The position numbers were made by a program, and so were the translations under genes. A stretch of DNA of 35,778 nucleotides from Gemmatimonadota bacterium (GTDB taxonomy: Bacteria > Gemmatimonadota > Gemmatimonadetes > Gemmatimonadales > GWC2-71-9): assembly GCA_003222205.1 (NCBI GenBank), contig QHVC01000109.1, forward strand, positions 1-35,778. The letters run 5' to 3'. The notes below the pieces were generated by a model. The model did not search any database and was not told the origin of the DNA. It was given only the letters and a program-made list of their open reading frames with translations. How positions within the stretch are numbered: the first letter of the stretch is position 1; each line of letters starts with the position of its first letter. Shown here one piece after another: positions 1-35,778 of this stretch.

Positions 1-89
1 CGGATCACCTCGCGGAGATCGTCAATCTGCTCGGTGCGGGCGAGAAGCGACCGCAGCACCACGGGCCCCTCGGCTGTCGAGGGGCCCAT
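1..89 (-). CDS. Possible N-terminus of an unrecognised protein, cut by the left edge
   Basis: An open frame begins with ATG at 89 and runs off the window after 29 codons. It starts MGPSTAEG and continues with a Leu/Arg/Glu-rich stretch (LLARTEQIDDLREVI) that looks helical. Third codon positions are strongly G/C, as in the neighbouring real genes, which favours coding. It lies downstream of the DUF4097 genes in the same orientation, separated by the heptamer inverted repeat. No clear Shine-Dalgarno sequence precedes the ATG, so a start at the in-frame GTG codons about nine codons later is possible. The first codons overlap a perfect 10-bp palindromic arm pair (63-72 and 78-87). No function can be assigned from so short a fragment. 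Confidence 0.4.
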   Translation of the reverse strand, partial: MGPSTAEGPVVLRSLLARTEQIDDLREVI

Positions 90-148
90 GATGCTGCGTG
101 AGGCTCAATTCACTGGTACCGGACTGTTGCGGGCAGGACCGGAACTAC

Positions 149-220
149 GCGGGATGGGGGATGCGTGATGCGGGATGGGTCGGTGCTGTACGCATCCCGC
201 ATCCCCCATCCCGCATCCCC
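149..220. repeat. Inverted pair of GGGATGC-type heptamer arrays
   Basis: The left arm (about 149-179) is a run of seven-base units of the type GGGATGS, including GGGATGG, GGGATGC and GTGATGC. The right arm (191-220) is the reverse complement type, CGCATCC/CCCATCC. About 11 bases separate the arms, so the RNA could fold into a long imperfect hairpin. It sits just past the stop codon of the DUF4097 gene ending at 224 on the minus strand and could act as a 3' end signal. The same heptamers recur at 9065-9097 and 27899-27929. Confidence 0.8.
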
Positions 221-223
221 TTG

Positions 224-1015
224 CTAGGTGCTCTTCCTGAGCCTAATGCTGCCGTTCACTGTCCCCAGATCCAGCTCGCGGCCGCCGTTGCCGACCGTGC
301 CGCGCAGGTGCCGCGGGCCGAAGCGGCCGGTCACCGTGAGCGGGAATTCCGTCTCGATGTCGCCGTTGACGGTCTCGGCGCGGACTTCCGCGCTGAACGT
401 CGCCGGCAGCTCGAGCGTGATGCCGCCGTTCACCGTGTGGAAGTCGACCCCGTCGGTCCAATCGGCCCGGCCCAACGACGCGTAGATCGAGCCATTCACC
501 GTCACGGCCTCGGCAAACCCCTTCGTGCTCAGGCGGATGCCGCCGTTCACCGTATAAGCCTTCACGTTGCCGCCCAGTCCCTCGGCCTCGACGTCCCCGT
601 TGACCGTGTTGGCGTAGAGCTCCAGGCCCGCCGGGAGGTGCACCGTGAAGTCCACGGAGACATCGTTGTTTTCCGTGTTCGAGCTCCAGTGCGGGCCGGG
701 CTCGCAGCTGTTCTCGCGCCGGGCGCGCCGGCCGCTCGGGTACACCGCGCAGATCGTCACGCCGTCATCGGAAGGCACCACCTTGATCTCCACCTCGTCG
801 GGGTCGCTGCGGCGCGCCTGTTTCACTGCCGTGACCTCGACGTCGGCCCCGGTCGCGGCGACGGCGTGGATGTCGCCGTTCACGCCCTTGATCTCGACCC
901 GCTTGCCGGCGGCCAGCCGTCCGGTCCAGCGAAACTCCTGAGCCGCGGCGGGCGCTGCAGCCCCGAGGGCCAGGGCGACTAGCGCGAGGCTAGTACTGAT
1001 CGTCGTTGTCGTCAC
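224..1015 (-). CDS. Exported DUF4097 beta-strand repeat protein (second of a pair)
   Basis: This 263-residue protein has a Sec signal peptide (TTTTIS, then an Ala/Leu core, likely cut after AAAQ). The rest is a regular series of short beta strands, each rung built around TVNGDI or TVNGGI, seen seven times from about residue 45 to the end. That pattern is typical of DUF4097, the putative adhesin-like beta-solenoid family whose biochemical role is not established. Start: GTG at 1015, overlapping the last 26 bases of the upstream DUF4097 gene and preceded by AAGGA eight bases away, so translation is probably coupled. It is the last gene of the sigma/anti-sigma operon, which suggests an envelope product under ECF control. 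One Cys pair, in the segment around residues 90-105, could form a disulfide. Confidence 0.85.
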   Translation of the reverse strand: MTTTTISTSLALVALALGAAAPAAAQEFRWTGRLAAGKRVEIKGVNGDIHAVAATGADVEVTAVKQARRSDPDEVEIKVVPSDDGVTICAVYPSGRRARRENSCEPGPHWSSNTENNDVSVDFTVHLPAGLELYANTVNGDVEAEGLGGNVKAYTVNGGIRLSTKGFAEAVTVNGSIYASLGRADWTDGVDFHTVNGGITLELPATFSAEVRAETVNGDIETEFPLTVTGRFGPRHLRGTVGNGGRELDLGTVNGSIRLRKST

Positions 1016-1898
1016 GGTCGTGGTCCTTGTGTTTGGTGACGCCGCGGCACTCCGCGTTGCCGGGCTGTCGCAGCTTGATGTCCCCGTTGAACGATTCCAG
1101 CTCCACTTTGGCGCTCCCCGTGCCGAGGGTGATGGTGAAGCGGTGCTTGGGAGTCATGCCGGTGAGCTGCACCGGGAAGCACGATTCGAAGTCCCCGTTC
1201 AGGGTCGAGACCGTGACGCTGGCGTTGGTGCGGGCGGGGATCGTGACGGCGACGTCGCCGTCGTGGGTGGACAGCCGGTAGCGGCCGGCGTCCCGGAAGG
1301 TCCCCTCGAACGTGACGTCGCCGTTGACGGTGCTCACGTCCACGGCCGAGGACTCGATTCCTGTCAGCTCGATATCGCCGTTCACCGTTTCGGCGTTGAT
1401 GTCGCCGTTGCACCCGTGCACCGTCACGCCCTCGTTGACCGAGCTGAGCTCGATACGGCCGCGGCAACCCTCGAGTGTCACCGCGCCTTGGACCGACTTG
1501 AGGGAGACGTAGCCGCTCCCGCCCGTCACGGTGATCTCGCCCTGCACCGTCTCGGCGGTGATCTCCGCCTCCACTCCCGTCACCTTGATGTCGGTGTAGG
1601 TGCCCGACAGCGCGAGCGCCATGCTCTTGGGCACGGTGATATCGTAGTCCACCGACTGCGTCATGCCGCGGCGGTTGGAGGCCTTCACCGTAACCACCTG
1701 CCCGTCGGCGGACACCGTGATGCGATCCCGGCTCGAGTGCTCGGCGTGCACCCGCACCTCGCTCCGGTCCCAGGCCCGCACCGCGATCTCCCCGCCGAAG
1801 TTGTCGATTTCCAGCCGGCTGCCCGGCCGGACGGCGACGGTCGTGTCGGTCTGCTGCAGGGCGGCCAGGGCCGCGAGGGCCAGGGTCGGGACGAACAT
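990..1898 (-). CDS. Exported DUF4097 beta-strand repeat protein (first of a pair)
   Basis: This 302-residue protein starts MFVPTLALAALAALQQ, a short signal peptide. The mature part carries DUF4097-type rungs: EIDNFGGEIAVRAW, TVQGEITV, SVQGAVTL, TVNGDIEL, TVNGDVTF, TLNGDFES and SFNGDIKL. Start: ATG at 1898, preceded by an excellent AGGAGGAG ribosome-binding site. It lies 11 bases after the anti-sigma gene and overlaps the next DUF4097 gene by 26 bases. The C-terminal tail is highly charged (KHKDHDRDDNDDQY). The likely setting is periplasmic or outer-surface. Function beyond family membership is not known. The paired arrangement with the next gene looks like an old tandem duplication. Confidence 0.87.
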   Translation of the reverse strand: MFVPTLALAALAALQQTDTTVAVRPGSRLEIDNFGGEIAVRAWDRSEVRVHAEHSSRDRITVSADGQVVTVKASNRRGMTQSVDYDITVPKSMALALSGTYTDIKVTGVEAEITAETVQGEITVTGGSGYVSLKSVQGAVTLEGCRGRIELSSVNEGVTVHGCNGDINAETVNGDIELTGIESSAVDVSTVNGDVTFEGTFRDAGRYRLSTHDGDVAVTIPARTNASVTVSTLNGDFESCFPVQLTGMTPKHRFTITLGTGSAKVELESFNGDIKLRQPGNAECRGVTKHKDHDRDDNDDQY

Positions 1899-1909
1899 CT
1901 CTGCTCCTC

Positions 1910-2566
1910 CTAAGTCCGCTGCGTGATGCCGCTCGCCTGGCGCAGTAGATCGAGCTTGCGCCGCATCGTTTCGGCGAGGTGATGATTGAGGTACAAGTTG
2001 CCGGGATCCTGCGCCAGCGCCCGGCTCGCCTGCGCGATTGCCGTATCGATCGTCGCGAGACTGCGCTCGAGCACCCGGACGGTCGTGCTGTCGAGGCGGC
2101 CGCTGCGCCGGCCCTCGTCCAGAGCCCCCTCCAGCTCGGTCACGGTGCGGTCGTAGTTCGGCTTCATCGCGCTCAGCCACACCGGCGGCGCCGCGGTCCC
2201 GGCGACGAAGACCGGGCCGGCGGGGCGGCGGCCGTGCAGCGCGAGCCACGCGCCGCCCGCGGAGAAGACGGCCAGCGCGATGCCCGCGGCAAGGAGCTGC
2301 GGCACGGTGAACGACAAGCGGCGGCGACGCGGCTCCAACGAGACCACCTGTCCCGCGCCGATGCGCTTCGCGATCGCGGGCCAGAGGTCGGCCCGGGGCG
2401 GCCGGTCTTCGAGGGCCTCCGCCCGGGCGACCACGCGCCGCAGCTCCGCCAGCGTCGCCGTGCACTCGGCGCAGCCGCTGAGGTGCGCGGCGAGCGCGTG
2501 GCGCTCGGCCGGCGCGAGGGTCTCATCCAGATACTCCGACAGACGGGCTGTCCAGTTGTCGCTCAT
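1910..2566 (-). CDS. Zinc-finger anti-sigma factor, membrane anchored
   Basis: This 218-residue protein begins with an anti-sigma zinc-finger (ZAS) domain: H28, C32 and C35 form the HxxxCxxC signature, inside a helix rich in Ala and Leu. A single transmembrane segment follows at about residues 87-108. The extracytoplasmic part is about 110 residues, helical and rich in Ala/Arg/Leu, and ends with LDLLRQASGITQRT. This is the standard layout for a protein that holds an ECF sigma factor at the membrane until an envelope signal releases it. Start: ATG at 2566, with GGAGGGAG seven bases before it. It lies 23 bases after the sigma gene, so its partner is very probably that sigma factor. The sensor region resembles nothing I can name. 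Confidence 0.87.
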   Translation of the reverse strand: MSDNWTARLSEYLDETLAPAERHALAAHLSGCAECTATLAELRRVVARAEALEDRPPRADLWPAIAKRIGAGQVVSLEPRRRRLSFTVPQLLAAGIALAVFSAGGAWLALHGRRPAGPVFVAGTAAPPVWLSAMKPNYDRTVTELEGALDEGRRSGRLDSTTVRVLERSLATIDTAIAQASRALAQDPGNLYLNHHLAETMRRKLDLLRQASGITQRT

Positions 2567-2589
2567 CGTGCTGCTCCCTCCTTCTTTAC

Positions 2590-3153
2590 TCAGTCCAGGT
2601 GCCTCCGCAACGCCATGCGCGCGTGGTGCAATTGCGACTTCGACGTGCCCACGACGATGCCGAGCATCGTGGCGATCTCTTCGTGCCGGTATCCCGCGAC
2701 GTCGTGCAGCAGGAACACCTGCTTGGCGCCGTCCGGCAGGCGGCCGATCGCCTGCTCGAAGTCCATCGTCATCCCCGGCGTCTCCACGGGTCCCGTCAGG
2801 TCGTCGAGCGCCTCCGGGTCGCTGCTCTGTCGCCCCCGCTCCAGCGCCAGCGCCTTGCGGCGGCCGAGGATCACGTTCACCGCCAGCCGGTGCAGCCACG
2901 TCCCGAAGGCCGCCTCGCCGCGAAACGTCCCCAGCTTCTGCCAGGCGCGCACGAAGACGTCCTGCGTCAGGTCGTCCGCCTGATCCGCGTCCATCATGCG
3001 CCGGCACAGGCTGTGGACCCGGGCCAGGTGGGTTCGGTACAGCCGCTCGAACGCACGCGCGTCGCCGCTCGCCGCCAGGGCGACGTCCGCTGCTTCCGAC
3101 TCGGCCGCCGCCGATGCTGGATCCTTGCGCAGTGTCGCCACCCCGGGGGTCAT
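2590..3153 (-). CDS. ECF-type RNA polymerase sigma factor (sigma-70 family)
   Basis: This 187-residue protein has the two ECF domains only. Region 2 lies at about residues 28-95 (FERLYRTHLARVHSLCRRMM, then DDLTQDVFVRAWQKL and FGTWLHRLAVN). Region 4 lies at about residues 130-185 (LPDGAKQVFLLHDVAGYRHEEIA, then a helix-turn-helix ending SQLHHARMALRRHL). Start: ATG at 3153, with alternative starts only downstream. It heads the operon with the anti-sigma factor and two exported DUF4097 proteins. The role is therefore an envelope-response sigma factor. By analogy with such operons it probably controls its own promoter in the divergent gap 3154-3244, although I could not find a convincing ECF promoter pair there. 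Confidence 0.93.
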   Translation of the reverse strand: MTPGVATLRKDPASAAAESEAADVALAASGDARAFERLYRTHLARVHSLCRRMMDADQADDLTQDVFVRAWQKLGTFRGEAAFGTWLHRLAVNVILGRRKALALERGRQSSDPEALDDLTGPVETPGMTMDFEQAIGRLPDGAKQVFLLHDVAGYRHEEIATMLGIVVGTSKSQLHHARMALRRHLD

Positions 3154-3216
3154 GCACCCATTTGGATAGGGACGAGGCTAAGAAGGTTGTAGGCCCTGCG
3201 CGTCGTCGCGCCATCA

Positions 3217-3235
3217 CAATCTGCGGTCTAGATTG
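3217..3235. promoter_or_regulatory. Inverted repeat (possible operator) before the NicO gene
   Basis: CAATCT at 3217-3222 and AGATTG at 3230-3235 are perfect inverted halves around a seven-base spacer, ending ten bases before the ATG at 3245. The site lies in the 91-base gap between the divergent sigma-factor and nickel/cobalt-transporter genes. It could be a regulator-binding site or a small mRNA hairpin near the start codon. It does not match the NikR operator. The assignment is weak. Confidence 0.3.
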
Positions 3236-3244
3236 CAAGGCGCT

Positions 3245-3940
3245 ATGAGCCCTTCGCTGCCCGCCGTCGTCGCCGTCAGTTTGGCCCTCGGGGTCCGGCA
3301 CGCCTTCGAGCCGGACCACCTGGCCGCCGTGTCGACCCTCGCAACCCGGTCGGGACGGGCCCTGCAAGCCGCGTGGCTGGGGCTCGCCTGGGGGTTGGGG
3401 CACACCGCCAGTGTCGCGGTCGTGGCCCTGCTGCTGATCGCCGGCGGGCTGACGTTGCCGGCACGGCTGCGGCCCGCGGCGGACGTCGCCGTCGGCGTGT
3501 TACTGGTCGCGCTGGGAGCCTCAGTGCTATGGCGCTACGCGCGCGGCCGCTGGCACATCCACCGCCACGCGCACGAGGGTGCTCCGCACTTCCATCTCCA
3601 CAGTCACGTGCACGGCGGCTCCCACGCGCACGCCCACGCGCGCTGGGACGCGCGGCGTTCGCTGGGATTCGGGTTGCTGCACGGCCTGGCGGGGAGCGGC
3701 GCGATCGTGGTGTTGCTCGTCGCCACGGTGCCGACGGCCGGGCTGAAGCTCGCCTATGTGGCGGCGTTCGGGATCGGCACCGTCATCGGCATGCTCGCCG
3801 TATCGCTCACGCTCGTAGGCGTCGTGCGCTACGCGTCGCGGCGGGGCGAGCGCTGGGCGACGGTACTGCACCTGGGCTCGGCGCTGGCCAGTGTCGCCGT
3901 CGGCGTATTACTCGTCGGCCGCACCGTCACCGCGCTGTAG
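3245..3940 (+). CDS. NicO-family nickel/cobalt transporter
   Basis: This 231-residue membrane protein carries the HX4DH signature of nickel/cobalt permeases in its first helix (H19, D24, H25 in RHAFEPDH). It has about six hydrophobic segments. A strongly histidine-rich loop at about residues 101-134 (HIHRHAHEG, HFHLHSHVHGGSHAHAHA) would bind metal between helices 3 and 4. This is typical of the UreH/RcnA-like branch that moves Ni2+ or Co2+ across the inner membrane. Direction (uptake or efflux) cannot be read from the sequence. Start: ATG at 3245, with AAGG close by. A TTG four codons upstream is less likely. The Nudix gene follows after 7 bases. Confidence 0.85.
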   Translation: MSPSLPAVVAVSLALGVRHAFEPDHLAAVSTLATRSGRALQAAWLGLAWGLGHTASVAVVALLLIAGGLTLPARLRPAADVAVGVLLVALGASVLWRYARGRWHIHRHAHEGAPHFHLHSHVHGGSHAHAHARWDARRSLGFGLLHGLAGSGAIVVLLVATVPTAGLKLAYVAAFGIGTVIGMLAVSLTLVGVVRYASRRGERWATVLHLGSALASVAVGVLLVGRTVTAL

Positions 3941-3947
3941 CCCCTTC

Positions 3948-4526
3948 GTGAGTGCCATCGAGGACGTGCGGCGCCGGCTCGCGACGCGGCGGCCGGTGGA
4001 AGCGCCGCCGGAGCCGGGCGCCCAGCCGGCTGCCGTCGCCCTGATCCTCCACGAGGGGAAGGACGGTCTCGAGGCGCTGTTCATCAAGCGCGCCGTGCGC
4101 CCCGGCGACCCATGGTCGGGCCAGGTGGCGTTTCCCGGTGGCCGCCGCGACGCGGCCGACGCCGATTTGCTCGCCACCGCCATCCGCGAGACCCGTGAGG
4201 AAGTGGGCGTGGAGCTTCGCGACGCCACGCTGCTCGGTGCCCTCGACGATCTCCAGCCCCGCACTCCCACCTTGCCCCCCGTCGTCGTGCGCCCGTTCGT
4301 GTTTGCCGTGCCGGCGCGCCCCGAGTTGGCGACGAACGAAGAGGTGCAGCGCGCGTTCTGGGTCCCGTTGCGCCGGCTTGCCAATCCGGAGGTGCATCGC
4401 GAAGTCACCCTCACCCTGCGCGGCGAGCAGCGTACGTTTCCCGCCTATAACCTGGGGGATGACGTGATTTGGGGGATGACGGAGCGGATTTTGACGCCGT
4501 TTGTGGAGATGATTGGAGAGGCATAG
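3948..4526 (+). CDS. Nudix hydrolase of the CoA pyrophosphatase type
   Basis: This 192-residue protein contains the CoA-pyrophosphatase signature before the Nudix box (LFIKRAVRPGDPWSGQVAFPGG) and then a Nudix box ending RETREEVGV. The Nudix motif is complete except that the first Glu of GX5EX7REUXEEXGU is Asp, as is common in the NudL/NUDT7 branch. Enzymes of this type hydrolyse CoA or its thioesters to phosphopantetheine and 3',5'-ADP. Start: GTG at 3948, seven bases after the transporter stop. A GTG at 3891 would overlap the transporter by 50 bases and adds a non-conserved leader. The last codons, GAG GCA TAG, are part of an AGGCATAG unit also seen at 31389-31420 and 32774-32781. Confidence 0.83.
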   Translation: MSAIEDVRRRLATRRPVEAPPEPGAQPAAVALILHEGKDGLEALFIKRAVRPGDPWSGQVAFPGGRRDAADADLLATAIRETREEVGVELRDATLLGALDDLQPRTPTLPPVVVRPFVFAVPARPELATNEEVQRAFWVPLRRLANPEVHREVTLTLRGEQRTFPAYNLGDDVIWGMTERILTPFVEMIGEA

Positions 4527-4564
4527 TGGCGCTTATCTTAGCAATTCGAAATCCACAAGTTTTC

Positions 4565-4593
4565 TTGACAACAGTCGGATATTAGGATACCCT
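4565..4593 (+). promoter_or_regulatory. Putative sigma-70 promoter of the mntR-mntH-usp unit
   Basis: TTGACA at 4565-4570 is a perfect -35 box. After 17 bases, TACCCT at 4588-4593 is a weak -10. It lies in the AT-rich 157-base gap that follows the Nudix gene, about 90 bases before the mntR start. The -10 box lies inside the TTAGG/CCTAA palindrome, which would fit repression by a bound DtxR-family protein. Confidence 0.5.
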
Positions 4594-4595
4594 AA
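4582..4595. promoter_or_regulatory. DtxR/MntR-type operator-like palindrome
   Basis: TTAGG at 4582-4586 and CCTAA at 4591-4595 form a perfect inverted repeat with a four-base centre. TTAGG...CCTAA are the outer halves of known DtxR/IdeR boxes, but those have a nine-base centre, so this is a shorter relative. It covers the proposed -10 box ahead of the gene for a DtxR/MntR-family repressor. Autoregulation, and co-regulation of the manganese transporter, is the natural inference. Confidence 0.45.
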
Positions 4596-4603
4596 GCCAG
4601 CAG

Positions 4604-4650
4604 GTCACGGCTAGGTCAACCCATTTATCCACAAATCGTTGGGCCGTGAC
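4604..4650 (+). other. Leader hairpin upstream of mntR
   Basis: GTCACGGC at 4604-4611 pairs perfectly with GCCGTGAC at 4643-4650. An inner CAAC (4617-4620) pairs with GTTG (4638-4641), leaving an AT-rich loop. The structure falls in the predicted 5' leader, 34 bases before the mntR start. I do not see the conserved core of the yybP-ykoY manganese riboswitch, so it is recorded only as a stem-loop. Confidence 0.4.
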
Positions 4651-4683
4651 TGCTCCGTACGCCATTTCGCCCGGAGACTATGC

Positions 4684-5391
4684 ATGCACGCGCTCGCGCA
4701 CGAGGCCCCCCTCACCAGATCGGTCGAAGACTACCTCAAGGTCATCTACCACCTCTCCAGCCAGGGAGGGTTCGCCGCCACCAGCGATATCGCGGCGATG
4801 CTCGACCTCGCGCCGCCGTCGGTGAGCGGCATGGTGAAGCGGCTCTCGGAGGCCGGCCTGATCGAGCACGTGCCGTATCGCGGCGTGCAGCTCACTGCGC
4901 AGGGGCGCCGCGCGGCGCTGCGGATGATCCGCCGGCATCGCGTCCTCGAGACCTATCTGACGCAGCAGCTCGGCTACGACTGGGACGGCGTGCACGCCGA
5001 GGCGGAGCGCATGGAGCACGCCGTGTCCGACGACCTGATCGAGCGCATGGCGGGCGCCTTGGGCGACCCGCGTTACGATCCGCACGGCGAGCCGATTCCG
5101 ACCGCGGCTCTTGAGATCGAAGAGGCCGAGCTGGTGCGGTTGTCGGAAGCGGCGGTGGGGCAGGCGTTGGAGCTACGGGAAGTGGCGACGCAGGACCCGG
5201 CGCGATTGCGCTACCTGGCCGAGCAGGGTCTCACGCCTGGAGCGCAGCTGGTCGTGACGGATCGGCAACCGTTCAACGGGCCGACGACGGTGCAGCTGCG
5301 TGGGTCCAGCGCGGCGCGCGTCGTGGGACAAGAGCTGGCGCGGCTGCTGCTGTGCCGGCCGGGTGGTGGTGATGGCGACGCGCGCGCCTGA
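4684..5391 (+). CDS. mntR: DtxR/MntR-family metal-dependent transcriptional repressor
   Basis: This 235-residue protein has three parts: an N-terminal winged helix (about 10-75, with [22 protein letters not shown] as recognition region), a metal-binding dimerisation domain (about 80-150, [20 protein letters not shown]) and a C-terminal FeoA/SH3-like domain (about 165-230). At the DtxR positions Met10 and Cys102 this protein has Asp (D16) and Glu, the pattern of manganese-sensing MntR rather than iron-sensing DtxR. The SH3-like tail is, by contrast, typical of the DtxR/IdeR branch. Start: ATG at 4684, with CGGAG in front. The gene overlaps mntH by 20 bases, which strongly supports manganese control. 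The upstream TTAGG/CCTAA palindrome is the likely target. Confidence 0.85.
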
Positions 5392-6727
5392 GTTGCCCGG
5401 AGTCCCCGAGCCGGGGTGGCGCCGGCCGCGCCTGGCGCCGAGCCTCGCCGAGGTCTACCGCACCGTTCCCGTCGCGGAAGGGAGCTGGTGGCGCAAAGCC
5501 CTCGCGTTCGCGGGCCCCGGGTACCTGGTGGCCGTGGGGTACATGGACCCCGGCAACTGGGCGACGGACTTGGGCGGTGGGTCGCGCTTCGGGTACAGCC
5601 TGCTGAGCGTGATCCTGCTGTCCAACCTGATGGCGATTCTGCTCCAGGGACTGGCGGCGAAGTTGGGCATCGCGACGGGACGGGACCTCGCCCAGGCGTG
5701 CCGTGACCACTATTCGCGGCCGGTGTCGCTGTTCCTGTGGGTGTTGTGCGAGATCGCGATCGCGGCGTGCGATCTGGCGGAGGTGATCGGGTCGGCGATC
5801 GCGCTCAACCTGCTGTTCGGCATCCCCCTCCCCTATGGGATCGTGATCACCGCGCTCGACGTGCTGCTGGTGCTGTATCTCCAACACAAGGGGTTCCGGC
5901 TGCTGGAGGCGCTGGTGACGGCGCTGATCGCGACGATCGCCGGGTGCTTCCTGTTCGAGATCCTGATCTCGCGCCCCGAGGCCGGGGCGATCGCCGCGGG
6001 CTTCCTGCCGGACCCGACGATCCTCACCGACGGTGAGAAGCTGTACCTGGCGATCGGCATCCTCGGCGCGACGGTGATGCCGCACAACCTGTACTTGCAC
6101 TCCTCGATCGTGCAGACGCGCCGCTACGAAGAGTCGGCGGCCGGCAAGCGCGAAGCGGTCAAGTACGCGTTCATCGACTCCACGATCGCGCTGACGTTCG
6201 CGCTGTTCATCAACGCGGCGATCCTCGTCGTGGCGGCGGCAACGTTCCACACCACCGGCCACAGCGGCGTCGCCGAAATCCAGGACGCCTACCGCCTGCT
6301 GACCCCATTGCTCGGCGTCACGGGAGCGAGCGCGGTGTTCGCGTTCGCGCTGCTCGCCTCCGGACAGAACTCGACGCTGACCGGGACGCTCGCGGGCCAG
6401 ATCGTGATGGAGGGATTCCTCAACATCCGCATCCGCCCCTGGCTGCGGCGGCTGATCACCCGGCTCATCGCGATTGTGCCCGCGGTCCTGACGGCTATCT
6501 TTTTCGGCGAGAGCGGCACCGCCCAGCTCCTGATCTTGAGCCAGGTGATCCTCAGCCTGCAACTGTCCTTCGCCGTGTTCCCGCTGGTGCGCTTCACCTC
6601 CGACCGGGTGAAAATGGGCGAGTTCGTCAATCCGCGGTGGCTCGTCGCCCTCGCCTACGTCGTCGCGCTGCTCATCGCGGCGTTCAACGTCTGGCTATTG
6701 GTGCGGATCGTAGGAGGGTGGCTCTAG
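5372..6727 (+). CDS. mntH: Nramp-family divalent metal (manganese) transporter MntH
   Basis: This 451-residue protein has about 11 transmembrane helices. It carries both Nramp metal-site motifs: DPGN at residues 59-62 in helix 1 and MPHN at 236-239 in helix 6. Proteins of this family import Mn2+ (and Fe2+) with protons across the inner membrane. A roughly 40-residue cytoplasmic N-tail ([14 protein letters not shown], then [22 protein letters not shown]) precedes helix 1, as in longer bacterial Nramp proteins. Start: ATG at 5372, inside the 3' end of mntR, so translation is probably coupled. A start 24 codons upstream would add an unrelated basic leader. The universal stress gene follows after 3 bases. 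Confidence 0.93.
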
Positions 6728-6730
6728 CCG

Positions 6731-7159
6731 ATGTACCGCCGCATCCTCGTCCCGGTCGAGAACGGCCCCGCCGACGAGACGATCCTCACGCACGTGGCCC
6801 GCCTCGCCAAACTGTGCGGGGCGGAGGTGGTCGTGATCCACGTGGCCGACGGCTGGGTGGCCCGCAACATCGAGCAGCTCAACCTGCGCGAGTCGGAGGA
6901 GATGAAAGAGGACCGGGCCTACCTGGAGCGCGTGGTGGCCGGGCTGCGTGGCGGCGGCGTGAAGGCAGAGGCCGTGCTCGCGGCGGGAGACCCAGCGAAG
7001 GAGATCGGGGCGGCCGCCGAGCGCGAGGGCTGCGATTTGATCGCGTTGGCCACGCACGGCCACCGTTTGCTGGGCGATGTCGTTAGAGGCAGCACCGCGA
7101 CAGCGTTGCGACACCTGACCAAGATCCCGGTGCTGATGGTCCGGGCGGAAAAACTCTGA
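6731..7159 (+). CDS. Universal stress protein (UspA family)
   Basis: This 142-residue protein is a single UspA domain. It starts MYRRILVPVENGP and has the C-terminal nucleotide-binding run (THGHRLLGDVVRGSTATALRH) close to the G2XG9XG(S/T) motif, ending IPVLMVRA. That places it in the ATP-binding branch. An AGGAGGG ribosome-binding site lies about ten bases before the ATG. It is the third gene of the manganese unit, only 3 bases after mntH, so it is probably co-expressed with metal uptake. Its partner is unknown. Confidence 0.92.
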   Translation: MYRRILVPVENGPADETILTHVARLAKLCGAEVVVIHVADGWVARNIEQLNLRESEEMKEDRAYLERVVAGLRGGGVKAEAVLAAGDPAKEIGAAAEREGCDLIALATHGHRLLGDVVRGSTATALRHLTKIPVLMVRAEKL

Positions 7160-7163
7160 CCTC

Positions 7164-7193
7164 GTCAAGTTGGACGTCGTCCAGCTGGACGTC
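7164..7193. repeat. Two tandem 15-base units between convergent genes
   Basis: GTCAAGTTGGACGTC (7164-7178) is followed directly by GTCCAGCTGGACGTC (7179-7193), with a decayed third start beyond. They fill almost the whole 35-base gap between the convergent universal stress and dehydrogenase genes. Each unit contains the GACGTC palindrome. No T-run suggests a classical terminator. Confidence 0.7.
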
Positions 7194-7194
7194 G

Positions 7195-8148
7195 TTACGT
7201 AGTCCGCGCCTGCTCCAGCGTCCGCAGGATGGCTGACAGTCGCCGGTCCCGCGCCTCCCGCAGCATCGGCACCTTCCCCCCGTACGCCTTCTCGATCGCC
7301 TGCATCAAGGCCCGCAGCTGCTCGGGCTCGAGCTTGTCCCAGCCCGCGAGGTTGGTCCACCACGACTCGAACGTCCGCAGCAGCCGCTGCAGGAACTGCA
7401 CGACGCCGCCCTCGCCCGCGGCGAGGTGGTAGGTGAGGTGGGGTCCGGCGGCGGCCCATCCCAGCGCCGGGCCGAGCGAGACGGCGCGATCGAGGTCGCT
7501 CACATCGATGGCGCCGGTCAGGACCAGGTCGATGCACTCGCGCCAGACGGCGGCGGCGATGCGACCGACGACGTAGCCGGGCACCGGCTTCTTGAGCTGG
7601 ATCGGCATGCGGCCCAGCGCGCGCAGGTAGTCGTGCGCGCGAGTGATCGCCTGTGGCGACGTGCGCTCGCCCGGCACGATCTCCACGAGTGGGATCAGCT
7701 CGGGCGGGTTGAGCGGGTGGGTCACGAGACAGCGGCCCTGGTGGCGGCAGCGCGCGAACACGTCGGTGGGCGGGATACCGCTGGAGGTGCTGGAGAGCAG
7801 GGCCTCGGGCGCCAGCACTTCGTCGATCGCCTCGGTCACCTTCTGCTTGGCGATCAAGTCTTCGGTGACCGCCTCGATCACCCAATCGGCGTCGCGGACC
7901 GCGTGCAGCAGGCTGCGCCCCGGCTGGAACTCGAGCAGCCCGCGCTCGACGATGCCGGGCGTCGCGCGCTCCAGCGCGACGAGCGCGCGGGCGCGGCGGG
8001 GCACCTCCTGGAAGGCGCGCTCGGCCGCCCGGGCGTTGGTGTCGAACACGGTGACCGGCCAGCCGGCGGAGGCGCACAGCGCCGCGAAGCCGCAGCCGAT
8101 CTCCCCCGCGCCGACGACGGCGACCTTGCGCGGCAGCGCCGACGTCAC
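7195..8148 (-). CDS. 3-hydroxyacyl-CoA dehydrogenase-like NAD-dependent oxidoreductase
   Basis: This 317-residue protein starts with a Rossmann NAD site, VAVVGAGEIGCG (GxGxxG at residues 13-18). The rest follows the 3-hydroxyacyl-CoA dehydrogenase layout: DADWVIEAVTEDL, then STSSGIPPTD, then the catalytic-region motif THPLNPPELIPLVEIVPG, and a helical C-terminal dimer domain from about residue 185 (KKPVPGYVVGRI). The THPLNPP form and size fit the lambda-crystallin / L-gulonate 3-dehydrogenase and hydroxybutyryl-CoA branches equally well, so the substrate is open. Start: GTG at 8148, sharing four bases (GTGA) with the nucleoside hydrolase stop. It is last in a four-gene minus-strand unit. Confidence 0.82.
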   Translation of the reverse strand: MTSALPRKVAVVGAGEIGCGFAALCASAGWPVTVFDTNARAAERAFQEVPRRARALVALERATPGIVERGLLEFQPGRSLLHAVRDADWVIEAVTEDLIAKQKVTEAIDEVLAPEALLSSTSSGIPPTDVFARCRHQGRCLVTHPLNPPELIPLVEIVPGERTSPQAITRAHDYLRALGRMPIQLKKPVPGYVVGRIAAAVWRECIDLVLTGAIDVSDLDRAVSLGPALGWAAAGPHLTYHLAAGEGGVVQFLQRLLRTFESWWTNLAGWDKLEPEQLRALMQAIEKAYGGKVPMLREARDRRLSAILRTLEQARTT

Positions 8149-9107
8149 GAGTGCGCCTCGGCGCCGGCGAGCGACGGTAGCACCCGCTCGAACAGGAGCT
8201 GGCGCACGAGATCGGGCCGCACCTGCTCAGCGACCGCGATCTCGGGGCCCGCCTTGTCCCCGCGGGTCCGTCCGCGGTCGTCACCGTCGTCGAGGATCAC
8301 GGCGACGCGGGACGGCCGCAGCGCCATCACCTCGGGGCGCACCAGCGCCGCGATCGGCAGGATGTCGTTCACGACGCAGCCGTCGAGGCGCTCGCGACGG
8401 CGGTGGAACTCGACGTAGAACCGCAGCGCGTCGTGGAGCCAGCGCCCGGTGTCGTCGGACGACTGGCCGAGGCGCGCCACTTCCTCCGACGTCACCACGA
8501 TCTGACGCGTCACGTCGAGCGGCACCAGCTCGGTCCCCAGGCCGGCTCGCACCACGATGTCGAGCGCTTCGGGATCGCACCACGCGTTGAATTCGGAGTG
8601 GGGCGTGGTGTTGCCCTTGACGCGGAAGCAGCCCGCCATCGCGACGTGACGCGCCACCTTCGCGCGCACCAGCTCGCGCTCGCGGCGCAGCACCAGGGCG
8701 AGGCTCGTGGCCGGCCCCAGCGTCACCAGCGTCACGGGCTCGGTCTGGGCGGCGAGCAGCTGCTCCAGCGTCTTGGCGAAGTCGAGCACGCTCCCCGCGC
8801 GCGGCACCGCGGCGTAGCCGAGCCCCGAGTCGCCGTGGGTGTCGCGCGCGGTGACGAGCGGGCGCTTGAGCGGCCGCCGGGCGCCGACGGCGAGCGGCCG
8901 GCGCTGTCCCGCGCGCCGGAGGATCTCCACGGCGTTGCGCCACGCGTGCTCGATGACCGTGTTGCCGTAAGAGATCGAAATCCCCCGCACGTCCAGCTCC
9001 GGCGACTTGAGCGCCAGAAGCAGGGCGAGACAGTCGTCGATGCCGGGGTCGGTATCGATGATGACGGGATGGGGGATGGGGGATGAGGGATGGGGGGACG
9101 CGGTCAC
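8145..9107 (-). CDS. Nucleoside hydrolase (IU-NH family) with a repeat-derived N-terminus
   Basis: This 320-residue protein has the calcium-binding DTDPGIDD signature at residues 18-25 and the family core (LVTLGPATSLAL, then NTTPHSEFNAWCDPEA, then ELVPLDVTRQIVVT). These enzymes split the N-glycosidic bond of ribonucleosides. Where most family members have His-Asp near the C-terminus, this one has Asn-Asp (VVNDILPIAAL), so the usual catalytic His seems absent and specificity may differ. Start: GTG at 9107, ten bases after the preceding gene. No other start lies before the DTDPG motif. The residues between (ASPHPSSPIPHP) are encoded by a GGGATGG-type heptamer array. It overlaps the dehydrogenase gene by four bases. 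Confidence 0.85.
   Translation of the reverse strand: MTASPHPSSPIPHPVIIDTDPGIDDCLALLLALKSPELDVRGISISYGNTVIEHAWRNAVEILRRAGQRRPLAVGARRPLKRPLVTARDTHGDSGLGYAAVPRAGSVLDFAKTLEQLLAAQTEPVTLVTLGPATSLALVLRRERELVRAKVARHVAMAGCFRVKGNTTPHSEFNAWCDPEALDIVVRAGLGTELVPLDVTRQIVVTSEEVARLGQSSDDTGRWLHDALRFYVEFHRRRERLDGCVVNDILPIAALVRPEVMALRPSRVAVILDDGDDRGRTRGDKAGPEIAVAEQVRPDLVRQLLFERVLPSLAGAEAHS
9065..9097. repeat. GGGATGG heptamer array inside a coding start
   Basis: About five seven-base units (GGGATGG, GGGATGA variants) lie in the first codons of the nucleoside hydrolase on the minus strand. They are translated as a Pro/His/Ser-rich leader. The unit is the same as in the inverted pair at 149-220 and in the NAD synthetase linker at 27899-27929. 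No facing arm is present here. Confidence 0.8.
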
Positions 9108-9117
9108 GGCTAAAACG

Positions 9118-10476
9118 CTACGGGGCGGCTATCTCCTTTGCAATGGTGGCGCGCAGCTCGGCGAACTCGCGCGGGCCGCCGAAGCCGAAGATGCGCTCGA
9201 CGACGCGGCCGCGGCGGTCGAGCAGCACCGAATAGGGGAGGCCGCGGTAGCGGTACGCCGCCCGCATGCGCCCGCCGCCCACGAGGATCGGGAACGGCGG
9301 CCGGAACTCCCGCACGAAGCCCCGCATGCGCGCCTGGTCCACGTCGTCGGAGATCGCGGCGATCGCGAAATCCTTGCGATCGAACTCGCGATACAGCGCG
9401 GCCATGTGCGGGAACTCCTCCCGGCACGGGTCGCACCACGAGGCCCAGAAGTTGACGAGCGTCACGGTGCCGGCGAACCGCGCCAGCGTGACGGTGTCAC
9501 CCGCGAGGTCGGGCAGCGCGAACGGCGGGCCGAACGGCTCGCGCGCCGGCGCGGCGAGACGCGCGAGCAGCGTGTCCACCGCGGCGATGCGGAGTGCGCC
9601 GCTCCGGTCCACCGCGACCGCGGTGGGAACCGAACCCAGCTGCCGCGTCGCGAGGATCGAGCCGCTGGCGGTATCGAGGACGTCGAGGCGTAGCGCGGTG
9701 GCGGCGGAATCGGCGGAGCCCAGCGCGTACAGGCGGCCGTCGGGGCCGACCGCCAGGGCGATGTTCACGAGGGCGCTCTTGACGCGGATCTCGCGGCCGC
9801 GCGGCGGCAGGAACTCGGGATCCGGCTCGGCGCGGAACAGCCCCCGCCTCGCCGTCCAGCGCAGGTCGCCGCCGGGGCCGTACTTGCGGATCTCGTCCCT
9901 GACGAGAGGGGCGAAGTAGATCGCGCCGTCGGCGGCGACGGCCACCGCTCCGGCGTTGGCGAGCTGCGCGAGAAACGGTGTCGCCGGCACGTGAATGGTG
10001 GCGAGCCCGGCGACCGGCCGGCCCAGCGTGTCGAGGAGGTCGAGCAGCGGGGCGGTGTCGGACTCGGCGCGGAACTGCGGGATGTAGTAGGGCGATCGGG
10101 CGGCGACGATCGTTCCCGCCGGGCTGGCGGCGTAGATCGCGGCCGCGAACGGGCTCTGCCATTCGCGCACCAGCCGGCCCGCGGTGTCGAGGACCAGCCC
10201 CGCGCCGGTGCGCTCGGTGACGAGCAGCCGGTCGCCCTCTCTCAGGGGGGCGACGGCCATGGGGCTGGTGAGGTCGGGTCCGGCGATCGTGCGCACGGGC
10301 GCGAGCGCGCCATCGAAGGCGATGAGCCGGCTCCTGTCGGGATCGGGCGCCCAGGACAGGCGGCCGACGCGCGCGGCCGGGAAGCGGCCCAGGAACAGCA
10401 GCGTAAAACCACCGGGCGCCGCCCTGCACCCCGCGATCAACAGGAGCAGCAGGACGGCGCCCGGCGCGCGACGCAT
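9118..10476 (-). CDS. Lipoprotein with beta-propeller-like domain fused to a TlpA/ResA thioredoxin
   Basis: This 452-residue protein has a lipoprotein signal (LLLLLIAGC, lipid Cys17). Residues about 40-310 contain repeated blade-like strands (PMAVAPLREGDRLLVTERTG, AVAVAADGAIYFAP, IALAVGPDGRLYALG, PTAVAVDRSGALRIA), which fits an NHL/SMP-30-like propeller. Residues about 318-452 are a TlpA-type thioredoxin: FALPDLAGDTVTLARFAG, active site W-C348-D-P-C351 and the cis-Pro loop GLPYSVLLD. It would act as a membrane-tethered periplasmic thiol-disulfide protein. The propeller-first order is unusual. It lies 1 base after the small Cys protein, a possible redox partner, and 10 bases before the nucleoside hydrolase. 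Confidence 0.85.
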   Translation of the reverse strand: MRRAPGAVLLLLLIAGCRAAPGGFTLLFLGRFPAARVGRLSWAPDPDRSRLIAFDGALAPVRTIAGPDLTSPMAVAPLREGDRLLVTERTGAGLVLDTAGRLVREWQSPFAAAIYAASPAGTIVAARSPYYIPQFRAESDTAPLLDLLDTLGRPVAGLATIHVPATPFLAQLANAGAVAVAADGAIYFAPLVRDEIRKYGPGGDLRWTARRGLFRAEPDPEFLPPRGREIRVKSALVNIALAVGPDGRLYALGSADSAATALRLDVLDTASGSILATRQLGSVPTAVAVDRSGALRIAAVDTLLARLAAPAREPFGPPFALPDLAGDTVTLARFAGTVTLVNFWASWCDPCREEFPHMAALYREFDRKDFAIAAISDDVDQARMRGFVREFRPPFPILVGGGRMRAAYRYRGLPYSVLLDRRGRVVERIFGFGGPREFAELRATIAKEIAAP

Positions 10477-10477
10477 C

Positions 10478-10855
10478 TCAGGTCGCGGCGGTGATCGTCT
10501 TGATCTCGATCGTGTGCAGCCCGTGGTTCTCCCGATGCGTCCCCGTGACCTTCACTCTCCCTTCGGCGAAGGGCAGCAGCCGCGGATTCTGCGCCTGCCC
10601 GGGCGTGCCGCTGACGGGCAAGTAAATCGTCCCGTCGCTCGAGAGGATCGCGAGCGCTTCGCCCGCCTTGCCGCACGCCTCGGCGCACGCCCTGTGCGAC
10701 GGGCCGGCCGCGCCCATGACGGTGTTGCAATACGTGTCGATCACCTGACCCGTGATGGTGACCGTGTCGCCGGCCGGACGCTGCATCGCCTGCGCGGACA
10801 GCGGCAGGGCGAAGAGCGCCAGCGCGGCGGTCGAGGCGAGAATGCGCTTCATCAT
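10478..10855 (-). CDS. Small exported protein with an H-x2-C-x3-C motif
   Basis: This 125-residue protein has a clear signal peptide (MMKRILASTAALALFALPLSAQA). The mature part has C43 in VIDTYC and then H54, C57 and C61 in SHRACAEAC, followed by a small beta-rich domain (TITGQVIDTYC at the front, GRVKVTGTHREN and HTIEIKTI at the end). It resembles small exported proteins with a Cys/His cluster and an OB-like fold found in soil bacteria, which I cannot name with certainty. The cluster could bind metal or form disulfides. Start: ATG at 10855, with AGGAG seven bases before. It is the first gene of the unit and is followed after one base by the thioredoxin lipoprotein, which could act on its cysteines. 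Confidence 0.75.
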   Translation of the reverse strand: MMKRILASTAALALFALPLSAQAMQRPAGDTVTITGQVIDTYCNTVMGAAGPSHRACAEACGKAGEALAILSSDGTIYLPVSGTPGQAQNPRLLPFAEGRVKVTGTHRENHGLHTIEIKTITAAT

Positions 10856-10917
10856 ATCTGCTCCTGTGGTGTGGGTGTCGTCCTACTTACGCCGGGAGCG
10901 CGGGTTCCGGATTGGAC

Positions 10918-10930
10918 TATATTGGGCGCG
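10918..10930 (+). promoter_or_regulatory. Possible -10 box of a leaderless transcript
   Basis: TATATT at 10918-10923 lies seven bases before the ATG at 10931. No Shine-Dalgarno sequence precedes that ATG. Transcription from this -10 would begin at or next to the start codon, giving a leaderless mRNA. No good -35 is visible. A similar spacing (TATCTT, then six bases, then ATG) is seen before the NAD synthetase at 26965. Confidence 0.35.
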
Positions 10931-11317
10931 ATGGACGAAACCTACCGCCAGCTGATCGACACGTTCGGCAAAGGCTGGGAGCGTTCGGACGTGGACCAGA
11001 TTTGCTCCGTGTTCGCCCCCGACGCCGTGTTCGTGGAAACGCCGTTTAGCCGCAAAGAAACCGGCATCGGGGCGATCCGCGACTACTGGAAAGACCTGCC
11101 GCTGACCCAGGCCGAGGTGTCGTTCCGCTCCGGCGAAGTGTTCGAGGCGGGGCCGTGGTTCGCCACCGAGTTCCGCTGCACCTTCCGCCGCCGCCGCACC
11201 GGGGAGTGGGTGGACGCACGCGGCGCGGTGTTCTGCGAGACGCGCGACGGCAAGATCTCGGAAATGCGCATGTACTGGCATCGATACGCAGGAGGGAGAG
11301 AAGAACCGAAACCCTAG
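10931..11317 (+). CDS. SnoaL/NTF2-like small protein
   Basis: This 128-residue protein has the cone-shaped NTF2-like fold pattern: an N-terminal helix pair (YRQLIDTFGKGWERSDVDQI), then FAPDAVFVETPF, a conserved RDYWKDLP helix, then long strands ending with DGKISEMRMYWHRY. Members of this superfamily are enzymes (polyketide cyclases, isomerases) or ligand-binding modules, and the pocket residues do not identify a substrate. Start: ATG at 10931, with no ribosome-binding site. The reading frame is open far upstream, but that part lies over the two minus-strand genes. The stop shares the palindrome CTAG with the stop of the convergent next gene. Confidence 0.8.
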   Translation: MDETYRQLIDTFGKGWERSDVDQICSVFAPDAVFVETPFSRKETGIGAIRDYWKDLPLTQAEVSFRSGEVFEAGPWFATEFRCTFRRRRTGEWVDARGAVFCETRDGKISEMRMYWHRYAGGREEPKP

Positions 11318-11778
11318 GAGTTCCGTCTCACGTAGTCCAGCGCCCACTCCAACTGCTCCGAGCTCCGCAGTCCACACTGCATCGCCAGCTCCACCGCCGC
11401 GGTTTCGTTCATGCCGCGGTCGAGCATCAGGTAGGGAACGAGCGTCGCGCCCACGCGGTTGCCGCTGTTGCAGTAGAACAGCAGCGCCTTCTTGCCCACC
11501 GCGCCCTGCACCGCGGCGCGCACGGCGGCCAGCGTCGCGTCGGTGCGTGTCGCCGCGCTCACGGGGATGCGGGCGTATTCGAGCCCCGCGGCGGTGACGT
11601 CGTCGGGCGTGCGGAACGGCTGCGGCTCCATGGGATCGCGGATGTCGAGCACGGCCTGCCCGCCGGCGCGCTTGAACGCCTGGAGCTGCGCGAGCGAGGG
11701 CTGGCCCCCGGTCACGAGCCCCGGCAGCGGCTCGGCGGCGTTGACCACGCCCTGAATGGCGTCGAGCAGTTGGCTCAT
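11314..11778 (-). CDS. DUF442-type phosphatase/sulfurtransferase-like protein
   Basis: This 154-residue protein fits the beta-lactamase-hydrolase-like (DUF442, TIGR01244) branch of dual-specificity phosphatase folds. It starts with PGLVTGGQPSLAQLQAFKRAG and has the strand VLDIRDPMEP. The active-site-like loop is YCNSGNRVGA, with C103 and R108 as C-x4-R. Related domains occur as stand-alone proteins and fused to persulfide dioxygenases, so a role in sulfur or phosphate-ester chemistry is possible but not shown. Start: ATG at 11778. It is a single gene, convergent with the NTF2-like gene (overlapping stops) and divergent from the porin. Confidence 0.8.
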   Translation of the reverse strand: MSQLLDAIQGVVNAAEPLPGLVTGGQPSLAQLQAFKRAGGQAVLDIRDPMEPQPFRTPDDVTAAGLEYARIPVSAATRTDATLAAVRAAVQGAVGKKALLFYCNSGNRVGATLVPYLMLDRGMNETAAVELAMQCGLRSSEQLEWALDYVRRNS

Positions 11779-11832
11779 GCGACCGAGTCCCGGTTAGGTT
11801 TGGGGCCTCAAATCATGGCCAGCGGGGAGAGA

Positions 11833-12813
11833 ATGAGCAACGGTCTCTTGTCGGACGGTCGGACAGTCGGACGGTCGGTCGGTTATGCGTTGGCTGTCTT
11901 GTTGTCGGTCTGTCCGACGGTCCGACTGTCCGGCCAGGGGCAGGTGCAGGGCAGGGTGGGAGTCTCCGGCTACCTGCAGCCGCGCTTCCAGGCCCTCGGC
12001 GACTCCGCTTCCTTCTTCCTCCGGCGCGCCCGCTTCGCGGTCGAAGGGCAGGTCACACCGTGGGCGACGTTCCGCGCCCAGGTCGAGATGCGGACCATCG
12101 GCGCGCCGGCGACGCCCCCCACTTCTCCGCTCACGCTCTCGGCGACCGACCTGTGGATCCGGCTGAGTCACGAGCGGTGGGGCGGCACGGTAGGCCAGTT
12201 CCGCGTGCCGTTCTCGCTGGAATCGCTGCTCAGCTCGACGACGCTGGAGACGACCGAGCGCTCGCGCATCGTCAACGCGGCCCGGCGCGACATCGGCGTC
12301 CAGGCGGACTGGCACATCCCCGAGCTGACCCTGCAGGCCGCCGTGGTCAACGGCGAAGGGCCGAACCGCGCGACCAACCCGGACAACCGCATGGCCTATC
12401 TCGCCCGCGCCGTGGCCACACCCGTCCATGGTCTGGACGTGGGGGGCGCCTTCGCCGGCTACAGCGACAGCACGATCAGCAACGCGCAGGCGATGTATCG
12501 CGCGGGGCGGTGGACGGCGCGGGCCGAATACATCCGCGCGCACCACAAGACGGCGGGCCTACATACCAGAGGTTGGTACGTGCTGGCGGCGTACAACGTC
12601 GTTCCGCAGCAAGTCCAGGCCGTCGGTCGCGTCGAGCAGTACGACCCGAGCGACCAGGTGGCGACGGATCGCTCGACGGGCTACCTCGTCGGACTCCAGT
12701 ACTTCTTACGCGGCGACAATTTCAAGGTGATCGCCGACTACGAGATCTTCCGGGAGCAGGCGATGCCGGTGAAGAACAACCGCGGCGTGGTGCAGATGCA
12801 AGTGAGATTCTAA
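11833..12813 (+). CDS. OprO/OprP-like outer-membrane porin
   Basis: This 326-residue protein has a signal peptide followed by a barrel rich in alternating strands, with the phosphate-porin family hallmarks: SGYLQPRFQ at the start, FFLRRARFAVEGQV, WATFRAQVEM, GGTVGQFRVPFSLE and a C-terminal Phe (VVQMQVRF) needed for barrel insertion. Such porins pass anions such as phosphate. Start: ATG at 11833, with GGGGAG just before; an ATG six codons upstream is also possible. The signal peptide is encoded by an inverted octamer repeat (11850-11935), whose loop supplies the hydrophobic core GYALAVLLSV. The stop overlaps the TupA start (TAATG), so the porin and the oxyanion-binding protein are likely made together. 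Confidence 0.85.
   Translation: MSNGLLSDGRTVGRSVGYALAVLLSVCPTVRLSGQGQVQGRVGVSGYLQPRFQALGDSASFFLRRARFAVEGQVTPWATFRAQVEMRTIGAPATPPTSPLTLSATDLWIRLSHERWGGTVGQFRVPFSLESLLSSTTLETTERSRIVNAARRDIGVQADWHIPELTLQAAVVNGEGPNRATNPDNRMAYLARAVATPVHGLDVGGAFAGYSDSTISNAQAMYRAGRWTARAEYIRAHHKTAGLHTRGWYVLAAYNVVPQQVQAVGRVEQYDPSDQVATDRSTGYLVGLQYFLRGDNFKVIADYEIFREQAMPVKNNRGVVQMQVRF
11850..11935. repeat. Inverted octamer array (CGGACGGT type) encoding the porin signal peptide
   Basis: The left arm (about 11850-11883) is made of octamers of the type CGGACGGT/CGGACAGT. The right arm (about 11904-11935) is the facing complement (GTCCGACG, GTCCGACT). The 20-base loop between them encodes hydrophobic residues. The whole element is read in frame as the signal peptide of the porin. 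A second element of the same family lies 970 bases away at 12817-12905. Confidence 0.85.
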
Positions 12814-13670
12814 TGGGCGGACGGTCGGACTGTCGGACGGTCGGACTGTTAGTCGCTCTGCTTGGCGTTTTTCCGTCAGACCGTCCGACTGTCCGACAGT
12901 CCGACGTCGTTCTCTTAGCGACCACCACGTCCACCCGCGACGCGGGACTCCTCGACTCCCTGCTGCCCGTGTTCGAGCGCAAGACCGGCTACCGAGTGAA
13001 GGTGATCGCCGTCGGCAGCGGGCAGGCGCTGGCGATGGGACGGCGCGGGGACGCGGACGTCGTGCTGGCGCACGCGCCGGAGGCTGAGCGGCCGCTCGCC
13101 GACAGCGGCTACGTGCTCGACCGGCGCCTCGTGATGCACAACGATTTTCTGTTCGTGGGCCCGGCGGAGGACCCGGCGGGGCTGCGTGGCCTGTCCGACG
13201 CTGTGGCGGCGATGCGGCGGCTCGCTGAGCGGCACGGGCCCTTCATCTCGCGCGGCGACCAGTCGGGGACTCACGCGCGGGAGCAGGCCCTCTGGCGAGG
13301 GGCCGGCCTCACCCCGCCGGGGTCGAGCCCCCCTTCTTGGTACATGGAGTCGGGGCAGGGAATGGCGGCGACGCTGCAGATGGCTGACCAGAAGCGGGCC
13401 TACACGCTCACCGACCGGGCGACCTATCTGGCGTGGCGGGACAAGCTGCAGCTGGTCCCGATGGTCGAGGGCGATTCCCTGCTTTTTAACGTTTACCACG
13501 TCATGGCGGTCAACCCAAGGAACGCCCCACGGGTCAATACCGCGGGTGGCCGGGCTTTGGCCGACTTCTTCGTGTCCCCGGAAGCCCAGGCTCTGATCGG
13601 TGCGTTCGGCCGATCGCGGTTCGGGCAGAGTCTGTTCGTGCCCGACGCCGGCAAGCCGGACCGCTGGTGA
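12813..13670 (+). CDS. tupA: TupA-like tungstate/oxyanion ABC-transporter substrate-binding protein
   Basis: This 285-residue protein matches the TupA pattern: LLATTTSTRDAGLLDSLLP, then GYRVKVIAVGSGQALAMGRRGDADVVLAHAPEAE, then RRLVMHNDFLFVGP, RGDQSGTHAREQALW and a C-terminal NVYHVMAVNPRN. TupA proteins bind tungstate (some bind molybdate) in the periplasm. Start: ATG at 12813, overlapping the porin stop by one base. The first 33 residues, including a signal-peptide-like stretch (TVGLLVALLGVFP), come from an inverted octamer repeat. Unusually, no permease (TupB) or ATPase (TupC) gene is next to it. The partner upstream is an anion porin instead. The C-terminus ends PDAGKPDRW. Confidence 0.87.
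   Translation: MGGRSDCRTVGLLVALLGVFPSDRPTVRQSDVVLLATTTSTRDAGLLDSLLPVFERKTGYRVKVIAVGSGQALAMGRRGDADVVLAHAPEAERPLADSGYVLDRRLVMHNDFLFVGPAEDPAGLRGLSDAVAAMRRLAERHGPFISRGDQSGTHAREQALWRGAGLTPPGSSPPSWYMESGQGMAATLQMADQKRAYTLTDRATYLAWRDKLQLVPMVEGDSLLFNVYHVMAVNPRNAPRVNTAGGRALADFFVSPEAQALIGAFGRSRFGQSLFVPDAGKPDRW
12817..12905. repeat. Inverted octamer array (CGGACGGT type) encoding the TupA N-terminus
   Basis: The left arm (12817-12850) has octamers such as CGGACGGT and CGGACTGT. The right arm (about 12873-12905) has the facing forms ACCGTCCG and ACTGTCCG. The loop encodes VALLGVFP. It begins immediately after the TupA start codon. The organisation is the same as in 11850-11935, and the encoded peptides share TVG, a hydrophobic core and PTVR. 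Confidence 0.85.
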
Positions 13671-13700
13671 TCTTTCCGGAGTTGTACGGGGTTACAATAA

Positions 13701-13747
13701 TAGAAGGCGTAAGGTAGAAGGCGTAAGAGTAAAGACGTAAGGCAGAA
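13701..13747. repeat. Heptamer array (CGTAAGG / TAGAAGG)
   Basis: Seven-base units alternate between TAGAAGG and CGTAAGG/CGTAAGA types for about six and a half copies. They lie in the 101-base gap between tupA and the DUF4384 gene. No facing arm is visible. The array ends 24 bases before the downstream start codon and would lie in the 5' leader or promoter region. Confidence 0.75.
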
Positions 13748-13771
13748 TCGTTGAGTAGATTGGAGCGCCCT

Positions 13772-15004
13772 ATGCTGATCCCACTCGTTGTTGCTCTCTC
13801 CCTGGCCGCGCCCTCGACAATTCGCGCGGATGACCCTCCGGTCCAGGTGTGGATCGATCCCGACCACGCGCTCGTGCGCGGCGACCGCGTGCGGGTGCAC
13901 GTGCGCACCGCCGAGGATGCATACGTGGTGGTGCTGCGCGTGGACGCCGAGGGGCGGGTGCGGGCGCTGTTCCCGCTGGATCCCGGGGACGATGACTTCA
14001 TGCGCGGCGGCCAGCGGCGGGAGGTGGTGGGCCGCAGCGACCGCCAGGCGTTCTTCATCGATGAGCGCGAGGGTGGCGGGACGGTGCTGGCGGCGGCCGC
14101 GAAGTCGCCGTTCAAGTTCGACGAGTTCGTGCGCGGGGATCATTGGGACTACCGCGTGCTCGCCTCCGACCAGGCGCGCGACGATCCTGAAGCGGCGCTG
14201 CTCGACATCGTGCGCCGCATGGCCGGTGACCAGCACTTCGACTACGATGTCGCGACGTACACCGTGATGGACGTGGCAATGCGCCCCTACGGCTACCGGC
14301 CCTACGGGTTCGGGTACGGCGGGTACGGATATGGCGGTTATGGGTTCAGTCTCGGGTTCGGGCCTTCCTTCTACTATTGCGACCCGTTCTTCGATTCTTT
14401 CTGCGACCCGTTCTTCTACCGCTCGGGGTACGACCCGTTCTATTACGGCGGGCTCGGCTACGGGTATTGTTGGTGGTGCGTGCCGCGCGTGTTCGTCTAC
14501 TCGCCCAGATTCTACGGGTCGTCTTCTCACCCGGGCTTCCTGGCGCGGTTCCGGCAGACGCGGCCTAGCTCCCCGCCGTTCGTGCTGCCGAGCAACCCGG
14601 TGACGCGACGGGATCCCTCACCCCCGGCAGTGGTGACGCGCCCGCCGGTCGTCGAGGCACCGCGGGACGTGAGGCCCGCGGACCGGCCGCCGGAGCGGCG
14701 CGCGCCCCGGGGCGCGGACGCGAGACCCGCCGACCGGCCGCCGGAGCGCCGGGCGCCCCCGGATCGAGCCGCGCCGCGGAGTGAGGGGCGGTCGAACGGT
14801 GGCCAGGCGCGGCCGCGCAGCGACGGTCGGAGCCACATGGACTTCTTCCCGCAGCACTCGTTCGGTGCACCGTCGTCGTTCTCCAGGCCGAGCTTTGGGG
14901 GCGGGAGCAGGAGCGGGGGCTGGGGCGGCTCCATGCGCTCGATGACGCGGAGTGGAGGAGGGGGCAGTCGCAGTGGTGGCGGCGGAGGTGGCCGACATCG
15001 TTGA
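13772..15004 (+). CDS. Exported DUF4384 protein with Tyr/Gly-rich and Pro/Arg-rich tail
   Basis: This 410-residue protein has a signal peptide (MLIPLVVALSLAAPSTIRA) and then a DUF4384 domain at about residues 20-145 (VQVWIDPDHALVRGDRVRVHVR, then AYVVVLRVDAEGRVRALFPLDP). DUF4384 domains are common next to secreted proteases and kinases and are thought to be binding modules. From about 170 to 245 the sequence is built of YG/FG repeats (YRPYGFGYGGYGYGGYGF). This is followed by a Cys/Phe/Tyr-rich patch, a Pro/Arg-rich stretch with a duplicated PADRPPERRAP, and a Gly/Ser/Arg-rich end. These parts look disordered or surface-exposed. Start: ATG at 13772, with GGAG eight bases earlier. Confidence 0.78.
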   Translation: MLIPLVVALSLAAPSTIRADDPPVQVWIDPDHALVRGDRVRVHVRTAEDAYVVVLRVDAEGRVRALFPLDPGDDDFMRGGQRREVVGRSDRQAFFIDEREGGGTVLAAAAKSPFKFDEFVRGDHWDYRVLASDQARDDPEAALLDIVRRMAGDQHFDYDVATYTVMDVAMRPYGYRPYGFGYGGYGYGGYGFSLGFGPSFYYCDPFFDSFCDPFFYRSGYDPFYYGGLGYGYCWWCVPRVFVYSPRFYGSSSHPGFLARFRQTRPSSPPFVLPSNPVTRRDPSPPAVVTRPPVVEAPRDVRPADRPPERRAPRGADARPADRPPERRAPPDRAAPRSEGRSNGGQARPRSDGRSHMDFFPQHSFGAPSSFSRPSFGGGSRSGGWGGSMRSMTRSGGGGSRSGGGGGGRHR

Positions 15005-15006
15005 TT

Positions 15007-15097
15007 CCCAGGCTGAAGCCTGGGCTTGCTTTGCTTCAGCGTAGCGATGGCCGAGCCCACTCTTCAGAGTGGGAACCAGACGAAGACCTGAGTCTGG
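15007..15097. repeat. REP-like composite of three tight hairpins
   Basis: Three palindromes follow each other just after the DUF4384 stop. CCCAGGCT/AGCCTGGG (15007-15024) and CCCACTCT/AGAGTGGG (15056-15073) each have a two-base loop. CCAGAC/GTCTGG (15076-15097) has a ten-base loop. Between the first two is CTTGCTTTGCTTCAGCG. The paired CCCAGGCT and CCCACTCT modules look like a mobile REP-type intergenic element rather than a terminator, because no T-run follows. No second copy is present in this window. Confidence 0.75.
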
Positions 15098-15131
15098 CGT
15101 AACCCGGATTTCCACGCGACCGTTTGGGCTC

Positions 15132-16442
15132 ATGCCGGAGCTCAAACGGTCGCTCGGCTTTTGGGACGGGCTCGCCATGGTGGTCGGCATCATGGTGGGG
15201 ACGGGGATCTTCCGCACCCCGGGGCTCGTCGCCCAGCGGCTCGGCCGACCGGCCCTCACCTTCGTCGCCTGGGCTGCCGGCGGCGCCATCGCCTTCCTCG
15301 GCGCGCTGATCTTCGCTGAGCTCGCCACCCGTCACCCCAACGCCGGCGGCAAGTACGTGTATGCGCGCGAGGCGTTCGGGAAAAGAGCCGGGTTCGTGGT
15401 GGGGTGGATCGAGGGGCTCGTCTACGCGGTGGCGACCGCGGCGATCGGCGTCGTGGCGGGGGAATACGCGGGCAGGCTCGTCGGCGTGGGCGACACGCGC
15501 TGGCTCGCCGCCGCGATCGTACTCCTGTTCACCGCGATCAATCTCCTCGGCGTCGCCTCCGGCCGTTGGGTGCAGAACCTGTCGACCGCTGCGAAGGTGG
15601 CGGCGCTCGCCGGCGTGGTGATCGTCGCGCTGGCTAAGGGCGACGGCAGCGGCTGGCACAGCGCGCTCTCCACCGCGCCCGCCGGAAGCGCCGTGTGGGG
15701 AGCGCTCGCCGTCGCGTTTCAGTCCGTCATCTGGACCTACTACGGCTACCTCGACGCGGGGAAGATCGCGGAAGAGGTGGTCGACCCCGGCCGCACGCTG
15801 CCGAGAGTGTTTCTGGGCGGGATCGGCGTGGCGGCGGCCCTGTACCTGCTGCTCAACGCGGCGTTCTTCCAGACGCTGCCGATCGAGCGCATCGCGGCGT
15901 CGAACCTGGTCCCCGGCGACGTCGTCTCGGCCCTGTTCGGCGCGGGCGGTGGGACGCTGGTCGCGGGGCTGGCGCTGCTCGTGGTGCTGGCGTCGCTCAA
16001 CGGCAACGTATTCGTGACGCCGCGCGTGATCTTCGGGCTGGCGCGCGAAGGGCTGGGGCCCGCGGCGCTGGCGCGGGTCAACACCGGCGGCACGCCGTGG
16101 GCGGCGATGCTGCTCATCGGCGCCGTCAGCACGGCCCTCGCCGTGACGGGGACGTTCGAGCGGCTGCTCGGCCTCGCCATCGCGCTGGTCCTCGTCATCG
16201 ATGGCTGGACCGTGCTGGCGCTGCTGCGGCTGCGGGCGCGGACGCCGCTCGCCCCGTTCCGGGTGCCGCTGTATCCCCTGGTGCCGGCGGTGTTCCTGCT
16301 GGTGTACGCCGCGTTGTTCGTGGGGATGGCGGTCGCCGACTGGAGGCCGGCGGGAGTGGCGCTGGGGGTGGTGGCGGTGGCCTACGGACTGGGACGGACC
16401 GGGGCGGACGGAGGCGGACGGAGGCGGACGGAGGAGGCATGA
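15132..16442 (+). CDS. APC-superfamily amino acid permease
   Basis: This 436-residue protein has about 12 hydrophobic helices. It begins LGFWDGLAMVVGIMVGTGIFRTPGLVAQ, the APC helix-1 signature with the GxGIF substrate-site break, followed by FAELATRHPNAGGKYVYAREAFG. Helix 6 reads AFQSVIWTYYGYLDAGKIAEEVVDPGRTLPR. This pattern fits the APA/LAT branch of secondary amino acid transporters; the substrate cannot be read. Start: ATG at 15132, with no strong ribosome-binding site. The last dozen residues (GADGGGRRRTEEA) are encoded by a GGACGGAGGC decamer array, which also provides the stop codon region. The next gene starts on the last base of the stop. Confidence 0.88.
   Translation: MPELKRSLGFWDGLAMVVGIMVGTGIFRTPGLVAQRLGRPALTFVAWAAGGAIAFLGALIFAELATRHPNAGGKYVYAREAFGKRAGFVVGWIEGLVYAVATAAIGVVAGEYAGRLVGVGDTRWLAAAIVLLFTAINLLGVASGRWVQNLSTAAKVAALAGVVIVALAKGDGSGWHSALSTAPAGSAVWGALAVAFQSVIWTYYGYLDAGKIAEEVVDPGRTLPRVFLGGIGVAAALYLLLNAAFFQTLPIERIAASNLVPGDVVSALFGAGGGTLVAGLALLVVLASLNGNVFVTPRVIFGLAREGLGPAALARVNTGGTPWAAMLLIGAVSTALAVTGTFERLLGLAIALVLVIDGWTVLALLRLRARTPLAPFRVPLYPLVPAVFLLVYAALFVGMAVADWRPAGVALGVVAVAYGLGRTGADGGGRRRTEEA
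16390..16438. repeat. GGACGGAGGC decamer array spanning a stop codon and a ribosome-binding site
   Basis: Four to five ten-base units run to the end of the APC permease gene. They encode its C-terminal tail, and their last GGAGG lies four bases before the ATG at 16442 of the TPR lipoprotein, serving as its Shine-Dalgarno sequence. The same decamer appears in reverse orientation at 26886-26949. Confidence 0.8.
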
Positions 16443-17371
16443 TGCGGCGACAACTTGGAGTGGCTCTGCTGCTGGTGCTGGCCGGGTGCAATCCGGGCCG
16501 CACGACGGCGGCGTTCTTTTATGCGCAGGGACGCGCGCAGCTCGAGGCCGGCGAGTACGAGGCTGCGGTGCGGTCGTTCACCCGGGCGCTCTCGCTCAAC
16601 CCGGTGCTCGCCGTCGCCTTCAACGACCGCGGGCTGGCCCACTACCATCTGGGACAGTACCAGAACGCGCTCGCGGACCTGGATTCGGCGCTCCACATCA
16701 ATCATCAGCTCGAGGCGTCCTACAACAACCGCGGGTTGGTCCGCGACGCGCTGGGCGATTACCGGAACGCGGTCGCCGACTACGATCAGGCGTTACTGCT
16801 GCAAGCCGAAGATCCGCTGGCCCTCAACAACCGCGGGCTCGCCAAGTACCACCTGCACGACGACGAGAGCGCGCTCGCGGATTTCAACCGCGCCCTGCAG
16901 GTGCGTCCCGGCTTCGTCCTCGCCCGTAACAACCGCGGGCTCGTGCACCTGCGGCAGGGGCAGCCGGACGAGGCGCTCGCGGACTTTCTCGCCGCGATGC
17001 GCGGCGACCCGACGCTGCGCGAGGCGCACGTGAACCTCGTGCTCGTCTACGACCAGCGCGGGGAATACGACAGCGCCCTGGCGCACGGGCGCTGGGCCCA
17101 GCGCCTGGGGAGGCCTTCCGCCATCGGGTTCAACAACCTGGGGATGGCCTTCTTTCATCTGCGGCAATACGACTCCGCGCTCGCGTATTTCGACTCGTCC
17201 TTGGCCCGCGACCCCGACCTGGTGCTGGCCCTCAGCAACCGCGGCATCGTGAATCAGCAGATGGGCAGAACCGCGGCGGCGCGGCACGACCTGCAGGCGG
17301 TCGTGCAGATGGGGACGGACCCAGGGCTGTCCGCGGACGCGCGGCGGCGGCTGGCGAGGCTGCGGCCCTAG
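16442..17371 (+). CDS. TPR-repeat lipoprotein
   Basis: This 309-residue protein has a lipoprotein signal (MRRQLGVALLLVLAGC, lipid Cys16). About eight tetratricopeptide repeats follow, spaced 34 residues (examples: AFNDRGLAHYHLGQYQNALA, SYNNRGLVRDALGDYRNAVA, ALNNRGLAKYHLHDDESALA). The NRGLxxxxLG form is like the Sel1-free, NlpI-type TPR lipoproteins that scaffold periplasmic complexes. No catalytic domain is present. Start: ATG at 16442, preferred over the adjacent ATG at 16439 because of the GGAGG spacing. It overlaps the permease stop, so the two are likely co-translated. Confidence 0.87.
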   Translation: MRRQLGVALLLVLAGCNPGRTTAAFFYAQGRAQLEAGEYEAAVRSFTRALSLNPVLAVAFNDRGLAHYHLGQYQNALADLDSALHINHQLEASYNNRGLVRDALGDYRNAVADYDQALLLQAEDPLALNNRGLAKYHLHDDESALADFNRALQVRPGFVLARNNRGLVHLRQGQPDEALADFLAAMRGDPTLREAHVNLVLVYDQRGEYDSALAHGRWAQRLGRPSAIGFNNLGMAFFHLRQYDSALAYFDSSLARDPDLVLALSNRGIVNQQMGRTAAARHDLQAVVQMGTDPGLSADARRRLARLRP

Positions 17372-17374
17372 GGC

Positions 17375-17414
17375 CCCCGGGGCATGGCCCCGGGGTTAGC
17401 CTACCCAGGCGAGT
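17375..17414. repeat. Dispersed hairpin repeat, copy 1
   Basis: CCCCGGGGC and GCCCCGGGG (17375-17395) pair around ATG, followed by a conserved tail (GGTTAGCCTACCCAGGCGAG) to 17414. A second copy with the same layout and only a few differences lies at 26846-26885. It fills most of the 56-base gap between the convergent TPR lipoprotein and crcB-DUF190 remnant. The nearby CAGGC (17406-17410) and GCCTG (17421-17425) could form a second small stem. It may work as a bidirectional 3' end signal. Confidence 0.75.
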
Positions 17415-17427
17415 CTGGTTGCCTGCG

Positions 17428-17932
17428 TCAGGTTTCCTCGAGCCCCTCAATGCGGTGCCGCTCTTGCGGGCTGGGCCGCACGTTCGCGGGACGGTACATG
17501 ACGACCCGGGCCCGCTCCAGGGTGATCAGCCCGCCGCCGATCATCTGATCGAGGTCCGGCAGGATGGACTGAATCGCCTCCTCCGTCTCCACGACTTCGA
17601 TGATGAGCGGCAGGTCGAGCGACAGCCGCAGCACTTTTTCGGTGTGCACCTTGCTGCTGGCGCCGAACCCCGCCACGCCGCGCAGCACCGTTGCCCCGGC
17701 GAGGCCCGCCGCAGAAGCCGATCGTGAGCCCCGCGCGCACCTCGGGCGATATGACCGCCGAGCCGGTCGCGAAGCGGACGACGAAGCCGAGCACCAAAGA
17801 GCCCGCGAGGTTGATCGCCAGCGTGCCGATGGGGAACCCGGTACCGGCGCGCTCCTGGATCCAACCTTGGAGGGCGTAGCGACCCAGGGTACCGGCGATG
17901 CCACCGAGCAGGACGTAAGCGAGCATCGACAT
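17428..17932 (-). pseudogene. crcB: Truncated crcB fused out of frame to a truncated DUF190 gene
   Basis: The ATG at 17932 opens a CrcB/Fluc fluoride-channel frame of about 74 residues: two helices with the conserved AINLAGSLVLG, up to TIGFCGG. The Phe box (expected TTFSTF) and helices 3-4 are missing. At about 17703-17712 homology jumps, in a different frame, to the middle of a DUF190 protein (GLAGATVLRGVAGFGASSKVHT, then LPLIIEVVETEEAI), ending at the stop at 17428. DUF190 proteins often follow crcB. The break is therefore most simply a deletion between two neighbouring genes, with a GC-rich microhomology (GCGGCGGG) at the join. The crcB frame itself runs on as nonsense to 17447. Neither half should be functional, unless the join is an assembly error. 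Confidence 0.8.
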
Positions 17933-17968
17933 AAAAAGACTCCTCCCGGGGTGGTTCGGGTAGGAGTC
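17933..17968 (-). terminator. Riboswitch-controlled terminator that also sequesters the ribosome-binding site
   Basis: On the minus strand, GACTCCT (17968-17962) pairs with AGGAGTC (17944-17938), extended by CCC/GGG (17960-17958 with 17947-17945), with a loop of about ten bases. Five T follow (17937-17933) directly before the ATG at 17932. The 5' half of the stem (ACTCCTACC) is also the 3' end of the fluoride aptamer, and the 3' half contains the GGAGGAG ribosome-binding site. Ligand binding would thus free both transcription and translation. Confidence 0.8.
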
Positions 17969-18014
17969 ATCAGCCCTCGCGAGCGGGGCGGTTCGAGGCG
18001 AACTCCATCGCCTG
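17958..18014 (-). promoter_or_regulatory. Fluoride riboswitch (crcB motif)
   Basis: Read on the minus strand, the sequence follows the crcB-motif consensus: AGGCGATGGAGTTCGCC, then AACCGCC, a short hairpin, and CTGATGACTCCTACC. The conserved GGCGATGG, the AACCGCC joining segment and CTGATGACnCCTAC are all in place and in order, with the expected pseudoknot-capable spacing. It ends 25 bases before the crcB start. A -10-like TATCTT on the minus strand (18026-18021) would start transcription at about 18014, the aptamer's first base. The family senses fluoride and turns on exporters such as CrcB. Confidence 0.92.
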
Positions 18015-18046
18015 AAGGCTAAGATAACGCCCGGCCGCGCTCTCCG

Positions 18047-18074
18047 TTGCCGTCGGCCGCTCCAGCGGTATCTT
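18047..18074 (+). promoter_or_regulatory. Possible sigma-70 promoter of the protease cluster
   Basis: TTGCCG at 18047-18052 and TATCTT at 18069-18074 are separated by 16 bases and lie about 50 bases before the M48 peptidase start. The region is shared with the divergent promoter of the fluoride riboswitch. The -35 is imperfect, so this is tentative. Confidence 0.4.
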
Positions 18075-18125
18075 TGATTCTCCCTCCTGCGGAGATGGCC
18101 CACCCCTGAACCGCTGAGGTCACCG

Positions 18126-19976
18126 ATGCACACCAAGCTCGCTCCTCTCGTCGCGCTGTTCGTGGTCCTGGCCCTGCGGCCGGTCTTCGCGCAAGGCGGC
18201 CGATCCCAACTGACGGCCGCCGACGCCCGCGCCTGCGGCCAGGCGTTCCGTGATACCATGGTGGCGGCGTACGGCCGCATCGATGATCCTGATTGGAACC
18301 GATTCATCGGCCTGGTCGTCGAGCGGCTGCGGCGCGCGACGGCGTTTCCCGGCCTGGAGATCGACGCCACGATCATCGACGACACGACCGTCAACGCGTC
18401 GTCGCTTCCCGGCGGCTTCGTGCTGGTGAACGTGGGGCTGCTCCGGTACGCCGCCGACCTCGCCAAGGTCGATGCGCCGAACGACTCGGCAGTGCAGTCC
18501 CGGCGCACGGGCGCCTACGTGGCCGCGGTGCTCGGGCACGAGCTGGCGCACGTGACACTCGGCCACGTGATCGAGGGGATGGGACGGGACTGCCAACCGA
18601 TGTCGCGGTCTCCCCGGGGCGCGGCGGCGCGGGATACCGGCGCCGCGCCGCGTCCGGGATTCGATCGCGAGCTGCGGATCAGCCGCAGCGTGATCGAGGA
18701 AGCCCGGTACTCCCAGCAGCGGGAGCTGGACGCCGACCGCGTGGGGGCGTTGTACCTGCTGCGCGCGGGCTGGGAGATCCAAGCGGCGATGGACTTCTGG
18801 CGGGCGTCCGATTCGACGGGCCGCGACGGCGGATCGACCTATCACCTGCTCATGAGCTCCTACCTGAGCACCCATCCGCGGGCGGCGACGCGCGAAGCCT
18901 ACCTGGAGCGCTTCCGCGGCGGGCTCAAGCTGGACCAGAGCCGGTTCGACGACGCGCTCACGCTGATCTTCAGCAACACCGACCTGGATGCGGCGATCGC
19001 CCTGCTCGACACGGTGCTCACGGACTTCCCCGACTTGATCGAGGCGCGACACGCGCACGCCGAGGCCTACCACCAGAAGTGGCTGAACACGGTGCCGATT
19101 CAACGTCAGCAGGTCCAAGGGTCGCTCCTGACCTACATCGCCCGTTTTCTGCCCGGCATCCGCGGCGCCCCGGGCGACACGGCGCTGCTGCGGCAGGCCG
19201 AGCACGAGTACGAAGCGGTGCTGGCGATCGAGGTCCTGCCGTTCACGATGTCGAATCTGGCGGTCCTCGAGGCGTACGAAGGCCGGTTCCCGGCGGCCCT
19301 GGACCACGCCCAGCGTGCGGCGCAGGACAGTCAGGGCGGCAGCGGCGTGTTGAACAACCTCGGCGTCGTCCAGTTCCTCAGCGGGGATTACGCCGCGGCG
19401 CAGGCCACGTTCGGGCGGCTCGTGGCCGCCGGCGGCGAGGACGTCCTTGCCAAGTACGTCTTCAATTACGGGCGCGCCCTCGCGGCGACGCGGGATCCGC
19501 GCGCGGACGAGGTGCTGCAGCAGTACCTGGCGTTAGACCAGCGGTCCGATTGGAGTCGAGAGGCCTTCGTGCTGTTGGGTCGGTCCGGCATGACGCCAGC
19601 GCACAGCACTCCGTCGCCGACGGTCGTCGGGCTCAACCTTCGCGGCAACTACAACGCAATCGTGGCGGCGCTGGGGCGGCCGGTGGGTGTGCGGCAGACG
19701 CCAAATGGAGCCGTGTTTCACTACGAGACCCCGGCGGTCGTGGTGATCTACGACCGGCAGCGGGGCGTGACGGGGATCATGTTGGGGGAGCGGGAGGCGG
19801 GGGCGATCGAGGGGGTGCGGGTCGGCGATGCGGTGGGCGGCGCGCAGTCGCGCTGGGGCAAGCCTACCGAGACGACGGCGGAGGGGACGCTCTATTTCTA
19901 CCGCGGGGGTTGGTACATCGTGGTGCGGCCCGACGGTAATCTGATCGGATGGATCGGGATCGAGGCGGGGGGGTGA
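18126..19976 (+). CDS. Exported M48-family zinc metallopeptidase with TPR-like C-terminal half
   Basis: This 616-residue protein has a signal peptide (LVALFVVLALRPVFAQ). The M48 catalytic domain spans about residues 35-235: HELAH zinc motif at H138-E139-x-x-H142 and third ligand E200 in the ELDADRVGA motif. The region before it (VNASSLPGGFVLVNVGLL) is the usual M48 N-terminal strand pair. Helical TPR-like repeats fill about 270-480 (FDDALTLIFSNTDLDAAIALL, LNNLGVVQFLSGDYAAAQATF). The last 100 residues are a beta-rich domain (VVGLNLRGNYNAIVAALGRP). The layout recalls BepA/YfgC, the periplasmic protease-chaperone of outer-membrane assembly. Start: ATG at 18126, with GAGGT in front. It heads the cluster of exported proteases. 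Confidence 0.88.
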   Translation: MHTKLAPLVALFVVLALRPVFAQGGRSQLTAADARACGQAFRDTMVAAYGRIDDPDWNRFIGLVVERLRRATAFPGLEIDATIIDDTTVNASSLPGGFVLVNVGLLRYAADLAKVDAPNDSAVQSRRTGAYVAAVLGHELAHVTLGHVIEGMGRDCQPMSRSPRGAAARDTGAAPRPGFDRELRISRSVIEEARYSQQRELDADRVGALYLLRAGWEIQAAMDFWRASDSTGRDGGSTYHLLMSSYLSTHPRAATREAYLERFRGGLKLDQSRFDDALTLIFSNTDLDAAIALLDTVLTDFPDLIEARHAHAEAYHQKWLNTVPIQRQQVQGSLLTYIARFLPGIRGAPGDTALLRQAEHEYEAVLAIEVLPFTMSNLAVLEAYEGRFPAALDHAQRAAQDSQGGSGVLNNLGVVQFLSGDYAAAQATFGRLVAAGGEDVLAKYVFNYGRALAATRDPRADEVLQQYLALDQRSDWSREAFVLLGRSGMTPAHSTPSPTVVGLNLRGNYNAIVAALGRPVGVRQTPNGAVFHYETPAVVVIYDRQRGVTGIMLGEREAGAIEGVRVGDAVGGAQSRWGKPTETTAEGTLYFYRGGWYIVVRPDGNLIGWIGIEAGG

Positions 19977-20031
19977 GCCCGGATACCTTGTGCCCTGGCG
20001 CCGGCGCAGATTCACTTAACACCTGTCCCGC

Positions 20032-23000
20032 ATGAGCGCGCGCCGCTTCGTCTTTCTCTTCGTACTGGGGCTGAGCGCCAGCCCCCCCGCCGCTGCGCAG
20101 AAAACGGGGGAGCGCGGCCTGAGCCAGCAGGCCGCCGAGCCGGGTTTCACCGGCACCCGGCGTGTGGTGATCATCGGCATCTCCCGCTACCTCAACCTCG
20201 AGGGGAAAAAACAACTGCACTACGCGGCCGCGGACGCCCAGATGATGTACGAGTTCTTCCGTTCCCGGGCCGGTCGCTCCGTCGATACGCAGAACATCCG
20301 CCTGCTCGTGGACACCGGTGCGAGAGCGGGGCATATGACCGAAGCGCTGCGGTGGCTGCGCGAGCACTCGCAGCCGGGGGACGAGGCCATCATTTACTTC
20401 GCCGGCCACGGCGCTGCCGAAATGTGGACCGGCGCTGAGGGTGGCTATCTCCTGGCGACCAACGCCGATTCCAGCAGCTACGCGGACGGCGGGGTCGTGC
20501 GGGTGAGCGAGCTGCAGGACGCCGCCGCGACGATGGCTACGAATCGCGTCCGCGTGTTGCTGATCACTGACGCCTGCCGGGCGGGCAAGCTGGTCGGGAC
20601 TCCGGAAGCCGAGCGGATTGTCGTCGGCGACCCCGACGGCGCTCGGCGCACGGTTGATGCCCTGTCGCATCCCTGGGGGGATGTCGCCAAGCTGGTCTCC
20701 AGCCAGCCGTCGCAATCCTCCTGGGAAGGCGCGCAGTGGGGTGGAGGGCACGGGGTCTTCACGTACTTCCTGGTGAAAGGCCTCCAGGGAATGGCCGACA
20801 CGGACCCCAAGGATGGGGTCGTGACGCTGGGGGAGTTGGAGACCTTTATCAGGAGTTTCGTCCGGAAGGAAACCGGCAGTAACCAGGTGCCGCAGCGCAT
20901 CGGCGACTCGGAAAGGCCCCTGGCTTTGGTTGACACCTCCACCGCTCGCGCCGCCAGCATCGCCATGCAGGTCGCCCGACCGCGGTCGGCCGCCGGGGGC
21001 AGAGGCGGGGATTCGACGCCGGGCGCCGCCATGGTCGCGGACACCGCGTCGGTCGACACGACGCTGGCGCGCACCCTCGAAGCCTTTACGGCGGCGATCA
21101 GCGCGCGCGCGCTGCTCGAGCCGCCCGGCACGAGCGCGTGGGCGGTGTATCGACGCCTCCTTACGATGCGGTCCGCCGCCGCGATGCTGCTCGACATCAA
21201 GAGCACGTTGGCCGCAGCGCTCGAGGACGACGCGCAGGAAGTGGTGTCCGATCATCTGCGCGTCCGCACCAAGCAGCCGACGCCCGCGCGCCTCCGCGGG
21301 GCGGCGAAGGAGCTGGAGCGGGTACTCCAGCTGCTCGGGTCGCACGATGTCTCGGCGCGCTCGCTGCGCTCCCGCCAGCTGTTTCTCGAAGGCTACGCGG
21401 CGGTCCGAGAGGGGCGCTATGCGTCCGCTTTGCCGCTCCTCGAACAGTCCGTCAGCGTCGAATCCCAGGGCGCCGCCGCCTACAACGCGCTCGGCTTGGC
21501 GTATCTCGGGCTCGGCCGGTTGGCGGAGGCGCGCCGGGCGTTCAACGACGCCCACGCGCGGGCCCCGCGCTGGTCGTATCCGGTGCACGGTCTCGGCCTC
21601 GTTGACGCCCAGGAGGGCCGGCAGAGCGAGGCGGAGGTGAACTTCGAGCAGGCCATCGCGGAGGATTCGAGCTACATGGAGCCGCGCCGCCAGCTCGCCT
21701 CCCTGTACGTGGCGACCTCGCGCCCGAAGGATGCCGAGCGCGTGCTGCGCGGCGCCGTGGCCGCCGACTCGACCGACGCCGCGAGCTACGCCGATCTCGG
21801 CGCCCTGCTGTTCGACCGGCAGCGGTACCTGGAGGCCGTGGACGTCTTCGAGCGCGCCATCCGGCTCGATTCCACGAAGCTCGACCCGCACATCCGCCTG
21901 AGCCTCTCGCTCTATTACTTGAAGCGGGACGCCGCGGCCCTCGCCGTGATCCAGCGCGCGACGACCATGCGGAACGCGAATGCCCTCTCCTGGCGCACGC
22001 TCGGCTTCCTGCGGGGCCAGCACCGTGACTGGGCGGGGGCGGTGACGGCGTACCGCCACGCCCAACAGTTGGATCCATCCGCCGCGGCGATCGCCGACGA
22101 GTTGGGGCGCGTGTACCTCGATGCGGGGCGGCTGGCCGCCGCCGACAGCGCCTTCCGCTCCGCCTTGGGCCTCGACGCGGGCTATGCGGCGGCGTACGAC
22201 GGGTTGGGAAAGGTCAACGAAGCGCGGGGATGGCCCACGCAGGCGGAACGCTACTACCAGGAGGCGGTCGCGCGCGACTCCCTGAACCCCGCGCGCCACC
22301 AGGCGCTCGCCTCCTTCTACTTCGCTCGGGGACGGTTCGCCGAGTCCGAGACCGCGATCCGCCGGTCGCTCGCGCTGGATCCAAGAGACGCGTGGTGGAC
22401 CAAGAACCTCGCCCTGGCCCTGCACAAACTCGGTCGGGAGAAGGAGGCCGAGGGCCTGTATCTGCGGGCGATCGCCCTCGACTCCCTCAACTTCGGGTTG
22501 CACAACAGCCTGGGACTGTTTTACGGGGACCTGGAGCGCTTCGGGGAAGCCGAGCGCGCCCTGCGACGCGCGGCCGAGCTCGCGCCGGACGCGCCCGAGG
22601 TCGCGGGGAACCTGGGGTGGCTGTACTCGAAGCTGGGGCGCACCGCGGACGAGCTACGCGAATACGTCCGCGCGGCGGCGCTCGACTCGCTGAACTCCGA
22701 CCGGTACAACCAGGTGGGCGCGACCTATTTCGAGCTGGCGCGCTACGCCGAGGCGGAGCGTGCGTTCCATCGCGCCGCCGAGCTGGCCCCGCGGTCGGCG
22801 CTCCTGGCCGGCAACCTCGGCCTCGTCTATGGGCGGCTCAATCGTCCCGAGGACGCGGTGCGGGAATACCGGCGAGCGATCGCGCTCGATTCGCTCAACG
22901 TGCAGCGGTACGTGGACCTGGGCGACTTCTACCGCAACGTGGCGCGCTACCCCCAAGCGGAGGCGGCCTTCCGCCGCGGCGTCGCGGTCGCGCCGCGGTC

Positions 23001-24033
23001 TCCGCTGGCCGCGACCAAGCTCGCCTACCTCTACAAGCTGATGCAGCGACCGGTGGACGCCGAGCGGGAGTACCGGCGGGCGATCGCGCTCGATTCGCTC
23101 AACGCGGAGCGGCATTCCAACCTGGGCGGCTACTACTGGAGTGCCGAGCGCTATCGGGAGGCCGCAGCGGCCTTCCGCCGCGCCGCGGCGTTGGCGCCGA
23201 ACTCAGCGCAGGATGCCCAGAACCTGGGGCTCGTGCTCGAAAAGCTCGGGCAGGCGGCCGACGCCGAACGGGAGTTTCGGCGGGCCGTGGGCCTGGACTC
23301 TTTGAACTTCAGGCGCCACGGGGCGCTCGCCGGCTTCCTCCAGCGGCAGGGGCGGCTGCCCGAAGCGGAGGCATCGTACCTCCGCGGGCTCGCGGTGGCG
23401 GGCGACTCCGCCGCGGCGGCAGCTACCGAGCTCGGCGACTTCTACCAGAACTCAGGCCAGCCGGCCAAGGCCGAAGAGCGCTACCGCGCGGCCCTCGCGC
23501 GTGACTCGACCTCCGTCGGCGCGCTCGTGAGTCTCGGAAACCTGTATTGGGCTCAAGGAAAGGTGCCGGCCGCCAAGCAGAGCTGGAGCGCCGTGCTGCG
23601 GTTCGATCGCGACAATGCCCTGGCCCTGAACAACGTGGCGTGGGCGTTGTACGGTGAGGGCCGGGCGGCGGATGCGACGCCGTTGAGCGACCAGAGCCTC
23701 GCCCACGAGGCCACATTGTCCACCGCAGACCTGCGCACGTACCTGGACACGCGGGCCAATATCTGGCTCGATGCCGGGGATCCGCGCCGCGCGCTCGAGT
23801 CGTTCGACCGCGCGCTGCAGAACAACGCGCATCCCGACGCGGGACTGTATTTCGGGCGGGCGATGTCGCTACTCGAGCTGGGCCGGGAGCGGGAAGCCGT
23901 CGCGGCGTTTCGACAGGCCGTGGCGGTGGACGCGAAGTACGGTGATCGCGCGTTTCTCGCCGGCACCGTCCGGTACAGCGCGAAGGCACTGGCCCGATTC
24001 GACCGGCTGCGCGCGCTGGCGCAACCGACCTAG
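20032..24033 (+). CDS. Exported caspase-like (C14) protease with a very long TPR array
   Basis: This 1333-residue protein has a signal peptide (FVFLFVLGLSASPPAAAQ). A caspase p20-like domain spans about residues 42-300 with catalytic His126 (YFAGHG) and Cys182 (TDACRAG), preceded by RRVVIIGISRYLN. A linker of about 140 residues follows. From about 445 to the end there are some 25 tetratricopeptide repeats. In the middle the repeat is a two-TPR unit of exactly 204 bases, each marked by ALDSLN-like residues (see the repeat entry). The protein would be a periplasmic or secreted Arg/Lys-type orthocaspase scaffolded by TPRs. Start: ATG at 20032, 55 bases after the M48 gene and 18 bases before the second caspase gene. 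No ribosome-binding site is obvious. Confidence 0.87.
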   Translation: MSARRFVFLFVLGLSASPPAAAQKTGERGLSQQAAEPGFTGTRRVVIIGISRYLNLEGKKQLHYAAADAQMMYEFFRSRAGRSVDTQNIRLLVDTGARAGHMTEALRWLREHSQPGDEAIIYFAGHGAAEMWTGAEGGYLLATNADSSSYADGGVVRVSELQDAAATMATNRVRVLLITDACRAGKLVGTPEAERIVVGDPDGARRTVDALSHPWGDVAKLVSSQPSQSSWEGAQWGGGHGVFTYFLVKGLQGMADTDPKDGVVTLGELETFIRSFVRKETGSNQVPQRIGDSERPLALVDTSTARAASIAMQVARPRSAAGGRGGDSTPGAAMVADTASVDTTLARTLEAFTAAISARALLEPPGTSAWAVYRRLLTMRSAAAMLLDIKSTLAAALEDDAQEVVSDHLRVRTKQPTPARLRGAAKELERVLQLLGSHDVSARSLRSRQLFLEGYAAVREGRYASALPLLEQSVSVESQGAAAYNALGLAYLGLGRLAEARRAFNDAHARAPRWSYPVHGLGLVDAQEGRQSEAEVNFEQAIAEDSSYMEPRRQLASLYVATSRPKDAERVLRGAVAADSTDAASYADLGALLFDRQRYLEAVDVFERAIRLDSTKLDPHIRLSLSLYYLKRDAAALAVIQRATTMRNANALSWRTLGFLRGQHRDWAGAVTAYRHAQQLDPSAAAIADELGRVYLDAGRLAAADSAFRSALGLDAGYAAAYDGLGKVNEARGWPTQAERYYQEAVARDSLNPARHQALASFYFARGRFAESETAIRRSLALDPRDAWWTKNLALALHKLGREKEAEGLYLRAIALDSLNFGLHNSLGLFYGDLERFGEAERALRRAAELAPDAPEVAGNLGWLYSKLGRTADELREYVRAAALDSLNSDRYNQVGATYFELARYAEAERAFHRAAELAPRSALLAGNLGLVYGRLNRPEDAVREYRRAIALDSLNVQRYVDLGDFYRNVARYPQAEAAFRRGVAVAPRSPLAATKLAYLYKLMQRPVDAEREYRRAIALDSLNAERHSNLGGYYWSAERYREAAAAFRRAAALAPNSAQDAQNLGLVLEKLGQAADAEREFRRAVGLDSLNFRRHGALAGFLQRQGRLPEAEASYLRGLAVAGDSAAAAATELGDFYQNSGQPAKAEERYRAALARDSTSVGALVSLGNLYWAQGKVPAAKQSWSAVLRFDRDNALALNNVAWALYGEGRAADATPLSDQSLAHEATLSTADLRTYLDTRANIWLDAGDPRRALESFDRALQNNAHPDAGLYFGRAMSLLELGREREAVAAFRQAVAVDAKYGDRAFLAGTVRYSAKALARFDRLRALAQPT
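22072..23499 (+). repeat. Seven 204-base coding units in the caspase-TPR gene
   Basis: The codon for the Asp in the DSLN-type motif recurs exactly every 204 bases at 22072 (diverged, LDPS), 22276, 22480, 22684, 22888, 23092 and 23296. The next related site (RDST) is at 23503, 207 bases on. Each unit codes for 68 residues, two TPRs. Exact spacing with strong sequence similarity shows growth by tandem duplication rather than ordinary TPR drift. Confidence 0.85.
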
Positions 24034-24051
24034 TACTGGCTGGAGGTCCCG

Positions 24052-26007
24052 ATGCGCGACGCCCGTCTCGCCATCCTGCTGCTTGTCGTCGCCCTCACCG
24101 GGGCCTTCGCGCCTACGGTGCACCACCCACCACGCCCCCCACGCCGGCTGGCGCTGCTGATCGGCATCAGCGACTACAAGAACTTCCAGCCGGACGGCCC
24201 GCCGGGACAGAGCGACCTGAACGGCCCAGCGAACGACGTGCCGCGCATCAAGACCAGCCTGCGGCGCTACGGCTTCGACGGCGACAGCAGCGTCCGCGTG
24301 CTGCTGAACGCGCAGGCCTCGCGGCAGGGGATCACCGACGGCTTCAAGTGGCTGGCGCAGCAGGCGACGGACACCGCCGACGTCGTCGTCATCTTCTACT
24401 CGGGGCACGGCTCCTTCACGAAGGACCTGAACGGCGACGAAGCGCTGGTCACCCCCGGTGATACGCTCGACGAGGCGCTGGTGCCGTGGGACGCGATGGA
24501 CATCCACGATCCCGCCCAGCTCGTGATCGACGACCAGATCGGGAACTGGCTCAAGGCGCTCGGCACCACGAACGTGACCCTCATCATCGACGGCTGCTTC
24601 TCCGGCACCGCGACCCGGGGCGCGGAGATCGCGCCGGTCGCCCGGCCCCGCGGCGCCCTGGGCAACATCCCGTCCCGCGCTGCGGCCGCCGCCGTCGACG
24701 TCGTCGACAACCCCGGCTACACCCTCATCACGGCATCGTCGGCGACGGATGTGGCGATGGAGTTGCCGCTGGGGCAGGACAAGAAGGTGTTCGGCGTGCT
24801 CACGTACTACCTCACCGAGGCGCTGGACGCGGCCGGCTCCAGCTCCCGCTTCGACGAGGTGATGCGAGACGTCACGGCGAACGTCCGTGCGGAGCGGGTG
24901 ACCCAGACGCCGCAGCTCGAGGGCGACCGCGGCGCCCGGCTGTTCCGGATGCGGGGGGAAGTGGCGCGCCGGGCGTTCGCCCTCGTCACGCCGGTGGGGA
25001 CCGGCCGGGTGGCGCTGGACGTGGGGGTGGTCAACGGCGTGCGCCGCTCGGCGGTCTACGACGTGTTCCCTCCCAGAGAGACCGCGTTCAGCACCCCGCC
25101 GCTCGGTCAGGTGACCGTCGATTCGCTCGAGGAGACCCGGGCCCTGGCGAGCGTGTCGGAGGGCGGCCGCCCGTTCCCGGCCGGTGCCCGCGCGGTGCTG
25201 GCCCGCGTCCCGCGCGGCGCACGTACCCGGGACCATCTCACCGTCTACCTCGCGGCTTCCGCCGCCGCCGCGCGTCCGCTGCTCGACTCGATGTCGTTCG
25301 CGCAGCTGACCGATTCGGCGCACGCGGATGCGGTGGTCACCGCTAGCCGCGGCGTGCTCGAGGTCCTGGTCGACGGTTACGCCTTGCCGCCGCTGGAAGT
25401 CGACTCGCAACATCCCGCGGCGTGGATCGCCGTGGCGCGTCACGGCGCCGATTCGGTCGTCGGCTACGCCCGCTCAAGAGCCGCGCTGTGCGGCCCACTC
25501 ACCCGCGCCTTCGGCATCGCATCCCTCGGCGCGATCGAGAATCCGGAGGCGCCCTTCGACCTCGTGACGGATCTCCGCGTCGTTCCCTCCGGCACGCCCC
25601 CGGAGGCCCGGCAGGAGGGGGCCGTCGACACGATGTACATCGGCAAGAGCTATGACATCTTCGCGCGCGTGCTGGCGCCAGAGACGTCGCTGCTGTATCT
25701 GAGCGTCGCGGTCGAAGGCTACTCCGCCGATCCGTGGATGGTGTACCCCACCCAGTCGGGCGCGAACGGGCCCATCCGGCTCAACGCCTGGGTGCGCATT
25801 CTCCGCAACGCGACGCCCAGCGAGCCGGCGGGCGTCGAAGTATTGAAGCTCGTCGTCGACTCCGATCAGTTCGATTTCGGGTCGCTGCTCGGCGCGCTCC
25901 CCAGGGCTTGCGGCCTTGCGAGAGGCTTCAACCAGGCCGCCCCTCAGCCCGTCACTGGCTGGCGGGCGCTGGACCACAAGCTCATCATTCTGCGCCGTTC
26001 GCCGTGA
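24052..26007 (+). CDS. Second exported caspase-like (C14) protease with DUF4384-like C-terminal domain
   Basis: This 651-residue protein has a signal peptide (LAILLLVVALTGAFA). A caspase-like domain occupies about residues 30-300: RRLALLIGISDYKN at the front, catalytic His119 in FYSGHGS and Cys182 in IDGCFSGTA. A middle region of unknown fold with many beta strands (about 310-500) follows. At about 528-615 is a DUF4384-like module (YIGKSYDIFARVLAPETSLLYLSVAV, then EVLKLVVDSDQF). The middle region also repeats a short VLVDGY-type strand pattern. Start: ATG at 24052, 18 bases after the first caspase gene. Both catalytic residues are present, so it is likely active. Its C-terminal region differs from the TPR array of its neighbour. 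Confidence 0.85.
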   Translation: MRDARLAILLLVVALTGAFAPTVHHPPRPPRRLALLIGISDYKNFQPDGPPGQSDLNGPANDVPRIKTSLRRYGFDGDSSVRVLLNAQASRQGITDGFKWLAQQATDTADVVVIFYSGHGSFTKDLNGDEALVTPGDTLDEALVPWDAMDIHDPAQLVIDDQIGNWLKALGTTNVTLIIDGCFSGTATRGAEIAPVARPRGALGNIPSRAAAAAVDVVDNPGYTLITASSATDVAMELPLGQDKKVFGVLTYYLTEALDAAGSSSRFDEVMRDVTANVRAERVTQTPQLEGDRGARLFRMRGEVARRAFALVTPVGTGRVALDVGVVNGVRRSAVYDVFPPRETAFSTPPLGQVTVDSLEETRALASVSEGGRPFPAGARAVLARVPRGARTRDHLTVYLAASAAAARPLLDSMSFAQLTDSAHADAVVTASRGVLEVLVDGYALPPLEVDSQHPAAWIAVARHGADSVVGYARSRAALCGPLTRAFGIASLGAIENPEAPFDLVTDLRVVPSGTPPEARQEGAVDTMYIGKSYDIFARVLAPETSLLYLSVAVEGYSADPWMVYPTQSGANGPIRLNAWVRILRNATPSEPAGVEVLKLVVDSDQFDFGSLLGALPRACGLARGFNQAAPQPVTGWRALDHKLIILRRSP

Positions 26008-26047
26008 GCGGCGACCTGGCGCCATTCATGTCACCGAGGAGGATCCA

Positions 26048-26818
26048 ATGAGAGGGAGCATCGGAGCATTGCGCGCGGCCGGAGCTGTCGTCGCGTTACT
26101 GGTCGCCGGCAGCGGCGGCGCGCTCGCGCAAGGCGGAGCAGCAGCGGCGCCTGAGCCCAACGTACCCGCCGTGAGCCTGCGGCAGACCGCCGCGGCGCTC
26201 GCCCGGGCGGGCATCGCGCATCACGACGCCCGGTCGGTGCTGGCCGCGGCGCAGCTCCTGATCGTCGCGGATCGGCCGGCGCGCGGCCTGGACCGCGTCG
26301 GCTCCGCGCCGGCGCCGGCCGCCCGCGGCGACGAGCAGGCGAAGCTCGGCCCGCTCTCCGCCGCCGGTTTGCTCCGGGAGGCGACGCACATCGCCGTCGA
26401 GCAGCACGATGCGGCCACCGCGAACGCCGCCGCCGAGTTGGCGGGCAATACGGTCGCGGGCCTGGGCGATGCCGCCCTCGCCACCCAGCTCAAGACGCAG
26501 GCTGCCAGCATCGGCGCGGGAGCGCGGGGCGCCGTCGGTGGGCCCGTCTGGGCCGACGGCGTGCTCGGTCTGGGCGACGTCGTCGAGTACCACATCAACT
26601 TCGAAGGGGGCTACACCCCCAACCGCATCGCGGTGTCCGCCGGCAACAACGCGGCCGACCTCGATTGCTACCTCTACGACGGTTCCCAGCTCGCCTCCAG
26701 CGACAACAGTTACGCCCGGGACTGCTCGATCGCCTGGTCGCAGCGCTGGACCGGCGTGCTCACGCTGCGGGTGAGTAACGCGGGCGCATCGACGTACTTC
26801 GTGATGGTCAGCAACTAG
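26048..26818 (+). CDS. Exported protein with a helical front and a beta-sandwich end
   Basis: This 256-residue protein has a signal peptide (GAVVALLVAGSGGALAQ). Residues about 35-165 are Ala-rich and helical (SLRQTAAALARAGIAHHDARSV and later ATANAAAELAGNTV). The last 80 residues look like a small beta sandwich of the pre-peptidase C-terminal (PPC) type: DVVEYHINFEGGYTPN, ADLDCYLYDGSQL, then RDCSIAW and LTLRVSNAGASTYFVMVSN, with two Cys that could form a disulfide. Start: ATG at 26048, with GGAGG six bases before. It lies 40 bases after the second caspase gene and is probably the last gene of that unit. It may be a substrate, inhibitor or binding partner of the proteases; that is inference. 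Confidence 0.75.
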   Translation: MRGSIGALRAAGAVVALLVAGSGGALAQGGAAAAPEPNVPAVSLRQTAAALARAGIAHHDARSVLAAAQLLIVADRPARGLDRVGSAPAPAARGDEQAKLGPLSAAGLLREATHIAVEQHDAATANAAAELAGNTVAGLGDAALATQLKTQAASIGAGARGAVGGPVWADGVLGLGDVVEYHINFEGGYTPNRIAVSAGNNAADLDCYLYDGSQLASSDNSYARDCSIAWSQRWTGVLTLRVSNAGASTYFVMVSN

Positions 26819-26845
26819 ACAGCCGCTGAACCATTGGGCGGGTGG

Positions 26846-26885
26846 CCCCGGGGCGTGGCCCCGGGGTTGACCTACCCTGGCGTGT
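26846..26885. repeat. Dispersed hairpin repeat, copy 2
   Basis: CCCCGGGGC and GCCCCGGGG (26846-26866) pair around GTG, followed by GGTTGACCTACCCTGGCG and GTGT. The element matches the copy at 17375-17414 in order and spacing, with a few substitutions. It sits 27 bases after the stop of the last gene in the protease cluster. Confidence 0.75.
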
Positions 26886-26952
26886 GTCCGCCTCCGTCCG
26901 CCTCTGTCCGTCCCCGTCCGTCTCTGTCCGTCCCCGTCCACCCCTGTCCAAG
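26886..26952. repeat. Decamer array (GTCCGCCTCC type) before nadE
   Basis: About six ten-base units (GTCCGCCTCC, GTCCGTCCCC, GTCCGTCTCT variants) run up to a TATCTT box at 26953-26958, six bases before the nadE ATG. The unit is the reverse complement of the decamer at 16390-16438. It takes the place where a -35 box or a leader would be expected. Confidence 0.75.
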
Positions 26953-26964
26953 TATCTTTCCCCC

Positions 26965-28776
26965 ATGCTCCGCATCGCCGTCTCCCAGTTCCGCCCCACC
27001 AAGGGGGAGTACGCCCAGAACGTCGACCGCATCGCCGGCGTGCTGGGGCAGGCGATGGCGCTGGAGGTGCCGCCGGCGCTGGTCGTGTTCCCCGAGACGG
27101 CGACCTCCGGCTACTTCGTCGAAGGCGGCGTGAAGGACGTGGCGGTCACGGCGGGCACGCTGTTTCGCGATCTCCAAACGCGCTACGAGCCGCTCGGCGC
27201 GCCGCCGGTGGACGTGGCGGTCGGGTTCTACGAGGTGTTCCAGAACCACATCTTCAACTCCTGTCTGTACGCCTCACTCGGTAACGCCTCATCCCGCGAC
27301 GCCTCACCCGGCATCCGCCACGTGCACCGCAAGATCTTCCTGCCGACCTACGGCGTGTTCGACGAGGAGCGGTTCGTGGACTCGGGGCAGGACGGGGTGC
27401 GCGCGTTCGACACGGCCTGGGGCCGGGCGGCGATTCTCATCTGCGAGGACGCCTGGCACTCGCTGTGCGGCACCATCGCGGCGCTGGACGGCGCGCAGCT
27501 GATCCTCGTGCCCAGCGCGTCGCCGGCGCGCGGCACGGCGGTGGACGAAGACGGCACCCGGCTCCCCGCGAGCATGGTGCGCTGGGAGCGCGTGGTGCGC
27601 GGCATCGCCGAGGAGCACGGCGTGTTCGTGGTGCTCGCGAATCTCGTGGGGTTCGAGGGCGGCAAGGGGTTCCCCGGCGCGTCGGCGGTGCTGGACCCGA
27701 ACGGCTGTCTCGTGGTCCGTGGGCCGTTGTTCGAGGAGGGCCTCATCACGGCGGACATCGACCTGGAGCAGATCACGCATGCGCGGGTCGATGCGCCGTT
27801 GCTGTCGGATCTCCAAAAAGCCCTTCCCGGTCTCCTCCCTTCCCTGGGGAAGGGGAAGACGCGCAAGGTGAAATTCGACCCAGCTGCCAACGGGACCCAC
27901 GCATCCCTCATCCCCCATCCCGCATCCCCGGTGCGGGTGGTGGGTGGTGGTGCGCGCAACGGCGACCCCCTCGCCATCGACGGCGACCTCGTGCACAAGT
28001 GGCTGGTCGCCTTCTTGAAGGACGAAGTGGTGCGGCGTCGCGGGTTCACGCGCGGCATCGTGGGAGTGTCGGGCGGGGTGGACTCCTCGCTCACCGCGTT
28101 CCTCGCCGCGGAGGCGCTGGGGAAGGACAACGTGATCGCGGTGCGGATGCCGTACCGCACGTCGAGCCCCGAGTCGCTGGCCCACGCCCAGCTGGTGATC
28201 GACAAGTTGGGGATCCGCTCGCTCACCGTGGACATCAGCGCGGCGGTGGACGGCTATCTCGCCCAAATCGGCGACGCCGACCCCACGCGCAAGGGCAACG
28301 TGATGGCGCGCGAGCGCATGATCGTGCTGTTCGATCTGTCCGCCAAAGAACAGGCGCTGCCCATCGGCACCAGCAACAAGTCGGAGCGGCTGCTCGGCTA
28401 CTTCACCTGGCACGCCGACGACACCCCACCGGTGAACCCACTCGGCGACCTGTTCAAGACGCAGGTGTACGCGCTGGCGCGGCACGTGGGCGTCCCCGAG
28501 CAGATCCTCGCCAAGCCACCGACGCCCGACCTCGTGCCGGGGCAGGAGACGGAGCGGGACTACGGCTTCACGTACACGCAGGCCGATCCCATCCTGTATT
28601 ACCTGATCCGCGGCTACAAGCCGGAGGACGTGGTAGCGCGCGGCTTCGATGCCGCGCTCGTCGCCGCGGTGCACCGCCGCCTCGACTCGACGCACTGGAA
28701 ACGCCGTCTTCCGACCGTCGCGATGGTGTCGGGGACGGCGATCGGCGAGTTCTACCTGCGGCCGGTGGACTACTGA
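26965..28776 (+). CDS. nadE: NAD+ synthetase (nitrilase-type N-terminal domain plus NadE)
   Basis: This 603-residue protein joins two domains. The amidotransferase (nitrilase-like) domain spans 1-285 with the Glu-Lys-Cys triad E44 (FPETATSGY), K123 (HRKIFLPTYG) and C160 (ICEDAWH). The ATP-dependent synthetase domain runs from about 340, with the P-loop SGGVDSS at about 369-375 and GTSNKSERLLGYFTWHADD. It makes NAD from deamido-NAD using glutamine. The linker (about 288-330) and one surface loop (about 102-116) contain repeat-derived sequence. Start: ATG at 26965, because it begins exactly at the conserved LRIAVSQFRP strand; the longer frame upstream is a repeat. No ribosome-binding site is seen, so it may be leaderless. 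The thioesterase gene overlaps its stop. Confidence 0.93.
   Translation: MLRIAVSQFRPTKGEYAQNVDRIAGVLGQAMALEVPPALVVFPETATSGYFVEGGVKDVAVTAGTLFRDLQTRYEPLGAPPVDVAVGFYEVFQNHIFNSCLYASLGNASSRDASPGIRHVHRKIFLPTYGVFDEERFVDSGQDGVRAFDTAWGRAAILICEDAWHSLCGTIAALDGAQLILVPSASPARGTAVDEDGTRLPASMVRWERVVRGIAEEHGVFVVLANLVGFEGGKGFPGASAVLDPNGCLVVRGPLFEEGLITADIDLEQITHARVDAPLLSDLQKALPGLLPSLGKGKTRKVKFDPAANGTHASLIPHPASPVRVVGGGARNGDPLAIDGDLVHKWLVAFLKDEVVRRRGFTRGIVGVSGGVDSSLTAFLAAEALGKDNVIAVRMPYRTSSPESLAHAQLVIDKLGIRSLTVDISAAVDGYLAQIGDADPTRKGNVMARERMIVLFDLSAKEQALPIGTSNKSERLLGYFTWHADDTPPVNPLGDLFKTQVYALARHVGVPEQILAKPPTPDLVPGQETERDYGFTYTQADPILYYLIRGYKPEDVVARGFDAALVAAVHRRLDSTHWKRRLPTVAMVSGTAIGEFYLRPVDY
27269..27313. repeat. 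Three in-frame 15-base units inside nadE
   Basis: ACGCCTCACTCGGTA, ACGCCTCATCCCGCG and ACGCCTCACCCGGCA follow each other exactly. Read in frame they give YASLG, NASSR and DASPG, just before the conserved catalytic-lysine strand HRKIFLPTYG. The last two units look like an insertion into a surface loop of the nitrilase domain. Confidence 0.75.
27837..27929. repeat. Hairpin and heptamer array in the nadE interdomain linker
   Basis: CCCTTCCC (27837-27844) and GGGAAGGG (27847-27854) form a perfect inverted repeat around TG. Further on, 27899-27929 is a run of GCATCCC/TCATCCC/CCATCCC heptamers of the same family as 149-220 and 9065-9097. Both are translated within the linker between the amidotransferase and synthetase domains (LGKGKTRK, then HASLIPHPASP). 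Confidence 0.75.
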
Positions 28777-29261
28777 TGAAGGGACGCCATCCGCGCGACT
28801 CCGAGACGGTGATGTCGGAGTTGATGATGCCGCAGCACGCCAACATCATGGGCAACGTGTTCGGCGGCGTGGTGCTGGCGCTCGTCGACCGCGTCGCCGC
28901 CGTCGCCGCGATCCGCCACTCCCACCGCCAGTGCGTCACCGTGTCCGTCGACAAGGTCGATTTCCGCGAGCCGATCCACGTGGGCGAGCTCTTGACGGCC
29001 TACGCGCGGGTCAACTTCGCCGGCAAAACGTCGATGGAGGTGGGGGTCAAGGTGCTCTCCGAGAACCCGCTCACCGGCGAGAAGCGTCACACCAACTCGT
29101 GTTATCTCACCTACGTCGCGCTCGACGACAACCGCGTGCCCACCGAGGTGCCGCCGATCCTTCCCGAGACGCCCGACGAGAAGCGCCGCTACGACCGCGC
29201 CGCCCAACGGCGAGCGGGTAGGGTCATGGACCGGCGCTTTGATCAGGGGCGCGGTGAATAA
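28776..29261 (+). CDS. Hotdog-fold acyl-CoA thioesterase
   Basis: This 161-residue protein is a single hotdog domain of the YciA/ACOT type. It has SELMMPQHANIMGNVFGGVVLALVDRVAAVAA, the helix with the conserved N/D-GG-x-x-L-x-x-x-D, followed by VTVSVDKVDFREPIHVGE and TNSCYLTYVALDD. These enzymes hydrolyse acyl-CoA to free fatty acid and CoA in the cytoplasm. Start: ATG at 28776, overlapping the nadE stop by one base (TGATG). The C-terminus (MDRRFDQGRGE) is followed at once by the inverted heptamer element. It opens a run of lipid-related genes. Confidence 0.9.
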   Translation: MKGRHPRDSETVMSELMMPQHANIMGNVFGGVVLALVDRVAAVAAIRHSHRQCVTVSVDKVDFREPIHVGELLTAYARVNFAGKTSMEVGVKVLSENPLTGEKRHTNSCYLTYVALDDNRVPTEVPPILPETPDEKRRYDRAAQRRAGRVMDRRFDQGRGE

Positions 29262-29263
29262 CT

Positions 29264-29365
29264 GAATGCAGAATGGGGAATGCGGAATGCGGAATTTCGA
29301 GGTGAGCGTCGTGGCGAACGACCACACCCGGGCATTCCGCATTCCGAATTCCGCATTCCGCATTT
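29264..29365. repeat. Inverted pair of GGAATGC heptamer arrays
   Basis: The left arm (29264-29296) contains GAATGCA, GAATGGG and two GAATGCG units. The right arm (29332-29365) contains the facing CATTCCG units. The 35-base core between them includes GAGCGTCGTG at 29304-29313. The element fills the gap between the thioesterase and the patatin gene and abuts the latter's GGTGGTAGG ribosome-binding site. Confidence 0.85.
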
Positions 29366-29374
29366 GGTGGTAGG

Positions 29375-30187
29375 GTGGCTCGGGTTGCGGCTGTGCTCAG
29401 TGGGGGTGGGGCGAAAGCATTCGCCTGCGTGGGCGCTTGGCGGGCGATCATCGAAGCTGGCCACGAGGTGGTGGCGATCGTCGGGACGTCGTTCGGCGCC
29501 GTGGTGGGCGCGGCGCTGGCCGCGGGCCGAACGCCCGACGACCTCGCGGCCGGGCTCGGTGGCCTCTCCCGCAACGACGTCGCCGCGATCGATCCCTGGG
29601 CGATCGTCAAAGGCATCTTCGCCACGCATGTCCTGAAACCCGATGGGCTGAAGCGCGTCATCGCGCGCCTCGTGCCGGCGACGCGGTTCGACGAGCTGCG
29701 GATTCCCCTCACCGTCACCGCCACCAATCTCGATACCGGCGAGCTGACGCTGTTCGGCGCCGGCGGCCGCAACGACGCGTCCCTCGGCGACGCGCTGTAC
29801 GCGACCTGTGCGCTGCCGGTGTATTTCCCGCCGGGGCTGATCGACGGCGGCCGCTTCGGGGACGGGGGGCTGCGGGCGGTGCTGCCGCTCGAGCCGGCGC
29901 AGCGCATCGCGTGCGACCTCGTCGTCGCGGTGGATGTGGGACCCGGGTTTGACGAAGCAGCGCCGCCCGAGCGCCGCGCGTCCTTGCCGGGGTTGGTCCG
30001 CGTCCACGGCGAATCCGAGCGCATCATGATGGCGGCGCAGACGGAGCGGGCGATCGCGGCGTGGCCGCGGACGGCGCCGCGGCTCGTCGTCGTGCGGGCG
30101 GTCGCCGAGCGGGAGGCGACGTTCGCGGTGCATCAGCTCGAGCGCTACCGCGAGGCCGGATACCGCCGCACCCGCGAGGCGCTGTGA
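29375..30187 (+). CDS. Patatin-like phospholipase
   Basis: This 270-residue protein has the patatin oxyanion-hole motif SGGGAKAFA at residues 9-17, the nucleophile elbow GTSFG (Ser39) and the catalytic Asp in the DGG motifs near residue 156-163 (IDGGRFGDGGLR). Such enzymes deacylate phospholipids. There is no signal peptide, so it is cytoplasmic or on the inner membrane face, like RssA. Start: GTG at 29375, with a purine-rich GGTAGG in front, directly after the heptamer element. Its last bases overlap the MFS gene by four bases (GTGA), so the lipase and transporter are probably coupled. Confidence 0.88.
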   Translation: MARVAAVLSGGGAKAFACVGAWRAIIEAGHEVVAIVGTSFGAVVGAALAAGRTPDDLAAGLGGLSRNDVAAIDPWAIVKGIFATHVLKPDGLKRVIARLVPATRFDELRIPLTVTATNLDTGELTLFGAGGRNDASLGDALYATCALPVYFPPGLIDGGRFGDGGLRAVLPLEPAQRIACDLVVAVDVGPGFDEAAPPERRASLPGLVRVHGESERIMMAAQTERAIAAWPRTAPRLVVVRAVAEREATFAVHQLERYREAGYRRTREAL

Positions 30188-31404
30188 ACGTCGCGCGCCG
30201 CGGGCTCATCATCCTGTCGCTGATCAATCTCTTCAACTATGTCGACCGCTACATCATCGCCGCGATCTCCGAGTCGCTGCGCCATTCGGCGCTGCACATC
30301 AGCGATCTGCAATACGGTCTGCTGGGCAGCGGCTTCATCGTCGTCTACATGGCGACGGCGCCGGTGTTCGGCGCGCTGGGAGACACCCGCTCGCGCCCGC
30401 GACTCATTGCCCTCGGCGTCACGATCTGGAGCGTGGCGACCGCTTTGGGCGGTCTGGCGTGGAGTTTCGCGAGCCTTCTGGCGGCGCGGACCATGGTGGG
30501 CGTCGGCGAAGCGGCGTACGGCACCATCTCGCCCAGCCTGCTCGCCGACTACTTCAGGAAAGAGTTCCGCGGCCGCGTGTTCGGGGTGTTCTTCCTCGCG
30601 ATTCCCGTCGGCTTCGGCTTGGGGCTCGCGATCGGCGGGCTGATGGACGTGCACTTCGGGTGGCGCAGCGCGTTCTTCGTGGCGGGCATCCCCGGCCTCG
30701 TCCTCGCCGCGCTGGCGCTCAAGCTCCACGACCCGCCGCGCGGGATCCAGGATGACGTCACCCCGAGCGCGCGCGCCCCTCGCGCGCGCCAGGGGGTCGC
30801 GGCCGCGTACCGCGCGCTGCTGCGCAATCGGCCCTACGTCCTCACCGTGCTCGGCTACGCCGCCTACACCTTCGCCCTGGGCGGCATGGCGCTTTACATC
30901 GTGAAATTCCTGGAGCGCGTGCGCGGCGTGTCGGAAGGGCAGGCGTCGGTGGGTTTTGCGGCGATCGTGATCGCGACGGGATTAATCGGGATCGCCCTCG
31001 GCGGCTGGCTGAGCGACCGGCTGCTCAAGGTCACGAAGCAGTCGTACCTCTGGGTATCGGGCATCGCGACGCTGATCGCCGCCCCGCTCGCTCTGGTCGG
31101 CGTCACGGCGGCGACGCCGGCGGTGTATTGGACCGCCATCGTGCTGGCGCAGCTGCTGTTGTTCGCATCGACGGGGCCGGTGAACTCGGCGATCGTGAAT
31201 GTGGTCGCGCCTGAGATACGGGCGACGGCGGTGGCGGTGAGCATTTTTACGATTCACATCCTCGGAGATGTGCCGTCGCCGACGCTGATCGGCGCCATCT
31301 CGGACGCGACGTCGCTGACGAAGGCGGTGCTGATTATACCGGTGGCGCTGCTGGTGAGTGGAGCGGTGTGGACGTATGCGGCCAAGAAAGGCATAGAGGC
31401 ATAG
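30184..31404 (+). CDS. MFS transporter of the Spinster-like type
   Basis: This 406-residue protein has about 12 helices. It carries Spinster-family hallmarks: NLFNYVDRYIIAAI in helix 1, then FGALGDTRSRPRLIALG in the first loop (MFS A-motif), and GVGEAAYGTISPSLLADYF in helix 4. Spinster proteins are linked to sphingolipid and lysophospholipid movement. Placement directly after a patatin and before an acyltransferase gene fits lysolipid recycling. Start: GTG at 30184, four bases inside the patatin stop. The last codons (GGC ATA GAG GCA TAG) belong to an AGGCATAG octamer array. Confidence 0.87.
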   Translation: MNVARRGLIILSLINLFNYVDRYIIAAISESLRHSALHISDLQYGLLGSGFIVVYMATAPVFGALGDTRSRPRLIALGVTIWSVATALGGLAWSFASLLAARTMVGVGEAAYGTISPSLLADYFRKEFRGRVFGVFFLAIPVGFGLGLAIGGLMDVHFGWRSAFFVAGIPGLVLAALALKLHDPPRGIQDDVTPSARAPRARQGVAAAYRALLRNRPYVLTVLGYAAYTFALGGMALYIVKFLERVRGVSEGQASVGFAAIVIATGLIGIALGGWLSDRLLKVTKQSYLWVSGIATLIAAPLALVGVTAATPAVYWTAIVLAQLLLFASTGPVNSAIVNVVAPEIRATAVAVSIFTIHILGDVPSPTLIGAISDATSLTKAVLIIPVALLVSGAVWTYAAKKGIEA

Positions 31405-31420
31405 GGGCGTAGAGGCATAG
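31389..31420. repeat. AGGCATAG octamer array that supplies a stop and a start codon
   Basis: Four exact-length octamers (AGGCATAG, AGGCATAG, GGGCGTAG, AGGCATAG) run from 31389 to 31420. The second gives the stop codon of the MFS gene. The last G starts the GTG of the acyltransferase gene. Single AGGCATAG copies also end the Nudix gene (4519-4526) and the acyltransferase gene (32774-32781). Confidence 0.8.
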
Positions 31421-32781
31421 TGAGATCCGCTCTCCGTTCCTTCTTCGCTCTGGTCCTGCGGATTTTCTTTCGCCGTATCGAAGTCTCCGGTGTTGAGCAC
31501 GTCCCCTCCGTTGGTCCTGTCCTCTTCGTCCTCAATCACCCCAACGGCCTCATCGATCCCGGCTTCCTCCTCTGTCTCGCGCCGCGCCGCGTCTCCTTCC
31601 TCGCCAAGGCGCCGCTGTTCCGGATGCCGCTGGTGGGCTGGCTGTGCCGTACCTTCCAGGCCATTCCCGTGCACCGCCGCCAGGACGCGGGCGCGGACCC
31701 GGCGCAGAACCGCGAGACCTTCGAGGCCGCTCGGCGCGTGCTCGCCGGCGGCGGCGCCATCGCGATCTTCCCCGAGGGCACCTCCCACAACGATCCGCAG
31801 CTGCGGCCCTTCAAGACGGGGGCGGCGCGCATCGCGCTGGGGGCCGCGGCGGCGCTGGGCGCGGGCACGAGGCCGATCCGCATCGTCCCCGCCGGTCTCT
31901 ACTATCGGGCCAAGCAGACCTTCCGCAGCGCCGCGCTGCTGCACTACGGCGAGCCGTTCGACGTTCCCGCCATCGCGCTGGCGCCGGGCGCCGAGCCGCC
32001 GGTCGAAGCGGTGCGCGCGCTCACGGAGCGGATCGGTCAGGCGCTCGCCGAGCTGACGCTGCAGGCCGAGCGGGTGGAGGCCCTGGCGCTGGTCGCCCGG
32101 GCGCAGCGGATCTTTTCGACGGCCGACGAGCCGCCCGCGGCGCCGGCGCCTCTCGCCCAGGAGCTGGAAGTGCAACGGCGGTTCGTGCTGGGCTATCGGC
32201 TGCTGCGCGAGCGCTGGCCCGACCGCTTCACGGCGCTGCAGGCGCGGATCGATCGTTACGAGAGCGAGCTTACGGCGGCGGGGCTCGACCCTCGGCATCT
32301 CACCCCGCGGACGTACACCTTCGCGCGCGTGCTGCGCTACGTCGTGCAGAGTGTGCTGGTGTTCGCGCTGCTGTTGCCGCCGGCGCTGGCGGGGGCGCTG
32401 GTGCACTATCCCGCCTATCGGATCGTGGGCTACGTCGCGACGGGGATCTCGAAGGGCGACGAATCGGCGCTGGCGACCGTCAAGCTGCTCGCGGCGACGC
32501 TGCTGTTCCCGCTGACGTGGGCCGCCGTGGGCGTCGCGGTGTGGATCTGGACCAAGGGGAACGTCGTCGCGACGGTGGGGACGGTGGCGGTGCTGCCGGT
32601 GGCGGGGCTGGGATCGTTGGTGTTCTTCGAGCGCGTCGACAGGTTGATCGGAAGAATACGAGCGTTGGGGCTGCTGCTGTTCAGGAAGTGGGCGTTTATG
32701 CGGCTGGTTGCGGAGAGAAGAGCCATCAGGGCGGAAATTATCGCACTTGGGAAAGAGTTGGGGCTGGTGGTAGAGGCATAG
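31420..32781 (+). CDS. PlsC-family glycerolipid acyltransferase, long form
   Basis: This 453-residue protein has the PlsC acyltransferase domain at about residues 15-225. Motif I is NHPNGLID with H40-x5-D46, one residue longer than the classic HX4D but as in the NHPN-type branch and yeast Gat proteins. Motif III is FPEGTS at 116-121, and PAGLYYRAKQTF is motif IV-like. The C-terminal half has helices and two or three hydrophobic segments at about 305-400, so it is membrane bound. The reaction is transfer of an acyl group to glycerol-3-phosphate or lysophosphatidate. Start: GTG at 31420, within the octamer array. It ends in another AGGCATAG unit. Confidence 0.85.
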   Translation: MRSALRSFFALVLRIFFRRIEVSGVEHVPSVGPVLFVLNHPNGLIDPGFLLCLAPRRVSFLAKAPLFRMPLVGWLCRTFQAIPVHRRQDAGADPAQNRETFEAARRVLAGGGAIAIFPEGTSHNDPQLRPFKTGAARIALGAAAALGAGTRPIRIVPAGLYYRAKQTFRSAALLHYGEPFDVPAIALAPGAEPPVEAVRALTERIGQALAELTLQAERVEALALVARAQRIFSTADEPPAAPAPLAQELEVQRRFVLGYRLLRERWPDRFTALQARIDRYESELTAAGLDPRHLTPRTYTFARVLRYVVQSVLVFALLLPPALAGALVHYPAYRIVGYVATGISKGDESALATVKLLAATLLFPLTWAAVGVAVWIWTKGNVVATVGTVAVLPVAGLGSLVFFERVDRLIGRIRALGLLLFRKWAFMRLVAERRAIRAEIIALGKELGLVVEA

Positions 32782-32793
32782 TAGATTGCTCCC

Positions 32794-33210
32794 GTGCCCA
32801 AGAAATACTTCACCCTCGATCAGGCCAACAAGACGCTCCCCCTCGTCCGGAAGATCGTCACCGACATCACGGCCCTCCACCCCGTCTGGCGCGACCTCGT
32901 GTACCGCTACGAGCTCGTCGCCGCCCAATCGGATCCCAAGTGGGGTGAGTCGACCGAGCAGGTCGCCCTGCGCACGCAGATCGAAGCCGTCGCGCGGCAG
33001 ATCAACGGCTACATGGTCGAGCTCGAGGAGATCGGCTGCGTGTTCAAAGGCTTCGAGGAAGGACTCGTCGATTTCTACGGCCAGCTCGACGGCCGCGAGA
33101 TGTTCTGGTGCTGGAAGCAGGGCGAAGAGCGGATCAGCCACTGGCACGAGCTGGAGGCCGGCTTCGCGGGCCGCCAGCCGATTCCCGAACTGCTGACGAG
33201 GAGTACCTGA
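32794..33210 (+). CDS. DUF2203 family protein
   Basis: This 138-residue cytoplasmic protein matches DUF2203: YFTLDQANKTLPLVRKIVTDI at the N-terminus and the C-terminal signature GLVDFYGQLDGREMFWCWKQGEERISHWHELEAGFAGRQPI. It is helical in the first half. The family has no established function. The conserved Cys/His/Glu near the end might bind metal. Start: GTG at 32794, 12 bases after the acyltransferase gene. Its stop overlaps the next start (TGATG). Confidence 0.88.
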   Translation: MPKKYFTLDQANKTLPLVRKIVTDITALHPVWRDLVYRYELVAAQSDPKWGESTEQVALRTQIEAVARQINGYMVELEEIGCVFKGFEEGLVDFYGQLDGREMFWCWKQGEERISHWHELEAGFAGRQPIPELLTRST

Positions 33211-33659
33211 TGCGTGGCTTCTGGCTCCTGGTGCACGTGCTCGGCTTCACCCTGTGGCTGGGCGCCGGCATCGCCACCATGATCGCGGGGCTGACCGCCA
33301 AGCGCTTCGCGCCCGCCGAGCGGCTCGCGGCCTATCGGGTGATGAGCGCCGTGTTTCGGATGGTCGTCGCGCCGGGGGCCGTGGGCGTGCTCGTCGGCGG
33401 CTTCATACTCAGCGCGCCCTACATGCGCAGCGACGTGCCCGGCTGGCTGGGGCTGATGATGGGAGCGGGCGGCTTGGGCGCGCTGATCGTGCTGTTCGTG
33501 GTGGTCCCGACCGCGGCGCGCCTGGGCCGATTGGAGCTGGATCCGCGCGGAGAGCTGCCGGAAGCGTTTCCGAGACTGCGCAAGACGCAGATCGTGAGCG
33601 CGTCGCTTGCGGGATTATTGGGGATTATTGCGCTGATTGCGGGGACGGCGCTCAAATAG
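33210..33659 (+). CDS. Small integral membrane protein (DUF2269-like)
   Basis: This 149-residue protein has four predicted transmembrane segments, at about residues 3-28, 50-70, 80-105 and 128-147. It starts MRGFWLLVHVLGFTLWLGAG, a His-containing first helix like that of DUF2269 and CopD-like proteins. No catalytic motif is visible. Start: ATG at 33210, with GAGGAG eight bases earlier, coupled to the DUF2203 gene. Its last 45 bases are overlapped on the other strand by the mutY tail. Confidence 0.75.
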   Translation: MRGFWLLVHVLGFTLWLGAGIATMIAGLTAKRFAPAERLAAYRVMSAVFRMVVAPGAVGVLVGGFILSAPYMRSDVPGWLGLMMGAGGLGALIVLFVVVPTAARLGRLELDPRGELPEAFPRLRKTQIVSASLAGLLGIIALIAGTALK

Positions 33660-34340
33660 ACGCCAAGACGCCGAGCGCCTCAGCGTCTTAACCAGTCGTC
33701 TCCCCGTCTTGCAGTGGGGTTGCACCGGGCATTCCCCGCATCTGGGCTTCCTCGCCACACAGATCAGCGCTCCCAGCTCCATCAGCGCCTGATTGAATCT
33801 CCAGGCCCTCTTCCCATCCTTCGGTACCAGCATCGAAGCCAGCCGCCACACCCGTTGCACGTTGCCCGTTACCCGTTGCCCGAGAAATACTCGCCGGATG
33901 ACGCGGGCAACGTTGGTATCGACTGCGGGGACCGCCTTCTCGAACGAGAAAGACGCTATCGCGCCGGCCGTATACGGCCCCACACCAGGGAGCTTCTCGA
34001 GCTCTTGCGGTGTTGCTGGTAGCGTGCCGTCGTGCCGTCGTGCGACTTGTCTTGCAAGCGCGTGGAGATTGGAAGCTCTGGCGTAGTAGCCGAGGCCGTC
34101 CCAAGCTTCGCGGACTGCCTTGGGCCTCGCGCGGGCCAGCTTCTCGAGCGTGGGGAACCGCTTCAAGAACCTTGGATAGAACTCCAACACCCGGGCGACC
34201 TGTGTCTGTTGGAGCATGAATTCCGACACGGCGACACGGTACGGATCGCGCGTCTTGCGCCACGGCAGGTCGCGCGCGGCGCGCGCGTACCAGGCAAGAA
34301 GCTTGCGTATGAACCTTTGGGCTATGGACTTGGCAACCAT
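33615..34340 (-). CDS. mutY: A/G-specific adenine glycosylase MutY, short form
   Basis: This 241-residue protein has the HhH-GPD fold with SEFMLQQTQVARV (catalytic Glu), the HhH hairpin LPGVGPYTAGAIASF and the catalytic Asp in AVDTNVARV. The 4Fe-4S cluster cysteines are in C-x6-C-x2-C-x5-C (CVARKPRCGECPVQPHC). It removes A mispaired with 8-oxoG. The usual C-terminal Nudix-like domain (giving about 350 residues) is missing. The tail after the cluster (LVKTLRRSASWRLFERRPR) is encoded by a repeat hairpin and by antisense of the neighbouring membrane gene. Start: ATG at 34340, with GGAAGG just before; an ATG eight codons earlier is possible. A heptamer array is inserted in frame at 33851-33885. 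Confidence 0.87.
   Translation of the reverse strand: MVAKSIAQRFIRKLLAWYARAARDLPWRKTRDPYRVAVSEFMLQQTQVARVLEFYPRFLKRFPTLEKLARARPKAVREAWDGLGYYARASNLHALARQVARRHDGTLPATPQELEKLPGVGPYTAGAIASFSFEKAVPAVDTNVARVIRRVFLGQRVTGNVQRVWRLASMLVPKDGKRAWRFNQALMELGALICVARKPRCGECPVQPHCKTGRRLVKTLRRSASWRLFERRPRNQRNNPQ
33665..33689. repeat. Hairpin repeat between the membrane gene and mutY
   Basis: AAGACGC (33665-33671) pairs with GCGTCTT (33683-33689), with inner GAG and CTC. It starts six bases after the stop of the membrane gene and may end its transcript. It also lies inside the mutY coding sequence and supplies part of its C-terminal tail. AGACGCC-type heptamer units can be seen around it. Confidence 0.65.
33851..33885. 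repeat. In-frame heptamer array inside mutY
   Basis: Five seven-base units (CCCGTTG, CACGTTG, CCCGTTA, CCCGTTG, CCCGAGA) lie in the mutY frame and are translated as GQRVTGNVQRVW. The segment follows directly after the conserved catalytic Asp strand (VDTNVARVIRRVF). It replaces the loop that normally leads to the next helix. Confidence 0.8.
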
Positions 34341-34378
34341 TACCTTCCAAGATAGAGCGCCCATGCGCGAACACCATA

Positions 34379-34483
34379 ACGCGGAACGCGGAGGTCGGAA
34401 CGCGGAACATTGGCGGGGAGCGTCGTGTCACCACGGCGCCCACCTCGCTGTTCCGCGTTCCGAGTTCCCACTTTCGCGTTGGG
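34379..34483. repeat. Inverted pair of GGAACGC heptamer arrays
   Basis: The left arm (34379-34410) has GGAACGC, GGAGGTC and GGAACGC units. The right arm (about 34450-34483) has the facing GTTCCGC, GTTCCGA and GTTCCCA units. The core between them contains GAGCGTCGTG at 34418-34427, at the same offset from the arm as in the element at 29264-29365. It separates the divergent mutY and mlaE genes and ends just before the GGGAGG ribosome-binding site of mlaE. Confidence 0.8.
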
Positions 34484-34490
34484 AGGCCCC

Positions 34491-35282
34491 ATGGCGGACG
34501 TGACCGCCGTTCTCGACCTGCGACGGCTCGTCGGCCGCTGGAGTCTCCGCGCCGCCGGCCACACCGGGCGCTTCTCCTTCTTCGTCGCCGACATGTTCCG
34601 CGGCCTCGGCGAGTGGCGCACCTATCTCCCCCGCACCTTCGAGCAGGCCATCGCCATCGGCTACGGCTCGCTGTTTATCGTCCTCTTGATCGCCGGCTTC
34701 GCGGGGGGCGTGACGGCGCTGCAAACCGGCTATCAGTTCACCGGCGCCTATCCTCTATATATCGCGGGCGGCGTGATCTCCGAGTCGGTGGTCCTGGAGC
34801 TGGGCCCCGTGCTCACCGCCCTGATCCTCGCCGGCCGCATCGGCGCCCGCTACGCCGCTGAGCTGGGCACCATGCGCGTCACCGAGCAGATCGACGCGCT
34901 GGAGAGCCTGGGCCGCTCGCCGATGTCGCACCTGATCCTGCCGCGTTGCATCGCCGGGATCATCACGATCCCCGCCCTGGTGATGTTCGCGAACCTGATC
35001 GGCTTCCTGGTCGGCTGGTTCGCGGCCAAGCAATCGCTGGGCATCTCCAACGCCGACTTCGAGTACGGCGCGCGCTACTTCTTCAAGTCGTTCGACCTGT
35101 GGTACTCGGCGATCAAGGCGTTCGCCTTCGCCGGCGCCGTCACCGTGATCCCCTGCTACATCGGGTTCAACACGCAGCAGGGCGCCGAAGGGGTGGGGAA
35201 GGCGACGACGCAGGCGGTCGTCGCGGCCTCGGTCGTGGTGCTGCTGCTCGACTTGGTCCTGGCGCAGGTGCTGCTCACATGA
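34491..35282 (+). CDS. mlaE: MlaE-type ABC transporter permease
   Basis: This 263-residue protein matches the MlaE permease family. It has an amphipathic N-terminal part, then TYLPRTFEQAIAIGYGSLFIV, five or so transmembrane helices, and the conserved cytoplasmic segment GRIGARYAAELGTMRVTEQIDALESLGRSPM. The end is GFNTQQGAEGVGKATTQAVV. MlaE with MlaF moves phospholipid between the inner membrane and a periplasmic MlaD hexamer. Start: ATG at 34491, with GGGAGG four bases before. Its stop overlaps the mlaF start (ATGA). MlaD would be expected beyond the window edge. Confidence 0.92.
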   Translation: MADVTAVLDLRRLVGRWSLRAAGHTGRFSFFVADMFRGLGEWRTYLPRTFEQAIAIGYGSLFIVLLIAGFAGGVTALQTGYQFTGAYPLYIAGGVISESVVLELGPVLTALILAGRIGARYAAELGTMRVTEQIDALESLGRSPMSHLILPRCIAGIITIPALVMFANLIGFLVGWFAAKQSLGISNADFEYGARYFFKSFDLWYSAIKAFAFAGAVTVIPCYIGFNTQQGAEGVGKATTQAVVAASVVVLLLDLVLAQVLLT

Positions 35283-35778
35283 TCGAGCTGAAACAGGTCT
35301 CCAAGCGCTTCTTGGACAACGTGGTCCTGGACCACGTGGACTTCGTGGTGCGTCAGGGCGAGACGGTGGCGCTGCTGGGGCCGTCGGGGGTGGGCAAGAG
35401 CGTCCTGCTCAAGCACATCATCGGCCTGATCAAGCCCGACACGGGCGACGTGATCGTGGACGGGCTGAGCGTCCCGCATTTGAAGCGCCAGCAGCTCGCC
35501 GAGCTGCGCCGCAAGATCGGCTACGTCTTCCAGAACGGCGCGCTGTTCGACTCCGACACCGTATACGAGAACATCCGCCTCGGCATCACCGACGAGGCGT
35601 GCTACAGCGACCAGGGCTATTGCGCCGACCGCGTGAAAGAGTGCCTGCGGCTCGTGAACCTGCAGCCGGAGGTCGGCAGCAAGTATCCGGCGGAGCTGTC
35701 GGGCGGGATGAGGAAGCGCGTCGGGATCGCGCGCGCCATCGCAGGCAAACCCACCTATCTGCTCTACGACGAGCCGAC
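35279..35778 (+). CDS. mlaF: MlaF-type ABC transporter ATP-binding protein (cut by the right edge)
   Basis: The frame begins at ATG 35279 (MIELKQVSKRFLDNVVLDHV) and runs off the window after 166 codons. Visible motifs are Walker A GPSGVGKS at residues 34-41, the Q-loop region (GYVFQNGALFDSDTVYEN), the ABC signature LSGGM at 140-144 and Walker B ending YLLYDEP at 160-166. The FQNGALFDSxTVxEN form is characteristic of MlaF. It energises the lipid transporter with the overlapping mlaE gene. The DEP may be followed by Thr, as usual, just past the edge. Confidence 0.93.
   Translation, partial: MIELKQVSKRFLDNVVLDHVDFVVRQGETVALLGPSGVGKSVLLKHIIGLIKPDTGDVIVDGLSVPHLKRQQLAELRRKIGYVFQNGALFDSDTVYENIRLGITDEACYSDQGYCADRVKECLRLVNLQPEVGSKYPAELSGGMRKRVGIARAIAGKPTYLLYDEP

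Follow-up and report, generated by a model that had tools for sequence, protein, structure and literature searches.

Inverted octamer repeats encode predicted signal peptides at a porin gene, a tupA-like gene and other secreted-protein genes of a Gemmatimonadota genome

The porin and tupA-like genes and their repeat arms

The window (the whole 35,778-nucleotide stretch that was analysed) carries two overlapping genes on the + strand. The first (11833..12813, by ORF reading) encodes a porin of the phosphate-selective porin O/P family (Pfam PF07396, Porin_O_P, E=4e-19), and the second is a tupA-like gene (12813..13670) for a periplasmic anion-binding protein (PF12849, PBP_like_2, E=6e-40). Direct reading of the sequence puts the TupA start ATG at 12813-12815, so that this start and the porin stop overlap as TAATG. 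The original prediction placed arrays of octamers facing each other at both gene starts, and they are present at 11850-11883/11904-11934 and at 12816-12849/12875-12905. The pattern GTCSGACNGTCSGAC (≤2 mismatches) has 12 matches in the window, every one within the porin and TupA starts; 2.2 are expected by chance, and none of 100 shuffles reached 12.

In the porin gene, the n-side arm (11850..11883, + strand) consists of four GTCGGAC+N units, the last of which is GTCGGTC. The loop (11881..11903, +) starts with GGTTATGCG, the element centre being GTTAGGCG, and encodes the hydrophobic core. The c-side arm (11904..11934, +) runs GTCGGTC, GTCCGAC, GTCCGAC, GTCCGGC and is translated as LSVCPTVRLSG, its two Asp codons having become Val and Gly. 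ORF reading gives a repeat-encoded predicted signal peptide, MSNGLLSDGRTVGRSVGYALAVLLSVCPTVRLSG, followed by Q (+ strand). The TupA copy likewise has an n-side arm of four units (12816..12849, +). Its loop TGTTAGTCGCTCTGCTTGGCGTTTTTCC (12847..12874, +), one mismatch away from the element centre NGTTAGGCGC, encodes LLVALLGVF, and its c-side arm (12875..12905, +) reads GTCAGAC, GTCCGAC, GTCCGAC, GTCCGAC, or PSDRPTVRQSD, with both Asp codons left as they are and no good –1 cleavage residue. The loops form the hydrophobic cores as had been claimed (VGYALAVLLSV in the porin, VGLLVALLGVF in TupA). A positive n-region, a hydrophobic core and a small –1 residue, the features of a Sec signal peptide, are found in the porin and in at least 11 other copies. 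Since neither Asp codon is altered, TupA is the less certain export signal of the two and may stay uncleaved.

A translation start downstream of the repeats would have undone this picture. Reading of the sequence between the second TupA arm and the conserved mature LATTTSTRD revealed no in-frame ATG, GTG or TTG; hence the TupA repeat is translated, unless an unusual start codon is used or the gene is unread. The two loops had also been taken for copies of each other, which does not hold: they differ, and the near-twin of the porin loop lies on another contig, where an unrelated peptidase gene has it as its signal peptide (L059:2414; z=5.1 versus shuffles), with YALAVLLSV in the porin and YALAVLLSI in the peptidase gene. 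What the porin, peptidase and TupA copies have in common are the arms and a GTTANGCG-like loop start. The likeness of the porin and peptidase loops is consistent with a whole unit having been copied between unrelated genes, as judged from the sequences.

The repeat element and its enrichment at predicted signal peptides

The repeat unit is GTC[G/C]GAC followed by a single free base. Its orientation depends on the central base, and the facing arm is GTCCGAC. The genome that contains the window is a metagenome-assembled genome (MAG) of 2.97 Mb in 217 contigs. It holds 101 exact three-unit arrays, versus 0 for the reversed control. Reading around the listed arrays, we found arms that nearly always comprise four units (31 bp). 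Many of them form palindromes ∼77 bp long with a middle that resembles GTTAGGCGCCTAAC, and GTTAGGCGC is often at the centre. Pairs in the unselected sample described below have a constant order, a GTCGGAC arm followed by a GTCCGAC arm (13/13 '><', 0 '<>'). A MITE or RU-type element would carry terminal inverted repeats flanked by a target-site duplication; here there are inverted arms, and the 8 bases outside them show a weak G-rich bias and otherwise no consensus. As in Rickettsia palindromic elements, the palindrome is dispersed and lies in frame within protein genes. The exact unit occurs in only 8 of the 61 surveyed genomes, including this one, all from one family of the order. The signal-peptide form was also searched for across named genomes (257 Gb): the 14 stretches recovered (15 matches) all come from soil MAGs of Gemmatimonadetes, and all are signal-peptide-like N-termini of ORFs that run on for 96–686 codons.

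Integron attC sites have the motif order RYYYAAC ... GTTRRRY and come with cassettes and an integrase. An attC reading of GTTAGGC was rejected, because the centres (GTTAGGC...GCCTAAC) have the opposite motif order. The GTTAGGCGC/GCGCCTAAC centres of several short palindromes (L032:1535-1549, L076:343-358, L064:1490-1504) recall attC R motifs, in reversed order.

The TVG-hydrophobic-PTVR plan that had been noticed in the two proteins recurs in ∼20 predicted signal peptides of the genome (..RTVG, core, LSVSPTVRLS[A/G]Q). These ∼20 ORFs of unrelated secreted families follow one plan: M..RTVG/RSDG, a hydrophobic loop, then LSVSPTVRLSAQ or LSGQ. The families represented (several assigned by Pfam) are porin, TupA, M16 peptidase, cytochrome c, LolA, SPOR/TPR, DUF4159, DUF1800 and LytR_C, together with a secretin-like protein (secretin N domain). 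We looked for the octamer at gene starts in a 713-kb unselected sample of the genome, with 666 genes called by a dicodon model and 183 signal peptides called by a crude rule, which is simpler than SignalP and misses TupA. The sampled contigs are large and already known to carry arrays, which could shift the density of elements but not their position relative to genes. Signal-peptide zones, 3.2% of the sequence, contain 9 of the 36 elements in the 713 kb (P-value = 1.6e–6), or 10 if TupA is added. A repeat-blind measure, lag-8 periodicity, picked out 8 of 183 signal-peptide starts versus 1 of 456 other gene starts (P-value = 2.7e–4) and 1 of 876 gene interiors (P-value = 5e–6). The idea of one element copied to two gene starts stands in so far as a single family is found at many gene starts; its distribution is genome-wide, and not that of a copy common to two neighbours. 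The N-termini encoded by the repeat probably direct export.

Codon changes, the origin of the core and related genomes

In the frame used by the signal-peptide copies, an unaltered second arm would read L-S-D-x-P-T-V-R-x-S-D, with the first Asp in the hydrophobic core and the second at the signal-peptidase site. Of the 17 signal-peptide arms, 14 have V, A, L or I in place of the first Asp, versus a change of the same base in 4 of 69 other four-unit arrays (P-value = 4e–10), and 12 have A, G or S in place of the second, versus a change of that base in 9 of 69 (P-value = 6e–6). When copies found by a pattern that itself demands the changes are left out, the P-value is 1e–7 for the first Asp and 5e–4 for the second (8 of 13 arms). 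In the signal-peptide copies, hydrophobic and small residues stand in place of Asp, which is what a functional signal peptide requires.

The loops open with the element centre NGTTAGGCGC (≤3 mismatches) in 7 of 16 cases, including the porin and TupA (background 1.5%, P-value = 1.8e–9), and in 5 of 16 the centre is at the other end of the loop. These data support the view that much of the signal peptide comes from one repeat family, and that the hydrophobic core does so at least in part. Some of the core may be ancestral: LLVALLGVFPS in TupA compares with LLAVLLSIVPS in relatives. A purely ancestral core was also considered; it is weakened by the retention of the element centre in the loops.

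Homologues with the same N-terminus but no repeat in the DNA would have spoken against the original prediction. The porin and TupA orthologues, which are 71–82% identical, have different N-termini with other signal peptides and no GTCSGAC arrays. They adjoin in five related genomes (G014, G068, G063, G073 and G072). Because these array-free orthologues already carry other signal peptides, the porin and TupA export signals were apparently re-made on proteins that were exported before or without this element. The claim of export signals made from the repeat therefore survives in part, with an existing signal replaced or rewritten, whereas a route to new secreted proteins is not supported.

At the orthologous signal peptides and in the same frame, G063 has GTCCGCC octamers (LSASPPVRLSAQ), and G014/G068 have ATCCGTCT octamers (TATCCG; AVYPSIRLSAQ). 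Where the sequence was read, inverted n-side arms are found in the G063 and G014/G068 copies too. Among ten genomes tested, the GTCCGCC and ATCCGTCT units are limited to their respective genomes, except for two GTCCGCC arrays in the genome of the window. Some octamer periodicity is itself frequent in the signal peptides of relatives, so that presence or absence of an array is not a clean distinction. Either arrays held in common are homogenised genome by genome, or one set of sites is colonised again and again; TupA and porin protein trees did not decide between the two, nor on an insertion common to G000 and G018. We give an even chance to the broader proposal that signal peptides of this Gemmatimonadota family are a recurrent landing and renewal site for genome-specific inverted tandem repeats. 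The signal of the same gene would be re-encoded in each lineage (by GTCGGAC, GTCCGCC or ATCCGTCT octamers, decamers or heptamers), and the palindrome would be a ready-made proto-signal peptide.

Single in-frame arrays also lie inside thiolase, TilS, histidine kinase, Thr aldolase, TatD and other proteins, mostly with no change of length versus relatives and often with array-like sequence at the same codons in those relatives. The TilS genes of G000 (L063) and G073 (L290) have an array of four units over the same codons but in opposite orientations, GTCGGAC in G000 and GTCCGAC in G073, and no indel separates them. The unchanged length, the array-like sequence in relatives and the flipped TilS array argue for replacement or conversion at the in-protein sites, more than for simple insertion.

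Proposed takeover of export signals and alternative explanations

From these sequence comparisons, we consider it likely that a dispersed palindromic repeat took over or rebuilt export signals at the starts of secreted-protein genes and was then adapted by selection. The palindrome, with four GTCGGAC+N units on one side of a centre like GTTAGGCGCCTAAC and four GTCCGAC+N units on the other, would spread and land at gene 5′ ends among other places. Read in the right frame, it would already come close to a signal peptide: RTVGRSDG with its Arg from the first arm, GLLGA.. from the centre, and LSDSPTVRLSD from the second arm. Landing on the start of a gene for a secreted protein, it would take over or rebuild the export signal. 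Selection would then favour a longer hydrophobic centre, Val, Ala, Leu or Ile in place of the core Asp, and Ala, Gly or Ser at the cut site. The porin and TupA would be two such copies, the TupA copy being less adapted. We infer both the order of these events and that the element is either mobile or kept uniform by recombination.

It is possible, if rather doubtful, that a selfish palindrome is merely tolerated in permissive signal peptides, with an ancestral core to which the repeat adds nothing. The in-frame arrays at permissive sites of ordinary proteins (thiolase, TilS, histidine kinase, Thr aldolase, TatD) fit this explanation, as does the resemblance of the TupA core to that of G014/G068. 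Against it stand the excess in signal-peptide zones, the constant '><' order, the element centre being part of the core, and Asp replacements that are specific to the core and the cut site. An origin of the octamer within signal peptides is unlikely; in this reading, slippage or conversion would have turned an ancestral c-region LSxxPxxRLSAQ into an array that spread outward from there. This motif has LS twice, 8 codons apart (24 nt, or three octamers), and the signal peptides of relatives share it, with the frame unchanged but the octamers of several kinds. Yet signal peptides contain only a minority of the arrays, short-centre palindromes are found elsewhere, and such an origin would leave the inverted n-side arm unexplained.

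Quite improbable, in our view, is a regulatory mRNA or DNA hairpin that controls translation or transcription of the operon, with the peptide being incidental. Both transcripts have strong predicted folds over the start region (z –3.5 and –4.7), and other short repeats near starts were proposed to be translational sites (PMC4679880), but the codon changes that fit the peptide break the complementarity of the arms, and arrays exist inside genes. No Rfam family was found above the gathering score, only sub-threshold matches of miRNA-type hairpins. An assembly or binning artefact, or a translation start past the repeat, is hardly credible even for a MAG in 217 contigs, given that several independent MAGs, and orthologous genes too, show the same architecture and that TupA has no in-frame ATG, GTG or TTG before its mature domain.

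Takeover by the repeat, if correct, would bear on a wider question. Signal peptides evolve fast, and little is documented about the source of new ones; in this genome the raw material can be read off directly. Over its three-frame cycle, the octamer encodes much the same peptide whichever frame is used, and many stages from unmodified (TupA, the DUF4159 protein) to tuned (LSVSPTVRLSAQ) are caught. The origin and replacement of export signals becomes testable by simple fusions, and non-coding repeat DNA may repeatedly supply a functional protein part in bacteria.

Cyanobacterial STRR heptamers are dispersed short tandem repeats. The TAACTGA direct repeats of Beggiatoaceae lie mostly just upstream of start codons (PMC4679880). 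Both resemble the octamer element in their short tandem units, few copies per site and >100 sites per genome, but they are mainly intergenic and direct, whereas the octamers form inverted pairs and code for protein. The nearest known kinds are the palindromic elements of Rickettsia and the RU elements of enterobacteria. The former (RPE; Ogata et al. 2000, 2002, as cited in PMC6649704) are described there as dispersed palindromes in frame in genes whose function is kept, and to that extent the two systems are alike. Compared by description, the Gemmatimonadota element differs in its arms of tandem octamers, its signal-peptide enrichment and a unit that varies among related genomes. Nematomorph mitochondrial genes also have inverted repeats within coding sequence (PMC6649704), but these are organelle genes with perfect long arms and no signal peptides. 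The idea of a repeat as a source of signal peptides is already known: the enterobacterial small mobile sequences RU-1, RU-2 and RU-3 are MITE-like units of 127–168 bp with a few predicted cases (Delihas 2007; PMC2759123), in contrast to ∼20 genes in one genome, several genomes and codon-level adaptation here. In the literature searched, with most subscription papers outside its scope, neither Gemmatimonadetes repeats nor signal-peptide origin as a topic gave a prior report. Scale, location bias, codon tuning and lineage-specific units, that is, a recurrent palindromic signal-peptide repeat with turnover, look new.

Several other repeats were seen along the way. Further inverted or tandem heptamer arrays (GCGGGAT/CGCATCC, CATCCCC/GGGTGGT, GAATGCG/GCATTCC) occur in the window at 149-219, 9066-9096, 27902-27950 and 29264-29364, some in frame at gene ends. 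Decamer arrays (CGGACGGAGG; TGTCCGTCCC) lie at 16395-16434, at the 3′ end of a permease gene, and at 26885-26949, at the 5′ end of an NAD synthetase-like gene. Read directly, the TupA signal peptides of G063, G030 and G064 (L118, L121, L122) appear to have decamer-like periodicity, and the signals of DUF4159 (L174, L176, L182) and cytochrome c (L175, L180) orthologues in other genomes look heptamer-like. In G068 (L272, ∼1440-1560), an inverted ATCCGTCT array directly follows the 3′ end of an apparent tRNA gene.
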